From: an uncultured Ectothiorhodospiraceae bacterium
Lineage (GTDB): Bacteria; Pseudomonadota; Gammaproteobacteria; Nitrococcales; Nitrococcaceae
NCBI GenBank assembly: GCA_913061005.1
Contig: CAJXSH010000003.1
Span: forward strand, 62,001 to 126,000
Direction: 5' to 3'
Length of the DNA stretch: 64,000 bases
Shown here: piece by piece, positions 1 to 64,000 of the stretch
Layout: each line of letters begins with the position of its first letter
Numbering within the stretch: the first letter of the stretch is position 1
Notes under the pieces: model-generated
Database searches by the model: none
Seen by the model: only the letters and a program-made list of their open reading frames with translations
What the model was told of the DNA's origin: nothing
Translations under genes and position numbers: made by a program

Positions 1-1
1 G

Positions 2-1177
2 ATCTTCATTGCGCTGGCCATCACCGGCAACCCGATCCCGCAGCTCGGGCTGTTCGGCTCGGTGGGTGAAGGCACCTATCTGCTGGAGCGCCTCGACAAC
101 ATCCTGGTTGATCTTGGCTTCTCGCAGTACACGGTGATGAAGGGCACGACGCTGAACATGTTCTTCTTGACCATGTCGCTGATGATCGGCACCGCCGGTC
201 TGCCCCACGTCATCATCCGCTTCTTCACTGTGCCGCGGGTGCGGGATGCGCGGTTGTCCGCCGGCTGGACGCTGGTGTTCATCGCCATTCTCTACACCAC
301 GGCCCCGGCGGTGGGTGCCATGTCCTTCTACAACCTGATCAACACGGTGCAGCCGGGTGAGATCGGGGCCGAAGAAGGCAACCTGGCCTACGAGAATGTC
401 CCGGGCTGGTTCTCCCGCTGGGAGGAGACCGGGCTGCTCGGCTTTGATGACAAAAACGGTGACGGCCGTATCCAGTACTACAACGACGACAGTGAGGCAT
501 TTGCCGACACCGCCGCCGAGTACGGCTGGGAAGGCAACGAGCTGACCGTTGACCGCGACATCATGGTGATGGCCAACCCCGAGATCGCACAGCTCCCGGC
601 CTGGGTGATCGCGCTGACCGTGGCCGGTGGCCTGGCGGCAGCGTTGTCAACGGCAGCCGGGTTGTTGATGGCCATATCCTCGGCGGTCTCTCATGACCTG
701 ATCAAGGGCGTCATCAACCCGGGGATCAGCGAGAAAGGCGAACTGCTGGCGGCTCGAGTGGCCATGGCAGGTGCCGTACTGGTGGCCGGCTATCTGGGGC
801 TCAACCCACCCGGGTTTGCCGCGCAGGTGGTGGCACTGGCCTTCGGGCTGGCGGCCTCGTCGCTGTTCCCGGTGCTCATGCTTGGCATTTTCAACCGTCG
901 CATGAACAGCGCCGGTGCCATGGCCGGCATGCTCTCGGGTCTGGGCTTTACCATGATCTATGTGTTCGTCTACAAGGGGTGGTTCTTCATCCCCGGCACC
1001 AACATGCTGCCGGACACCCCCGAGCACTGGGTGATGGGCATCGGCCCGCAGTCCATCGGCGCTGTCGGCGCGATTATCAACGTGGTGGTCGCCACGCTGG
1101 TATCCCGGGCCACGGCACCGCCGCCGAAGGACATCCAGGAGCTCGTCGAGAGCATCCGTGTCCCGCGGGCAAGCTAA
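2..1177 (+). CDS. Sodium:solute symporter, 3' part (5' end outside the window)
   Basis: This is the C-terminal part of a sodium/solute symporter (SSS) family transporter in the inner membrane, which would import a small solute, probably a carboxylate such as acetate, with Na+. The frame is open to the left edge, so the start is missing. Several hydrophobic helices are visible, and the LPHVIIRFFTVP segment is typical of the acetate-permease-like VC_2705 branch. Between two helices lies a hydrophilic loop with an EF-hand-like stretch (DKNGDGRI, bases 449-472). The gene converges on a DUF294 gene across a shared terminator. In several Proteobacteria this symporter, a DUF294 protein and a PAS/exonuclease protein sit together, which is from memory. 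The substrate is not shown by the sequence. Family assignment is firm; the branch is likely. Confidence 0.85.
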   Translation: MFIALAITGNPIPQLGLFGSVGEGTYLLERLDNILVDLGFSQYTVMKGTTLNMFFLTMSLMIGTAGLPHVIIRFFTVPRVRDARLSAGWTLVFIAILYTTAPAVGAMSFYNLINTVQPGEIGAEEGNLAYENVPGWFSRWEETGLLGFDDKNGDGRIQYYNDDSEAFADTAAEYGWEGNELTVDRDIMVMANPEIAQLPAWVIALTVAGGLAAALSTAAGLLMAISSAVSHDLIKGVINPGISEKGELLAARVAMAGAVLVAGYLGLNPPGFAAQVVALAFGLAASSLFPVLMLGIFNRRMNSAGAMAGMLSGLGFTMIYVFVYKGWFFIPGTNMLPDTPEHWVMGIGPQSIGAVGAIINVVVATLVSRATAPPPKDIQELVESIRVPRAS

Positions 1178-1213
1178 GCGATCCGCGATGGGGCATCGCT
1201 GAGATGCCCCCAC

Positions 1214-1243
1214 AAAAAACCCGGGCCTGGCCCGGGTTTTTTT
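1214..1243. terminator. Bidirectional intrinsic terminator
   Basis: A perfect GC stem (CCCGGGC / GCCCGGG, 1220-1236, 3-nt loop) is flanked by A6 on the left and T7 on the right. It lies between the convergent symporter and DUF294 genes and can serve both strands. Confidence 0.85.
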
Positions 1244-1275
1244 ATGTCTGACCGCCCACCGACGGGGCCAAGCGC

Positions 1276-3180
1276 CTAGAGCTGGAAGCGCACCTCGAGC
1301 TTTTTCTGCAACCGACGGGCTTCGCGCAATGCCTCTTTAAGGATGCGACGGTCCATGGGGTTGAGCTCGTCGGGATCGAGCCGATTGTTCATCGACTCAC
1401 CCGCGGCGGCCTGACGCTGGTGTTCGCGCATGCGCAGCAACTGGATGAATGCAAAAGAGCGCTGAAAGGCGCCTGCGTCCTCGGCGCTGAGCACGCCGGC
1501 CGAGACCAGCGCCCGATACCGCGCCGGCGTGTTGGACTCGGCAATCCCCGCCTGCAGGGCCAGCACCCGGGCGGCATCGACGAACGGTGTCAGTCCCCGG
1601 ACCTTCAGATCGATACGCTCGACGCCGTCGGTGTCTTTTTCGGTGGAGAAATCGCGGAACATGCCAAGCGGCGGACGGATGGCCAGGCAGTTTCCGGCAA
1701 GGGTGTGCAGGAAAACGCTGTTGCCGGCGGCCAGATCCGCCACGCGCTGATGCAGGGCATCACCCGCCGGCAGATCGCCCCAGATGGGGCGGAAGTCAAA
1801 ATAGATGGTGGAGTTGAGCAGATTCTCCGGGGTGGCGCTGCCCACCATCTCGCGAAAGGTCTGCTCCCACTCGGCAAAGCTCAGGCAAAGGCGTGGGTTG
1901 CTGGCCATCACATTGCCCGTGCACAGGGTAAAGCCACAGCGGTCGAGGACCTGGTTGATATGCCAGGCCAACGGCAGGATGCGTTGCCGCACCGTCTCGG
2001 TCGCCTCGTCACCGGGGTCGAAGAGAATGCCGTTGTCCTGGTCGGTGACGCGGGTCTGTTCGCTGCGCCCCTCGCTGCCAAAGGCAATCCAGGTAAAGGG
2101 CACCCCGGGGTCGCCCTGCTCTTCGATGCTCAGTTCGATGGCGCGGGTGACGGTCCGGTCATTGAGCAGAGTGATGATACGGGTGATCTGCTCGACCCCC
2201 GCGCCGTGGGCCATCATGGTATCGATCAGCGCCCCGACATCACTGCGCGCCCGGACCAGCGCCTCGACACTGCCGGCGGCGGTGATCGCCCGGGTCAGAT
2301 GAACCAGGTTGATCCGCTGCAGCGCGAAGATGTCCCGCTCCGAGACAATCCCGGCCAGCCGGCCGCGGTCATCGGTGACCACCATGTGCCGGATATGATG
2401 ACGGGCCATTTCCACCACCGCCTCGAAGGCATAGGTGTCGGCATCGAGACTGAGCGGGTCCGGCGTCATCACCGACGAGAGCGGGCTTTCGAGATCGACG
2501 CCATCGGCCACCACCGCGCGCAGATCATGCAGGGTGAATATGCCTTTGGCGCGACGGCCGGCATCGGTGACCAGGATGCTGCCGACCTCGTGCTCGTGCA
2601 TGGACCGCACGGCCTTGTGAATGGCTGTCTCGGGCGCACAGGTCAATGGATCGCTCTGCATCAGCCCCCGCAGCGGGGTCTCCAGCGACGAATCCCCACC
2701 CAGATTGCCGGCGGCGTGTTGCTGGATATCGCGCTGGACCTGATCCAGCAGACTGCTCACGCCGCGCATGCAGTAATCGCGAAACGCCGGGCTTTCGCCA
2801 AGCAGGTGCTCGAACGCGGGCCTGGGCAGCCGCAGGCAACGCACATCGGTGGCCGCGCGGTAGAACGTGCGGGTGGCCCGCTGGCCGATCATCGCGGCCA
2901 TCGGGAAGTTGTCGCCGGCTTCGAGTTCGAAACGCTCCACCCCCTCCTCGCCCACACCCGGCCGTTCGGCGGCCACGCCACCGCTGACAATCAGATAGAA
3001 ATGGCGCACACGCCCGGATCCGGGCTCGAGGATGACATCGCCGGCGGCATAGTCCATGAGCTGGACATGTTCAAGGAAATAGTCCCGCAGCGACCGCGGA
3101 AAACGGTCGAAGGGGGCATGGTCGTTGAGAAACGCATGAGCAACAGTATGTGCTTCCGCCACCACCTCGGTGCCGGTCAT
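1276..3180 (-). CDS. DUF294 nucleotidyltransferase-like protein with cyclic-nucleotide and CBS domains
   Basis: Predicted cytoplasmic signalling protein of about 634 aa. In order it shows a cyclic-nucleotide-binding-like domain (about 25-135), a pair of CBS domains (about 170-290), and a DUF294 domain related to the nucleotidyltransferase fold of GlnD, with the signature GSEGRSEQ and DQDN near 368-383, followed by a DUF294 C-terminal helical domain. CBS pairs usually sense adenylates; the target of the transferase is unknown. The chosen ATG at 3180 has GGGAGG five bases upstream. A TTG at 3216 also has a GAGGT-type site and would add 12 residues. The gene faces the symporter and is divergent from the receiver and exonuclease genes, so it probably belongs to the same regulatory unit. 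Family call firm, function unknown. Confidence 0.85.
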   Translation of the reverse strand: MTGTEVVAEAHTVAHAFLNDHAPFDRFPRSLRDYFLEHVQLMDYAAGDVILEPGSGRVRHFYLIVSGGVAAERPGVGEEGVERFELEAGDNFPMAAMIGQRATRTFYRAATDVRCLRLPRPAFEHLLGESPAFRDYCMRGVSSLLDQVQRDIQQHAAGNLGGDSSLETPLRGLMQSDPLTCAPETAIHKAVRSMHEHEVGSILVTDAGRRAKGIFTLHDLRAVVADGVDLESPLSSVMTPDPLSLDADTYAFEAVVEMARHHIRHMVVTDDRGRLAGIVSERDIFALQRINLVHLTRAITAAGSVEALVRARSDVGALIDTMMAHGAGVEQITRIITLLNDRTVTRAIELSIEEQGDPGVPFTWIAFGSEGRSEQTRVTDQDNGILFDPGDEATETVRQRILPLAWHINQVLDRCGFTLCTGNVMASNPRLCLSFAEWEQTFREMVGSATPENLLNSTIYFDFRPIWGDLPAGDALHQRVADLAAGNSVFLHTLAGNCLAIRPPLGMFRDFSTEKDTDGVERIDLKVRGLTPFVDAARVLALQAGIAESNTPARYRALVSAGVLSAEDAGAFQRSFAFIQLLRMREHQRQAAAGESMNNRLDPDELNPMDRRILKEALREARRLQKKLEVRFQL

Positions 3181-3225
3181 AAGGGCCTCCCGGGGCCGAA
3201 TCCCGAAAAAGGTCAATAGATTACC

Positions 3226-3256
3226 TCGACAAACCCCGACAGGAATAGCCTATACT
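3226..3256 (+). promoter_or_regulatory. Possible promoter for the receiver/exonuclease pair
   Basis: A good -10 (TATACT, 3251-3256) follows a -35-like TCGACA (3226-3231) with a long 19-bp spacer, in the short gap between divergent genes. The strong Shine-Dalgarno sequence AGGAGGAGG begins 11 bases after the -10. Suggestive only. Confidence 0.35.
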
Positions 3257-3285
3257 GAGGGTAAACAGGAGGAGGCGGCGCAGGA

Positions 3286-3675
3286 TTGCGCCGGACGGCT
3301 ATGTATAAAAATATTCTCATCGCCGATAGCGAACCCAACCTGACCACCGCGCTGGCGTTCTTTCTCGGGCATGCCGGATTCCGCGTCGATTGTGCGGCCA
3401 GCTACGAGCAGGCCATCGAAACGGCCCGAACCCACCGGCCGGATATCGCCCTGATTGATACCCTGATCGGCGGGCGAAGCGGATACGACCTCTGTCAGGC
3501 GTTGCTCAACCTGCCGGGCATGGCCCAGCTCCCCGTCCTCATGCTCACCACCCATGGGCTTGAGGTCGAGCGCGAAAAGGCCCTGTCGCTTGGCGCCATC
3601 GACTTTCTGGTCAAGCCGTTCAACCCGGGCGATGTGCTGGCCCGGGTCCAGGAGCTGCTGCAAGAGGCCGCCTGA
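3286..3675 (+). CDS. Single-domain response regulator (receiver only)
   Basis: A CheY-like receiver of 125-129 aa with no output domain. The acidic pocket (ADSE near the N-terminus), the phospho-acceptor Asp in the ALIDTL segment, the conserved Thr in MLTTHG and Lys in LVKPF are all present, so phosphorylation looks possible. The TTG at 3286 is ten bases downstream of AGGAGGAGG, whereas the ATG at 3301 has no ribosome site at normal distance; I therefore use TTG, though ATG would give the more usual N-terminus MYKNILIAD. The next gene starts two bases after the stop, so the two are co-translated. That partner looks like a histidine kinase that has lost its phospho-histidine, so the phosphodonor is unclear. 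Confidence 0.85.
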   Translation: MRRTAMYKNILIADSEPNLTTALAFFLGHAGFRVDCAASYEQAIETARTHRPDIALIDTLIGGRSGYDLCQALLNLPGMAQLPVLMLTTHGLEVEREKALSLGAIDFLVKPFNPGDVLARVQELLQEAA

Positions 3676-3677
3676 GG

Positions 3678-5771
3678 GTGCGGGCGCTCCGGCTCCCGCG
3701 GCTGCGCAAGCGGCTCTGGTTGGTCGCCGGCGCGGCGGGCCTGGCCCAGGTCGCCGCGATCGTCACCCTGCCCCTCTGGGCGACAACGACACCGTCGTTC
3801 TCTCCGGCGCTGCTTGCGCTCGCCGCGGTCAACCTGCTGGTCACAGTGGCACTGGCCTGGGCGATCGATCAGCGCCTCGCCAAACCACTGGTCGCCACCG
3901 AAAAAGGCGCCGGTATCCTTGCCGGCTCCAATCCGGGCCATCGCCTCGAGATCCGTCCCGGCCACTGGCTGGGCAAGCTGCCAGAGACCCTGGAGAAGCT
4001 GGCAGCGGCACTGGCGCGCAGCCGCAACGAGATGGATGAAGCCGCCAGCGCCTGGGCCGCGCGGGTCGAAGCGCGCAAGGCCCGGCTCGAGACCATCCTG
4101 CGCGAAATCCGAGAAGGGGTCATCGTCTGTGCCCCGGACGGTCGCATACGGCTTTACAACCGTTCGGCTCGAGAGCTTCTGGCCAACGAGCCGGCGCTGG
4201 GGCTGGGCCGCAATATCAACGAGGTCCTGAGTGAGGGACCGGTCCGTCATACGTTGAGGCTGCTGGGCGACGAAGCCACCGGCGAGGACCCGCAAGGCGA
4301 TGCCGATCTTGTCTGCACCAGTGCCAGCGGCGACCGGCTGCTGCGCTGCCGGCTGGCAAAGCTTGACCTCGCCGACCCGGATACCGACGGCTTCGTGATG
4401 ACGCTCCAGGATATCTCTCGCGAAACCCAGGAAGGGCTCAAGCGCGAGAAACGGCTGCGTGAGGCGGTCGAGCGACTGCGTAATCCGCTGACCGCACTGG
4501 GCAGTGCCAGCGAGAGCCTGCAACTGGCTCAGCGCGCCGAGCTCCATGACGACGCACAGCGCTTCGGCCAGATCATGGCCCAGGAAAGCCAGCGCCTGAC
4601 CAAGGATTTTCTGGCCTTAACCCGTGAGACCACCGCCATGGTCACCGAGACCTGGCGGATGGAAGACACCCACCTTGGCAGCCTCATCGACAGTCTGCGG
4701 CAAAGCGCGCCGGAGACACTCCCGCGCATCCAGTGCCGGGCCAACGTCTGGGTATCCGCCGAGCCCTATCTGCTCAGCCTGGTCATCGAGGCACTGCTGC
4801 GACAGCTTCGTAGCGAGCTCAATGTCTCTGCCCTGGCGCTATCGGGACGGGCCGAGGGCAGTCTCATCTACATGGATCTGAACTGGTCGGGGGATGTGGT
4901 GGCGCCGGATCAGCTCGACCGATGGCTGGATACGGGGCTGGCCGAGGTCGGTGGCACGGTCACCCTTCGCGAGGTCCTGCAGCGTCACGACACCACCGCC
5001 TGGAGTCAGCCGGATCTCTCGCGCACCGGCCGGGCCCTGCTTCGCCTGCCGCTGCCCGGTGCGCCCGAGAAGACCGAAAGCCCGGCATCGGTCATCCCGG
5101 CCCGGCCGGAGTATTACGAATTCGCCCTCGAGGAAGAATCACGACCGCTGGGGGATACCCGGGACGCGCCGCTCCAGCAGCTCGACTACGTTGTCTTCGA
5201 CTGCGAAACCACCGGACTGGAGCCAAGCCAGGGGGACGAGATTGTCTCGATTGGCGCGGTGCGCATTCACCACGGACGGGTCATGCATGGCGAGACCTTT
5301 GAGTTGCATGCCAACCCCGCCCGGCCGATCCCGGCCCTGGCGAGCAGCATTCATGGCATCACCGACGAGGATGTGGCCGACGCCCCCCCGGTGGAAGAAG
5401 TGGTCAGGCGCTTTCACGCCTTCGCCGGCGACGCCATCCTGGTCGGGTTCAACATCGCCTTTGACATGCGCTTTTTGCAGCTCAAACAGCGCCGCTGCGG
5501 GGTTCGCTTTGACCATCCCACCCTGGATGCACTGCTGCTCTCGATCCTGCTCCATGACCATACCGGTGAGCACACCATGGAGGGCATTGCCGAGCGCCTC
5601 GGGGTGGGCATTGGCGGCCGCCACACCGCGCTTGGCGACTCGCTGACCACCGCCGAGATCTTCATCCGCCTGCTCGATCTGCTGCCGGATGAATCCATCC
5701 ACACGCTCGGCGACGCGGTGGCCGCCCAGGAGAGAATGGTCGAGTTCCGCCGCCAGCAACGGGCCTTTTAA
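3678..5771 (+). CDS. Membrane PAS / degenerate histidine kinase / DnaQ-type 3'-5' exonuclease fusion
   Basis: A 697-aa fusion. Two membrane helices (about 12-36 and 41-63) are followed by a linker helix, a PAS domain (about 135-245), a HisKA-like helical pair (about 255-315) and an HATPase-like region (about 330-460). The H-box reads ERLRNPL at 265-271, so Glu265 stands where the phospho-histidine should be, and no intact DxGxG ATP-binding box is seen. The C-terminal third (about 503-670) is a DnaQ-family exonuclease with FDCETTGL (Asp508, Glu510), a second Asp at 596 and H649xxxxD654, so that domain looks active. It starts with GTG two bases after the receiver gene. The likely role is sensory control near the membrane, with nucleic acid or a nucleotide as substrate. 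Domain calls are firm; biological role unknown. Confidence 0.85.
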   Translation: MRALRLPRLRKRLWLVAGAAGLAQVAAIVTLPLWATTTPSFSPALLALAAVNLLVTVALAWAIDQRLAKPLVATEKGAGILAGSNPGHRLEIRPGHWLGKLPETLEKLAAALARSRNEMDEAASAWAARVEARKARLETILREIREGVIVCAPDGRIRLYNRSARELLANEPALGLGRNINEVLSEGPVRHTLRLLGDEATGEDPQGDADLVCTSASGDRLLRCRLAKLDLADPDTDGFVMTLQDISRETQEGLKREKRLREAVERLRNPLTALGSASESLQLAQRAELHDDAQRFGQIMAQESQRLTKDFLALTRETTAMVTETWRMEDTHLGSLIDSLRQSAPETLPRIQCRANVWVSAEPYLLSLVIEALLRQLRSELNVSALALSGRAEGSLIYMDLNWSGDVVAPDQLDRWLDTGLAEVGGTVTLREVLQRHDTTAWSQPDLSRTGRALLRLPLPGAPEKTESPASVIPARPEYYEFALEEESRPLGDTRDAPLQQLDYVVFDCETTGLEPSQGDEIVSIGAVRIHHGRVMHGETFELHANPARPIPALASSIHGITDEDVADAPPVEEVVRRFHAFAGDAILVGFNIAFDMRFLQLKQRRCGVRFDHPTLDALLLSILLHDHTGEHTMEGIAERLGVGIGGRHTALGDSLTTAEIFIRLLDLLPDESIHTLGDAVAAQERMVEFRRQQRAF

Positions 5772-5801
5772 AAACAAAAACCCCGCCTCGGGGGCGGGGT
5801 T
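5771..5801 (-). terminator. Intrinsic terminator of the pnp end of the long leftward array
   Basis: Stem AACCCCGCC / GGCGGGGTT (5779-5787 with 5793-5801). Read leftward it is followed by TTTTTGTTTT; read rightward there is no T run. It therefore mainly ends transcription coming from pnp. Confidence 0.8.
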
Positions 5802-5846
5802 CACGATGCGGGCACACCACCCGGCAGGCGGCGGCGCCGCGTCGGA

Positions 5847-7949
5847 CTAGGCCTCTTCTTCGGCGAGTGCCTTGATGCTGAGCCGAATCCGGCCCTGGCG
5901 GTCGACCTCGAGCACCTTGACCCGAACGGTCTGTCCCTCGCTGAGCTCGTCCGAGACATTCTCGACCCGCTCGTTGGAGATCTGCGAGATGTGCACCAGC
6001 CCGTCCCGACCCGGGAGGATGTTCACGAACGCGCCAAAGTCCATGAGCTTGATCACCTTGCCCTCATAGACCTGGCCGACCTCGACATCGGCGGTGAGCA
6101 GCTCGATACGGCGACGGGCCTCTTCACCGGCGGCTTTGTCCACCGAACCGATGGTGACAATGCCATCATCGGAGATATCGATGGTGGTGCCGGTCTCTTC
6201 GGTGAGCTGGCGGATGGTCGCCCCGCCCTTGCCGATCACATCCCGGATTTTCTCCGGATCGATCTTCAGGGTGATCAAGCGCGGCGCATAGGCGGACATC
6301 TCGTCCCGGTGCTCGGGGATGACTTCGTTCATCTTGCCCAGGATGTGCAGCCGTCCTTCCTTGGCCTGCTCGAGCGCCTTTTCCATGATCTCGCGGGTGA
6401 TCCCGTTGATCTTGATGTCCATCTGCAAGGCGGTCACGCCGGCATCCGTCCCGGCGACCTTGAAGTCCATGTCACCGAGGTGGTCCTCGTCGCCGAGGAT
6501 GTCGGTGAGAACGGCAAATTCGTCACCATCCTTGATCAAGCCCATGGCGATGCCCGCCACCGGCGCCTTGATCGGGACGCCGGCATCCATCAGCGACAGG
6601 CTGGTGCCGCAGACCGATGCCATGGAGCTGGAGCCATTGGACTCGGTGATCTCGGAGACCACACGCACCACATAGGGGCAGTCTTCCGGCGAGGGCATGA
6701 CCGCCTGGATGCCGCGCTTGGCAAGCTTGCCGTGGCCGATTTCACGCCGCTTGGGCGTGCCCATGAAACCGGTCTCGCCCACGCAGTAGGGCGGGAAGTT
6801 GTAGTGGAGCATGAATGGCTCGCGCCGCTCGCCTTCGATGGCGTCGATGATCTGCGCATCCCGGCCGGTCCCCAGCGTGGTGACCACGATCGCCTGGGTC
6901 TCGCCGCGGGTGAAAATCGCCGAGCCATGGGTCCGTGGCAGCGTGCCCACCTCGATATCGATGGGCCGCACCGTGCGCTGATCACGGCCGTCGATGCGCG
7001 GATGACCGGCCAGGACCCGGCCCCGGACGATCTTTTTCTCGAGGCCCTTGAACGCCTCGCCCACCGCCTCGGCATCATAGCCCTGCGGGTTTTCGTCATC
7101 GGCCACCAGCTGGCTGTTGACCTGCTCGCGGGCCGCCGCGACCGCCTCTTGCCGGGCCTGCTTATCGGCAATCCCATAGGCCTCGGTCAGCGGCGCCTCG
7201 GCAAGTTCCCGGACCCGCTCGGCGAGTGTTTCGTCCGTTGGCGCCGGCTGCCAGTCCCAGCGGGGCTTGCCCGCCTCGGCGGCAAGCTCGTTGATGGCGT
7301 TGATCGCCGTCTGCATCTGCTCATGGCCGTGCAGCACCGCATCCAGCATGGTCTGCTCGGAGAGCCGGTTGGCCTCGGACTCGACCATCAGCACAGCGTC
7401 CGCCGTCCCCGCCACCACCAGGTCGAGCTCGGAGTCCTCAAGCTGACTGAAGGTGGGGTTGAGCAGAAAGCCGCCGTCCTTGTACCCGACCCGGGCCGCA
7501 CCAATCGGCCCGTCGAAGGGCACCCCCGAGACGGCCAACGCCGCCGAGGTACCGATCATGGCGGGGATGTCGGCGTCCACTTCGGGATTCATCGAGATCA
7601 CCGTGGCGATGACCTGCACCTCGTTGGAGAACCCTTCCGGAAACAGCGGCCGGATGGGCCGGTCAATCAGCCGCGAGACCAGGGTTTCTTTTTCGGAGGG
7701 ACGGCCCTCGCGTTTGAAAAAGCCCCCCGGGATCTTGCCGGCGGCGTAGGTGCGCTCCTGGTAGTTGACCGTCAGCGGAAGGAAGCTGCGCCCGGGCACC
7801 TCCTCGCGCTTGCCCACCACGGTGACAAGCACCACGGTGTCGGACATGTTGACCATCACGGCGCCGGTGGCCTGTCGGGCCAGCTTGCCGGTCTCGAGTG
7901 TGACGGTGTGTTCACCGAACTGGAACGATTTCTTCACGGCTGGAGTCAC
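5847..7949 (-). CDS. pnp: Polyribonucleotide nucleotidyltransferase (PNPase)
   Basis: PNPase is a phosphorolytic 3'-5' exoribonuclease that degrades mRNA in the cytoplasm, often in the RNA degradosome. The 700-aa product has the usual layout: two RNase PH domains with a helical linker, then a KH domain (about 555-615, with [11 protein letters not shown]) and an S1 domain (about 625-695, with [11 protein letters not shown]-like [15 protein letters not shown]). Length matches E. coli PNPase. The GTG start at 7949 has AAGGGTG eight bases upstream; a second GTG at 7937 is possible. It lies 32 bases after rpsO and ends the rimP-nusA-infB cluster. The short gap leaves no room for the large processed hairpin that controls pnp in E. 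coli. Confidence 0.97.
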
Positions 7950-7981
7950 TGCGGTTTCACCCTTGATCGTTGAATGTGGTC

Positions 7982-8251
7982 TTACTTACGCAGACCAAGA
8001 CGCTCGATGACGGTCTGATAGCGCTCGAGGCTTTTGCGATGCAGGTAGTCCAGCAACTGCCGGCGCTGATTGACCAGCTTGAGCAGGCCGCGGCGGGAGT
8101 GATGATCCTGCTTGTGAGAAGAGAAATGTTCGGTGAGATGCTGGATGCGGGCAGTGAGAAGGGCGATCTGGACTTCCGGCGAACCGGTATCCCCTTCGGA
8201 TCGGCCGTAATCGCGGACGATCTCCTGTTTCTGCTGGGCGCTGAGTGACAT
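7982..8251 (-). CDS. rpsO: 30S ribosomal protein S15
   Basis: Small-subunit protein S15 binds the central domain of 16S rRNA. The 89-aa product has the standard length and the family stretches [21 protein letters not shown] and [11 protein letters not shown]. The ATG at 8251 has AGGAG seven bases upstream; a TTG one codon earlier is less likely. It sits between truB and pnp, as in E. coli, and is probably co-transcribed with them. Confidence 0.98.
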
Positions 8252-8296
8252 CAATGACTCCTGGTTAACTCGCTGTTTTTTCGCAAAGCGTGCATT

Positions 8297-9226
8297 CTAG
8301 CCGCCGCCGTGCCGCTGAACAAGCAACCGACGCGGCACGGCTTGCCCGTCGGCATCCATGGTGGCGATGCCCAGCAACACCCTGCCCGGGCCGTAGACCC
8401 GCAGCAGGGTCTTATCCGGCAGATCCGTCCGCCCGGCGGCCACCGCCTGGCCATGACCGAACCGCCGTGCCGCCGTCGCGTCGAGGTGCACATCGGGACG
8501 GTCGACGAGGGCCGTGTCGATGGGTTGCAGCCATTCCCGCCAGGCCTCGGCGTTATCGCCCGCGGCGTCTTCCAACGCCTCGAGGGATACCATGTCGGGC
8601 TCGATAAAAGGCCCCAGGGCGGTCCGCCGCAGGGCCTCGACATGGGCGCCACAGCCGAGCGCCTCGCCGATATCGGCGACCAGACTGCGCACATAGGTGC
8701 CCTTGGAGCAGTCAATGGCAAGCGCCAGGCGGTCGTCGTCGATCAGCTCGCCATCGAGGGCGTTGATGGTGACCGCCCGCGGGGGGCGATCCACCTCGAC
8801 CCCGGCCCGGGCCAGCTCGTGCAGGCGCTGGCCGTTGTGCTTGAGTGCCGAAAACATCGGCGGTATCTGCTGCTGCGGACCGCGAAATGACGCGAGGATC
8901 GATTCGAGGCGCTGGGCGTCGATATCAGGTACCGGCCGACGATCCAGCACCGCGCCGTCGGCATCGGCCGAATCGGTGGTCACACCCAGCCGGGCCATGG
9001 CGGTGTAGCGTTTGTCGGCATCCAGCAACCAGCCACTGACCTTGGTGGCTTCGCCGAAACACAGCACCAGCAGACCACTGGCCAACGGATCAAGGCTGCC
9101 GGTGTGGCCGGCCTTGCGGGCGTCCAGCAGCTTCGCCACACGCCGAAGCGCCCGATTGGATGTCACCCCGGTGGGTTTATCCAGCAGGATGATGCCGTCG
9201 ATATCGCGCCCGCGTCGTCTGGCCAT
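8297..9226 (-). CDS. truB: tRNA pseudouridine(55) synthase
   Basis: TruB converts U55 in the T-loop of tRNAs to pseudouridine. The 309-aa protein begins with DGIILLDKPTG and contains GHTGSLDPLASGLL, where the Asp is the catalytic nucleophile, then the KRYTA segment. A C-terminal PUA-like region is present. The ATG at 9226 gives the usual N-terminus; a TTG at 9238 would overlap the rbfA stop. No strong ribosome site is seen for either start, so translation is probably coupled to rbfA, which ends a few bases away. Confidence 0.97.
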   Translation of the reverse strand: MARRRGRDIDGIILLDKPTGVTSNRALRRVAKLLDARKAGHTGSLDPLASGLLVLCFGEATKVSGWLLDADKRYTAMARLGVTTDSADADGAVLDRRPVPDIDAQRLESILASFRGPQQQIPPMFSALKHNGQRLHELARAGVEVDRPPRAVTINALDGELIDDDRLALAIDCSKGTYVRSLVADIGEALGCGAHVEALRRTALGPFIEPDMVSLEALEDAAGDNAEAWREWLQPIDTALVDRPDVHLDATAARRFGHGQAVAAGRTDLPDKTLLRVYGPGRVLLGIATMDADGQAVPRRLLVQRHGGG

Positions 9227-9234
9227 GCGCCGGA

Positions 9235-9612
9235 TCAATCGCCGGTGGACTGATCGTTGTCATCACCGACCGCATCATCGATCAGCCGGGTCAGCCGCGC
9301 CCCCTGATCGAATACCGGATCGTAGTGGAAACGCGGCGCCGGCACGGTACGAAGCCGCATGCGGCTGGCCAGTTGACGACGCAGAAAACCGGCGGCGCCG
9401 TTGAGCGCATCCACCATCTGCCGGGACGCCGCCTCGTCCATCCCCAGGCCGGTGACATAGATCTCGGCATGACCGAGATCGCGGGTCACCCGGACCTCCG
9501 AGACGGTCACCGACCCCACCCGCGGGTCGCGGATTTCATCGCGGATCAGCTCGGCCAGCTCGCGCTGGATCTGGTCGGCCACCCGCCGGGTGCGAGAAAA
9601 GTCCCTGGGCAT
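9235..9612 (-). CDS. rbfA: Ribosome-binding factor A
   Basis: RbfA is a small KH-like protein that helps mature the 5' end of 16S rRNA in the 30S subunit, important in the cold. The ATG at 9612 gives 125 aa starting MPRDFSRTRRVADQI, as in homologues, with the conserved VSEVRVTRDLGHAEIYVT segment. The start lies eight bases after the infB stop and the stop lies next to truB, so infB-rbfA-truB form one unit. Longer starts would run into infB. Confidence 0.96.
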   Translation of the reverse strand: MPRDFSRTRRVADQIQRELAELIRDEIRDPRVGSVTVSEVRVTRDLGHAEIYVTGLGMDEAASRQMVDALNGAAGFLRRQLASRMRLRTVPAPRFHYDPVFDQGARLTRLIDDAVGDDNDQSTGD

Positions 9613-9620
9613 CGGGTGCG

Positions 9621-12218
9621 CTAGAGCGAACGCTCGATGGTGATGCGCTCGTAGCACTCGATCTGGTCACCGGCACGCACATCGTTGTAGTTACGCACAC
9701 CGATGCCGCATTCGGTCCCCGACTGCACCTCTTTGACGTCGTCCTTGAAGCGCCGCAGCGACTCGAGTTCGCCCTCGAACACCACCACATTGTCGCGCAA
9801 CACCCGGATCGGATTGCTGCGCCGGACCACACCGTCCACCACCAGACAGCCGGCGATCTGGCCAAGCTGTGACGAGCGAAAGACATCCCGCACCTCGGCG
9901 GTGCCGATGATCTGCTCCTGGGTTTCCGGCTCGAGCATCCCGCTGATGGCGTTGCGCAGCTGATCGATGGCGTCGTAGATGATGCTGTAGTAGTGCAGCT
10001 CGACGTCATTGTCCTGGGCAAGCCGCCGGGCCTTGGCATCGGCACGCACGTTGAAGCCGATCAAAAGCGCTTCGGAGGCCATCGCCAGGTTGACGTCGGA
10101 CTCGTTGATCGCGCCCACACCGGTGGCCACCGGGGTAATGCGAACCTCGTCGGTGGACAGGTTGGTGAGCGACTGGGTCAACGCCTCCACCGAGCCCTGG
10201 ACATCGCCCTTGATCACCAGGTTGACGGTTTTAACGTCCTGCTCCTGGATGTGCGAGAAAAGCTCGTCCATCTTGGCGGCCTTCTGGGCCTGCAGCCGCT
10301 TGTCGCGACTCTTCTCGCGACGATGGTCGGCAAGCTCCCGGGCCTTTTTCTCGTCCTCGACCACCAGCACTTCATCACCGGCCTCGGGCAGACCCGAGAG
10401 GCCAAGCACAACCGCCGGTGTGGACGGGCCGGCGGATTTCACCCGCTCGCCCCGTTCATCGAGCAGCGCCCGAACCCGGCCGAACTCGGTCCCCGAGAGG
10501 ATGGTATCGCCCTGTCGCAGCACGCCATTCTGGACCAGCACCGTCGCCACCGGGCCGCGGCCGCGATCCAGACTCGACTCGACCACGATGCCGGCACCGG
10601 GGCAGTCGACCACGGCCTTTAACTCGAGCAGCTCGGCCTGCAGCGCCACCGCCTCGAGCAATGCTTCGACACCGGTTCCGTTGAGCGCCGAGCAGTCGAT
10701 GAACTGGGTATCGCCACCCCATTCCTCGGGAATGACCTCCATGGCGGCCAGTTCATTCTTCACCCGATCCGGATCGGCGTCTTCGCGGTCCATTTTATTG
10801 ACCGCCACGACAATCGGCACACCGGCGGCCCGGGCGTGTTTGACCGCCTCTTCGGTCTGGGGCATGACGCCGTCGTCGGCGGCCACCACCAGGATGACCA
10901 CATCCGTGACCTGGGCGCCACGGGCCCGCATGGCCGTAAAGGCCTCATGGCCCGGCGTGTCAAGGAACGTCAGCTCGCCCCGGTCGGTGGGCACCTTGTA
11001 GGCACCGATATGCTGGGTGATGCCGCCGGCCTCGCCGGCTGCGACCTTGGCGCGCCGGATATAGTCGAGCAGCGTGGTCTTGCCATGGTCGACATGCCCC
11101 ATGATGGTGACCACCGGCGGCCGTGGCGCCTCGGTACCCGTGGGCTCGGTGGCCTGGCTCAGCACCTCTTCTTCGAGGTCGTCCTCGCGCACGATGTGCG
11201 GGCGATGGCCGAGCTCTTCGACCAGCAGCACGGCGGTGTCCTGGTCGATGGCCTGGTTGATGGTGGCCATGACGCCCTGTTTCATCATCTCCTTGATCAG
11301 GTCCGCGGCCTTGACGCTCATGCGCTGGGCCAGCTCGCCCACGGTAATGCTCTCGGGCACCTGAACATCCCGCACCACGGGCGCGGTGGGCTTTTCGAAC
11401 TCCTGCTGGATTGCCGAGCTGGCGGCACCGGCGGCGCCACCACGTCGGCCGCCACCGGCGGCTTTCTTGCGCGCCTTGCCCTTGCCGCGGGCGGCCTTGC
11501 GGGCGGCGCGCTCTTCGGCCTCGCGCTCGCGCTTGGCCTCGGCCTCGAGCCGCTTGCGCTCTTTTTCGTCCTCGATCTCTTTTTTGCGCGCCGCCTCGGA
11601 ATCGGCCTTCTGCTGTTCGGCCTCGAGATCGGCAATAGAGGTTGCCTCCTCGCTTGCCGCCGCCTCGGACTCGGCCGATGACGCTTCCTCGGCCGGCTCC
11701 TCGGCGGCTGCCGACGCCTCGGCGGCTTCGGCCTCGCGCGCGGCCCTGGCCTCGGCTTCCTGGCGGGCCTTTTCCTCGGCCTCATGGCGCGCCGCCTCGG
11801 CCGCCTTGATGTCCGCCAGCAGGGCACGCTCCAGCACTTGGGCGTCCTGCTCGGCCGCCTCGGCCTCGACCACGCTGCGCTTGACGTAGGTGCGCTTTTT
11901 GCGCACCTCGACGTTCACCGTCTTGCCGGTCGCTGCCCGACTGCCGCGCGCAGCGCGCTTCTCGCCGCCGCCGGCGGGCACCTTGAGCTGGCTGTGGCTG
12001 CGTCGCTTGAGCGTGATCTGCGACGGTGTCCCCACCTCGCCCTCTTCGCGCTGACCGTGGGTCTGGCGAATGTGCTCGAGCAACGTGGTCTTTTCCGATT
12101 CGGAGAACTCCGCATCCGGATCATCGGTTGACAGTCCCGCCTCTCGCAGCTGCATCAGAAGCCGGTCCAGGGGGACACCTGTTTTTTCGGCAAAATCTCT
12201 GACCGTGCTCTGTGACAT
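9621..12218 (-). CDS. infB: Translation initiation factor IF-2
   Basis: IF-2 is the GTPase that brings initiator fMet-tRNA to the 30S subunit. The 865-aa protein has an N-terminal IF2_N domain (about 1-50), a long charged Ala/Glu/Arg-rich linker (about 115-270, probably helical and coiled), a second IF2_N domain (about 285-335) and the GTPase (GHVDHGKTT at 374-382, [12 protein letters not shown]). Domains II, III and the fMet-binding C-terminal domain follow. The ATG at 12218 has GGAGGG seven bases upstream. It is the third gene of the rimP-nusA-infB operon. The linker is very rich in Glu and Ala, in line with an acidic proteome. Confidence 0.98.
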
Positions 12219-12248
12219 ATTCTTTCCCTCCGTCCCGGAGAACCGGGC

Positions 12249-13745
12249 TTAGGCCTGGGTATCACCCTCGTCGGCAAACCAGGGCTCCCGCGCCTTCATG
12301 ATCAGGGCACCCGCGCGGTCGGCGTCGATGCCCTCGATATCCATCAAATCGTCCACCGACTGCTCCGCGAGGTCTTCCATGGTACGGATGCCCTGAGCAG
12401 CCAGTGCCCTGGCCGTCGCCTCATCCATCCCTTCCATGCCGAGCAGATCCTCGGCCGGCTCCGACGCCGATTCGGCCTCGGCCTCGCGATTGGCCAACAC
12501 ATCCCGTGCGCGCTGGCGCAGGGCGTTGACCAGGTCTTCGTCAAAACCTTCGACTTCCAGCAGCTCGGTGACCGGCACATAGGCCACCTCCTCGATGCTC
12601 GAGAAGCCCTCCTCGACCAGCAGCCCGGCGAGGTCTTCGTCGACATCCAGCTCGCGGACAAACATATCCACCAACTCGGCGGCCTCGGCTTCGCTCTTGG
12701 CCTCGGCCTCCTCGGCGGTCATGACGTTGAGCTCCCAGTGGGTCAATTCGCTGGCCAGCCGGACGTTCTGTCCGCCCCGACCAATGGCCTGGGAGAGCTG
12801 GTCCTCGGCCACGGCGATGTCCATGCTGCCGCGTTCTTCGTCGACAACGATCGACTCGACCTCGGCCGGGGCCATGGCGTTGATTACAAACTGGGCCGGG
12901 TTATCGTTCCACAGGATGATATCGATCCGCTCGCCGGCCAGTTCGTTGGACACCGCCTGAACCCGTGAGCCGCGCATCCCCACACAAGCACCCACCGGAT
13001 CGATGCGGCTGTCCAGCGCATTGACCGCAATCTTGGCCCGCAGACCCGGGTCACGGGCCGCGCCGAGGATTTCGAGCAGCTCCTGGCCAACCTCCGGCAC
13101 CTCGATCTTGAACAGCTCGACCAGAAACTCCGGCGCCGAGCGGCTGGCAAAAAGCTGCGGGCCACGGGTTTCTTCGCGGACTTCGCGCAACCAGGCCCGC
13201 AACCGGTCGCCGGGCCGGACCGCCTCGCGCGGGATCATCTCTTCACGCGGGATGAACGCCTCGGCGTTGTCGCCCAGATCCAGATACACATTGCCGCGCT
13301 CGGCCCGCTTGACGATGCCGGTGATGAGCTCGCCGGCCCGCCCGCGGTAGGCCTCGACCACTTTGGCCCGTTCGGCTTCGCGAACCTTCTGGACAATGAC
13401 CTGCTTGGCGGCCTGCGCGGCGATGCGGCCAAACTCCACCGACTCCATGGGTTGTTCGATGAAATCGCCCACATTGAGGGCGGGATCGCTCTGCCGGGCC
13501 TCACTGAGCGGGATCTGCTGATCCGGGAATTCGATTTCGGCCTCATCGTCCACCACTTCCCAGCGCCGGAAGGTTTCGTAGTCTCCGGTCTGCCGGTCCA
13601 CCGCCACCCGGGCGGCGATCTCGCCCTCGTGACGTTTCTGGGTTGCCGAGGCCAGCGCGGCCTCAATGGCCTCGAAGATGACTTCCTGCTCGACGCCTTT
13701 TTCATTGGCGATCGCATCGACCACCAGCAGAATTTCCTTGCTCAT
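12249..13745 (-). CDS. nusA: Transcription termination/antitermination factor NusA
   Basis: NusA binds RNA polymerase and modulates pausing, intrinsic termination and antitermination. The 498-aa protein has an N-terminal polymerase-binding domain, an S1 domain, two KH domains ([15 protein letters not shown] and [12 protein letters not shown] are visible) and two C-terminal acidic helical repeats ([15 protein letters not shown] and [15 protein letters not shown] / LMDIEGID segments), the full E. coli-type architecture. It lies between rimP and infB with about 30-base gaps. Because the rimP leader upstream contains two intrinsic terminators, NusA may control its own operon, as proposed in E. 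coli. Confidence 0.98.
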
Positions 13746-13774
13746 CGTTCTGCGTTCTCCCGATGGGTCCCGTT

Positions 13775-14227
13775 TCAGGGCTCCAGCTCTACATGCGCGC
13801 GATCGATTGCCGCTATCGGCACGGCCACCGTCTCGCCCTGTTCTTCGATCAACACCGCCTCATCCTGCAGCCCGAGCAGCCGGCCGGCGTAGCGCCGGCG
13901 CCCGTCAATACGTTCGCGCAGCTTGATGCGGATGGCTTCGCCTGCGAACCGGTCATAGTCGGCGGTCTTGAAGATCGGCCGATCCAGCCCGGGGGAGGAG
14001 ACCTCCAGCAGGTATTCGCCCGCAATGGGATCTTCGACATCAAGCACACCACTGACCTGATGGCTGACTCGGGCGCAGTCATCCACATCCACCCCGTGCT
14101 CTGAGTCGATGAACACGCGAAGCACCGACTCTTTGCCGCTGGGGTGATACTCCACACCCACCAGCTCGTAGCCAAGGCCCTCGACAACGGGCGTCAACAG
14201 GTTGATCACACTCTCCGGCGCTTTCAT
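13775..14227 (-). CDS. rimP: Ribosome maturation factor RimP
   Basis: RimP is needed for maturation of the 30S subunit. The ATG at 14227 gives 150 aa starting [27 protein letters not shown], with the family stretch [20 protein letters not shown] and [16 protein letters not shown] lies just upstream. Longer starts would extend back into the terminator region and are rejected. First protein gene after the initiator tRNA, as in E. coli metY-rimP-nusA. Confidence 0.96.
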
Positions 14228-14254
14228 GTCTCCCGATCCGGTCTCTGGCCGGAA

Positions 14255-14277
14255 CAAAAAATGGGCCCGAGGCCCAT
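14255..14277 (-). terminator. Second intrinsic terminator/attenuator in the rimP leader
   Basis: Stem ATGGGCC / GGCCCAT with a 3-nt loop (14261-14277), followed in the leftward direction by T6 (14260-14255), only 27 bases before the rimP start. Readthrough here is required unless a promoter lies in those 27 bases. Confidence 0.75.
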
Positions 14278-14306
14278 TTCCAGTGCCGGCCGCCTGCGGC
14301 GCCGGC

Positions 14307-14331
14307 AAAAAAAAAGGCCGCAAGCGGCCTT
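14307..14331 (-). terminator. First intrinsic terminator after tRNA-fMet
   Basis: Stem AAGGCCGC / GCGGCCTT (14314-14331, tight loop) followed leftward by T9 (14315-14307). It lies 16 bases after the 3' end of the tRNA. A further GCCGGC...GCCGGC stem (14285-14306) sits between the two terminators. Confidence 0.85.
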
Positions 14332-14347
14332 CTCGAAGATGCCTGTT

Positions 14348-14424
<77 letters not shown>

Positions 14425-14437
14425 ACCGACAATCACT

Positions 14438-14466
14438 AGGATAGCCATGGGACAGGGTTTTTTCAA
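14438..14466 (-). promoter_or_regulatory. Promoter for tRNA-fMet
   Basis: Read leftward: -35 TTGAAA (14466-14461), exactly 17 bp, -10 TATCCT (14443-14438). The expected start site is about seven bases before the mature tRNA. The -35 overlaps the stop of the DUF2818 gene. Confidence 0.6.
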
Positions 14467-14798
14467 GCGCTGCTCCGGCGGCGGCGTCGGCGCAAACGGC
14501 GTCGCAGGTCATGCCGGTAGATGAACCCCGGCATGGCGAAGACGGCAAACAGGCAAAGCGCGATGACCCAGAACTCCCAGCCCTGAGACTGAAGCTCGCC
14601 CTGGGTACGGTATTCGAGACCGGCCCCGGCGAGGACGATGAGGACAAACATCACCCCCCACTCGAGAAGCCTTATCCACTCGCGCTTGCCACGCCCCCGC
14701 GCCGGCCAGACAAAGGCGATGCGCTCGGTGGCCCAGGGCAGATTGGCAGCCAGCACGGCCAGCAACAACAAAACGACAATGGCCGCGCCGGTGCTCAT
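14463..14798 (-). CDS. DUF2818 family membrane protein
   Basis: A 111-aa inner-membrane protein with three hydrophobic segments (about 5-20, 45-62, 76-92) and a very basic C-terminal tail (LRRRLRRRRRR). Members of DUF2818 are found next to nuoN in Beta- and Gammaproteobacteria, and here the start is three bases after the nuoN stop, so it is the last gene of the nuo operon. No catalytic residues are evident. A role in complex I assembly or stability is an inference from position only. Confidence 0.8.
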   Translation of the reverse strand: MSTGAAIVVLLLLAVLAANLPWATERIAFVWPARGRGKREWIRLLEWGVMFVLIVLAGAGLEYRTQGELQSQGWEFWVIALCLFAVFAMPGFIYRHDLRRRLRRRRRRSSA

Positions 14799-14801
14799 TG
14801 A

Positions 14802-16241
14802 CTAGCCCAGACCAAAAACCGCCCGGCAGGTTGCGATCAACGTGTCCGGGAAAAGGCCAAGTAGCAGCACCGCGCCGCCGTTGGCCCACATCAGCACCTG
14901 CTGCCCCGATGTCGCCTCGACCGGTTGGGGCGAGTCGACACGGTCAAAGTACACGGCCTTGAGTACCCGCAGATAGTAGAACGCGCCGATCACCGCAAAG
15001 ACCACCGCAAGCACGGCAAGCCAGATCAGTCCGGCTTCTACCAGCGCACTGAGCACCAGCCACTTGGCGTAGAAGCCCACGGTCCCCGGGATCCCGGTCA
15101 TCGAGAACATCAAAAGCAGCATGACCAGCGCATAACCGCCATGCCGGTCATTGAGCCCGCTGAGATCGTCGATCATGTCGGCCTCGAATCCCCGACGCGA
15201 GAGCAGCATGATCATGCCGAAGGCGCCCGCGGCCATGATCCCGTAACTGATGGCATAGAAAAGCGCCGCGGCATAACCCTCGTCGCTGCCGGCGACCAGC
15301 CCGAGAAACAGAAAGCCGATGTGCGAGACCGTCGAGTAGGCCAGCATGCGCTTGAAACTCGTCTGCACCAGGGCAAAGAGATTGCCCACCACCAGCGATC
15401 CGGCCGCCAGGATGATCCCCATGATCTGCCATTGCGCATGCAGATCGCCGAGTCCATCGGCCATCAAGCGCAGGAACAACGCCAGGGCCGCCACCTTGGG
15501 CGCGGTGCCCAGAAAGGCCGTCACCGCCGTCGGTGCCCCCTGGTAGACATCAGGCACCCACATGTGGAACGGCGCGGCACCGAACTTGAAGGCGATGCCA
15601 ACCAGCGCGAAGGTCATGCCAAAGGCGAGAAGCAGATTGTCCCCTGCCAGGGCCGCGGCGGCGATGTCATTAATAAGCAGGCTGCCCGCGGCACCGTAGA
15701 TCATCGACATGCCATAGAGCAGCATGCCCGAGGACAGCGCCCCGAGGATGAAGTATTTCATCGCCGCCTCGGCCCCGATCCGGCTGTCGCGATCGAAGGC
15801 GACCATGGCGTAGAGGCTGAGCGAGAGCAGCTCAAGCCCCATGTACAGCACCAGCAGGGACGATGCCGAGGCCATGACGAACATCCCCAGCGTGGCCGTG
15901 AGCACCAGCAGATAGATTTCGCCCTTGAGCAGGTCGCGGTCACGCAGGTAATCCCGCCCGTAGCCAAGGGTAATAATGGTCAGCCCGGCGATCGCCACCT
16001 TGAGCACGGCAGCCAGGCTGTCACTGATGTACATGCCGTTGAAGGTAATGACCGCATCGCCGCCCCAGTGGGTGTGAATCGCCAGTGCCATGGCACCGAC
16101 CAGCGTTGCCTGGGTCAGATAGAAGGCCAGCAGCGACTCCCCGCCGCGGTCGAACAGATCGGCGATGAGCACCACGCAGAGCATGACCCCGAGCCAGATC
16201 TCCGGGGCGGCCAGTGCAAATTGGGGCATCTCAAAGGGCAT
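14802..16241 (-). CDS. nuoN: NADH-quinone oxidoreductase subunit N
   Basis: Antiporter-like membrane subunit of complex I (479 aa), one of three related proton-translocating subunits with NuoL and NuoM. Many transmembrane helices are visible, with the proton-channel stretch KFGAAPFHMWVPDVYQGAP. The ATG at 16241 has GAGG six to seven bases upstream. Last nuo gene proper, followed closely by DUF2818. Confidence 0.97.
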   Translation of the reverse strand: MPFEMPQFALAAPEIWLGVMLCVVLIADLFDRGGESLLAFYLTQATLVGAMALAIHTHWGGDAVITFNGMYISDSLAAVLKVAIAGLTIITLGYGRDYLRDRDLLKGEIYLLVLTATLGMFVMASASSLLVLYMGLELLSLSLYAMVAFDRDSRIGAEAAMKYFILGALSSGMLLYGMSMIYGAAGSLLINDIAAAALAGDNLLLAFGMTFALVGIAFKFGAAPFHMWVPDVYQGAPTAVTAFLGTAPKVAALALFLRLMADGLGDLHAQWQIMGIILAAGSLVVGNLFALVQTSFKRMLAYSTVSHIGFLFLGLVAGSDEGYAAALFYAISYGIMAAGAFGMIMLLSRRGFEADMIDDLSGLNDRHGGYALVMLLLMFSMTGIPGTVGFYAKWLVLSALVEAGLIWLAVLAVVFAVIGAFYYLRVLKAVYFDRVDSPQPVEATSGQQVLMWANGGAVLLLGLFPDTLIATCRAVFGLG

Positions 16242-16260
16242 GTTGATCCTCGGGCCAGGG

Positions 16261-17772
16261 CTAGAAGGTGGGCACCACGATACGGAACAGGGCGTCGAGC
16301 GAGGGCTCCATCACCTCGACAAGCGGTGCCGGGTAGACACCAACGGCGATGATCGCCACCGCGAGGGTGCCCAGTAGCAGCCGCTCGCGCGGCGTCACGT
16401 CGGTGAGCGTGTCGACGTGTTCGTTGTCGACCTCGCCGTAGACCACCCGTTTGATCATCCAAAGGCTGTAGGCGGCGCCCAGAATCAGGGTCAACGCGGC
16501 GATGGCGGCATACCAGAACCCGGCCTGGAAGCTGGCCAGCACAATCATGAACTCGCCGACAAAACCGGACGTGCCCGGCAGACCCGCGTTGGCCATGGCG
16601 AACAGCACGAAGAATCCGGCAAAGACCGGCATTTTGCTGGCCACACCGCCGTAGTCGGCGATCCGACGGGTGTGCATGCGATCGTAGAGCACGCCCACGC
16701 ACAGAAACATGGCCGCCGAGACAAACCCGTGGGAGATCATCTGCACCATGCCGCCTTCAAGCGCGAGCAGCGCCCCATCGCGGCTGCCGCTGCCGGCGAG
16801 GATACGAAAGATCAGGAAAAACCCCAGGGTGACAAATCCCATGTGGGCGATCGACGAGTAGGCGATCAGCTTTTTGAGATCGGCCTGCACCATCGCCACC
16901 AGCCCGATGTAGACCACCGCGATCAGCGACAGACCAATCAAAAGCCAGTCCAGGGCCATACTCGCCTCGGGGGCGATGGGCAGCGAAAAGCGCAAAAAGC
17001 CGTACCCCCCGATCTTGAGGGTGATCGCCGCGAGGATCACCGAGCCTCCCGTGGGCGCCTCGACGTGGGCGTCGGGCAGCCAGGTATGCACCGGAAACAT
17101 GGGCACCTTGACGGCAAATGCCGCCAGAAACGCCAAAAACAGCACCATCTGTGTCGCCAGTGGCAGCTGCAGGCCGTAGAAATCCTGAATGGCAAAGCTG
17201 CCCGCCTCGGTGCGCAGGTAAATGAGGGCGATGAGCATCATCACCGAGCCGAGGAAGGTGTAGAGGAAGAACTTCAGCGTCGCATAGATGCGGTTTGGGC
17301 CGCCCCAGATACCGATGATCAGAAACATCGGAATGAGCATGGCCTCGAAGAAAACATAAAAGAGGATGGCATCCAGCGCGCTGAACACGCCGATCATGAT
17401 CCCCTCCATGATCAAAAAGGCGGCCAGATACTGGGCCGGTTTGTACTGCACCACTTCCCAGGCGGCGACCACCACCAGCAGCGTGGCAAAGGCGGTCAGC
17501 ACCACCAGCGGCATGGAAATGCCATCGACGCCCAGGTAGTACTGGATGCCAAAGGCACTGATCCAGTCCGCCCGCTCGATAAACTGCATGCCGGCCACAC
17601 CGGCTTCGAACGCCACCCACAGCCCCACGGCCAGCGCGAACACCAGCGCCGCGACCCCCAGGGCAAACCAGCGCGCACGAGCGGCATCATCCCGGCCGGC
17701 CACCAGTACGCCGATCCCCCCGAGTACCGGCAGCCAGACCAACAGGCTTAACAAAGGCCATCCCTCCAACAT
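16261..17772 (-). CDS. nuoM: NADH-quinone oxidoreductase subunit M
   Basis: Antiporter-like subunit of complex I (503 aa, about 14 membrane helices). The conserved channel segments FLAAFAVKVPMFPVHTWLPDAHVEAP and the lysine in LKKLIAYSSIAHMG are present. The ATG at 17772 (MLEGWPLL) lies one base past the nuoL stop; an earlier in-frame start inside nuoL is less likely. Confidence 0.97.
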   Translation of the reverse strand: MLEGWPLLSLLVWLPVLGGIGVLVAGRDDAARARWFALGVAALVFALAVGLWVAFEAGVAGMQFIERADWISAFGIQYYLGVDGISMPLVVLTAFATLLVVVAAWEVVQYKPAQYLAAFLIMEGIMIGVFSALDAILFYVFFEAMLIPMFLIIGIWGGPNRIYATLKFFLYTFLGSVMMLIALIYLRTEAGSFAIQDFYGLQLPLATQMVLFLAFLAAFAVKVPMFPVHTWLPDAHVEAPTGGSVILAAITLKIGGYGFLRFSLPIAPEASMALDWLLIGLSLIAVVYIGLVAMVQADLKKLIAYSSIAHMGFVTLGFFLIFRILAGSGSRDGALLALEGGMVQMISHGFVSAAMFLCVGVLYDRMHTRRIADYGGVASKMPVFAGFFVLFAMANAGLPGTSGFVGEFMIVLASFQAGFWYAAIAALTLILGAAYSLWMIKRVVYGEVDNEHVDTLTDVTPRERLLLGTLAVAIIAVGVYPAPLVEVMEPSLDALFRIVVPTF

Positions 17773-17773
17773 C

Positions 17774-19750
17774 TCAGAACCATCCCTGCCAGCGCCCGAC
17801 AAACACCGTCAGCAGCAACAGCAGCCCGATGATCATCGCGAAGGCGTAGTGGTAGAGGTACCCGGACTGCACCCCACGCAGCCCCTGGGCCAGCCGCCCG
17901 ATGGTGCGGGCGGTGCCATTGACGATGACCCCGTCGATAATCGCCTGATCGCCGCCGCGCCAGAAAAGCGCCCCCAGCTGCCGGCCACCACCGGCAAAGC
18001 CGTCGCGGTAGAGCTCATCGAATCCGTATTTGCGCTCGAGCACCGCGATCAGCGGTGCCATCGGGCGGGTCAGCGCCGGCCGCAGATCGGGCCGGGCGAT
18101 GTAGAAAAACCAGGCCACCACCGCGCCCGCCACAGCCAGCCAGAATGCCGGGTTGACCGCCGCGTGCAGCCCGAAAGCCAGCGGGCCATGGAAGGTTTCA
18201 CCCTTTTTGGCGAGCACATCGTTGTCGCTCAGAACGTGGATCGCTTCATCAAAGAAGCCGCCGAAGAGCATCGGCTCGATGGTGAAATAGCCAATCACCA
18301 CCGATGGCACGGCCAGTGCCACCAGCGGCCACTGCATGACCGGCAGGACGTAGCCGGGCAGATGGCTGATATGGGCCTTGGCGTGGGGGTCGATCCGCTC
18401 CTCACCCCAGAAGACCATGAAATACAGGCGGAAACTGTACAAAGCGGTGATGAACACGCCCAGCAGGACCGCCCAGTAGGCGAATCCGGCGCCGAAGCGG
18501 TCCGCGGCATGGACCGCCTCGATGATCACATCCTTGGAGTAGTAGCCCGAGAAAAACGGCGTGCCGACCAGCGCCAGCGTGCCCAGGAGCATGGTGATAT
18601 GGGTCATCGGCAGGTAGCGACGCAGATTGCCCATCCGGCGCATGTCCTGCTCGTGGTGCAGGGCCACGATGACCGCCCCGGCCCCGAGAAACAGCAGCGC
18701 CTTGAAAAAGGCATGGGTCATCAGATGGAAAACGCCCGCGGCGTAGGCCGAAGCGCCCAGGGCCACGAACATGTACCCGAGCTGCGAGAGTGTGGAATAG
18801 GCGATCACCCGCTTGATGTCGTTCTGGACCAGCCCGACAAGCCCCATGAAAAGCGCCGTCACAGCACCCAGGACCAGCACCACCGACAGCGCCGCATCCG
18901 AGAGCTCGAAAATCGGCGACATCCGGGCCACCAGAAAGATGCCGGCGGTGACCATGGTGGCGGCGTGGATCAGCGCCGAGATGGGGGTCGGCCCCTCCAT
19001 GGAATCGGGCAGCCAGACATGCAAGGGCACCTGCGCCGATTTGCCCATGGCGCCGATGAAAAGCAATACACCGGCGACGGTGGCCACCAGGGCCTCGGTG
19101 CCGAAGATCGACAGACTCATATCCGGTCGCAGGGTGGCGGCGGCGAACACCTCGCCGTAGTCCAGGCTGCCGTAGTACATCAACACCGCCGCGATGCCGA
19201 GCAGAAAGCCAAAATCCCCGACCCGGTTGACCAGAAACGCCTTGAGGTTGGCGAAGATCGCCGATTCTTTGCGGTAGTAGAAGCCGATGAGCAGATAGGA
19301 AACCAGGCCGACCGCCTCCCAGCCGAAGAAAAGCTGCAGGAAGTTATTGGCCATCACCAGCATCAGCATGGCGAAGGTAAAAAGATTGATATAGCTGAAA
19401 AAGCGCTGGTAGCCGGCGTCGTCGTGCATGTAGCCGATGGTGTAGACATGCACCGCCAGCGAGACGCTGGTGACCACCACCATCATGACCGCCGTCAGCC
19501 GGTCGATCAAAAAGCCCACCTCGAGGCTCAGCCCGCCAACCTGGGCCCACTGATAGAGGGTTTCATCGAAAACCGGGGCCCCGCCCCAGACATGCTGATA
19601 GAGCACCCAGAGCGAGCCGAGCGCCGAGACGGCCACCGCCGCCACGGCAATCCGCGCCGCATTGGACCGGCCGATGACATTGCCGGCCAGCCCGGCAATG
19701 ACGGCACCGAAAAGCGGTGCGAGGACGACAAGCAGATAGATGGTCTTCAT
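17774..19750 (-). CDS. nuoL: NADH-quinone oxidoreductase subunit L
   Basis: The largest antiporter-like subunit of complex I (658 aa). It has the channel segments GKSAQVPLHVWLPDSMEGPTP and the DIKRVIAYSTLSQLGYM lysine region, and a long C-terminal part consistent with the amphipathic helix that runs along the membrane arm. It starts three bases after nuoK and ends next to the nuoM start. Confidence 0.97.
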   Translation of the reverse strand: MKTIYLLVVLAPLFGAVIAGLAGNVIGRSNAARIAVAAVAVSALGSLWVLYQHVWGGAPVFDETLYQWAQVGGLSLEVGFLIDRLTAVMMVVVTSVSLAVHVYTIGYMHDDAGYQRFFSYINLFTFAMLMLVMANNFLQLFFGWEAVGLVSYLLIGFYYRKESAIFANLKAFLVNRVGDFGFLLGIAAVLMYYGSLDYGEVFAAATLRPDMSLSIFGTEALVATVAGVLLFIGAMGKSAQVPLHVWLPDSMEGPTPISALIHAATMVTAGIFLVARMSPIFELSDAALSVVLVLGAVTALFMGLVGLVQNDIKRVIAYSTLSQLGYMFVALGASAYAAGVFHLMTHAFFKALLFLGAGAVIVALHHEQDMRRMGNLRRYLPMTHITMLLGTLALVGTPFFSGYYSKDVIIEAVHAADRFGAGFAYWAVLLGVFITALYSFRLYFMVFWGEERIDPHAKAHISHLPGYVLPVMQWPLVALAVPSVVIGYFTIEPMLFGGFFDEAIHVLSDNDVLAKKGETFHGPLAFGLHAAVNPAFWLAVAGAVVAWFFYIARPDLRPALTRPMAPLIAVLERKYGFDELYRDGFAGGGRQLGALFWRGGDQAIIDGVIVNGTARTIGRLAQGLRGVQSGYLYHYAFAMIIGLLLLLTVFVGRWQGWF

Positions 19751-19753
19751 CGC

Positions 19754-20059
19754 CTAGCCCCGCATGCTGTCCAGGTCGCCGACATTGATCGTGTCCCGGT
19801 TGCGGAACAGGACCACCAGGATCGCCAGGCCAATTGCCGACTCGGCCGCGGCCACGGTCAGAATGAAGAAGACAAAGACCTGGCCATGGATGTCGCCGAG
19901 GAAATGGGAAAAGGCAATGAAGTTGAAATTCACCGCCAGCAGGATGAGTTCGATGGACATCAAAAGCACGATGGCGTTTTTGCGATTGAGGAATATCCCT
20001 GCCATTCCGATCGCAAAAAGCAGTGCGCTGAGTGCCAGGTAGTCTGAAAGCGCTAACAT
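19754..20059 (-). CDS. nuoK: NADH-quinone oxidoreductase subunit K
   Basis: Small membrane subunit of complex I (101 aa, three helices). The two conserved glutamates of the membrane arm lie in the [11 protein letters not shown] and [11 protein letters not shown] segments. Length is standard. Between nuoJ and nuoL. Confidence 0.97.
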
Positions 20060-20076
20060 GGGGTTCCCGGTTGAGT

Positions 20077-20697
20077 TTATCGTTCGTCGTCGACTTCGCT
20101 TGGCATTCTCACCAGCCGCAGGCGGTCATCCTTGCGGGTGCGCACCTGGGCCGAAATATCCTGATGCTTGGTATCGGCGCGCCGCCGATGGGTCAGCATG
20201 ATCGCCGCGATGATGGCCAGCAGCAGCACAATGGCCGCAAGCTCGAACGGGTAGACATAGACGGTGTAGAGCACACTGCCGAGCAGTCGGATGTTGTTGC
20301 CCCCTGCGCCGGATTCGCCGGCCGCATCGGCCAGCGCCAGCGACACCTGCCCCTCACCGACCCCCGCGCCGATCACCAGCAGCATCTGCAACACCATCAC
20401 CACACCGACCAACGCCCCCAGCGGCAGGTAACGGGCAAACCCCTCGCGGATCACCGAGATGTTGATATCGAGCATCATCACGACGAACAAGAAAAGCACC
20501 ATCACCGCCCCGACATAGACCAGCACCAGGGCGATCCCGAGAAACTCTGCCTCGGCGAGCAGCCACAACGCGGCGCTGGTGAAGAACGCCAGAACCAGTG
20601 ACAGCGCCGAGTGAACCGGATTGCGTGCCGTGATGACCAGCATCGCGGCCAGCAGCAGTATCGCCGCGAAGACGTAGAAAATTACCTTCTCGATCAC
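20077..20697 (-). CDS. nuoJ: NADH-quinone oxidoreductase subunit J
   Basis: Membrane subunit J of complex I (206 aa, five helices), part of the link between the quinone site and the antiporter-like subunits. The family segment [19 protein letters not shown] is present. The GTG start at 20697 has GAGGG at a suitable distance. The tail after about residue 165 is hydrophilic. Confidence 0.95.
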
Positions 20698-20721
20698 TTT
20701 GTGCCCTCGGCTTCGCCGGTT

Positions 20722-21210
20722 CTAGCGGTACGGTGCGTCCGCCGCCCGGTCTTCTGCCAGCTGTGCTTCGTATTGATCCCCGACCGCGAGCAGATCGCTT
20801 TTGTGCATGATCTGCTCGCCGCGCTGTTCGAAATGATACTCGTGGATGCGGGTCTCGACGATGGAGTCGACGGGGCAGGATTCCTCGCAGAACCCGCAGT
20901 AGATGCATTTGAAAAGGTCGATGTCATAGCGCGTGGTCCGACGGGTTCCGTCGTCACGCTGCTCGGACTCGATGGTGATCGCCAGCGCCGGGCATACCGC
21001 CTCGCAGAGCTTGCAGGCAATGCACCGCTCCTCGCCGTTGGGATAGCGCCGCAGTGCATGCAGTCCGCGGAACCGCGGCGACTGGGGGGCCTTCTCCTCG
21101 GGGTATTCGAGGGTGTATTTGGCGTCAAACAGATGCTTACCGGTCAGGCGCATCCCCTTGAGCAGCTCGGTGAGCATGAAAGTGCTGAAAAATTCCTTGA
21201 CTGCCTGCAT
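20722..21210 (-). CDS. nuoI: NADH-quinone oxidoreductase subunit I
   Basis: Peripheral iron-sulfur subunit of complex I (162 aa) carrying clusters N6a and N6b. Two ferredoxin-type motifs bind [4Fe-4S]: Cys63, 66, 69, 73 and Cys102, 105, 108, 112. The ATG at 21210 (MQAVKEFF) gives the family length; longer in-frame starts lie inside nuoH. Confidence 0.97.
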
Positions 21211-21224
21211 GGTCACACTCGCTG

Positions 21225-22244
21225 TCAGAACCAGGGCCCGAAATCGGTGAGGATCATACCCGAAACCACCACCAGCCAGACCACCGTGACCGGTATCAGC
21301 ACCTTCCACCCCAGGCGCATGATCTGATCATACCGGTAGCGCGGGAATGTGCCCCGGAACCAGATATAGAGAAACAGAAATACACAGGTCTTGAGCACGA
21401 ACCAGACAATGCCCGGCACCCAGGCAAACATCGGGCCGAGCAGCGGTAGCCCGTGGAAGGGCGAATACCAGCCGCCTAAAAACATAATGGCCGCCAGACC
21501 CGAGATGAGGATCATGTTGGCGTACTCGGCGAGGAAGAAGATCGCAAAGGCCATGCCCGAGTACTCGACGTGAAACCCGGCCACGATCTCGGACTCGCCC
21601 TCGGCGACGTCAAAGGGCAAGCGGTTGGTTTCGGCTACACCGGAGATCCAGTAGACGACAAACAATGGCAACAGCGGCAGCCAGAACCAGTTCCAGATCG
21701 GCCCCTCCTGGGCGCGAATGATCTCGCCCATGTTGAGGCTGCCGGCGGCCATGAGCACGCCCACCAGGGCAAAGCCCATGGCGATTTCGTAAGAGACCAC
21801 CTGTGCGCCGGCCCGCAGCGCACCAAGCAGGGCATATTTGGAGTTGGAGGCCCAGCCCGCAAGGATAATGCCGTAGACCCCCATCGAGGTCATCGCCAGC
21901 ACGTAGAGCAGCCCGGCGTTGATATCGGCAATGACCAGCCCGTCGCCAAGCGGCAGGACCGCCCAGGCGGCCAGCGCCGGCATGATCGAGAGCATCGGCG
22001 CGAGCACGAACAAAAACCGGTTGGCGTTCTGTGGCAGCACCACCTCTTTCATCAACAGCTTCAGGGCATCGGCGATGGGCTGGAGCAGACCATGCCAGCC
22101 GACCCGGTTCGGCCCGCGCCGCAGCTGCATGGCGCTGATGATCTTGCGCTCGGCGTAGGTCATGTACGCCACCGCCAGAAAAAGCGGTATGACCAGGGCC
22201 ACGATCTTGGCCATGATCCAGCTCAGCTCGATCAGCCCGCTCAT
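21225..22244 (-). CDS. nuoH: NADH-quinone oxidoreductase subunit H
   Basis: Membrane subunit of complex I (339 aa, eight to nine helices) that forms part of the quinone chamber. Conserved segments include [43 protein letters not shown] and [15 protein letters not shown]. Its start overlaps the nuoG stop by four bases (ATGA), showing translational coupling. Confidence 0.97.
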
Positions 22245-24655
22245 TCGCCGCCTCCGTCGACCCGCAGGGTCGCCGGGCCGATCAGCCCCCCCAGGCCCTC
22301 GCTGTGGACGAGCCCTGCAGCCAGCCAGAAGCTCCCGGCAGGCACCTGGTCGCTGGGCCGGGCCGGCAGCGTCCGCGTGACACCGGCCTGCTCGACCACC
22401 ACCGAATCGCCCTCGGCAATGCCCAGCCGCTCGGCGTCCTCGGGGGCGATCTCGACCACGGCCTCACCGGCATGCACCGACGCCTGCAGCGAGGGCGCAT
22501 GACGGACCAGCGGATCGCCGCCGAACATCGCCGGCCAGCCCACGCGCAGCATCCCCTCCACTGGCTGAGGCGTCGGCGCGCCGTCCGCCGTCGGGGTTGC
22601 GGCTTTGGCCTCACCCGCCACGGCGCGGATTTCGTGATGGATCTCATCCGGTGCCTGGTAGTTAAAGCCGTCCAGCTCGAGGACATTGGCCAGCACACGC
22701 AATACCCGCCACCCCGGGCGGGCATCGCCCTGGGGCTTGGCACAGCCGGCGAATGTCTGCCACTGCCCCTCGGCATTGACCAATGTGCCCGCCGTCTCGC
22801 CCAGCGTGGCCACCGGCAGCAGGACATCGGCCCCGGCGCGAAGCGCCGGCGAATCGAAGGCCGCCATCGCCACCACACAGTCGGCGTGGGCCAATGCCTC
22901 GATCGTGGCCGCGCCATCGAAGTGATCGTGTTCCGGTTCGATGCCGTTGAGCAGATAGCCGCGGCGGGGCCGGGTCACCATGGCCCTCGCATCCAGGCCG
23001 CTGGCTGCCTGGCCATCGGCACGCCGCCCCGGGACCGCTCCGGCGATCCAGCCGCCCGCGGCGTTACTGCCATCGGTGAGCTCGCCGTAGTCGGTCTGGG
23101 TCATGGCGGCCAGGCGACCGGCCAGCCAGCGCAACTCGGCACCGGCCGGATGGGCCTCGGCCAGGCCGCCCATCAGTACCACCGCGTTGTCGGCATCGAG
23201 CAGGTGCCCGGCCATGGCCGTGGCCTGCGCGTCCGGCGCCTCGTCACCAATCCAGCCGGCAAGCGCCTCAGGCTCGGCCTGCCCGGTCCGCCCGGCCACG
23301 GCGCGAACCACCGCGGCCAGCGTCCTGGCCATCTCGCCGGCGGGCACCACCGCGTCGACGGCAAGATCGATATTCCAGTCAAAGCCCCGGGGGTTGAGCG
23401 CCATGATCGCGCCGCCGCGGATGGCGGCCTTGCGCAGGCGGTGATTGGCGAGGGGCTGCTCGTGGCGCGGATAGCCGCCGACAATCAGGGCCGCATCCAC
23501 CGCCTCCAAGCCGGCAATGGAGCCGGTCAGCCCCGGAAACCCGTCGCCGGCGACCCCGTCGCGGAAATCGCCGCGCCGCAGACGGGTATCGATATGGTCA
23601 CTGCCGAGCGCTCGCACGATCCGGGCGGTCAAGTACATCTCTTCGAGGCTGGCCGAGGGCGAGACCAGTGCCCCGAGGGCGTCGCCGCCGTGCTGGGCGA
23701 CCACATCGCGAAGGCCGTTGGCAGCGGCCTCGATGGCGGTCTGCCAGTCGACGGTATGCCAGGTATCGCCTTCACGGATCTGAGGCGCAGCCAGTCGCTC
23801 GGCGCTGTAGATGCCCTCGTAGGAGAAGCGGTCGCGGTCGCTGATCCAGCACTCGTTGATCGCCTCGTTATCCCGCGGGACGACGCGTTTGACGGTGCCC
23901 CGGACCTGATGCAGATCGATATTGGAGCCCAGACAGTCGTGGGGCGCCACACCGGGGTGGCTGAGCATCTCCCAGGACCGGGCGCTGAATCGGTAAGGCC
24001 GCGATGTCAGCGCCCCCACCGGACAGAGATCGATGACATTGCCCGAGAGCTCGGAGTGGACGCCGCTACCGACCAGGGTACTGATTTCGGTGTGCTCACC
24101 ACGGAACATGGCCCCCAGCTCGGAGGTGCCGGCCACTTCGTCCAGAAACCGGACACAGCGGGTGCAATGGATGCAACGGGTCATCTCGGTGGCAATCAGC
24201 GGGCCCAGGTTCTCGTCCTTGACCACCCGCTTGCGCTCGACGAAACGCGAGACGCTGCGGCCATAGCCCAGCGCCAGGTCCTGCAGCTCGCATTCACCGC
24301 CCTGATCGCAAATGGGACAGTCCAGCGGGTGGTTGATGAGCAGAAACTCCATCACCCCCTTCTGTGCCTTGAGTGCCCGCTCGGAGGCGGTCCGCACCAC
24401 CATGCCGTCGGCGACGGTCGTAATGCAGGCCGGCAGCGGCTTGGGCGCGGGTCGCCCGCCCATTTCCACATCCACCAGGCACATCCGGCAGTTGGCCGGC
24501 GCCGAGAGCTTGCTGTGGTAGCAAAAACGCGGGATGTCGATGCCGTGTTCGTCAGCCACCGCAATGATCGAGGCCCCCTTGGGCGCCTCGATGGCGCGGC
24601 CATCAATCTCGACGGTGACCGTCTCGGGGGCCTGGGTCTTGACTTCTGCGCTCAT
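22241..24655 (-). CDS. nuoG: NADH-quinone oxidoreductase subunit G
   Basis: The largest hydrophilic subunit of complex I (804 aa). The N-terminal 220 residues hold the cluster ligands: a [2Fe-2S] site ([15 protein letters not shown]), a His/Cys site ([17 protein letters not shown]) and a [4Fe-4S] site ([10 protein letters not shown]). The rest resembles a molybdopterin oxidoreductase fold without cofactor function. The start overlaps the nuoF stop by four bases. Confidence 0.96.
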
Positions 24656-25929
24656 GCCGCCGCCTCGAGTATGGAACGCTTGTGCTCGATGTAGTACTCG
24701 AACTCATGCCGCCAGTGCTTGAGCACCCCCTGCACCGGCCAGGCAGCCGCCTCACCGAACGCGCAGATGGTGTGACCGGCAATCTGTCCGGCCGCCGACT
24801 CGAGCAGCTCGATGTCCTCGGGCCGGCCGTTGCCTTCGTAGATGCGCTTGATCACCCGATACATCCAGCCCGTCCCCTCGCGGCACGGAGTGCACTGGCC
24901 ACAGGACTCGGCGTAGTAGAAACGGCTGATGCGCAGGATGGCCTGGACCATATCGGTGGTCTCGTCCATTACCACGACACCACCGGAGCCCAGCGCCGAG
25001 CCGGCCTCGGCCAGGGCGTCGTAGTCCATGGTGAGCTCGAGCATCTGATCCCCCGGGATCATGGGCATTGACGAGCCGCCGGGGATGACCGCTTTGAGCC
25101 GCCGGCCGTGCCAGACACCACCGGCCATCTCGAGCAGATCGCGGAACGGTGTGCCCAGCGGAATCTCGAAGTTGCCGGGTTTGGCGACATGGCCCGAGAC
25201 CGAGAAGATTTTCATGCCCCCGTTGTTGGGCTTGCCCAACTCGAGAAACCAGTCGGCGCCATTGCGGATGATCGCCGGCACCGAGGCCAGGGTCTCGGTG
25301 TTGTTAATGGTCGTGGGCCGGCCATAGACCCCCGCCTGCGCCGGAAACGGCGGCTTGTTGCGGGGCATGCCCTTTTTGCCCTCAAGCGACTCCATCAGTG
25401 CCGATTCTTCGCCGCAGATATAGGCGCCGGCACCGATGTAGTTGTGGATTTCGTAATCGAAGCCCGAGCCCAGGATGTCGCGGCCCAGATAGCCGGCGTT
25501 GCGGGCCTCGGCCACCGCCTGCTCCATGCGGCTGAAAGGCTCTTTCATGAACTCGCCGCGCATGTAGTTGTAGCCCACGGTCACGCCCATGGCATAGCCG
25601 GCGATGATCATGCCCTCGACCACGGCGTGCGGGTTGTAGCGCAGGATGTCCCGATCCTTGCAGGTGCCCGGCTCGGACTCGTCCGAGTTGCAGAGCAGGT
25701 ATTTCTCGCCCGGCGCATTGCGCGGCATGAAGCTCCACTTCATGCCCGCCGGAAATCCGGCCCCGCCCCGGCCGCGGAGATTGGCGGTCTTGACCTCTTC
25801 GATGACATCCTCCGGGCTCATCCCCTCGCGAAGGATCCGCTCGAGGGCCTGGTAGCCACCGGTGGCCCGGTAGTTTTCGAGTGTCCAGGGCTCGTCGTAT
25901 TGCAGCGTTGTGTAGCAGACGTTGGTCAT
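24652..25929 (-). CDS. nuoF: NADH-quinone oxidoreductase subunit F
   Basis: Subunit F binds NADH, FMN and cluster N3 at the tip of complex I. The 425-aa protein has the glycine-rich GRGGAGFP (53-60) and cluster ligands Cys343, 346, 349 and Cys389. It begins two bases after nuoE ends. Length and motifs match the family. Confidence 0.97.
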
Positions 25930-25931
25930 GG

Positions 25932-26444
25932 CTACTCCAGCTCGTCGAGGATTTGGTCGATCTTCTCAGGCGTCAGATCGGTGTAGTAGGCCTCATCCAC
26001 CAGCATCATGGGGGCCCCGGCGCACGCGGCGAGGCATTCCTCCTCGCGCTTGAGGGTGATCCGGCCATCCGGGGTGGTCTCCCCCAGGCTGATGCCAAGC
26101 CGCTTTTCCACGTGCTCGACGATGTCATCGGCACCGCGGAGCATGCATGAGATGTTGGTACAGATATTGACCTTGTGACGGCCCACCGGTTCGACGTCGA
26201 ACATGCCGTAGAAGGTCGCCACCTCGTAGACACGGGCCGGCGGCAACCCGAGATAGTCGGCCACCGCATCCATGCGCGCCCGCGGCAACCAGCCACCGCT
26301 GTTGTGCTGAACCACATGCAGCGCCGGGATGACAGCGGATCGGCGCCCGTCCGGCGTGTCCGGAAAGCGTGCCAGCCACTGATCGATCTCGGCCTGCTCG
26401 GCTTTGCTCAGCCCCTCGGTCAATGCCGCTTCGGCATGGCTCAC
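25932..26444 (-). CDS. nuoE: NADH-quinone oxidoreductase subunit E
   Basis: The 24-kDa thioredoxin-like subunit of complex I that carries [2Fe-2S] cluster N1a. Ligands are Cys95, Cys100, Cys137 and Cys141 in a 170-aa protein. I chose the GTG at 26444: it overlaps the nuoD stop (GTGA) and has a very strong site, GGGGAGGTGG, five bases upstream. The frame is open much further upstream but only antisense-like sequence within nuoD lies there. Confidence 0.95.
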
Positions 26445-27694
26445 CGGTCCACCTCCCCGAATACAATATCCAGTGTTCCCATGATGGTGACGACATCCGC
26501 CAGCATGTGGCCCTGTGCCATCTCGTCCATGGCCGACATATGCGCAAACCCGGGCGCCCGGAGTTTGAGCCGGTAGGGCTTGTTGGCGCCATCGGAGACG
26601 ATGTACGCCCCGAACTCGCCCTTGGGCGCCTCGACCGAGGCATAGACCTCGCCCGGTGGCGTGCAATAGCCCTCGGTAAACAGCTTGAAGTGATGGATCA
26701 GCGACTCCATGTCGTCTTTCATCTCTTCGCGCGAGGGCGGCGCGATCTTGTGGTCGTTGAGCATGACCGGGCCGTTGTTGCGTCGCAGCCAGTCGATGCA
26801 TTGACGGATGATCGCCACCGACTGCCGCAGCTCTTCCATCCGCACCAGATAGCGGTCGTAGCAATCGCCGTTGGTGCCCACCGGGATGTCGAATTCCATC
26901 CGGTCGTAGACCTCGTAGGGCTGCTTGCGGCGCAGATCCCATTCGACGCCAGAGCCGCGCAGCATCGGGCCGGTGAAGCCCAGCTGCAGCGCCCGCTCGG
27001 GCGAGACCACCGCCACGTCCACCAGGCGCTGCTTCCAGATGCGGTTGTCGGTCAGCAGGGTTTCGATCTCTTCGATGGTCCCGCTGAAGCGATCGCAGAA
27101 CGCCTCGAGAAAGTCCAGCATGCTGCCCTCGCGCTCGGCATTCATCCGCTGGATGTCTTTCTCGTTGTGATACTCGCTGACGCGGTACCGGGGCATCCGG
27201 TCGGGCAGGTCCCGATAGACGCCTCCGGGGCGGTAGTAGGTCGCGTGCATCCGCGCCCCGCTGACCGCCTCGTAGCAGTCCATGAGCTCTTCGCGCTCCT
27301 TGAACGCGTAGAGAAAGACCGTCATGGCCCCCACATCCAGGCCGTGGGCGCCGATCCACAGCAGGTGATTGAGGATGCGGGTGATCTCGTCGAACATCAC
27401 CCGGATGTACTGGGCCCGCTCGGGGGGCCGGACACCCAGCAGCTTCTCGATGGCCAGCACGTAGGCATGCTCGTTGCACATCATCGAGACGTAATCGAGC
27501 CGGTCCATGTAACCGATGCTCTGGTTGAACGGCTTGGTCTCGGCGAGCTTCTCGGTGGCCCGATGCAGCAGTCCGATATGGGGGTCGGCGCGACGCACCA
27601 CCTCGCCGTCCATCTCGAGGACCAGACGCAACACCCCGTGGGCGGCGGGATGCTGGGGGCCGAAGTTCACCGTATAGCTGCTGATCTCAGGCAT
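26441..27694 (-). CDS. nuoD: NADH-quinone oxidoreductase subunit D
   Basis: The 49-kDa subunit of complex I (417 aa), related to NiFe hydrogenase large subunits and forming part of the quinone site. It opens [20 protein letters not shown], the usual N-terminus, and keeps the conserved GMTVFL-like and SGVEWDLRR segments. The ATG at 27694 overlaps the nuoC end by eight bases and has GAGGGAG upstream. NuoC and NuoD are separate here, not fused as in E. coli. Confidence 0.97.
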
Positions 27695-28415
27695 CGGCTG
27701 CTCCCTCTGCCGGGTCGGCGTAGCGGTTGTCATCGCGGATCACCCGGGGCACGAGCACCCGCGGCTCGATCGAGACCGGCTCGTAGACCACCCGCCCGCG
27801 ATTTTCGTCGTACCGGACTTCGACATTGCCAATGAGCGGGAAATCCTTGCGGAACGGGTGCCCGACAAAGCCGTAGTCGGTGAGGATGCGCCGCAGATCC
27901 GGATGGCCGTTGAACACGATGCCATAGAGATCGAAAGCCTCGCGCTCCTGCCAGTTGGCCGACGCCCATAGCGGGACAATGGAATCGAGCATGGGCAGAT
28001 CGTCGTCGGCGGCAAAACAGCGCACGCGAATGCGGTGGTTATGCTGGATGGATAGCAGATGGTAGACCGCCGCAAAACGGCGCCCCGTGTTGGCGCTGAT
28101 GGGCTGGACCCCATAAATGCCGGTCAACCCCAACCGGCCCGTGGTAAAGCCATCCACCCCTCGCGAGAACCCGGTGTTGGTGGCCTCATCGGTGATCCAC
28201 TCGTCCTCGCCATAGGCGGCGTAATCCACCCCGGCGATATCGAGCAACTGCGCAAAGGCCAGTTCATCATGGTCGCGCAGCGTTTCCATCGCGGTATACA
28301 GCCCCGCCGGAGCGACCTCGATATCGACCTCGCCGTAGTCCTGCTTTGCCGCGACCAGGTGATCACCCAGCGCGCGTTTGACCGCCTCCAGCAATGTTTC
28401 GGTCTTGCTCGGCAT
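27687..28415 (-). CDS. nuoC: NADH-quinone oxidoreductase subunit C
   Basis: The 30-kDa hydrophilic subunit of complex I (242 aa). The family signature [21 protein letters not shown] and [15 protein letters not shown] is present near residues 155-190. Nine bases after nuoB and overlapping nuoD. Confidence 0.96.
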
Positions 28416-28424
28416 AGGGGCTCC

Positions 28425-28901
28425 TCAGCGGGCGATGGTATTGGTGCGACGGATCTTGTTCTGAAGCTGCACGACGCCGTAGAGCAGTGCCTCGGCCGTG
28501 GGCGGACAGCCCGGGACGTAGATGTCCACCGGGACGATACGATCGCAACCGCGGGTGACCGAGTAGGAGTAGTGGTAATACCCGCCGCCGTTGGCGCACG
28601 AGCCCATGGAGATCACCCATTTGGGATCGGGCATCTGGTCATAGACCCGGCGCAGGGCCGGCGCCATTTTGTTGACCAGTGTGCCGGCGACGATCATGAC
28701 ATCGGACTGCCGGGGCGAGGGCCGGAAGATCAGTCCCAGCCGGTCCATGTCGTAGCGCGCCGCACCGGCATGCATCATCTCGACCGCGCAACAGGCCAGC
28801 CCGAAGGTCATCGGCCAGAGCGAGCCGGTGCGCGCCCAGTTGATGAGTTTGTCCGCCGAAGTCGTGACGAACCCCTTCTCGAGAACGCCCTCTATTCCCA
28901 T
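28425..28901 (-). CDS. nuoB: NADH-quinone oxidoreductase subunit B
   Basis: Subunit B (158 aa) carries cluster N2, the last [4Fe-4S] centre before quinone. Ligands are the adjacent Cys37-Cys38 pair, Cys102 and Cys132. The ATG at 28901 ([11 protein letters not shown]) overlaps nuoA by ten bases and gives the family N-terminus. Confidence 0.97.
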
Positions 28902-29248
28902 TCCAGCGCCCCCTTTTTCCACTCGTACAAAAAGCCGACCAGGAGGACACCGATGAAAATGGCCATGGCGCCAAAGCCGAACAGTCCGATTTCATCGAGC
29001 ACGATCGCCCAGGGGAAGAGAAAGGCGATCTCCAGGTCGAAGATGATGAACAGTATCGCCACGAGGTAGTAGCGCACGTCGAACTGCATGCGCGAATCCT
29101 CGAAGGCCTCGAATCCGCATTCGTAAGGTGTGAGCTTTTCGTGCTCGGGGCGGTGCGGCGCCAGGATGAACCCGGCTGCCAGCGGCGCGATACCGATCCC
29201 CATGGCAAGGACGATGAACACAAGGATCGGCAGGTAACTCTCGACCAT
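28892..29248 (-). CDS. nuoA: NADH-quinone oxidoreductase subunit A
   Basis: First nuo gene; a 118-aa membrane subunit with three helices. The segment [36 protein letters not shown] is the family signature in the central loop and helix. The ATG at 29248 gives the normal length; longer in-frame starts would run into the tRNA-Leu gene 42 bases upstream. No strong ribosome site is seen. Confidence 0.95.
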
Positions 29249-29290
29249 AAGCGACGGGGCCCCGTGCAAGCGTTGGGTCAACGGTTGGGC

Positions 29291-29375
29291 TGGTGCGGAT
29301 GGCCGGACTCGAACCGGCACGGCTTGCGCCACTGCCCCCTCAAGACAGCGTGTCTACCAGTTCCACCACATCCGC
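29291..29375 (-). tRNA. leuU: tRNA-Leu (GAG), CCA encoded
   Basis: An 85-nt class II tRNA with a long variable arm, anticodon GAG in the loop TTGAGGG, and an encoded CCA. It decodes CUC and CUU. It lies between secG and nuoA; a secG-tRNA-Leu(GAG) pair is also present in E. coli (leuU). Confidence 0.95.
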
Positions 29376-29401
29376 GTGTCGGTAGCGCTCAACCTATTGG
29401 A

Positions 29402-29430
29402 ATAGTACCAGTCTTGCCATGACCGGACAA
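29402..29430 (-). promoter_or_regulatory. Possible promoter for tRNA-Leu and the nuo operon
   Basis: Read leftward: -35 TTGTCC (29430-29425), 17 bp, -10 TACTAT (29407-29402), about 27 bases before the mature tRNA. Both boxes match four of six consensus positions. Confidence 0.45.
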
Positions 29431-29480
29431 CGCGAAACCGCCGGGTTGCCCCGCCTGGCGCCGGCGCCGGGGGTGGCTGG

Positions 29481-29861
29481 CTACTCCGGAGCGGGGGCCG
29501 GCGCCGGGGCCGACGATGCGTTGCCCCCACCGGCGGTGGCACTGTCCGGCTCGCGCGGGGTCGCCGGCGCGGTCTCCGGGCTTGTGGCCGGGGCCGTTTC
29601 GACGCGATCGACCACGCTCTCGCCCTCGCCAAAGGTGCCGGCCATGATGGCGAGCGTCAGGCTGGTGACAAAAAACCCGACTCCCAGAAACCCGGTCAGG
29701 CGACCCAGAAACGACGCCGAACCCCGGGCGCCGAACACCGTGCTCGACGCGCCACTGCCAAACGCGGCACCGGCATCGGCCCCCTTGCCGTGCTGCAGCA
29801 GCACCACGCCGATCAGCACCGCAGCCAGCACCAGATGAATCACCAAAACTATCGTATACAT
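29481..29861 (-). CDS. secG: Preprotein translocase subunit SecG
   Basis: SecG is the small accessory subunit of the SecYEG channel in the inner membrane. The 126-aa protein has two membrane helices (about 3-23 and 52-72) separated by the conserved GKGADAGAAFGSGAS / TVFGARGSASFL region. The C-terminal tail (about 85-126) is low-complexity Ala, Pro, Thr and Glu, longer than in E. coli. ATG at 29861 matches the family start. Confidence 0.95.
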   Translation of the reverse strand: MYTIVLVIHLVLAAVLIGVVLLQHGKGADAGAAFGSGASSTVFGARGSASFLGRLTGFLGVGFFVTSLTLAIMAGTFGEGESVVDRVETAPATSPETAPATPREPDSATAGGGNASSAPAPAPAPE

Positions 29862-29893
29862 CGCCACTTCAATCGTTGTTACTGATGCGGGGG

Positions 29894-30655
29894 TCAGCCC
29901 CGCGCTGCCGCGGCACAAATGGCCGCGAACGAATCCGCCTGCAGCGAAGCGCCACCAATCAGCCCCCCGTCGACATCCGGTTGGGCGAGCAACGCCTCGG
30001 CGTTGTCCGCTTTCATGCTGCCGCCATAGAGAATGCGCATGGCATCGGCCGCTGAACCCCCCAGGCGCTCGGCGAGTAGCCCACGGATGAAGCCATGCAC
30101 CTGTTGCGCCTGTTCGGCACTGGCGGTCCGCCCGGTGCCGATCGCCCAGACCGGCTCGTAGGCGATCACCCCCTCGCCCAGGCCCTCGGCGCCCAGGCGA
30201 TCCAGTACCCCGTGGATCTGCGCGGCCACGGTGGCCTCGGTCCGATCGGCCTCACGCGCCTCGAGGGTCTCGCCGACACAGAGGATGGGCCGCAGCCCCG
30301 CGGCCAGTGCCTGGCCACAGCGTGCCGCGATCAAAGCTTCGTCCTCGCCGTAGTACTGCCGCCGTTCGGAGTGGCCCAGGATGACATACCGCGCGCCCGC
30401 ATCGGCGATCATGTCCGCGGCAACCTCGCCGGTGCGCGCCCCCTGCGGGGCATCGGCGCAGTTCTGCGCCCCCACGGCAATGGCGCTCTGCGCCAACTCG
30501 CCGGCCACCGCGGCAAGATGGATATGCGGTGGGCAGACCACCCGGTCAATGCCCTCAAGCCCATCCAGTCGGTCGCGCAGCGCACCGGCCAGCGCCATCG
30601 CATCGGCGCTTAAGCCGTTCATCTTCCAGTTGCCGGCAATCAATGGCCTACGCAT
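29894..30655 (-). CDS. tpiA: Triose-phosphate isomerase
   Basis: Interconverts dihydroxyacetone phosphate and glyceraldehyde 3-phosphate in glycolysis and gluconeogenesis. The 253-aa protein opens MRRPLIAGNWKMNG (catalytic Lys), with the catalytic His in ILGHSERR, catalytic Glu in AYEPVWAIGTG and phosphate-binding YGGSM and GGLIGGASL. ATG at 30655 has GGGG five to eight bases upstream. Lies between glmM and secG. Confidence 0.97.
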   Translation of the reverse strand: MRRPLIAGNWKMNGLSADAMALAGALRDRLDGLEGIDRVVCPPHIHLAAVAGELAQSAIAVGAQNCADAPQGARTGEVAADMIADAGARYVILGHSERRQYYGEDEALIAARCGQALAAGLRPILCVGETLEAREADRTEATVAAQIHGVLDRLGAEGLGEGVIAYEPVWAIGTGRTASAEQAQQVHGFIRGLLAERLGGSAADAMRILYGGSMKADNAEALLAQPDVDGGLIGGASLQADSFAAICAAAARG

Positions 30656-30710
30656 GTCATCCCCGTTCACCGATAAAGCCCGGGGAGGTTAATGCCCGCG
30701 CCACCGAGAA

Positions 30711-32075
30711 TCAATTATCCAGCGCGGGCGCCCGCTGGCCGCAGAAAGCGGCCACCTGCTCGGCCAGCTCACCGGCCAGCCGCTGCACCCGATCGGCATC
30801 CTCGCCTTCGACCATGACCCGCAGGACCGGCTCGGTGCCCGAGGGGCGCAGCAGCACCCGCCCGGCATCGCCCAGATGCCGTTCGAGTGCCGCCACCGCC
30901 TGGCTGACCCGTGTGTCTTCCATGGGCCGGCTGTCCCGGGCGATGGGGACGTTGACCATGTGCTGTGGCAGCCGGCTCATGCCGGCCGCCAGCTCGCCCA
31001 GCGAGCGGTTGCCCCGGACCGCGGCCTCGAGCACCTGCAGCGCCGAGACGACGCCATCCCCGGTCGTGGTGCGGTCGAGGCAGACGATGTGCCCGGACGA
31101 CTCGCCGCCCAGCAGCCCTCCGTTGGCCTGGAGCATCTCGAGGACATAGCGGTCGCCGACCCGGGCCCGCATGAACGGAATCCGGCAGCCATCGAGTGCC
31201 TGTTCGAGCCCGAGATTGCTCATCTGCGTCCCCACCACCGGGCCCTGCAGGGCCTGATCGTTGTGGCGCTGTCGGGCGATGATCCAGAGCAACTGGTCGC
31301 CGTCGAGCACCGCGCCGCTGCCATCGACCATAATCACCCGATCGCCATCGCCGTCGAGGGCGAGCCCGGCATCGGCACCCGCCTCTTGCACCGCGGCCTG
31401 GAGTGCTTCGGGGTGGGTGGAGCCGCAGCCGACATTGATATTAAGCCCGTCCGGCTGGTTGGCGATCCGGATCACGCGGGCGCCGAGCTCTTCGAAAACC
31501 GCCGGCGCCACCTGGTAGCCGGCGCCGTTGGCGCAGTCGACCACAAGGGTCATCCCGTCGAGCCGCACGCCGTTGCTCAGGCTGTGTTTACAGAACTCGA
31601 TGTAACGCCCGGGCGCGTCCATCAGCCGGCTGGCCTTGCCGAGGGCCGACGAGGATACGGTGGTCAGCGGCTCGTCGAGCATCGCTTCGATGGCCTGCTC
31701 GGCGGCATCGTCCAGCTTGAAACCATCGCCGGAGAAGAACTTGATGCCGTTGTCGTGGTGGCCGTTGTGCGAGGCGCTGATGACGATCCCGGCATTGGCC
31801 CGCAGGGTGCGTGTGAGATACGCGGTCGCGGGAGTCGGCATCGGGCCGAGCAACCGGATGTCGAGTCCCGCCGCGGAGAGGCCGGCCTCGAGGGCCGACT
31901 CGAACATGTAATTGGAAAGCCGCGTGTCCTTGCCGATGAGCACCTGCCCGGAGCCATGGCGATCGCCCAAGACCCGGCCGGCCGCCCAGCCGAGTTTGAG
32001 GACGAAATCGGCGGTGATCGGCGGCTCGCCCACCCGGCCACGGATGCCGTCCGTGCCAAAGTATTGCCTGCTCAT
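30711..32075 (-). CDS. glmM: Phosphoglucosamine mutase
   Basis: Converts glucosamine 6-phosphate to glucosamine 1-phosphate for UDP-GlcNAc, a precursor of peptidoglycan and lipid A. The 454-aa protein starts with FGTDGIRG, has the phosphoserine motif ISASHN (Ser102), the metal loop DGDGDR and the sugar site GGESSGH. Its start overlaps the folP stop by four bases, the folP-glmM pair being typical of Gammaproteobacteria. Confidence 0.97.
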
Positions 32076-32950
32076 ACCCCTCGCACTCCCTGCTGCAAAC
32101 GGGCCTGCTCCAACCCCGGTGCCCCGGCGATGTATTCCATCAAGCGTACCGCGTCGAGGGTCTCCGCGACATCATGCGCACGGATGATCCGCGCGCCCTT
32201 CCATGTCGCCAGCGCCGCCGCCGCCACACTGCCGGCCAGTCGGTCCGGCATCTCACGGCCCAGCACACGGCCGACCAGGGACTTGCGGGACAACCCGGCC
32301 AGTACCGGAAGACCGCTGTCGACGATGGCATCAAGTCCACGAAGCAACTGGGCGTTGTGGATGTCGGTCTTGCCAAACCCGAACCCCGGATCCAGTATCA
32401 GCCGCTGCCGCGGGATACCCGCCTGGGTGGCCGCCTCGAGGCGCTCGAGCAGAAAGCCGCGCACCGCTTCGACGACGTTGTCATAGCGCGGGTCGTCCTG
32501 CATGTCGCGGGGGGTGCCCTGCATGTGCATCAGACAGACCGGCAGCCCCGTGGCCGCCGCGGCCCGGGCGGCACCCTCGCGGCGCAGCGCCATGACATCG
32601 TTGATCAACCCGGCGCCGGCCGCGGCGGCCTCGCGCATGACCTCGGGCTTGGAGGTATCGACGGACAGCGGCACCGCGACCACATCACGGATCGCTTCGA
32701 TCACCGGTATGACCCGGTCGAGCTCTTCCTGCACCGACACCCCCCGGGAACCGGGGCGCGTCGATTCGCCGCCGACGTCGATCACCGCCGCCCCTTCGGC
32801 CTCCATGCGCCGGGCATGGTCGATGGCGGCGTCCACCCCAACGAAAGCACCCCCGTCCGAGAAGGAATCGGGGGTGACGTTGAGGATTCCCATCACCTGC
32901 GGTCGGGTGAGGTCGAGACCCCGCCCGCCGCAATCGAGCTCAATCGCCAT
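32072..32950 (-). CDS. folP: Dihydropteroate synthase
   Basis: Joins p-aminobenzoate to the pterin pyrophosphate in folate synthesis and is the sulfonamide target. The 292-aa TIM-barrel protein has [37 protein letters not shown] and DPGFGFGK. Six bases after ftsH and overlapping glmM by four bases. Confidence 0.97.
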
Positions 32951-32956
32951 GGGCCA

Positions 32957-34891
32957 TTAATGCTCGCTGGCCGGCTTGCCGACATCGCCTCCCTGGTCGT
33001 CGGCGGCTCCGGCCTCGCCGGTGGCGTCGGCATCACCCTCGCCGGCGGTTCCGGTCGGCCGATCATCATCCCGGGGCGGCCGCGGCGTGCGTCCGTTCAT
33101 GATGTCGTCGATCTGCTCACGGTCGATGGTTTCGTATTTCATCAACGCATCGGACATCCGATGCAGCACATCTTCGTTTTCCTGCAGGATACGCTTGGCC
33201 TCGGCGTAGTTCTCCTCGACGATGCGGCGGACCTCCTCGTCGATGGAGTGCGCCGTCTCGTCGGAGATGGTCTTGTGCTGGGTGACCTGATGGCCCAGAA
33301 AGACTTCGCCTTCGTCCTCGCCGTAGGCAAGCGGCCCCATCTTGTCCGACAGCCCCCACTTGGTGACCATGTTGCGGGCGATTTCCGTGACCCGCTGGAT
33401 GTCACTCTGCGCGCCGGTGGTGACCCGCTCGGCGCCAAAGATCATCTCCTCGGCGATGCGCCCGCCAAACAGCCCGCAGATCGAACTGTTCAACCGCTGT
33501 CGGGTATAGCTGTAGCGGTCCTCCTCGGGCAGGAACATTGTCACCCCCAGGGCCCGGCCCCGCGGAATGATGGTGACCTTGTGGACCGGGTCGTGCTCGG
33601 GGACTTTCAGCCCGACGATGGCGTGGCCGGCCTCGTGGTAGGCCGTCAGCCGCTTCTCATCCTCGGTCATGACCATGGATTTGCGCTCAGCGCCCATCAT
33701 GATCTTGTCCTTGGCGTCCTCGAAGTCCTGCTGATCCACCACCCGCTTGTTCCGGCGGGCGGCGAAAAGCGCGGCCTCGTTGACCAGATTGGCCAGGTCT
33801 GCGCCCGAGAATCCGGGACATCCGCGGGCGATGATGTTGGCATTCACATCATCGGCGAGCGGGGTCTTGTTCATGTGAACGCGAAGGATCTGCTCGCGGC
33901 CACGGACATCGGGCAGCGGCACCACCACCTGGCGGTCGAACCGACCGGGACGCAGCAGCGCCGGGTCGAGCACGTCGGGCCGGTTGGTCGCGGCGATGAC
34001 GATAATGCCTTCGCTACCCTCGAAGCCGTCCATCTCGACCAGCATCTGGTTGAGGGTCTGCTCGCGCTCGTCATGGCCACCCCCCAGGCCCGCACCGCGC
34101 TGGCGGCCGACCGCATCGAGCTCGTCGATAAAGATGATGCAGGGCGCCTGCTTTTTGGCCTGGGCGAACATGTCCCGAACCCGCGAGGCGCCGACACCGA
34201 CAAACATCTCGACAAAGTCCGAGCCCGAGATGCTGAAAAACGGCACCCGCGCCTCGCCGGCGATGGCCTTGGCGAGCAGCGTCTTGCCCGTGCCCGGCGG
34301 CCCGACCATGAGCACCCCGCGCGGGATGGTTCCGCCAAGGCGCTGGAACTTGCTGGGGTCACGCAGGAACTCCACCAGCTCGACGACGTCCTGCTTGGCC
34401 TCTTCAACGCCGGCCACGTCCTTGAACGTCACCTTGACCTGCTCGTCGGACATCATCTTGGCGCGGCTCTTGCCAAAGGACATGGCGCCACGGCCGCCAC
34501 CGCCGCCCTGCATCTGGCGCATGAAATAGATCCACACCCCGATGAGCAGCAGGAAGGGGAACCACGAGATGAGGATCTGCAGCAGCATGCTGCGGCCCTC
34601 GGGCTCTTCGGCGCGGATGCTCACGCCGTTGTTCATCAGCTGCCCGATCAATGCGTTGTTGTCGGTCTCAGGGCTGTAGGTGCTGAAGTTGGACCCATCG
34701 GAGCGCGTCCCGCGGATCACCGGCCCCTTCATGGTCACCGAATCGATCCGTCCGCTGTCCACTTCACCCAGAAACTGGGAGTAAGGCACCTCCTGCGCCG
34801 TTGTCCCCTGCTGCTGGAAGTTGCTGAAAACGGACATCAGCACCACGGCGATGACCACCCAGAGAATCAGATTCTTGGCCATGTCGTTCAA
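32957..34891 (-). CDS. ftsH: ATP-dependent zinc metalloprotease FtsH
   Basis: Membrane-bound AAA+ protease that degrades membrane proteins and regulators such as LpxC. The 644-aa protein has two membrane helices (about 5-24 and 104-124) around a periplasmic domain, the Walker A GPPGTGKT (197-204), Walker [12 protein letters not shown], the SRH segment with RPGRFDRQV, and the zinc site HEAGH. The C-terminal tail is acidic and Gly-rich. I use the TTG at 34891 (MNDMAKNL) because GAGGG lies eight bases upstream; the ATG at 34882 has no site at normal distance. Confidence 0.97.
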
Positions 34892-34930
34892 GATGGCGTC
34901 CCTCGAATCGAAGTGTATGTATCAACCCTA

Positions 34931-35551
34931 CTATGCCTGGAAGCCCCGGGCCAGCAGGTAGACCTCACGGCTGCGACCACGCGAGGCATCCGGCTTGCGG
35001 CTCTGGACCCGGTCGAAACGCCCCCGCATCGACGCGAGCAGCGCATCAAAGCCCTGCCCCTGGAACACTTTGACCAACAACCCGCCGCCGGGTTTCAAAC
35101 GTTGGTGGCAGAAATCCAGCGCCAGCTCGGCGAGCAGCATCGATCGGGGCTGATCCACGGCCTTCTGCCCGGAGAGGTTGGGCGCCATATCCGACAGCAC
35201 CCAGTCCACCCCCTCGCCGCCGAGGCGTTGGTCGAGCTGCGCCAGGCCTTCGTCGGTGGAGAAATCGCCCTGGATGAAATCCACCCCGGCAATCGCCGGC
35301 ATCGCCAGCAGATCCATGGCCACCACCCGGCCCCGATGGCCCACCCGCTCGGCGGCGTATTCGCTCCAGCCGCCCGGCGCTGCGCCCAGGTCGACGACGC
35401 ACTGCCCGGGCTTGAGCAGCTGGTCCCGACGGTCGATTTCTTCGAGCTTGAACACCGCCCGCGACCGCAGTCCCCGACGCTGGGCGGCTTTGACGTAGGG
35501 ATCGGAGAAATGCTCATCAAGCCACCGCCGGCTGCCACCCCGCCTCGCCAT
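34931..35551 (-). CDS. rlmE: 23S rRNA 2'-O-methyltransferase RlmE (FtsJ)
   Basis: Methylates U2552 in the A-loop of 23S rRNA with S-adenosylmethionine. The 206-aa Rossmann protein has the SAM motif [15 protein letters not shown] and the catalytic K-D-K-E residues (Lys in [11 protein letters not shown], Asp in [10 protein letters not shown], Lys in GGGLLVKVF). Upstream of ftsH, as in many Gammaproteobacteria. Confidence 0.96.
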
Positions 35552-35554
35552 CGG

Positions 35555-35797
35555 CTAATCTCCCTCGTCGGGATCCGGACGGATGGCGTCGAGGCTGCGT
35601 CGGGTCCGCAGCGCCAGCCAGCCACCGCAGACAAAGCCACAACCCGCCAGCATGGCGAGCTCCACGCCATGCCCCAGATCCAGCCGCCAGACCACGACGG
35701 CAACCCCCAGGGCCAGCCCCAGCACCACGGCCAGCTCGAGCTTGATGAGATCGAGCCGCTCGAGCGGATTACTCGTACCGGACCTCGACGATTTCAT
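35555..35797 (-). CDS. Small membrane protein, function unknown
   Basis: An 80-aa protein with two hydrophobic segments (about 18-36 and 42-60) and an acidic tail. I do not recognise it. The ATG at 35797 overlaps the greA end by 29 bases; a start ten codons earlier (35827) is possible. The stop lies three bases before rlmE, so it belongs to the carAB-greA-rlmE run. In E. coli the RNA-binding gene yhbY occupies a nearby position between rlmE and greA; this protein does not resemble it. Confidence 0.6.
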
Positions 35798-36245
35798 AGG
35801 CGCGCTGACCACCGGGTGTCTGGACATCGACCACGTCCCCCTCTTCCTTGCCGATCAGGGCACGGGCGATGGGCGACTGGACAGAAATGCGGCTTGCCTT
35901 GATATCGGCCTCGTCCTCGCCAACGATCTGATAGGTCTTCTCGCTGCCATCCGCCTCGTCGGCGAGCACAACGGTCACGCCGAATACGACCTTGCCGTTG
36001 TCGGGCAGGGTGGTGACGTCAATGACCTGGGCGTTGGAGAGCTTGGCCTCGATCTCGGCGATCCGCCCCTCGATGAACCCCTGTTGCTCGCGGGCGGCGT
36101 GATACTCGGCGTTCTCCTTGAGATCGCCATGCGAGCGGGCCTCGGCAATGGCATTGATCACCCGCGGCCGCTCCTCGGTTTTCAGCCGGTTGAGCTCGTC
36201 ACGCAACTGCTCGGCGCCCCGCACCGTCAATGGGGTCTTGCTCAT
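35769..36245 (-). CDS. greA: Transcription elongation factor GreA
   Basis: Rescues backtracked RNA polymerase by stimulating cleavage of the nascent RNA. The 158-aa protein has the N-terminal coiled coil with the acidic tip ([21 protein letters not shown]) and the C-terminal FKBP-like domain ending in [16 protein letters not shown]. Start overlaps the carB stop by four bases (ATGA). Confidence 0.97.
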
Positions 36246-39200
36246 GTCCTGGCCTCCTTGTGCAGATCCTGGAGCGAGCGCACATCGGTGGAGCCCAGAT
36301 GATCCAGGGCCTGACCGGTGGCGCGTGCACCCGCCATGGTGGTCGTGTAGCAGACCTTGTGGTGAAGCGCTTCACGACGGATGGAGAAGGAATCGGAAAT
36401 GGCCTGACGTCCCTCGGTGGTGTTGATGATCAGGTCGATTTCGCCGTTTTTGATGGCATCCACCACATGGGGTCGGCCTTCGACCACCTTGTTGATGATT
36501 TCGCAGGCCACACCCGCCTCGCGCAGAACCGCTGCCGTTCCCCGGGTGACCACCAGCTCAAAGCCTTTCTGCGCCAGATCGCGGGCAACGGCCACCACCG
36601 CGGGCTTGTCCGCATCGCGGACGCTGACAAAGACCCGACCGCCGGTGGGCAGATCCACCCCGGCGGCGAGCTGCGATTTGGCGTAGGCCTCGCCAAAGAC
36701 CGGCCCCACCCCCATGACCTCGCCGGTGGATTTCATCTCCGGCCCGAGGATTGGATCGACGCCCGGGAATTTGATAAACGGAAAGACCGCTTCCTTGACC
36801 GCGTAGCTGGGGGGCATGCGCTCTTTGGTACAGCCCTGCGCGGCAAGGCGCTGGCCGACCATGCAGCGCGCGGCAATCTTGGCAAGCGGCAGGCCCGTCG
36901 CCTTGGAGACAAAGGGCACGGTGCGCGATGCCCGCGGGTTGACCTCGAGGACGAAGATCTCCTCGCCCTTGATGGCAAACTGCGCGTTCATCAGCCCCAC
37001 GACCCCGAGGCGCAGGGCCATGGCCTTCATCTGATCGCGCAGGCGATCACCGATATGCGGCGGCAGACTGTAGGGCGGCAGCGAACAGGCGGAATCGCCC
37101 GAGTGCACTCCGGCCTGTTCGATGTGCTCCATGATCCCGCCGATCAGCACATCGTGGCCGTCACACACGGCATCGACATCGACCTCGATGGCGTCATCCA
37201 GAAACCGGTCCAGCAGCACCGGCGATTCATTGGAGACCTTCACCGCCTCGTTCATGTACTGCGCCAGTTCGGATTCCTGATAGACGATCTCCATGGCGCG
37301 TCCGCCCAGCACATAGGACGGGCGGACCACCAGCGGATAGCCGATCTCGGCCGCCAGCTTGAAGGCCTCGTCGGCGCTGCGGGCGGTGCGATTGGGCGGC
37401 TGCTGCAGCCCGGCCTCCTGCAGCAGCCCCTGGAACCGCTCGCGATCCTCGGCCAGGTCGATGGAATCCGGCGTGGTGCCGATGATCGGCGCGCCACAGG
37501 CCTCGAGATCGCGGGCCAGCTTGAGCGGTGTCTGGCCACCGTACTGGATGACAATCCCTTCGGGCTTTTCGGTGGCGACGATCTCGAGGACGTCCTCGAG
37601 TGTCAGCGGCTCGAAGTAGAGCCGGTCCGAGGTGTCATAGTCGGTGGAGACCGTCTCGGGGTTGCAGTTGACCATGATGGTCTCAAAGCCGTCGTCCCGC
37701 AGCGCCAGGGCGGCATGGACGCAGCAGTAATCGAACTCGATGCCCTGGCCGATGCGATTGGGCCCGCCGCCCAGGATCATGACCTTGCGACGATCGGTGG
37801 GCGCCGCCTCGTTTTCTTCGTCGTAGCTCGAGTACATGTAGGCCGTGGCGGTGGCGAACTCGGCGGCGCAGGAGTCGACCCGTTTGAACACCGGCCGCAC
37901 CCCCAGCCCGTGGCGGTGCGCCCGGACCGCCGACTCCGACTCGCCGACAAGCCGGGCGATGCGGGCGTCAGAGAATCCGGCGCGCTTCAAACGCCGCATC
38001 GCCGGTTCATCCAGACTGCCGAGGGGCTGGTCTGCGAGGGCCTGCTCCTGGCCGATCAGATCGCCGATCTGGGCAAGGAACCAGGGGTCGATCCAGGTAT
38101 CATTGAATATCGCCGACAACGCCAGGCCAGCGCGGAACGCATCGGCCACCCACAGCAGGCGCTCGGGCCCGGGGTGGCGGATTTCCTGCACCACCCGATC
38201 GCGGTAATCCGGGGCCTCCGCGGACAGACGGGGGTCGAGCCCCTCGAGGCCGTTCTCGAGGCCGCGAAGGGCCTTTTGCAGCGACTCCTGGAAATTGCGG
38301 CCGATGGCCATCACCTCGCCGACGGATTTCATCTGCGTGGTCAGCACCGGCTTGGTGCGCATGAACTTCTCGAAGGTAAAGCGCGGGATCTTGGTGACCA
38401 CATAGTCGATGCTCGGCTCAAATGAGGCCGGTGTCCGCCCGCCGGTGATCTCGTTGCGCAACTCATCGAGCGTGTAGCCCACCGCCAGCTTGGCGGCCAC
38501 CTTGGCAATGGGAAAGCCCGTGGCCTTCGACGCCAGTGCCGAGGAGCGCGACACCCTGGGGTTCATCTCGATGACGACCAGTCGGCCATTATCGGGGTTG
38601 ACCGCAAACTGGACGTTCGACCCGCCGGTCTCGACGCCGATCTCGCGCAATACCGCCAGCGAGGCATCGCGCATGATCTGGTATTCCTTGTCGGTGAGCG
38701 TCTGCGCCGGCGCCACGGTAATGGAGTCGCCGGTGTGCACCCCCATGGGATCGATATTCTCGATCGCGCAGATGATGATGCCGTTATCCGCCTTGTCGCG
38801 GACCACTTCCATTTCGAATTCTTTCCAGCCCAGGACCGACTCTTCGATGAGCAATTCGTTGGTGGGCGAGAGATCGAGGCCGCGCTCGCAGATTTCGGCG
38901 AATTCTTCGGCGTTGTAGGCAATGCCGCCGCCGCTGCCCCCCAGGGTGAACGACGGCCGGATGATGGTCGGAAAGCCGATCTCGCGCTGCGCGGCATTCG
39001 CCTCGTCCATGCTGTGGGCGATCAACGCCCGGGGTGTATCGAGCCCGATGCGGCCCATGGCCTGGCGGAAGGCCTCGCGATCCTCGGCCATGTCGATGGC
39101 CGATTTGGTGGCGCCGATCATCTCGACACCGTGCGCTGCCAGCACGCCGTGTCGGTCCAGGTCGAGGGCACAGTTCAGCGCCGTCTGCCCGCCCATCGTG

Positions 39201-39463
39201 GGCAGCACCGCATCGGGGCGTTCGCGCTCGATGATGCTGGCCACCACCTGCCACTGGATGGGCTCGACGTAAACCGCATCGGCCATCTCGGGGTCGGTCA
39301 TGATGGTGGCGGGGTTGGAATTCACCAGGATGACCCGATAGCCCTCCTCGCGCAGCGCCTTGCAGGCCTGGGCGCCGGAGTAGTCAAACTCGCAGGCCTG
39401 GCCGATCACGATGGGACCGGCGCCGATGATCAGGATGCTCTTGATGTCGTCGCGTCTGGGCAT
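36242..39463 (-). CDS. carB: Carbamoyl-phosphate synthase, large subunit
   Basis: Makes carbamoyl phosphate from bicarbonate, ammonia (from CarA) and two ATP, for pyrimidines and arginine. The 1073-aa protein has two homologous ATP-grasp halves (about 1-400 and 550-935), an oligomerisation domain between them and a C-terminal MGS-like allosteric domain. Signature segments [21 protein letters not shown] and [19 protein letters not shown] open each half. It lies 21 bases after carA and is coupled to greA. Confidence 0.98.
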
Positions 39464-39484
39464 GATGGAGGGGGTCCTGCTGCT

Positions 39485-40633
39485 TCAGGCCGCGTGGCGG
39501 GCGGCCATCAATTCGACAAAATGGGCGAACAACGGGGCGACATCATGGGGGCCGGGGCTGGCCTCGGGATGCCCCTGGAAGCTGAAAGCCGGCGCATCGG
39601 TCAGATGGATGCCCTGCAGACTGCCGTCGAAAAGGGATTCGTTCATCACCCGCACGTTCTCCGGCAACGACGCCGCTTCGATGGCAAAGCCATGGTTCTG
39701 GCTCGAGATCATGACCCGTCCGCTGTCCCGATCGAGCACCGGGTGGTTGGCACCGTGGTGGCCGAATTTCATCTTTTCGCTGCGTGCGCCGGCGGCCAGA
39801 CCCAGCAGCTGGTGGCCCAGGCAGATCCCGAACACCGGCACCCCGGTCTCGAGCAGGCGGCGGGTGGTGTCGATGGCATAGTCGAGGGGTTCCGGATCGC
39901 CGGGGCCATTGGAGAGAAAAACCCCGTCCGGGCCCAGTGCCATGATCTCATCGACGCCGGTGCGGGCCGGCACCACCGTGACCCGGCAGCCGGCATCCAC
40001 CAGCATGCGCAGGATATTGCGCTTGATACCGAAATCCATCGCCACGACATGCCAGCGCAGGGTCGCCTCCGCTTCGACCGGGGCCTCCTGCTCGTCGTGC
40101 GCCAGCGACCATGTCCCGCGGCGCCATTCGTAGGCCGTGTCCGTGGTCACGGCCTGGACCAGATCGCGACCGGTCAGCGAGGGATGGGCCCGGGCGCGCT
40201 CAACCGCGGCCTCGGCGCTCGCACCGGCACCGCTGATAATGCAGCCGTTCTGCGCGCCCTTCTCGCGAAGCAGCCGGGTCAGGCGCCGGGTGTCGATGTC
40301 GCTGATCGCGACGATGCCATGCTCTGCCAGATACGCCGGCAGGCTCTGACTGGCGCGCCAGTTGCTGTAGCGCATCGGTGCATCCCGGATGACCAGGCCG
40401 GCCAGTTGCGGGCCGTCGGCCTCCTCATCCAGCGGATTGGTGCCGGTGTTGCCAATATGGGGGTAGGTCAGCGTGACGATCTGGCCGTGGTAAGAGGGAT
40501 CGGTACAGATTTCCTGATAGCCGGTCATCGCGGTATTGAAACAGACCTCGCCGACCGTCTCGCCGCTGGCGCCCATGGCCGACCCCCGGAACACCGAGCC
40601 GTCCTCAAGCGCCAGTATTGCCCTATCACTCAC
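39485..40633 (-). CDS. carA: Carbamoyl-phosphate synthase, small (glutaminase) subunit
   Basis: Hydrolyses glutamine and channels ammonia to CarB. The 382-aa protein has the N-terminal CarA domain and a class I amidotransferase with the nucleophile Cys in GICLGHQLL and the catalytic His-Glu in FQGHPEAS. The GTG start at 40633 has GGGGTG six bases upstream. A terminator-like hairpin lies 26 bases before the start. Confidence 0.97.
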
Positions 40634-40654
40634 GTGTTCACCCCGCTCACTCGC

Positions 40655-40686
40655 AAAAACGGGAGGGTCGCGCGGAGCCCTCCCGT
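40655..40686 (-). terminator. Terminator-like hairpin in the carA leader
   Basis: Stem ACGGGAGGG / CCCTCCCGT (40659-40667 with 40678-40686, 10-nt loop), followed leftward by a run of five T, ending about 22 bases before the carA start. A smaller GGTTG/CAACC hairpin (40688-40700) precedes it. It could be an attenuator of carAB. Confidence 0.6.
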
Positions 40687-40708
40687 CGGTTGTTTCAACC
40701 CTGCGATC

Positions 40709-40831
40709 TTAAGCCGCCGGCGCCTTCGCTGTCCACTGAGCGGCGGCTGCTCTGACCACGCCCCGCCCTTGCAGAGTGACGGCCCACGGCGCTACCTTTG
40801 TCGTCTTTTCAGCGCCTGCGCGCCCCCGCAT
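40709..40831 (-). CDS. Possible leader peptide of carAB
   Basis: A 40-codon open frame starts with ATG at 40831 and stops (TAA) at 40709, just before the two hairpins in the carA leader. It holds four Arg codons, not clustered, and no clear ribosome site was found. It may be chance in GC-rich DNA. Listed because of its position before the terminator-like hairpin. Confidence 0.2.
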   Translation of the reverse strand: MRGRAGAEKTTKVAPWAVTLQGRGVVRAAAAQWTAKAPAA

Positions 40832-40847
40832 CCGGAACAATCTCGCT

Positions 40848-41786
40848 ATGAACGCGCTTTCACTGCGTCAGCTGAACAAGACGTACGCCGGCGGTGTAAC
40901 CGCCCTCGCCGATGTCGACCTCGAGGTCGAGCCTGGCGATTTCTTTGGCCTGCTCGGCCCCAACGGCGCCGGCAAGACGACCATCATCGGGATCGTCGCC
41001 TCGCTGGTCACCCCCACCTCGGGCTCGGTCTCGGTCTTCGGCCATGACATCCAGCGCGACCCCTGGGAGGCCAAGAGCAACCTTGGCCTTGTCCCCCAGG
41101 AGTTCAACTTCAACCAGTTCGAGACCGTCGAGCAGATCGTCATCAACCAGGCCGGTTACTACGGCATCGATCGGCACACCGCTCGGGAGCGGGCCGAGAA
41201 GTATCTGCGCGAACTGGATCTATGGGGCAAGCGCGATGCCAGCTCGCGCTCGCTCTCCGGCGGGATGAAACGCCGTTTGATGATCGCCCGGGCCCTGGTC
41301 CACGAACCACGGCTGCTGATCCTCGACGAGCCCACCGCCGGGGTCGACATCGAGCTGCGTCGCTCGATGTGGGCATTTCTGCGGCGGATCAACGAACGCG
41401 GCACCACCATCATCCTCACCACCCACTATCTGGAAGAGGCCGAGTCGCTGTGCCGACACATCGGGATCATCGATGGCGGGCGGATCATCGAGAAAACCGA
41501 CGTGCCCACCCTGCTATCCAAACTCAAAAGCCAGAGCTTTGTGCTGGATCTGGCCGACTCGGTGTCGCGACTGCCCCACCTGCCCGACTTCCACGCCGTG
41601 CCGCTGGATGAACGGCGGCTCGAGGTCGAAGTGCGGGGCGATCAGACGCTGTCGGAACTGTTTGCCCAACTCGCTGCCGCAGGGGTGGAAGTCAGCAGCA
41701 TGAAAAACAAATCCAACCGGCTCGAGGAGTTGTTTGTCCGCATGCTCGGCAACCGCAGCCCGGCCCCGACCTCGGAGAATGCCTGA
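40848..41786 (+). CDS. yadG: ABC-2 exporter, ATP-binding protein (YadG type)
   Basis: ATPase subunit of an ABC-2 type exporter (312 aa). Walker A GPNGAGKTT, signature SRSLSGGMKRRLMIA, Walker B LLILDEPTAGVD and the H-loop TTHYLEEAE are intact. The C-terminal 80 residues form the extension usual in this family. Start ATG 40848; no clear ribosome site. The permease gene follows after one base. Substrate unknown. Confidence 0.93.
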   Translation: MNALSLRQLNKTYAGGVTALADVDLEVEPGDFFGLLGPNGAGKTTIIGIVASLVTPTSGSVSVFGHDIQRDPWEAKSNLGLVPQEFNFNQFETVEQIVINQAGYYGIDRHTARERAEKYLRELDLWGKRDASSRSLSGGMKRRLMIARALVHEPRLLILDEPTAGVDIELRRSMWAFLRRINERGTTIILTTHYLEEAESLCRHIGIIDGGRIIEKTDVPTLLSKLKSQSFVLDLADSVSRLPHLPDFHAVPLDERRLEVEVRGDQTLSELFAQLAAAGVEVSSMKNKSNRLEELFVRMLGNRSPAPTSENA

Positions 41787-41787
41787 T

Positions 41788-42579
41788 ATGGCCGCACTCT
41801 ATCCGGCCTACCCCCGCCAGACCCTGACGGCACTGCAGACCCTGGTCCACAAAGAGACCCACCGCTACCTGCGCATCTGGGTGCAGACGCTGGTGCCCCC
41901 GGCGATCACCATGACGCTGTACTTTGTCATCTTTGGCAGTCTGATCGGCTCGCGGGTGGGGCCCATGGACGGCTTTGATTTCATGGAATTCATCGCCCCG
42001 GGCATCATCATGATGTCGGTGATCACCAACTCCTACAGCAATGTGGTCTCCTCGTTCTTCGGCGCCAAGTTCCAGCGTCATGTCGAGGAGCTGCTGGTCT
42101 CGCCGACACCCAACTATGTCATCCTCGCCGGTTACGTCTCCGGCGGCGTCGGCCGGGGGCTTTTCACCGGGCTGATCGTCACGATCATCGCCAGTTTCTT
42201 TGCCGATCTGCAGATCCACAGCATCCCGGTGACCATTTCGGTGGTTTTCCTCACCGCGGTACTGTTCTCGATCGGGGGGTTCATCAACGCGGTCTTCGCC
42301 AAGAAGTTCGATGACATCGCCATCGTCCCGACCTTCGTGCTCACTCCGCTGACCTACCTGGGCGGGGTGTTCTACTCGATCTCGCTGCTGCCGGACTTCT
42401 GGCAGGGACTCTCGTTGGCCAACCCCATCCTGTACATGGTCAACGCCTTTCGTTACGGCATCCTGGGCAGCTCGGACATCCCCATCTATACCGCCTATCT
42501 TTTGATCGGCGTTTTCATCGCCCTTGGCACCGCCATCAGCCTGTGGCTCTTGCGCCGTGGTGTTGGCCTGCGCAGCTGA
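41788..42579 (+). CDS. yadH: ABC-2 exporter, permease (YadH type)
   Basis: Inner-membrane permease of an ABC-2 exporter (263 aa, six helices), pairing with the ATPase encoded one base upstream. The segments FIAPGIIMMSVITNSYSNV, EELLVSPTPNYVIL and LTYLGGVFYSISLLP match the YadH/NodJ group. Start ATG 41788 chosen because earlier in-frame starts lie deep in yadG. Substrate unknown. Confidence 0.93.
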   Translation: MAALYPAYPRQTLTALQTLVHKETHRYLRIWVQTLVPPAITMTLYFVIFGSLIGSRVGPMDGFDFMEFIAPGIIMMSVITNSYSNVVSSFFGAKFQRHVEELLVSPTPNYVILAGYVSGGVGRGLFTGLIVTIIASFFADLQIHSIPVTISVVFLTAVLFSIGGFINAVFAKKFDDIAIVPTFVLTPLTYLGGVFYSISLLPDFWQGLSLANPILYMVNAFRYGILGSSDIPIYTAYLLIGVFIALGTAISLWLLRRGVGLRS

Positions 42580-42588
42580 GACAACAAT

Positions 42589-43923
42589 ATGAATCTCGAA
42601 ACCACCCCGCTGCTCACCGACCTCTACGAACTGACCATGCTCCAGACCTACTACGAGCATGGGATGACCGATGAGGCGGTCTTTGAGCTTTTCATGCGGC
42701 GGGCGCCGGAGCGGGGCTTTTTTGTCGCCGCCGGACTGGACCAGGCCCTCGGGTGGCTGGAAAACCTCGTCTTTGGCGACGAAGAGCTCGAGTGGATGGC
42801 CGACAGCGGGCTTTTTAATGCGGCTTTTATCGAGCGGATGCGCGATTTCCGGTTCACCGGCACGGTCCGGGCCATGCCCGAAGGGAGCCTGTTTTTTGCC
42901 GAAGAGCCGGTATTGCAGATCGTCGCGCCGCTGCCCGAGGCGCAGTTGATCGAATCCCGGCTGATGAACATCGTCCACTACCAGACATTGATCGCCAGCA
43001 AGGCGGTCCGCAGCCGCATGGCCGCCGGGGATGTGCCGGTGATCGACTTCGGCATGCGCCGGGCCCACGGCGGCGAGGCGGGCACCTGGGCCGCACGGGC
43101 CTGCTATCTGGCCGGCTTTGGCGCCACCGCCACCTGTCTTGGCAGCGCCCGCTACAACATCCCGCCCACCGGCACCATGGCCCATGCCTTCATCCTGGCC
43201 CACGACGACGAGGCAACGGCCTTCGAGCGATTCGCCCGCAGCCACCCCGACAACGTGGTGCTGTTGATCGACACCTACGACGTCCGCCGGGGCGCCGAGC
43301 GGGTGGTCGAGGTGGCAGAGAAACTGGCCCCGGACGGCATCCGCATCCACGGTGTGCGCATCGACAGCGGTGATCTGGCCGCCAATGCCCGGATGACGCG
43401 CTCAATCCTGGATGCCGGTGGCCTGACCGAAACCCGCATCATCGTCAGCGGCGGGCTCGATGAATACCGGATCGAAGCGCTACAGCGCGAGAATGCGCCC
43501 ATCGACGGCATTGGCGTGGGCTCGAACGTGGATACCTCGGCGGATGCGCCCTTCCTGGACTCGGCCTACAAGCTGCATCTCTACAAAGACCGGCCCCGCG
43601 GCAAACATTCAGCGGGCAAGACCGATCTGCCCGGGCGCAAGCAGGTGTTCCGACACATCGAGGCGGGCCGCATGAGCGGTGATGTCATCGGCCTGGCCGA
43701 TGAGGACCTGCCCGGCTCACCGCTTCTCGAGACGGTGATGCGTGAGGGCCGACGGGTCGGCGAGGGTCAGGCCTGGGATCTGGAAGGTGCGCGCCTGCGA
43801 CTGGGCGATGGACTGGCGCAGCTGGCACCCGACTATCGGGCGCTGCGCGAGCCCGATGCATACCCGGTGACATTGTCACCCGGTCTGGTGGAGCTGCGTG
43901 ACGCCCTGGCCCGGGCGCTGTAG
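42589..43923 (+). CDS. pncB: Nicotinate phosphoribosyltransferase
   Basis: Converts nicotinate and PRPP to nicotinate mononucleotide in NAD salvage. The 444-aa protein opens LLTDLYELTMLQTYYEHGM, has the FELFMRRAPERGFFVAAGL segment, the substrate region DFGMRRAHGGEAG and GVRIDSGDLA, and the late GIGVGSNVDTSADAP. Ten bases after yadH, so probably co-transcribed with the exporter, though a functional tie is not obvious. Confidence 0.95.
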   Translation: MNLETTPLLTDLYELTMLQTYYEHGMTDEAVFELFMRRAPERGFFVAAGLDQALGWLENLVFGDEELEWMADSGLFNAAFIERMRDFRFTGTVRAMPEGSLFFAEEPVLQIVAPLPEAQLIESRLMNIVHYQTLIASKAVRSRMAAGDVPVIDFGMRRAHGGEAGTWAARACYLAGFGATATCLGSARYNIPPTGTMAHAFILAHDDEATAFERFARSHPDNVVLLIDTYDVRRGAERVVEVAEKLAPDGIRIHGVRIDSGDLAANARMTRSILDAGGLTETRIIVSGGLDEYRIEALQRENAPIDGIGVGSNVDTSADAPFLDSAYKLHLYKDRPRGKHSAGKTDLPGRKQVFRHIEAGRMSGDVIGLADEDLPGSPLLETVMREGRRVGEGQAWDLEGARLRLGDGLAQLAPDYRALREPDAYPVTLSPGLVELRDALARAL

Positions 43924-43948
43924 GCCCGGGCCGGTGCGTCGACGGGTG

Positions 43949-44260
43949 TCAGTCCACCCGCAGCTCGTCGAGGGAACGCCCCTGGGCTTCCCACTCCTTG
44001 ACCCAGGCCGGCTTGCGGCCCCGGCCGGACCAGGTCTTGCTGGCATCACTGGGATGCTGAAAGCGAACCTTGGCTTTGGTCCGGGTGCGGGCCGGCTGCC
44101 CGCCCACGAGATCGCTGAGCGTGAAGCCATAACGCTCGGCCACCTGTTTGAGTTCATGTTGCGCTTTTTTGGCATCCTCCTTGCGCCGACCCTGGATTTC
44201 CTTATCGATATCTTTTTTCAGCTGATTGAGCTGCTCGGTCGTGTAATTGGAGAGATCCAT
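43949..44260 (-). CDS. H-NS family nucleoid protein
   Basis: A 103-aa protein with an N-terminal helical, oligomerisation-like region (about 1-55) and the C-terminal H-NS DNA-binding signature TWSGRGRKPAWVKEW (about 75-90), whose GRGRKPAW loop enters the minor groove of AT-rich DNA. Such proteins silence horizontally acquired, AT-rich genes. The ATG at 44260 has AGAGGAT seven bases upstream. It converges on pncB and is divergent from an unrecognised gene across 135 AT-rich bases that it may itself regulate. Confidence 0.9.
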   Translation of the reverse strand: MDLSNYTTEQLNQLKKDIDKEIQGRRKEDAKKAQHELKQVAERYGFTLSDLVGGQPARTRTKAKVRFQHPSDASKTWSGRGRKPAWVKEWEAQGRSLDELRVD

Positions 44261-44303
44261 AATATCCTCTTTGTGGGTTGGATTCGTTGCTTGAAAAGCC
44301 TGA

Positions 44304-44313
44304 ATAATATAAT
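44304..44313. promoter_or_regulatory. Overlapping divergent -10 elements
   Basis: In the AT-rich gap, a perfect TATAAT (44308-44313) points right toward the unrecognised gene and TATTAT (44309-44304 on the other strand) points left toward the H-NS gene. No good -35 is seen at standard spacing for either (TTGCTT lies 15 bp from the rightward -10). Confidence 0.35.
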
Positions 44314-44395
44314 CCAAAAAAAGGCAGAAAACCAGCGTCATGAATTGATCCGGAATGCAACCCGGATCATCGGAAAATCGGATGGGAATTGACCA

Positions 44396-45631
44396 ATGAG
44401 TTCAGCACTCTCCGCGACGCCGGCGGTTTTGACCGTGGAAATCGAACCGGAAAAAGCCATCCAGGGTCGCCCACCGGAGCCGCTCAGTCGCGAAAACGCC
44501 GAAATCCTGGCCGGTGCGGTGGCCGATGATCTGCGCCGGATCGTCGGCGAAGACGTGGCCAGCGCGGGGCTCATTCTGCCGGCCGGTCTTTATGACCTCA
44601 CCGAGCTGCTGCGGCCGGGCCTGCCAATGGTCGAGGCACTGCTCGACCTGTATCGCGGCAGCCTGCGCGGCGGGCCCTTTGAGCCGCAGCTCCTGGCGCT
44701 GGGCACCGCCGGCGGCCGGTTTCCCGGCGCCGGCCTGGCGCCCGAGCGGCGGCGCGGCGCCGGCCCCCTTCTGGCGCTGCCGCTGGCACTGGTCGCGCCG
44801 GGCGAAACCCTCGATCCGCTGCGACGGTCGCTGGAGCAGGTGCTGCTGGAAAAAGGCCGGGCCAGTCTGGCCACCGACCGCACGATCCGGCAATTATTCG
44901 GCGTCGAACCAGTGCATTTGAGCTATGCCACATTCCATGATCTTTCGGCATTAATGAAGGTGCAATTGGAACATGCCGGATTCGGCGAACTCTGGCAGCT
45001 TGTCGAAGGGGCACTCTACCGGCCGGATACCGTCGAGAAAATCGATATGACCACCGGCAACACGTTCCTGGGATCGGGCGGGATGGTGTATACGCCGATT
45101 CGGACATTCAACGATCACGCCACCCGGGCCAATACCCAAAGCGAAGCGACCGGGAATGCCTATGTCGAATGGGCGAAAATACAGCGCCAGTACACCCTGG
45201 CGCTGGCGCACCACGGTATCGAGGTGCGGCACTGCCCGCCCCAACCGGGGATCGACGCCGCCGATGCCGAGGTGGCGATGAGCGTCGCCCAGGCCGCCGC
45301 CCTGCCCGCCGACGCGCCCTGGTACGCCGAGGCAATCGCCGCCGACGAACCGCTCGAGGGCGCCAGCATCGTCACCCTGACCGAGCAGTTCGACACCACG
45401 CTGGGGCCGGTGGCGTATACCGTTTTGATCCAGGCCGGGGACGGGCGGCTATTGCGCCTCGAGCACGACTATCCACTCGCCCCGGCGGCCATCGACGCCA
45501 TCCAGGACCACTGGCGCCGGCAGGCGAGCCAGCTTGGCGCCAACTTCCAGCTCGAGCGTCCGGGGCGGATCGTTGCCGGCGGTCAGCCGGCGCAGTTACG
45601 GCCGTGGCTGGATTATGCCGGCGAGGCCTGA
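44396..45631 (+). CDS. Unrecognised 411-aa protein
   Basis: I do not recognise this protein. It is predicted cytoplasmic: no signal peptide and no membrane helix. The N-terminal half (about 25-160) is Leu/Ala/Arg-rich and helical. The middle (about 175-260) is more conserved-looking, with LSYATFHDLSALMKVQLEHAG and DMTTGNTFLGSGGMVYTPIRTFNDH, then helical YVEWAKIQRQYTLALAHHGIEV. Only one cysteine (HCPP) is present. Base composition dips toward AT at about 44880-45140. It is divergent from the H-NS-family gene and stops four bases from the convergent pdxH. Start ATG 44396 is supported only by a weak GGGAA. The continuous 1.2-kb frame makes a real gene likely. Confidence 0.75.
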   Translation: MSSALSATPAVLTVEIEPEKAIQGRPPEPLSRENAEILAGAVADDLRRIVGEDVASAGLILPAGLYDLTELLRPGLPMVEALLDLYRGSLRGGPFEPQLLALGTAGGRFPGAGLAPERRRGAGPLLALPLALVAPGETLDPLRRSLEQVLLEKGRASLATDRTIRQLFGVEPVHLSYATFHDLSALMKVQLEHAGFGELWQLVEGALYRPDTVEKIDMTTGNTFLGSGGMVYTPIRTFNDHATRANTQSEATGNAYVEWAKIQRQYTLALAHHGIEVRHCPPQPGIDAADAEVAMSVAQAAALPADAPWYAEAIAADEPLEGASIVTLTEQFDTTLGPVAYTVLIQAGDGRLLRLEHDYPLAPAAIDAIQDHWRRQASQLGANFQLERPGRIVAGGQPAQLRPWLDYAGEA

Positions 45632-45635
45632 TGGC

Positions 45636-46229
45636 TTACGGATTCACAAGCACCCACTGCCACGTGCCGGCGGCGTCGCGAAAATACCGCTCGCGATCGT
45701 GGAGCCGGCCATCCCGTCCCTGCCAGAACTCCATCCAGTGCGGCCGAACCCGGAAGCCGGTCCAGTGCGGCGGCCTGGGCACCTCGCGCCCCGCGTATTC
45801 GGCCTCAAGGCTGTCCACACGGGCGTCGAATACCGCCCGGCTTTCCAGCGGTTCGGATTGATGCGAGGCCCAGGCACCAATCTGGCTGAGTCGCGGGCGT
45901 GAGGCAAAATAGGCGTCCGCCTCGGCATCGGAGACGACCTGCACGTCGCCTTCGACCTTGACCTGGCGCATCAGCGCTTCCCAGTAGAACACCAGCGCCG
46001 CTTTCGGGTTGTCAGCCAATTGCGTGCCCTTGCGGCTGCGGGTATTGGTGTAGAACACGAACCCCGAGGTATCCACCTGCTTGAGCAACACCATCCGGGC
46101 GCTCGGCTGACCGTCCGCCGATACTGTGGCCAGGGTCATGGCGGTGGGGTCGATGATGCGCTCGTCCGCACGGGCTGTCTCCAGCCAATCGCCGAAACGC
46201 TCGATTGCCGCCTGGTAATAATCGCTCAC
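45636..46229 (-). CDS. pdxH: Pyridoxamine 5'-phosphate oxidase
   Basis: FMN enzyme that makes pyridoxal 5'-phosphate. The 197-aa protein has AMTLATVSADGQPSARMVLLK, FYTNTRSRKGTQL, FYWEALMRQVKVEG and the C-terminal PRPPHWTGFRVRPHWMEFWQG and ERYFRDAAGTWQWVLVNP signatures. Its start overlaps the nfeD stop by four bases. Confidence 0.97.
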   Translation of the reverse strand: MSDYYQAAIERFGDWLETARADERIIDPTAMTLATVSADGQPSARMVLLKQVDTSGFVFYTNTRSRKGTQLADNPKAALVFYWEALMRQVKVEGDVQVVSDAEADAYFASRPRLSQIGAWASHQSEPLESRAVFDARVDSLEAEYAGREVPRPPHWTGFRVRPHWMEFWQGRDGRLHDRERYFRDAAGTWQWVLVNP

Positions 46230-47635
46230 CGGTTGCCTCCCTCTGTGTTATCTCCCCGGGCGACGTTGAGTGTGAGACCGTCCACATCAACGACCTCGAC
46301 CTGTTCGCCCCTCGATAGATTGGCAGCGCCCCTGGCGCGCCAGCTCTCGCCCTCGACACGCACCCGGAGCACGGGCCGTGTGGCGATGACCTCGGCGGTC
46401 TGGCCGCGCAGGTGCGCGGCGCCGGCCACCCCACGGCGGCGGAATGCGCGCATGGCGAGGCTGGCGGTGCCCAGAAAGATCAGCAGACTGGCGGCGGTCA
46501 CCCCCGCCACCAGCATCATCGAGAGCTCGAACCCTGGCCCTTCGGTGTCGAAGAGCAACAATGAACCCAGCCCGAAGGCCAGCACACCGCCCACGCCGAG
46601 GGCCCCGAACGAGGGCACCAACGCCTCGGCGAGCATGAAAAGCACCCCCAGGGCCAGCAAGCCCAGCCCGGCAAAATTGATGGGCAACGCCTGCAACGCG
46701 AAAAGCGCGAGGATCAGCGAGATGCCGCCGATGACCCCCGGCACCAGACTGCCCGGATTGGCCAGCTCGAAGATCAGCCCGTAGATGCCGATCAAAAGCA
46801 GGATATACGCCACATTGGGGTTGGTGATCGCCGCCAGCAACTCGTGCCGCCAGTCGGGCGGGCGATCCACGATTGCCGCGCCTTCGAGGGCAAGGGTGCG
46901 TTCACCCTGCTCCAGTGCGACCCGCCGTCCATCCACGGCGGCGAGCAGCGCCGCCGGTGTGGCAGCCACGCCATCGATCACCTCGGCGGCCAGCGCGGCA
47001 TCGGCGCTGAGGCTGACCGACTCGCGCACGGCCCGTTCGGCCCAGTCGGCGTTACGGCCCCGCAGCTCGGCCAGCGAACGGATGTAGGCGACCGCATCGT
47101 TGATCAGCTTGCGCTCGCTGGCCGAAGCGGTGGGCTCGCCGCCCTCGTCGGCCCCGGCGGCGGCTGTATCGTCGCCAGCGGCATCGGGCTGGCCATTGCC
47201 ATCGCCCGTTGACCCGGGATCAGCTGTCCCAGTGTCGTCGGGTTGGCCCGGCATGCCGCCCATCTGTACCGGGGTGGCCGCGCCCAGATTGGTCCCGGGC
47301 GCCATCATGGCGACATGACTGGCATAAAGGATATAGGTCCCGGCGCTGGCGGCCCGAGCACCGGAGGGCGCCACATAGCCAATCACCGGCACATCGGATG
47401 AGAGGATGGCCTGGACGATGGTGCGCATCGACTGATCCAGGCCACCGGGGGTGTCCATTTGCAGGATCACGGCCCTGGCCTCTGCCTCACTGGCCGCTTC
47501 AAGCCCTTCGACGACGTAGTCGGCGGTCGCGGGGCCGATTGATCCGTCGATCACAAGCTTGTGAACCGATGCCGCGGAGGCCGGCATCGCCAGGGTGAGC
47601 ACCAGGAGGATTGCGCTGAGAACCCGCAGTTTCAT
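46226..47635 (-). CDS. NfeD-family membrane-bound ClpP-class serine protease
   Basis: A 469-aa membrane protein: signal peptide (about 1-22), a ClpP-class protease domain with the nucleophile Ser97 in RAASAGT and the likely general base Lys176 in SERKLIND, four to five membrane helices (about 275-395) and a C-terminal OB-fold NfeD domain (about 405-460). Between Ser97 and Lys176 lies a Gly/Asp-rich insertion (about 125-172). This family usually sits beside an SPFH/stomatin gene and cleaves it or helps membrane quality control; none is present here. It lies between adk and pdxH and overlaps the latter. Confidence 0.9.
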   Translation of the reverse strand: MKLRVLSAILLVLTLAMPASAASVHKLVIDGSIGPATADYVVEGLEAASEAEARAVILQMDTPGGLDQSMRTIVQAILSSDVPVIGYVAPSGARAASAGTYILYASHVAMMAPGTNLGAATPVQMGGMPGQPDDTGTADPGSTGDGNGQPDAAGDDTAAAGADEGGEPTASASERKLINDAVAYIRSLAELRGRNADWAERAVRESVSLSADAALAAEVIDGVAATPAALLAAVDGRRVALEQGERTLALEGAAIVDRPPDWRHELLAAITNPNVAYILLLIGIYGLIFELANPGSLVPGVIGGISLILALFALQALPINFAGLGLLALGVLFMLAEALVPSFGALGVGGVLAFGLGSLLLFDTEGPGFELSMMLVAGVTAASLLIFLGTASLAMRAFRRRGVAGAAHLRGQTAEVIATRPVLRVRVEGESWRARGAANLSRGEQVEVVDVDGLTLNVARGDNTEGGNR

Positions 47636-47675
47636 GCCCTATCGGATCGCAGAACGGTCCAGCGGGTTCCCCGGG

Positions 47676-48344
<669 letters not shown>

Positions 48345-49505
48345 CTAGTCGTCTTTATCGTTAATGCCAATGGCGTGCAGTCTACCTGCCAGATCCTGCA
48401 GGTAAACTCGGCCATCCGCGACCAGTGGCTTGACGGTGATACCCGCGCTGCCGACCGTTCGGCGGCCAACGAGCTCGCCATTGCGACGGTCCAGCGCGTT
48501 GATTGATCCATCCGAAGCGGCCACGAGCAGATATTCACCGGCCACACTCGGGGCGGCAAGCCGCAATCCGCGAAGCTTCTCGGCGCGCCAGACCGACGCC
48601 CCATTGCGCCGGTCCAGGGCCCAGACACGCCCCTGGGCGTCGGTCACATAGAGCCGCTCGTCATCGACCGCCAGGCCGCCTGTCACCGATAACTCGCGGG
48701 CCCAGGCCACTTCGCCGCTGCCCAGGGCCACCCCGGCGACACGCCCCTGGTAGGCGCCGGCAAACAGATCCCCCCGGTCCACCAGCGGGTCGGCATCGAT
48801 ATCGACCATGCGTGCCAGATCCGTCCGGCCCTCCGGCACCGCGACCGTCGACTCCCAGGCCGCCGAGCCGGTGGTCAGATCCAGGGCACTCAGCCGGCCG
48901 TTGTCAAAACCGGCGACGACGCCGTCGTTGACCAGCACCGGACTGGAATGCCCCCGCAGCGTGAGCGCCGGGACATTGCGACTGTACAGCCAGCGTTGCT
49001 CGCCGTTTGCCGCATCCAGGGCGAAGACATGGCCATCGGCGGTCCTGACCACCACCGAGGCCTGGCCAACCGCCGGCGGGGCAAGCACCTCGCTGCTCAA
49101 TGACTGCCGCCAGCGGACGGCCCCGCCATCACGCTCGAGCGCGATCACCTCGCCGGACGCGGTCCCCAGCGCCAGGAGCCCGTCACCGGCCCCCAGGGCG
49201 CCCGCCACACGGACATCAAGATCCTGCGCCCAGCGCGTCTCGCCCGAGGCCGGATCCAAGGCCACGACCCGGCCATCGACGCTGGCGGCATAAAGCGCGC
49301 CGTCGGCAAGCACAGGGCGCAGTCGCAGCCCGTCGGCCTGGGACTGGCCGATGCGCATCGAGAAGAGGGACTCGAATTCGATCTGCGGCGCCTCGAGCCC
49401 GATATCCACCGACTCATCGGCCGGCAACAGCCCCCGCGCGCTGCATCCGGCGAGGAACAGCACGCTCATCAGGACGAGCCCCACCCGTACACGGCGATCC
49501 TTCAT
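48345..49505 (-). CDS. bamB: Outer-membrane assembly lipoprotein BamB
   Basis: Lipoprotein of the BAM complex that inserts beta-barrel proteins into the outer membrane. The 386-aa protein has a lipobox LAGC (Cys21) and a series of PQQ-type beta-propeller repeats with the recurring ALD...G...W pattern. Its start overlaps the yfgM stop by four bases, the usual hisS-yfgM-bamB order. Confidence 0.95.
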   Translation of the reverse strand: MKDRRVRVGLVLMSVLFLAGCSARGLLPADESVDIGLEAPQIEFESLFSMRIGQSQADGLRLRPVLADGALYAASVDGRVVALDPASGETRWAQDLDVRVAGALGAGDGLLALGTASGEVIALERDGGAVRWRQSLSSEVLAPPAVGQASVVVRTADGHVFALDAANGEQRWLYSRNVPALTLRGHSSPVLVNDGVVAGFDNGRLSALDLTTGSAAWESTVAVPEGRTDLARMVDIDADPLVDRGDLFAGAYQGRVAGVALGSGEVAWARELSVTGGLAVDDERLYVTDAQGRVWALDRRNGASVWRAEKLRGLRLAAPSVAGEYLLVAASDGSINALDRRNGELVGRRTVGSAGITVKPLVADGRVYLQDLAGRLHAIGINDKDD

Positions 49506-50131
49506 GACTCCGGCGCTCCCCCCAGGTTGTTGAGCTTGATCTCGACCAGCGAGCGACGCTGCCCGGTGGTCTGCTCGAGCGCATCGGCATAGGCCGCCGC
49601 CGCGGCACGGGCATCACCGGCCATTTGCTGCAGATCGCCCTGCAACTCCAGAAAGCGCCCCCGCAGCTGACCGTCGGGCAGGGGTTGCAGCACATCCAGG
49701 GCCGCGGTCGTCTTGCCCGCCGCGGCCAGGGCCTCACCCTGTCGCAACCGCGCGATGTCGGCGAGCGCGGTTCCGGCCTGGGCATCGGTCACCCAGGCCA
49801 GCTGCCGGGCCGCCTGCTCGGCGGCACCGGTTTCGACCAGGGCGCCGGCAACCGCCAGCGTCGCCAGCGCCGCCTGGGCAGTCTGGCCGTGCTCTTGCTG
49901 CATGATGGCCACGCGATTGGCCGCGGTCTCGACCTCGTCCTGGTCCAGGGCCGCCAGCACCGCTGCGTGATCCGCCGATGCCGCGGCTAGTTGGCGGGAC
50001 TGCCAGCTCTGCCACTGCTGATAGCCAAGCACCACCACCAGCGCGACCACCAGGCCAATCACCACGCCACGGCCGTAGCGGGCCCACCAGTGGCGTAGCG
50101 CCTCGAGTTGTTCTTCGTCGTCGTATGCCAA
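49502..50131 (-). CDS. yfgM: YfgM-like SecYEG-associated TPR protein
   Basis: A 209-aa inner-membrane protein with an N-terminal cytoplasmic segment (MAYDDEEQLEALRHWWARYG, typical of YfgM), one membrane helix (about 22-40) and a periplasmic TPR-like helical domain. YfgM binds SecYEG and the chaperone PpiD in E. coli. Between hisS and bamB as expected. Confidence 0.9.
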   Translation of the reverse strand: MAYDDEEQLEALRHWWARYGRGVVIGLVVALVVVLGYQQWQSWQSRQLAAASADHAAVLAALDQDEVETAANRVAIMQQEHGQTAQAALATLAVAGALVETGAAEQAARQLAWVTDAQAGTALADIARLRQGEALAAAGKTTAALDVLQPLPDGQLRGRFLELQGDLQQMAGDARAAAAAYADALEQTTGQRRSLVEIKLNNLGGAPES

Positions 50132-50147
50132 TCCAGGCTCCTGTTCC

Positions 50148-51437
50148 CTAAAGGCGATTCAATCCATCGGCAAGCCAGTCTTCCAGCGTTGCCGACAACC
50201 GATCCACTGCAACCGTGGTCTGCTCACGGTGGCCACGCATGTCCTTGATGGTGATCGTCCCGGCGGCGCGCTCTGCAGCGCCGTGTATCAGTGCCAGTGC
50301 CGCGCCGCTGCGATCGGCACGCCGCAGCTGGCTTTTCACCGACCCTCCGCCCATGTGCACCTGCAATCGCAACCGAGCGTGCTGGTGCCGCAGCCGTTCT
50401 GCAAGGGCCAGGCTCTCCGGCATGCCCTCGGCATCGGGGACCACGAGATAGGCATGGGGCGATGGCCCGGGGGGCACATTGCCAAGCGCCTCGACTAGAG
50501 CGACCAGCCGCTCCAGCCCGGCAGCAAAGCCGATGGCCGGTGTTGGCCGCCCGCCGATCATCTCGACCAGCCCGTCATAGCGACCGCCAGCCAGCACCGT
50601 GCCCTGCGCGCCGAGATCATCGCTGATCCACTCGAACACCGTGCCCCCGTAATAATCCAGCCCCCGCACCAGGCGGCTGTTGATCCGGTAAGGCTGTCCG
50701 GCGGCATCGAGCATGGCCTTGAGGCGATCGAAATGGGCCTGCGACTCGGCGTCGAGGTAGTCGAGCAAATCCGGAGCGGTGGCCACGACCGGCTCCATGG
50801 CCGGGTTTTTGCTGTCCAGTATCCGGAGCGGGTTGCTCTCGAGCCGGCGCCGGGCGTCTTCGTCGAGGGCCGACTCGTGGGCGAGGAAATGTTCCACCAG
50901 TGCCTGGCGGTAATCGGCCCGGGCTGCCGGGCTGCCGAGGTTGTTGAGCTCGAGCCGCACCCCGTCGAGGCCGAGCCGGCGGAGGATGCGCCCGGACATG
51001 AGGATGAGCTCGGCGTCGATATCCGGACCGGTGAGGCCGAAGACCTCGGCACCGATTTGGTGGAACTGCCGATAGCGGCCCTTCTGCGGGCGCTCGTGGC
51101 GAAACATCGGGCCCATGTACCAGAGCCGCGGCGTGGCATTGTGCAGTAACCCCCGCTGGATGCCGGCCCGCACACATCCGGCCGTGCCCTCCGGCCGCAG
51201 GGTCAGGCTGTCCCCATTGCGGTCGCTGAAGGTATACATCTCCTTCTCGACAATGTCGGTCACCTCGCCGATGGAGCGGGCGAACAGCGCGGTTTTCTCG
51301 ACAATCGGCAAGCGGATCCGGTCAAAGCCGTAGCGTTCGAGCTCGTGGCTGAAAGCCGCCTCGACGAATCCCCAGGCCGGCGCCTCGGCCGGCAGGATGT
51401 CGCCAAAGCCGCGAATATTCTGAATGGTCTCGCTCAA
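50148..51437 (-). CDS. hisS: Histidyl-tRNA synthetase
   Basis: Class II synthetase (429 aa) that charges tRNA-His. Motif 2 (FRHERPQKGRYRQFHQ), the histidine-specific segments LVRGLDYYGGTVFEW and motif 3 (AIGFAAGLERL) are present, with a C-terminal anticodon-binding domain. I chose the TTG at 51437, giving LSETIQNIRGFGDILP, because GAGGGC lies about six bases upstream and overlaps the rodZ stop; there is no suitable ATG or GTG. Confidence 0.95.
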   Translation of the reverse strand: MSETIQNIRGFGDILPAEAPAWGFVEAAFSHELERYGFDRIRLPIVEKTALFARSIGEVTDIVEKEMYTFSDRNGDSLTLRPEGTAGCVRAGIQRGLLHNATPRLWYMGPMFRHERPQKGRYRQFHQIGAEVFGLTGPDIDAELILMSGRILRRLGLDGVRLELNNLGSPAARADYRQALVEHFLAHESALDEDARRRLESNPLRILDSKNPAMEPVVATAPDLLDYLDAESQAHFDRLKAMLDAAGQPYRINSRLVRGLDYYGGTVFEWISDDLGAQGTVLAGGRYDGLVEMIGGRPTPAIGFAAGLERLVALVEALGNVPPGPSPHAYLVVPDAEGMPESLALAERLRHQHARLRLQVHMGGGSVKSQLRRADRSGAALALIHGAAERAAGTITIKDMRGHREQTTVAVDRLSATLEDWLADGLNRL

Positions 51438-51444
51438 GCTGCCC

Positions 51445-52566
51445 TCATTCGTCCGAGCCCAGGGTAAAACGGGCGACCTTCTGCCGGGCATAGGCCTCTA
51501 GATTGACGACCTCTCCCTGATAGCGAAGGGTGACATGATCGGTGTTGCCCACCACGATATCGAACGGCGGTTGACCCGCCACCCGCGCCGTGCCCGGACG
51601 CGCCATGCCGAATAGCAGCCGCTCGCCGCGGTCATCGCGGATTTCCATCCACGAATCACCGGTGTAGGTCAGTTCGATGGCCTGTTGCTCCACCACCTCG
51701 GCGGCCTCCGGCGTTGGCGCCGATTCGGCAGTGGCCGCGGCGCTTGATGCGGTCCCAGCGGTGTCGGCGTTGGATGCCGTCCCGGCGGCGTCGCCGCTGG
51801 ATGCCATGGCCTCGCCATCCTGTGATGCCGCTGCTGCGGGTGTGTCGACCGGTCCGGGCGGGTCATCGACGGTGGACTCGACGTTGGTGGGCTCGGACGG
51901 CTCGGATGAGTCGGTCGATTCGAGCGCCTCGATGGGCTCAGCCGTCTCGATGGACTCGGACGGCTCGATCGGCCCCGGCGACTCATCGGAGGACGCCTCG
52001 GCATCGCTCGCCTCGGGCGGGCGGTTGGCCTGCGTGGTGGTGGCGGTATTCTCTCCCGCATCCGAGAGCTCGGCGGGCTGCGCATCGTCAACGCCTTCGG
52101 CGGTGTCGCTCAGCCAGGGCACCGCCAGCCCCCGGTCGGTCAGATACCAGGCGCCGGCGCCCACCACCCCCAGTCCTGCGATCAGCAACGCCGCCAAAAC
52201 CAGAACACCGGGTGTGCGGCCGGCCGGGCGCGGACGCCTGGTACTCGTCCCCGTCATGCCGGCATGCGCCCTGAGCGGGGCGCTGTCCTCGGCAAGGCCC
52301 ATCGCATCGAGGCGTCGCACCAGATCATCCGCATCGAGTTCGAGCCACTGGGCGTAGGCGCGAAGGTAGCCGCGAACAAAGGTCAGTGGCGGCAACGCGC
52401 TGTAGTCATCGGCCTCCAGTCGGGTAATGGTGGCCTGATCCAGATGCAGCGCCTCGGCAATCTGCTCGACACTCAACTGCCGGCGCAGCCGCTCATCGCG
52501 CAGACTGACACCGGGCCCCGACATAGCGGCTGCGTTGCGCTCGCGCGTTTTGTCCTGTTCGCCCAT
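51445..52566 (-). CDS. rodZ: RodZ-like cytoskeletal/HTH membrane protein
   Basis: RodZ links MreB to the cell-elongation machinery. The 373-aa protein has an N-terminal HTH_25 domain (LRDERLRRQLSVEQIAEALHLD and RLEADDY...FVRGYLRAYAQWL, about 20-90), one membrane helix (about 120-143) and a C-terminal DUF4115 domain (about 290-368). Between them lies an acidic Ser/Glu/Pro/Asp-rich periplasmic linker (about 155-285). ATG 52566. Between pilW and hisS; the ispG gene often found here is absent. Confidence 0.92.
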   Translation of the reverse strand: MGEQDKTRERNAAAMSGPGVSLRDERLRRQLSVEQIAEALHLDQATITRLEADDYSALPPLTFVRGYLRAYAQWLELDADDLVRRLDAMGLAEDSAPLRAHAGMTGTSTRRPRPAGRTPGVLVLAALLIAGLGVVGAGAWYLTDRGLAVPWLSDTAEGVDDAQPAELSDAGENTATTTQANRPPEASDAEASSDESPGPIEPSESIETAEPIEALESTDSSEPSEPTNVESTVDDPPGPVDTPAAAASQDGEAMASSGDAAGTASNADTAGTASSAAATAESAPTPEAAEVVEQQAIELTYTGDSWMEIRDDRGERLLFGMARPGTARVAGQPPFDIVVGNTDHVTLRYQGEVVNLEAYARQKVARFTLGSDE

Positions 52567-52571
52567 GGCGG

Positions 52572-53312
52572 TCACTCCATCAAGCGTGCGGCCTGCTCGG
52601 ATGCGGGAAAACGCTCCCTCAGCCGCCGCGTCAGCCGCGACAGACGGTCCGCATCGTTTGCCGCCCTGGCAATCCGCACCCCCAGCCAGAGCATCGATGG
52701 GCTTTCCTTCCCGGCGGCAGTGTAGCGCGAAAACCAGCGGGCTGCGGCATCAACCTGCCCGGCCTCAAGCTGGTACTCGCTCATCCCCCGCAGGGCCGGC
52801 GCAAAGCCCCCATCGATACGCAACGCCCGACGCCAGTAGCCGGCCGCCGATGACCATGCGCCGGCGTCGGCAAGGCAGCGTCCGGCATTGGTCAGTGCCA
52901 TGGCGCGTTGATCGTAGAGCCGGTCGGCCGCCGCCAGCTCCCAGAGATCCAGCGCACGCTGGCGCTGATCGCGCCGGCATAGATAGGCCGCGTAGTTGTT
53001 CAGGACCCTGGGGTTGTCCTGTTCAAGCCGCAGGGCCTTTTGATAATGCCGCCCGGCGCTTGCCTCGCGATCCAGCTCGAGGTCGATGGCGGCGGCGACC
53101 AGATGCGCATCCACCAGTGCCGGATCCTGCTCGAGGGCACGGTCGATCTTCTGCCTCGCCCGGGCCAGGTTGCCGTTGTCGAGGTGATGGGTGGCGATTT
53201 CGGCGTTGATGCGCGCCGCCTCGCGGAGCGCGTCGGCATCAAGCGGGCCGGTTGCCGTGACCGAGCAACCCGCGAGCGTGACGATCAACAGCGCCCCAGC
53301 AAGCCGCCCCAT
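52572..53312 (-). CDS. pilW: Type IV pilus biogenesis lipoprotein PilW/PilF-like (TPR)
   Basis: A 246-aa TPR lipoprotein. The signal peptide ends in LAGC with Cys16 as the lipid site, followed by TPR-type helical repeats. PilF/PilW in Pseudomonas and Neisseria supports outer-membrane secretin assembly for type IV pili. The rlmN-pilW-rodZ order supports the name. The ATG at 53312 shares a base with the rlmN stop; a GTG one codon earlier is possible. No other pilus gene is in the window. Confidence 0.88.
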   Translation of the reverse strand: MGRLAGALLIVTLAGCSVTATGPLDADALREAARINAEIATHHLDNGNLARARQKIDRALEQDPALVDAHLVAAAIDLELDREASAGRHYQKALRLEQDNPRVLNNYAAYLCRRDQRQRALDLWELAAADRLYDQRAMALTNAGRCLADAGAWSSAAGYWRRALRIDGGFAPALRGMSEYQLEAGQVDAAARWFSRYTAAGKESPSMLWLGVRIARAANDADRLSRLTRRLRERFPASEQAARLME

Positions 53313-54436
53313 CACACCGCCGGAGATTGCTCACTCTTTTTGCCGCGGTTGCGCCGGTTGATCACCTGTCCAACCAGCTGTCCACAGGCGCCATCGATAT
53401 CCTGCCCCCGGGTCCGCCGGATGGTGGTGATGAATCCGGCTTTCTGGAGCTTGTCGGCAAACGCCAGGATCCGCGGCCGCGGCGAGGCGCTGTACCGGGT
53501 CCCCGGGAAGGGGTTGAAAGGGATTAGATTGATCTTCGAGGGGATGCCGTCCAGCCGCTCGATCAACTCTTCGGCATGGCAATCCTGATCATTGACCCCA
53601 TCGAGCATGACGTATTCCCAGTAGATACAGTGATGGGGCGTCTGCGCGATGTAATTCTCACAGGCGGGCAAGAGCTCGCGCAGCGGGTACTTTTGATTGA
53701 TCGGGACGATCTCGTCACGGAGCGCGTCATTGGGTGCGTGCAGCGATACGGCCAGGCTGACGTGACTGGCATCGGCCAGCCGGTAGAGCGCCGGCACCAG
53801 CCCCACCGTCGAGATGGTCACCCGTCGCCGTGACAACCCCCAGGCGTAGGGGTCGACCATCAGATTGGTGGCGGCCACCACGTTGTTGAAGTTGGCCAGG
53901 GGCTCACCCATGCCCATGAGGACCACGTTGGTCACGCGCCGGCCCCGGCCCTCTGCCTCGAGCGCCTGGCGTGCATAGTGGAGCTGACCGATGATTTCGG
54001 CGGCGGAGAGATTGCGGTTGAACCCCTGCTTGCCGGTCGAGCAGAACCCGCAATCCAGCGCGCAGCCGACCTGTGAGGAAACGCACAACGTCCCCCGCCC
54101 GCGCTCGGGGATATAGACGGTCTCCACCGCATTGCCGCTGCCCAGTGCCAGCAGCCATTTGCGCGTACCGTCCTCGGACTCGCGATCGAAGATGGGCTGG
54201 GGCAGCCGGATCTCGGCCATTGCCTGGAGCTTGCCGCGCAGGCTCTTGGCCAGGTCGGTCATGGCCTCGGGGTCAAAGACCTGACGCTGGTGCAACCACT
54301 GACGCAGCTGCTTGCTGCGAAAGGGTTTCTCGCCGAGCTCGGCGAAAAGCCGCTGCAGCCCCGACTCGTCGAGGCCCAGCAGTTCGACGCCGCCGGCGGG
54401 GGCGGGACCTGGATCAGTGGCGGCTGTGGAGCTCAT
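53312..54436 (-). CDS. rlmN: Dual-specificity 23S rRNA/tRNA A2 methyltransferase RlmN
   Basis: Radical-SAM enzyme that methylates C2 of A2503 in 23S rRNA and A37 in some tRNAs. The 374-aa protein has the radical-SAM triad CALDCGFC (Cys125, 129, 132), [15 protein letters not shown], and a C-terminal Cys in the DGACGQL segment that forms the methyl adduct. ATG 54436 overlaps the 3' end of ndk by 23 bases. Confidence 0.96.
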
Positions 54437-54842
54437 CGTCACCAAAGAAAAAGCCGATCTCCTCCCGGGCCGTTTCCGGTGCATCGGACCCGTGGACCGC
54501 ATTGGCATCCACCGTCTCCGCCAGATCGTGCCGGATGGTCCCGGCGGCTGCCTCGGCCGGATTGGTGGCGCCCATGATCTCGCGGTTCTTGCGGATCGCC
54601 TCCTCGCCTTCGAGCACCTGAACCATCACCGGCCCCGAGGTCATGAACTTGACCAGATCGGCAAAGAAAGGCCGCTCACTGTGCACCGCATAGAAGGCCT
54701 CGGCCTGCTCCTGGCTGAGATGCAGCATCCGGGCGGCGATGATGCGCAATCCGGCGGTCTCGAAACGACGATAGATCTCGCCGATGTGATTGCCGGCGAC
54801 AGCGTCCGGCTTGACGATGGAAAGCGTACGCTCGGTGGCCAT
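54414..54842 (-). CDS. ndk: Nucleoside-diphosphate kinase
   Basis: Balances nucleoside triphosphates by a phospho-His intermediate. The 142-aa protein opens [15 protein letters not shown] and has the active His117 in [22 protein letters not shown] precedes the ATG at 54842. First gene of the ndk-rlmN-pilW-rodZ-hisS-yfgM-bamB unit. Confidence 0.97.
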
Positions 54843-54884
54843 TCCCCATTCTCCCGTTTGCAACCGGACGCGGGCCCGGCTGAG

Positions 54885-54922
54885 AAAAACACAAAGACCC
54901 ACGCGCCAGGCGCTGTGGGCCT
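54885..54922 (-). terminator. Intrinsic terminator after iscA
   Basis: A long near-perfect stem (CCCAC.GCGCC / GGCGC.GTGGG within 54896-54921) followed leftward by TTTGTGTTTTT. It ends the cysE-isc unit and isolates ndk. Positions 54843-54884 show nothing else clear. Confidence 0.8.
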
Positions 54923-54971
54923 CGATCAAAAACCGGCGAGAAGTCTACCGGGATGGCCTGGCAGCGGCAAA

Positions 54972-55298
54972 TTACTGAATGGCGAAACTCTCGCCGCAGC
55001 CGCATTCGGCGGTCACGTTGGGGTTGCGAAACTCGAAGCGCTCGTTGAGCCCCTCGCGGATAAAGTCAACCTCCATGCCGTCGAGAAACGGCAGGCTTTT
55101 GGGGTCGATGACAACGGATACCCCGTGCTGCTCGATCAGGGTGTCGTCATCGCTGATCTGCTCGGCATAGTCGACGGTATACATAAACCCACTGCATCCC
55201 GAAGGCTTGACACCCAGTCGAAGCCCCAGGCCACTGCCGTGCTGCTCGAGCGACCGCCGGATATGGGCCGCGGCGCGGGTTGTCAGTTCGATGGTCAT
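54972..55298 (-). CDS. iscA: IscA-type iron-sulfur carrier
   Basis: A-type carrier (108 aa) that receives or passes Fe-S clusters or iron. The three ligand cysteines are present: Cys35 in KPSGCSG, and Cys99 and Cys101 in ECGCGESF. The ATG at 55298 overlaps the stop of the upstream IscU-like gene (ATGA). It could also be called ErpA by length, but its position favours IscA. Confidence 0.93.
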   Translation of the reverse strand: MTIELTTRAAAHIRRSLEQHGSGLGLRLGVKPSGCSGFMYTVDYAEQISDDDTLIEQHGVSVVIDPKSLPFLDGMEVDFIREGLNERFEFRNPNVTAECGCGESFAIQ

Positions 55299-55669
55299 GA
55301 GCTGCATCCACCTCCTTTATCGGGCAATGCGGCGAGTGCCGCCTGCAATGCATCCTCAAGGCAAAGTGCCTCGGCACGGGATTCGGCATCCATTGCCGCG
55401 GATTGCGCCAGCCAGTGACCGGTGACTGCCCGCGCGTCGCGGATGTCCCGGCCCTCGAGCCAGCGGGCCAGCCATCCGGCCGCCCTCAGCGCGTCGGCGC
55501 CGGCAAACACCTCGAACCGGGCGGCGCGAATCACCCCCTGGGACGATCGCAACCAGCACACCGCCTGACAATCATCCTTGATGCGCCCGGCGGAGCCGCT
55601 GACCCAGCCCGTTGGGTCCGATGGCACGCCGAGTCCCGTCTGATCCCGATGATCCAATGCAACCACCAT
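55295..55669 (-). CDS. Degenerate IscU/NifU-N-like protein lacking canonical cysteines
   Basis: A 124-aa protein that aligns with the IscU scaffold fold over about residues 22-118, including segments resembling EGIIEDARFKTY, VTEWVKGK and AEDAIKAAI (here QGVIRAARFEVF, LARWLEGR, LEDALQAAL). The three cluster cysteines of IscU do not line up: the first site reads RIKDDCQAVC (Cys34, Cys38), the second FAGADA with no Cys, and the third has Cys103 three residues off. The usual NPRNVG and HSC-binding LPPVK motifs are absent. It sits between iscS and iscA where iscU belongs. GAGGTGG lies nine bases before ATG 55669. Homology is my by-eye alignment. Confidence 0.7.
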   Translation of the reverse strand: MVVALDHRDQTGLGVPSDPTGWVSGSAGRIKDDCQAVCWLRSSQGVIRAARFEVFAGADALRAAGWLARWLEGRDIRDARAVTGHWLAQSAAMDAESRAEALCLEDALQAALAALPDKGGGCSS

Positions 55670-55673
55670 GGAT

Positions 55674-56897
55674 TCAAGCCACCTCGAGCGGGGTTGTTGT
55701 CGAATACAGCGCGCCGATGTCCTGCCCCCCGGCAAGGGCCCGCCACACCGGCGAGACCCGGCGCAGCCGCTCAACGGTCTCACCCACGCGATCGATGGCC
55801 TCGCTGATATCGCTACCGTCGGTAAAGCGCCCGAGACTGAGGCGCAGCGTGGCATGGGCAAGGGGCTCCGGCCGTTGCATGGCCCGCAACACCGACGAAG
55901 CGCCCTCGTGGCTGCTGCATGCCGACCCAAAGCCGACGTCGAGCCCATCGAGGTGGGCGCGCAACGCCGCGCCGTGGACCCCGGCAAAGCTCACGCTCAG
56001 TATGTGGGGCGACGCCTGGGCCGGGGTGTTGAGCACCACACCGCCGAGCGGCGCCAGCCCGGCCAGCAGACCGTCCCGCAGCGACCATTGACGATCCCGC
56101 TCGGCGGCATCATCCGCCAGCCGAAAGGCCTCACCCAGCCCCGCGATCAGCGGTACCGGCAATGTGCCCGAACGCATCCCCTGCTGCTGACCCCCGCCGT
56201 GGAGTTGCGGCGCGACCCGTACCGACGGGCGAAGGCAGAGCGCGCCGATGCCCTTGGGTCCGTAGAACTTGTGCCCGGACAAAGAGACCATGTCGGCCTG
56301 GTCATAGGCGGCCGCCGCTGCATCCACCCGTCCCCCCGACTGTGCCGCATCCAGATGCAGCAGCGCGCCGGCGTCGCGAACCATTGGCGCGAGCACCGGC
56401 ATGGCCTGAAGGACCCCGGTTTCGTTGTTCACCGGGGCGATGGACACCAGCGCCACCCGCTCATCCAGGGCATCGGCCAATGCCTCTGCGGTCAGCCTTC
56501 CCATGGCATCCACCGGCAGACGCTCGATTGCAAAGCCATAACGGCTGGCCGCCCGGGCCGCCATGGTCACCGCCGCATGCTCGGTGGCCGTGATCAGTAT
56601 CCGATCACGACCCCGACGGCGTTGCGCCAGCGCCTCGGCGGTTCCCAGGATGGCGAGGTTATCGGCCTCGGTCGCCCCGCTGGTCCAGACCACCTGCCAG
56701 TGCGGATCCCCCAGATAGTCGCGGATTGCCTCAGTGGCGCGGTCGATGACCTCGCCGGCAAGCGCGCCGGCCCGGTGGGGACTGGCCGGATTGGCCACGA
56801 GCCCCCGGGCGTCGTAACAAGCCATCATCGCGGCCTGCACCCGGGGGTCGAGGGGCGTGGTGGCCGCGTAGTCCAGATAGGGCCGGGGCCGATCCAT
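55674..56897 (-). CDS. iscS: Cysteine desulfurase, IscS/NifS class
   Basis: PLP enzyme (407 aa) that takes sulfur from cysteine for Fe-S clusters and thio-modifications. PLP Lys210 is in SLSGHK, His107 in ATEHAAV stacks on PLP, and the catalytic Cys327 lies in the loop GSACSSHEG. The loop differs from the GSACTSASLEPSYVLRA of E. coli IscS. Its start shares one base with the cysE stop, so cysteine synthesis and desulfuration are coupled. No iscR precedes it. Confidence 0.92.
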   Translation of the reverse strand: MDRPRPYLDYAATTPLDPRVQAAMMACYDARGLVANPASPHRAGALAGEVIDRATEAIRDYLGDPHWQVVWTSGATEADNLAILGTAEALAQRRRGRDRILITATEHAAVTMAARAASRYGFAIERLPVDAMGRLTAEALADALDERVALVSIAPVNNETGVLQAMPVLAPMVRDAGALLHLDAAQSGGRVDAAAAAYDQADMVSLSGHKFYGPKGIGALCLRPSVRVAPQLHGGGQQQGMRSGTLPVPLIAGLGEAFRLADDAAERDRQWSLRDGLLAGLAPLGGVVLNTPAQASPHILSVSFAGVHGAALRAHLDGLDVGFGSACSSHEGASSVLRAMQRPEPLAHATLRLSLGRFTDGSDISEAIDRVGETVERLRRVSPVWRALAGGQDIGALYSTTTPLEVA

Positions 56898-57694
56898 CAG
56901 GACTCCGCCGACGAGGACCGTCCCTCACCGGGCTCATCGTCCATGCCACAGCCCTGCAGCTCGGGAATCCGGCTGTCGCTGACCTCGCCGCCGAGGGCCC
57001 TTAAGGCTGCGCACATCTCTTCGAGCCTGGCATCGGTGTGGTGGACATGATCGAGGATGGAGTTGATGGCGTTGGCCACCGGATCGGGCATGTCCTGGGT
57101 GGCGCCATAGGCCTCGAAACCGATCCGTCGCGCGGTCTCGGCCCGTCGCTGATCCGCCTCGGTGGCAGGAGGCGCCTCGGAGGCGATCCGCGCCACCCGC
57201 GCCGGGATGCCGACCATGGTGGCATGCTCGGGCACATCCTTGACCACCACCGCATTGGAGCCAATGCGCGCGCCAGCGCCCACGCTGATCGGCCCCAGGA
57301 CCTTGGCCCCGGCACCGACGACCACATCGTCACCCAGCGTCGGGTGGCGCTTGCCGGCCTGCCAGCTCGTCCCGCCCAGCGTGACCCCCTGATACAGGGT
57401 GCAGTCATCACCGACCTCGGCGGTCTCGCCGATGACCACGCCAAGGCCATGGTCGATGAAAAACCGCCGCCCGAGCCGGGCCGCCGGATGGATTTCGATG
57501 CCGGTGAGCAGACGTGCGATCAGGGCGAAGAACCGGGCCAGCCAACGCAGCCGGTGGGTCCACAACCAGTGGTTGATCCGATGCATCAAAAGCGCATGGA
57601 CCCCGGGATAACTGGTCAGCACCTCAAAATGGTTGCGGGCCGCCGGATCGCGATCGAAAACGCAGCCGATATCTTCACGCAGTCGCTGGAACAT
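56897..57694 (-). CDS. cysE: Serine O-acetyltransferase
   Basis: Makes O-acetylserine, the direct precursor of cysteine. The 265-aa protein has the helical N-terminal domain and a left-handed beta-helix with the hexapeptide repeats [23 protein letters not shown] and [12 protein letters not shown]. In many Proteobacteria cysE lies beside iscR-iscS. Here it directly precedes iscS. Confidence 0.95.
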
Positions 57695-57739
57695 AACCGT
57701 CTATCGCCGCCAACCCGGCTATTGCTGTGATGGCCGACC

Positions 57740-57765
57740 AGTATACGCCCGCGTCACAGCCGACA
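57740..57765 (-). promoter_or_regulatory. Possible promoter for cysE-iscS-iscA
   Basis: A strong -10 (TATACT, 57745-57740 leftward) about 45 bases before cysE, with only weak -35 candidates (GTTGTC at 16 bp, TTGTCG at 15 bp). I see no clear IscR-type site. Confidence 0.35.
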
Positions 57766-57774
57766 ACCACAGCA

Positions 57775-58503
57775 TCAGGGCAAAAGCCGCTTGAAAAGGC
57801 CCCGCAGCAGATCCACCTCATCGGCGCTGGGGCGCGCCCGGTTGAACAGATTGCGCAAACGCCGCAGCAGTACCGCCCGGGGTGCGGTGGCCGAATAGCC
57901 ACTGACCTCGACCGCCCGGGCCAGGGTCTGGTGAAGCCCCTCGAGATGGGCGCCCGTGGCCGGCGGCGCGGCATCGCCACCGACCTGCCCCGCGGACTGA
58001 CCTGCTGTCGCATCGAGTCGCGCCAGCCACAGCTCGTAGGCCATCAACTGCACCGCGGCAGCGAGGTTGAGCGAGGGGTAGTCGGGGTTGGCCGGGATAT
58101 GCACCAGACGCTGGCAGCTGGCGAGCTCATCATTGGTCAGGCCGGTGCGTTCGCGGCCAAAAAGCACGGCCGTGGGCACCGACTCGGCCACCACCAGCGC
58201 AGCGGCCTGCCGCGGTGTCAATGCCGGGACACCGTCGCGCCGGGGACGGGCGGTGAGGCCCAGCACCAGGGCGCGGTCGGCCAGGGCGGCGGGCAGGTCA
58301 TCGAACCATCCACCCTGCTCGACCACATCGTAGGCGCTGGCGGCCATGGCACGGGTGTTTTCATCGACGCGACAATCGGGCGAGACAAGGTCAAGGCCCT
58401 CGAGCCCCATGGTTTTCATCGCCCGCGCGGCGGCGCCGATGTTGCCCGGATGCGTCGTGCCCACCAGCGTGAACCGGCAATCAACGGCCTTTGGGTCGGT
58501 CAA
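57775..58503 (-). CDS. trmJ: tRNA (cytidine/uridine-32) 2'-O-methyltransferase TrmJ
   Basis: SPOUT-family enzyme that methylates the 2'-O of residue 32 in several tRNAs. The 242-aa protein opens with FTLVGTTHPGNIGAAARAMKTMG and has FGRERTGLTNDEL and PSLNLAAAVQLMAYEL, the knot and SAM segments of TrmJ. Divergent from suhB, a conserved pair near isc loci. Confidence 0.95.
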   Translation of the reverse strand: MTDPKAVDCRFTLVGTTHPGNIGAAARAMKTMGLEGLDLVSPDCRVDENTRAMAASAYDVVEQGGWFDDLPAALADRALVLGLTARPRRDGVPALTPRQAAALVVAESVPTAVLFGRERTGLTNDELASCQRLVHIPANPDYPSLNLAAAVQLMAYELWLARLDATAGQSAGQVGGDAAPPATGAHLEGLHQTLARAVEVSGYSATAPRAVLLRRLRNLFNRARPSADEVDLLRGLFKRLLP

Positions 58504-58515
58504 AACATGCGCTCC

Positions 58516-58545
58516 TTGTGTTTGCTGTTATCATGCCGGTTTAAT
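58516..58545 (+). promoter_or_regulatory. Possible suhB promoter
   Basis: TTGTGT (58516-58521), 18 bp, TTTAAT (58540-58545), 53 bases before the suhB start in the trmJ-suhB gap. Confidence 0.4.
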
Positions 58546-58597
58546 CAATTCGACGACAGGTGGCGGGTTTTTCATCCGCCGGTTCAGGACTCACTGC

Positions 58598-59395
58598 ATG
58601 CATCCGATGATCAACGTTGCCGTGCGCGCCGCTCGCAGCGCCGGGAATATCATTGTCCGTCACATCGACCGGCTGGACCGGATCGAGATCCGGGACAAGG
58701 GTCGCAATGATTTTGTCAGCGATGTGGATCGAATGGCCGAGGACGAGATTCGTGCCATCCTCTCGCAGGCCTATCCTGATCACGGCATCCTCGGCGAAGA
58801 AGGCGGCGGCGATGACAGCGCCGATTATGTCTGGGTGGTGGATCCGTTGGACGGCACGCTCAACTACCTGCGCGGATTCCCGCACTTTGCCGTGTCCATC
58901 GCCCTGCGCCATCGCGGTGCGCTGGAGGTGGGGGTTATCTACGACCCGATCCAGCAAGAGCTCTGGACAGCCCGCCGCGGCGGCGGCTGCACTTTCGAAG
59001 GCCGCCGGGTGCGGGTGGCGCAGCGGCCGGGCATCGACAACGCCCTGATCGGCACCGGTTTTCCGACCCGCTTTGAAGCGCTGCACACCCCCTATCTAGG
59101 GATGTTTGGCGATATCTTTCGCCGCGCCGGCGATCTGCGCCGGACCGGCTCGGCGGCCCTGGATCTGGCCTATGTTGCCTGTGGCCGCCTGGATGGGTTC
59201 TACGAACCCGGCCTGTCAGCCTGGGACATGGCCGCCGGTGCATTGATGGTGCGCGAGGCCGGCGGCATTGTCGGTGATTTCGCCGGCGGCGATCGTTATC
59301 TGGAGACCGGCAACATCGTCGCCGGCAGCCCCAAGGTCTTTGCGGATCTGGTGCGCACCATCGGCCCCCACCGGGTTGAGGGAATCCGCGCCTGA
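58598..59395 (+). CDS. suhB: Inositol-1-monophosphatase SuhB
   Basis: Mg-dependent phosphatase of the inositol monophosphatase family, which in E. coli also acts with the rRNA antitermination complex. The 265-aa protein has the metal sites GEEGGG (Glu67, Glu68) and DPLDGT (Asp82, Asp85), and the late SAWDMAAGALMVREAGG. ATG 58598 chosen; earlier in-frame starts would reach into trmJ. Its stop abuts the convergent phosphoesterase gene. Confidence 0.95.
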   Translation: MHPMINVAVRAARSAGNIIVRHIDRLDRIEIRDKGRNDFVSDVDRMAEDEIRAILSQAYPDHGILGEEGGGDDSADYVWVVDPLDGTLNYLRGFPHFAVSIALRHRGALEVGVIYDPIQQELWTARRGGGCTFEGRRVRVAQRPGIDNALIGTGFPTRFEALHTPYLGMFGDIFRRAGDLRRTGSAALDLAYVACGRLDGFYEPGLSAWDMAAGALMVREAGGIVGDFAGGDRYLETGNIVAGSPKVFADLVRTIGPHRVEGIRA

Positions 59396-60208
59396 TCAGG
59401 CCACACGCCGGGACGCCGCGGCATCGGCGGTGGTCTTCAGCGTCTCGCGGACATCGCTCCAGCGCAGCAGCTCCAGATGGCCCTGGTGAGATTCGACCAG
59501 GCACGTGCAGCTCTCGACCCAGTCCCCATCATTGCAATAAAGGATGCCGTCGCGCTGGGTGATCTCGGCGTGGTGGATATGGCCACAGACCAGTCCATCG
59601 ACGCCGGCCTGCCGGGCCTCGTGGACCAGGGCCTCTTCATAGTTGGCGATGTACTGCATGACGTTTTTGGTGCGCTGTTTCAGATGCGCCGCCAGCGACC
59701 AGTAGGGGCGGTTGAACGCCTGACGCACCCGATTGATCCAGTGGTTGGCCCGGATCAGCCAGGCGTACATGCGATTGCCCAGCATCGCGACCAGTCGGCT
59801 GCACTGGACAACCGTGTCGAATTCATCGCCATGCAGCACCAGCAGCCGCCGGCCATCGGCACAGGCGTGGATGGCGCGCAGCCGGATATCCACCCCCTCG
59901 ATGGACATGCCGGCGTAGTCACGCATCATCTCGTCGTGGTTGCCGGGAATATAGACCACCCGTGTGCCGTTGCGCGCCCGGTTGAGGATGTTCTGGATGA
60001 CGGCATTGTGGCTGTCCGGCCAGCGCAGCCCGCGCCGGCGCATCTCCCAGATATCGATGATGTCGCCCACCAGATACAGGGTTTCGCATTCGACACTCTC
60101 GAGAAAATCGAGCAGAAAGTCGGCACGGGCGCCGCGAAAGCCAAGATGGGTGTCGGAGATAAAGATACTGCGGTAGCGGAGTGGTTTGAGCAGCTGGACA
60201 TCGGTCAT
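59396..60208 (-). CDS. Metallophosphoesterase, UDP-2,3-diacylglucosamine diphosphatase-like
   Basis: Binuclear-metal phosphoesterase (270 aa) with FISDTHLG (Asp19, His21), LVGDIIDIW (Asp49), PGNHD (Asn90, His91), LHGDEFD and GHIHHAE. It resembles the LpxH-like group annotated as hydrolysing UDP-2,3-diacylglucosamine in lipid A synthesis, but is not a close match to E. coli LpxH by eye. The ATG at 60208 fits the family; an ATG at 60298, preceded by GAGAGGATGCGGAGG and overlapping the secF end, would add 30 unconserved residues. Confidence 0.8.
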   Translation of the reverse strand: MTDVQLLKPLRYRSIFISDTHLGFRGARADFLLDFLESVECETLYLVGDIIDIWEMRRRGLRWPDSHNAVIQNILNRARNGTRVVYIPGNHDEMMRDYAGMSIEGVDIRLRAIHACADGRRLLVLHGDEFDTVVQCSRLVAMLGNRMYAWLIRANHWINRVRQAFNRPYWSLAAHLKQRTKNVMQYIANYEEALVHEARQAGVDGLVCGHIHHAEITQRDGILYCNDGDWVESCTCLVESHQGHLELLRWSDVRETLKTTADAAASRRVA

Positions 60209-60284
60209 GCCAGGGTCCCCGTAGCCAGGTTTCTCCGAAAGGTACGCCGGGTTTATGAAAGCCTTGTGACGCCGGGATCCAGGA

Positions 60285-61220
60285 TCAGGGTCGTTCATCC
60301 TCCGCATCCTCTCCCTCCTTGGGCGGCGGTATGAGGTCTTCCTTGCTGACACCCATCGCCAGCGCCGCCGACCCGGCGACGTAAATGGATGAATAGGTGC
60401 CGACCACCACACCGATGATCAGCGCCAGGGCAAATCCGCGGATGAGTTCGCCGCCGACCAGAAAGAGCGCCAGCAGCACCAGCAGCGTGGTCAGACTGGT
60501 GACCAGTGTGCGCGGCAGCATCTGGTTGATGGAGCGGTTGGTCACCTCCACCGCCGAGCCCTTGCGCATGCGGATGAAGTTCTCGCGAATGCGGTCAAAC
60601 ACCACGATCGTGTCGTTGAGCGAGTAGCCGATCACCGCCAGCAGCGCCGCGAGCACAGTCAGATCGAAGGTCATGCCGATCCCCGCGAATATGCCAAGGG
60701 TAATCACCACATCGTGGACCACCGCGGCGACCGCGCCGATGGCAAACCGGTATTCAAAGCGAAAGGCGACATAGATCAGGATCCCCGCCAGGGCATAGAG
60801 CAGTGCCAGACCGCCCTTTTCGGTGAGCTCCTCGCCCACCTGGGGGCCGACAAACTCGACCCGGCGCAGCTCGGCATCGGCGTTATCGGCCCGAAGCACC
60901 TCCAGCACGGCATTGCTGAGCGCATCGCCCTCGCCCGCATCCGGGGCCAGGCGGATCAGCACATCCCGGGCCGTGCCAAAGTTCTGTACCACCGCGTCCG
61001 GATACCCGCCCGCCTCGAGGGCGCTACGGATGCGATCGAGCTCGACCGACTGGCTGTAACCCACCTCGACCAGTGTGCCGCCGGTGAAATCAAGCCCGAA
61101 GTTCAGTCCCCGCAGGCTCAAAAGCCCCACGGCGAGTGCGATCAGGGCAAGGGTCAGCAGCGCCGCCCGGAGGCGGTGGGCCATGAAATCGATACGAGTT
61201 TCGCGTTTGAAAAAATCCAC
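60285..61220 (-). CDS. secF: Protein translocase subunit SecF
   Basis: Membrane subunit (311 aa, six helices) that with SecD uses the proton gradient to pull exported proteins through. The FGLDFTGGTLVEVGY segment in the first periplasmic loop and GYSLNDTIVVFDRIREN are present. Twelve bases after secD. C-terminal tail acidic (EGEDAEDERP). Confidence 0.96.
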   Translation of the reverse strand: MDFFKRETRIDFMAHRLRAALLTLALIALAVGLLSLRGLNFGLDFTGGTLVEVGYSQSVELDRIRSALEAGGYPDAVVQNFGTARDVLIRLAPDAGEGDALSNAVLEVLRADNADAELRRVEFVGPQVGEELTEKGGLALLYALAGILIYVAFRFEYRFAIGAVAAVVHDVVITLGIFAGIGMTFDLTVLAALLAVIGYSLNDTIVVFDRIRENFIRMRKGSAVEVTNRSINQMLPRTLVTSLTTLLVLLALFLVGGELIRGFALALIIGVVVGTYSSIYVAGSAALAMGVSKEDLIPPPKEGEDAEDERP

Positions 61221-61232
61221 TCTGCCTCGTCC

Positions 61233-63089
61233 CTAGATCGCCAGCCGGACACCGCGACGGCCACCGTAGATGAGATTGACCAGCACCCGTGTCCCCAGAA
61301 TGGCGGTAAACATGGAACTGACGATGCCAAGCGATAGCGTGACCGCAAACCCCTTGATCGGACCGGTCCCGAAGGCGAACAGCACAACCGCGGCGATCAG
61401 GGTGGTCACATTGGCATCGGCAATGGTCGAAAACGCCTTGCCATATCCCCCTTCGATGGCCTGTTGCGTGCTCGAGCCGGCGCGCAGCTCCTCGCGGATC
61501 CGCTCGTAGATCAGCACATTGGCGTCCACCGCCATGCCCACGGTCAGCACGATGCCGGCAATGCCCGGCAGGGTGAGGGTTGCCTGCAAAAGCGACAGCG
61601 CGGCGATCACCAGCACCAGATTGGCCAGAAGGGCCAGATTGGCGATCAAGCCAAAGACCTTGTAGTAGACGGCCATGAAAAGCACCACCAGGACAAACCC
61701 CAGCACCACCGCCATGAATCCCTGGTTGATGTTCTCCTGACCGAGGCTGGGGCCGACGGTCCGCTCTTCGACGATCTGCATGGGCGCGGCCAGCGACCCG
61801 GCCCGCAACAGAAGCGCCAGGTTGCGGGCCTCGCGCGAACTCTCCAGCCCGGTGATCCGGAAACGACTGCCGAGCTGCTCCTGGATGCGGGCAATGTTGA
61901 TGACCTCTTCAACCTCGACCTGCTCGCGGACGATCTCGCCATCGACCCGCCGCGCCTGGATCTCGGTCTCTTTGAAGACCACCGCCATATGATCGCCCAC
62001 CCGACCGCCGGTGACCTCATTCATGACCCGGCCACCGCTGCCGCTCAGGCGGATATTGACCTGTGGCTGCCCGGTCTGGGTATCCAGTCCGGACTGGGCA
62101 TCGGTGATGGCCTCGCCGGTGATGATGACATTGCGCTCGAGTAGCACGAACCCGCCTCCGCGTTCGGGGAAGCGCTCGGTGCCCGGCGGGATTGGATCGT
62201 CGCCGTCGCCGAAATACGGGAAATTGCCCTGATCAACCATGCGGAATTCGAGGGTCGCGGTGGCGCCGATGATGTCCTTGGCACGGGCGGTGTCCTGGAC
62301 ACCCGGCAGCTGAACGACGATCCGGTCGCGACCCTGACGCTGGATCACCGGTTCGGCCACGCCCAGTTCGTTGACGCGGTTACGCAGGGTGGTCATGTTC
62401 TGCTCGACGGCAAAATCCTGGACCTCGCGCCGTTCTTCGTCGGTCAGCCTGGCGGCCAGCCGCGGCGGGTCGCTGTCGGCCACCGGCTCGAGATCAAGCT
62501 CGATGTATTCGTCTGCCAGCAACGCCTGCGCCTGTGTGCGTGTGGCGGCATCGGCAAAGGTCAGATACACCCCATCGGCCTCGAGGCTGACATCACGGTA
62601 GCGAAGGTCCGCCTCGCGGAGCAGACGCCGAAACTCGTCGCGGTAGCGCTCGCGGGTCTGCTCGATGACCGCCGCCATGTCGACCTGCATGAGAAAGTGC
62701 ACGCCGCCGCGCAGATCCAGTCCCAGGTACATGGGCTGCCCGCCCAGCGCCCGCAGCCACGCCGGTGTGGCCGGCGCCAGATTGAGTGCGACGGTATAGT
62801 CCCGGCCCAGGGCGACGGCCAGTTCGTCCGCCGCCCGGACCTGGGCATCGGTACTGCCAAGCCGCAGGAGGTAGCGATCTTCGCCGGCCTCGCGGCCGCG
62901 CACGGCGATCTCCCGCTCGGCGAGCAGTTCGTCGATCCGCTCGCGAACCGCCGGCGACGGTGCCTCGCCATCGGCGGTTGTGACCTGCAACGCCGGATCC
63001 TGCCCGAAGACATTAGGCAGGGCATAAAGACAGCCGGTGGCAATGACCACCACCAGCAGCAGGTATTTCCACAGCGGGTTCTGGTTCAT
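61233..63089 (-). CDS. secD: Protein translocase subunit SecD
   Basis: Large partner of SecF (618 aa, six helices). The first helix (7-25) precedes a big periplasmic domain with LGLDLRGGVHFLMQVD, and the C-terminal membrane part has TLPGIAGIVLTVGMAVDANVLIYERIREEL. Six bases after yajC. Full length. Confidence 0.97.
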   Translation of the reverse strand: MNQNPLWKYLLLVVVIATGCLYALPNVFGQDPALQVTTADGEAPSPAVRERIDELLAEREIAVRGREAGEDRYLLRLGSTDAQVRAADELAVALGRDYTVALNLAPATPAWLRALGGQPMYLGLDLRGGVHFLMQVDMAAVIEQTRERYRDEFRRLLREADLRYRDVSLEADGVYLTFADAATRTQAQALLADEYIELDLEPVADSDPPRLAARLTDEERREVQDFAVEQNMTTLRNRVNELGVAEPVIQRQGRDRIVVQLPGVQDTARAKDIIGATATLEFRMVDQGNFPYFGDGDDPIPPGTERFPERGGGFVLLERNVIITGEAITDAQSGLDTQTGQPQVNIRLSGSGGRVMNEVTGGRVGDHMAVVFKETEIQARRVDGEIVREQVEVEEVINIARIQEQLGSRFRITGLESSREARNLALLLRAGSLAAPMQIVEERTVGPSLGQENINQGFMAVVLGFVLVVLFMAVYYKVFGLIANLALLANLVLVIAALSLLQATLTLPGIAGIVLTVGMAVDANVLIYERIREELRAGSSTQQAIEGGYGKAFSTIADANVTTLIAAVVLFAFGTGPIKGFAVTLSLGIVSSMFTAILGTRVLVNLIYGGRRGVRLAI

Positions 63090-63095
63090 GAAAGC

Positions 63096-63473
63096 CTACT
63101 TGTCGGCCTTTTTCTCGTCCTTGCCTTCCTTGCCGGCATCGGCCTTGTCCAGCCCGCCCTTCATCGAGCCCTTGGGCAGCACCTGGGCCACCGCGCTCTT
63201 TTGCAGCCGCACCTCCAGGCCATCGGTCAGTGCCAGATTGGCAAAACTGTCACCCACCTCGGTGATCCGCCCGACGATCCCGCCGGTGGTGAGCACCTCA
63301 TCACCCTTGGCCAGGTTTTCGACGAGCTTCTTGTGCTCTTTGGCGCGCTTTTGCTGCGGGCGGATGAGCAGAAAATAAAAGATCACGATCAGCGCGATCG
63401 GGAATATCAGCCCGGTCAGGCCGGCGGCGGGTTCGCCCCCCTGGGCCAGGGCATCACTGATGAAAAAGTCCAT
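63096..63473 (-). CDS. yajC: Sec translocon accessory protein YajC
   Basis: Small membrane protein of the SecDF-YajC complex (125 aa): one helix (about 20-40) with YFLLIRPQQKRAKEH, and a cytoplasmic domain with GDEVLTTGGIVGRITEV. The C-terminus is very charged (DAGKEGKDEKKADK). Between tgt and secD, as usual. Confidence 0.96.
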   Translation of the reverse strand: MDFFISDALAQGGEPAAGLTGLIFPIALIVIFYFLLIRPQQKRAKEHKKLVENLAKGDEVLTTGGIVGRITEVGDSFANLALTDGLEVRLQKSAVAQVLPKGSMKGGLDKADAGKEGKDEKKADK

Positions 63474-63502
63474 GTCGATCTCCCTCGGTCAAAAGGCCGG
63501 CA

Positions 63503-64000
<498 letters not shown>

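Follow-up and report, generated by a model that had tools for sequence, protein, structure and literature searches.

The window analysed here, 64,000 nucleotides of contig CAJXSH010000003.1 from an uncultured Ectothiorhodospiraceae bacterium, carries a genuine, uninterrupted reading frame at 3678-5771. The pseudo-histidine-kinase/exonuclease fusion that the first-pass annotation had noticed there is confirmed, and its architecture, a membrane-anchored pseudo-histidine-kinase joined to a DEDDh exonuclease, is near certain (Table 1). The loop between the two N-terminal hydrophobic helices is short and would not accommodate a large periplasmic domain. The linker that connects the kinase-like core to the exonuclease contains R476 and E478, which are invariant in both structure alignments (A2 with 72 rows and A3 with 57, the window being in each) though this segment is modelled poorly. 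Loci L052, L078, L091, L099, L102, L104, L106 and L108 are omitted from A2 and A3, and A3 omits 15 further ones. Between the stop codon of a receiver gene and the start of the fusion lie 2 nt. Further upstream are a divergent DUF294 gene, a symporter gene, DUF4212, acs, a sigma-54 regulator and a kinase. The N-terminal part of the latter aligns with transporter-kinases and it has HisKA and HATPase_c; the Pfam SSF model is not listed for it. A promoter scan of 3150-6000 found none, which is uninformative either way.

Table 1. Features of the fusion gene and its upstream neighbours (window coordinates).
Feature	Position	Strand	Evidence and remarks
3' part of VC_2705-type SSF symporter gene	62..1177	+	TIGR03648; gene begins upstream of window
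cNMP-CBS-DUF294 nucleotidyltransferase	1276..3216	-	PF03445, PF10335, PF00571, PF00027; frequent family neighbour
Receiver-only response regulator	3286..3675	+	Asp58 kept, Ser15 at second acidic position
Pseudo-histidine-kinase / DEDDh exonuclease fusion	3678..5771	+	697 aa; ORF, Pfam, family alignments
Two N-terminal hydrophobic helices, about residues 8-34 and 39-64	3699..3869	+	Model secondary structure; hydropathy peaks 1.67 and 2.14
PAS domain, residues 135-249	4080..4424	+	PF08448, PF00989; PAS above cut-off
DHp (HisKA-like) helical hairpin, residues 252-323	4431..4646	+	Glu265 (codon 4470-4472) at phospho-His position
Degenerate HATPase_c-like domain, residues 326-462	4653..5063	+	Trp403 (codon 4884-4886) in place of G1 Asp
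Linker motif PARPEYYEF, residues 474-482	5097..5123	+	Alignments; low pLDDT
DEDDh exonuclease domain, residues 503-662	5184..5663	+	PF00929, catalytic alignment columns

The exonuclease domain matches PF00929 with an E value of 1.6e-32 (113.7 bits versus a cut-off of 24), and its best relative of solved structure is 2p1j (E 3.5e-27). The alignment bears out the earlier claim that all catalytic residues are kept, since D508, E510, D596, H649 and D654 are retained in every row with letters at these columns. The sequence thus supports a DEDDh domain (D-E-D-D-h) that looks catalytically intact. In L066 and L082, motif I reads FDCEMTGL.

The kinase core presents the opposite picture. When the window fusion was aligned with its 79 relatives, no His stood at column 265 in any of the 79 rows that have a letter there, nor was one found beside this position, in agreement with the proposal that Glu265 replaces the phospho-histidine. 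The column of the G1 Asp is Trp in 80/80 rows, so that the DxGxG box is absent as the first-pass annotation had said, and Asn occupies the aligned N-box column in 2/80. For the window fusion, Pfam gave a HisKA match below the cut-off and listed no HATPase_c, and the HATPase-like region was therefore tested separately. Profile search and comparison of the fold of a predicted model revealed a DHp hairpin and a Bergerat-type ATP-binding fold. The HATPase outline perceived earlier was thereby recovered by alignment, profile search and model. When 72 family members were searched as single sequences, HisKA matched in 44, and HATPase_c was not among the 25 families listed out of 32; this ATPase-like part is detectable only by profile and fold comparison. 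W403, G405, H437, W442 and P458 are fixed in 80/80 aligned rows, R268 is kept in 79/79 and R456 in 79/80. Such newly fixed residues suggest that the kinase-like domain is maintained for another role, and the invariance of W403, H437, W442 and P458, together with conservation across classes, argues that the core is under selection. The 79 named loci were searched for a relative with an intact kinase and none was found. In a tree of 39 kinase cores, 20 pseudokinases (19 of the 79 relatives and the window) separated from 19 active kinases; the tree named no sister from which the core could have originated, and the pseudokinase did not group with the transporter-kinases described below.

The relatives were found by two kinase-core peptide patterns, so members that do not carry these patterns would have been missed. 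The set comprises the best 80 of 122 confirmed matches, which correspond to 79 distinct loci, one of them (L106) truncated by its contig end. Named loci belong to Ectothiorhodospiraceae (Spiribacter, Halorhodospira, Ectothiorhodospira and Alkalilimnicola) and, beyond these, to Competibacteraceae, Rhodospirillales and other alphaproteobacteria. A whole-protein search of 59 genomes, including the window's own, gave a match in all, many being only other exonucleases or kinases. With a profile of the core, 18/369 genomes of the class matched at E 1e-10, and 56/398 in the phylum, the window's own included, some of them only through other kinases. The family is thus wider than the first-pass annotation saw, and it has transporter-kinase and DUF294 neighbours. 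One member, L052 (7458-8660), is a protein of 400 aa that stops after the kinase-like core and has no exonuclease; acs and a receiver are located upstream of it and a transporter-kinase downstream. Some genomes carry two family members (L042/L082 and L043/L066). At G008:C1:1035656-1037724 the match to the fusion is split into two pieces (1-422 and 403-697) that overlap and lie in different frames, a frameshift either natural or derived from sequencing; L027 carries the 3' part of this G008 fusion. No plasmid-borne copy of the fusion was matched by tblastn in 72,556 records. Our literature search, judged by title and abstract start and covering subscription literature in part, found no paper describing the fusion.

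The strongest lead on the function of the fusion is the conserved receiver gene directly upstream, on which the first-pass annotation is silent. Among the 79 loci, 74 extend 900 nt or more upstream of the codon of residue 80, and a receiver is found upstream in 62 of these. The other 12 have the fusion and no upstream receiver, with DUF294 close upstream in seven. All 63 receivers (these 62 and that of the window) stop 16-23 residues past the conserved Lys, and a C-terminal output domain is therefore absent from all of them. The (D/E)DDTK site is intact in 38/38 receivers whose locus has a kinase next to the fusion versus 17/25 otherwise (Fisher p 2.8e-4; these statistics ignore shared ancestry, and six of the eight degenerate receivers are from the window's genus). 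In this genus the receiver gene is present in 12/12 loci examined in its 14 genomes (G007 and G008 fall outside this set). The second acidic residue is missing in 11 of these 12 and Asn replaces the phospho-Asp in four. The partner kinase gave no match of at least 60% identity in any of the 14 genomes, 12 of which hold a full-length fusion; the genome that carries the window is 85% complete. The sister G017 has an intact receiver and a transporter-kinase beside the fusion, and G016, from the same family, has an altered receiver. This pattern of decay ties the kinase to the receiver. It also suggests a phosphate-free role for the receiver retained in the window's genus, the counts being non-independent as they come from related species.

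The kinase in question is an SLC5-type transporter-kinase, encoded by the next plus-strand gene in 42 of the 72 loci whose downstream flank is 1500 nt or longer. At least two loci, L054 and L058, count as having no kinase next because their contig ends within that gene. By text pattern, all 42 neighbours have the N, G1 and G2 boxes and the H-box. Pfam, run on three of them, gave HisKA and HATPase_c above the cut-off in 3/3 and SSF in 2/3. The weaker matches of the core profile in the 398 genomes (36 rows, E 1e-15 to 1e-11) mostly point to the same proteins, as 27 of them are in ORFs of 896-1029 aa, the size of the transporter-kinases, and two ORFs that were checked are transporter-kinases adjoining the fusion. 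Seven others are kinases of a different kind, of 479-540 aa.

The second recurring neighbour is the DUF294 nucleotidyltransferase. For the 45 loci flanked by over 4.5 kb on each side, tblastn within 6 kb found a DUF294 match in 31 and a match to the transporter-kinase of the window genome in 32; L071 is the sole locus with neither. According to the consulted part of PMC5715377, the CrbS/R regulon of P. fluorescens includes a cNMP-CBS-nucleotidyltransferase protein whose deletion had a negligible effect on growth on acetate, and DUF294 nucleotidyltransferases are described there as needing characterisation. A separate exonuclease adjoins DUF294 in 15 of 20 sampled regions of the class, accompanied by an SSF symporter in 13 of these 15 and by an acs-like gene (at least 48% identity) in six. 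No kinase-core match was found near the stand-alone exonucleases in the sampled regions. In this set (L163-L181), 14 of the 15 have Glu for the motif II Asp, and L178 has Asp, as judged by eye. A common origin with the fused exonucleases was considered and rejected: in a tree that included 26 of the 79 relatives and the window, and that carries long-branch warnings, 14/15 stand-alone exonucleases fell in another clade. L178 is elsewhere in the tree, on a long branch, and four further DUF294-adjacent exonucleases (L185-L188) form a separate clade of their own. Such recurrent adjacency suggests that the nucleotidyltransferase and the exonuclease are functionally linked, and DUF294 proteins gain a recurring gene partner. 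The window genome has a second DUF294 gene, L162 (contig C8, 5981-7834), around which no exonuclease, SSF or acs match was found within 14 kb.

The explanation that best accounts for these observations as a whole, and to which we give about an even chance, is that the pseudokinase reads the receiver, with the fused DEDDh exonuclease as output. Ancestrally, the transporter-kinase of the operon would phosphorylate the receiver, which would dock on the DHp hairpin of the pseudokinase, like DivK on DivL. Such docking and the PAS domain would jointly alter the dimer and switch the exonuclease on or off. We infer docking, gating and substrate; for the receiver-pseudokinase partnership, adjacency and decay provide support. 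In the window's genus, the missing match for the partner kinase and the eroding receiver site suggest that the receiver is probably bound as a fixed subunit independent of phosphate, the signal probably coming from the PAS domain. Given DUF294 as a neighbour, the substrate may be a nucleotide or an RNA which that nucleotidyltransferase produces or modifies; reversal of such a modification by the exonuclease is speculation. A more complete scheme, which we regard as unlikely, would be a two-component system whose exonuclease output undoes the work of DUF294, nucleotidyl transfer and removal controlling acetate metabolism, with kinase and receiver both shedding their phosphate chemistry in Spiribacter-like bacteria, so that a phosphate-free relay is left.

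The pseudokinase could instead be a mere dimerising connector between PAS and exonuclease, with the receiver acting elsewhere. PAS matches above the cut-off, the 12/74 loci without upstream receiver and the erosion of the receiver site in the window's genus would fit such a PAS-gated dimer. However, the receiver is kept in 62/74 family loci and in 12/12 of the genus loci examined, even though 11 of the latter lost part of its active site, and a bare connector would have no need for W403, H437, W442 and P458, invariant in 80/80. We consider this possible, though clearly on the doubtful side. RetS is a two-component pseudo-kinase that acts on other signalling proteins. Likewise, the pseudokinase could modulate the active transporter-kinase in a heterodimer and bring the exonuclease to the complex, as the adjoining kinase (42/72 loci) and the 27/36 weaker profile matches in ORFs of transporter-kinase size might indicate. 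This appears quite improbable, because in the window's genus no match for the partner kinase (at least 60% identity) was found in 14 genomes, 12 with a full-length fusion, and the invariant exonuclease residues would be left unexplained. Finally, the domain also fits general DEDDh, PolC and DnaQ models and the core has no kinase residues, as expected if this were an ordinary exonuclease of repair or proofreading that carries a decayed, functionless kinase remnant, but the new invariant core residues and conservation across classes point to selection on the core, and L052 retains the core without the exonuclease, which makes this very improbable.

Receiver reading by the pseudokinase remains our preferred explanation, and, judging from the sequence, the proposal that the kinase core is a signal relay or dimer module gating the exonuclease at the membrane is plausible. 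Given how widespread the family is, a dead kinase may serve cells as a nuclease switch. The family is conserved widely enough for testing, and the window's genus, with its partner kinase not found and a receiver gene that is kept while the receiver site decays, constitutes a natural experiment. The known two-component pseudo-kinases named here, RetS and DivL (the latter on the basis of part of PMC4211667), act on signalling proteins, whereas in the fusion the dead core is attached to an enzyme whose expected substrates are nucleic acid or nucleotides.

The closest parallel for the core is DivL of Caulobacter, where the His is replaced and the kinase fold kept as in the fusion family. In the part of PMC4211667 consulted, DivL is described as a pseudokinase whose kinase core senses DivK~P; the N, G1, F and G2 boxes, lost in the fusion family, are still present in it, and the domain layout described there shows no fused enzyme, whereas the fusion family carries the exonuclease. 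SLC5-transporter histidine kinases such as CbrA and CrbS are represented by the neighbour gene in 42/72 loci, and their ORF size is the commonest among the weaker profile matches of the core; in contrast to the fusion, their kinase boxes are intact and they include a transporter part. With DEDDh exonucleases of the PolC type and DnaQ, the fusion has all five catalytic residues in common. The solved exonuclease matches are named as polymerase subunits, Cas2-DEDDh, DinG, exonuclease 10 and similar proteins, none with a kinase core in its name. The stand-alone DUF294-linked exonucleases gave no match to the core; they share with the fusion its adjacency to DUF294.
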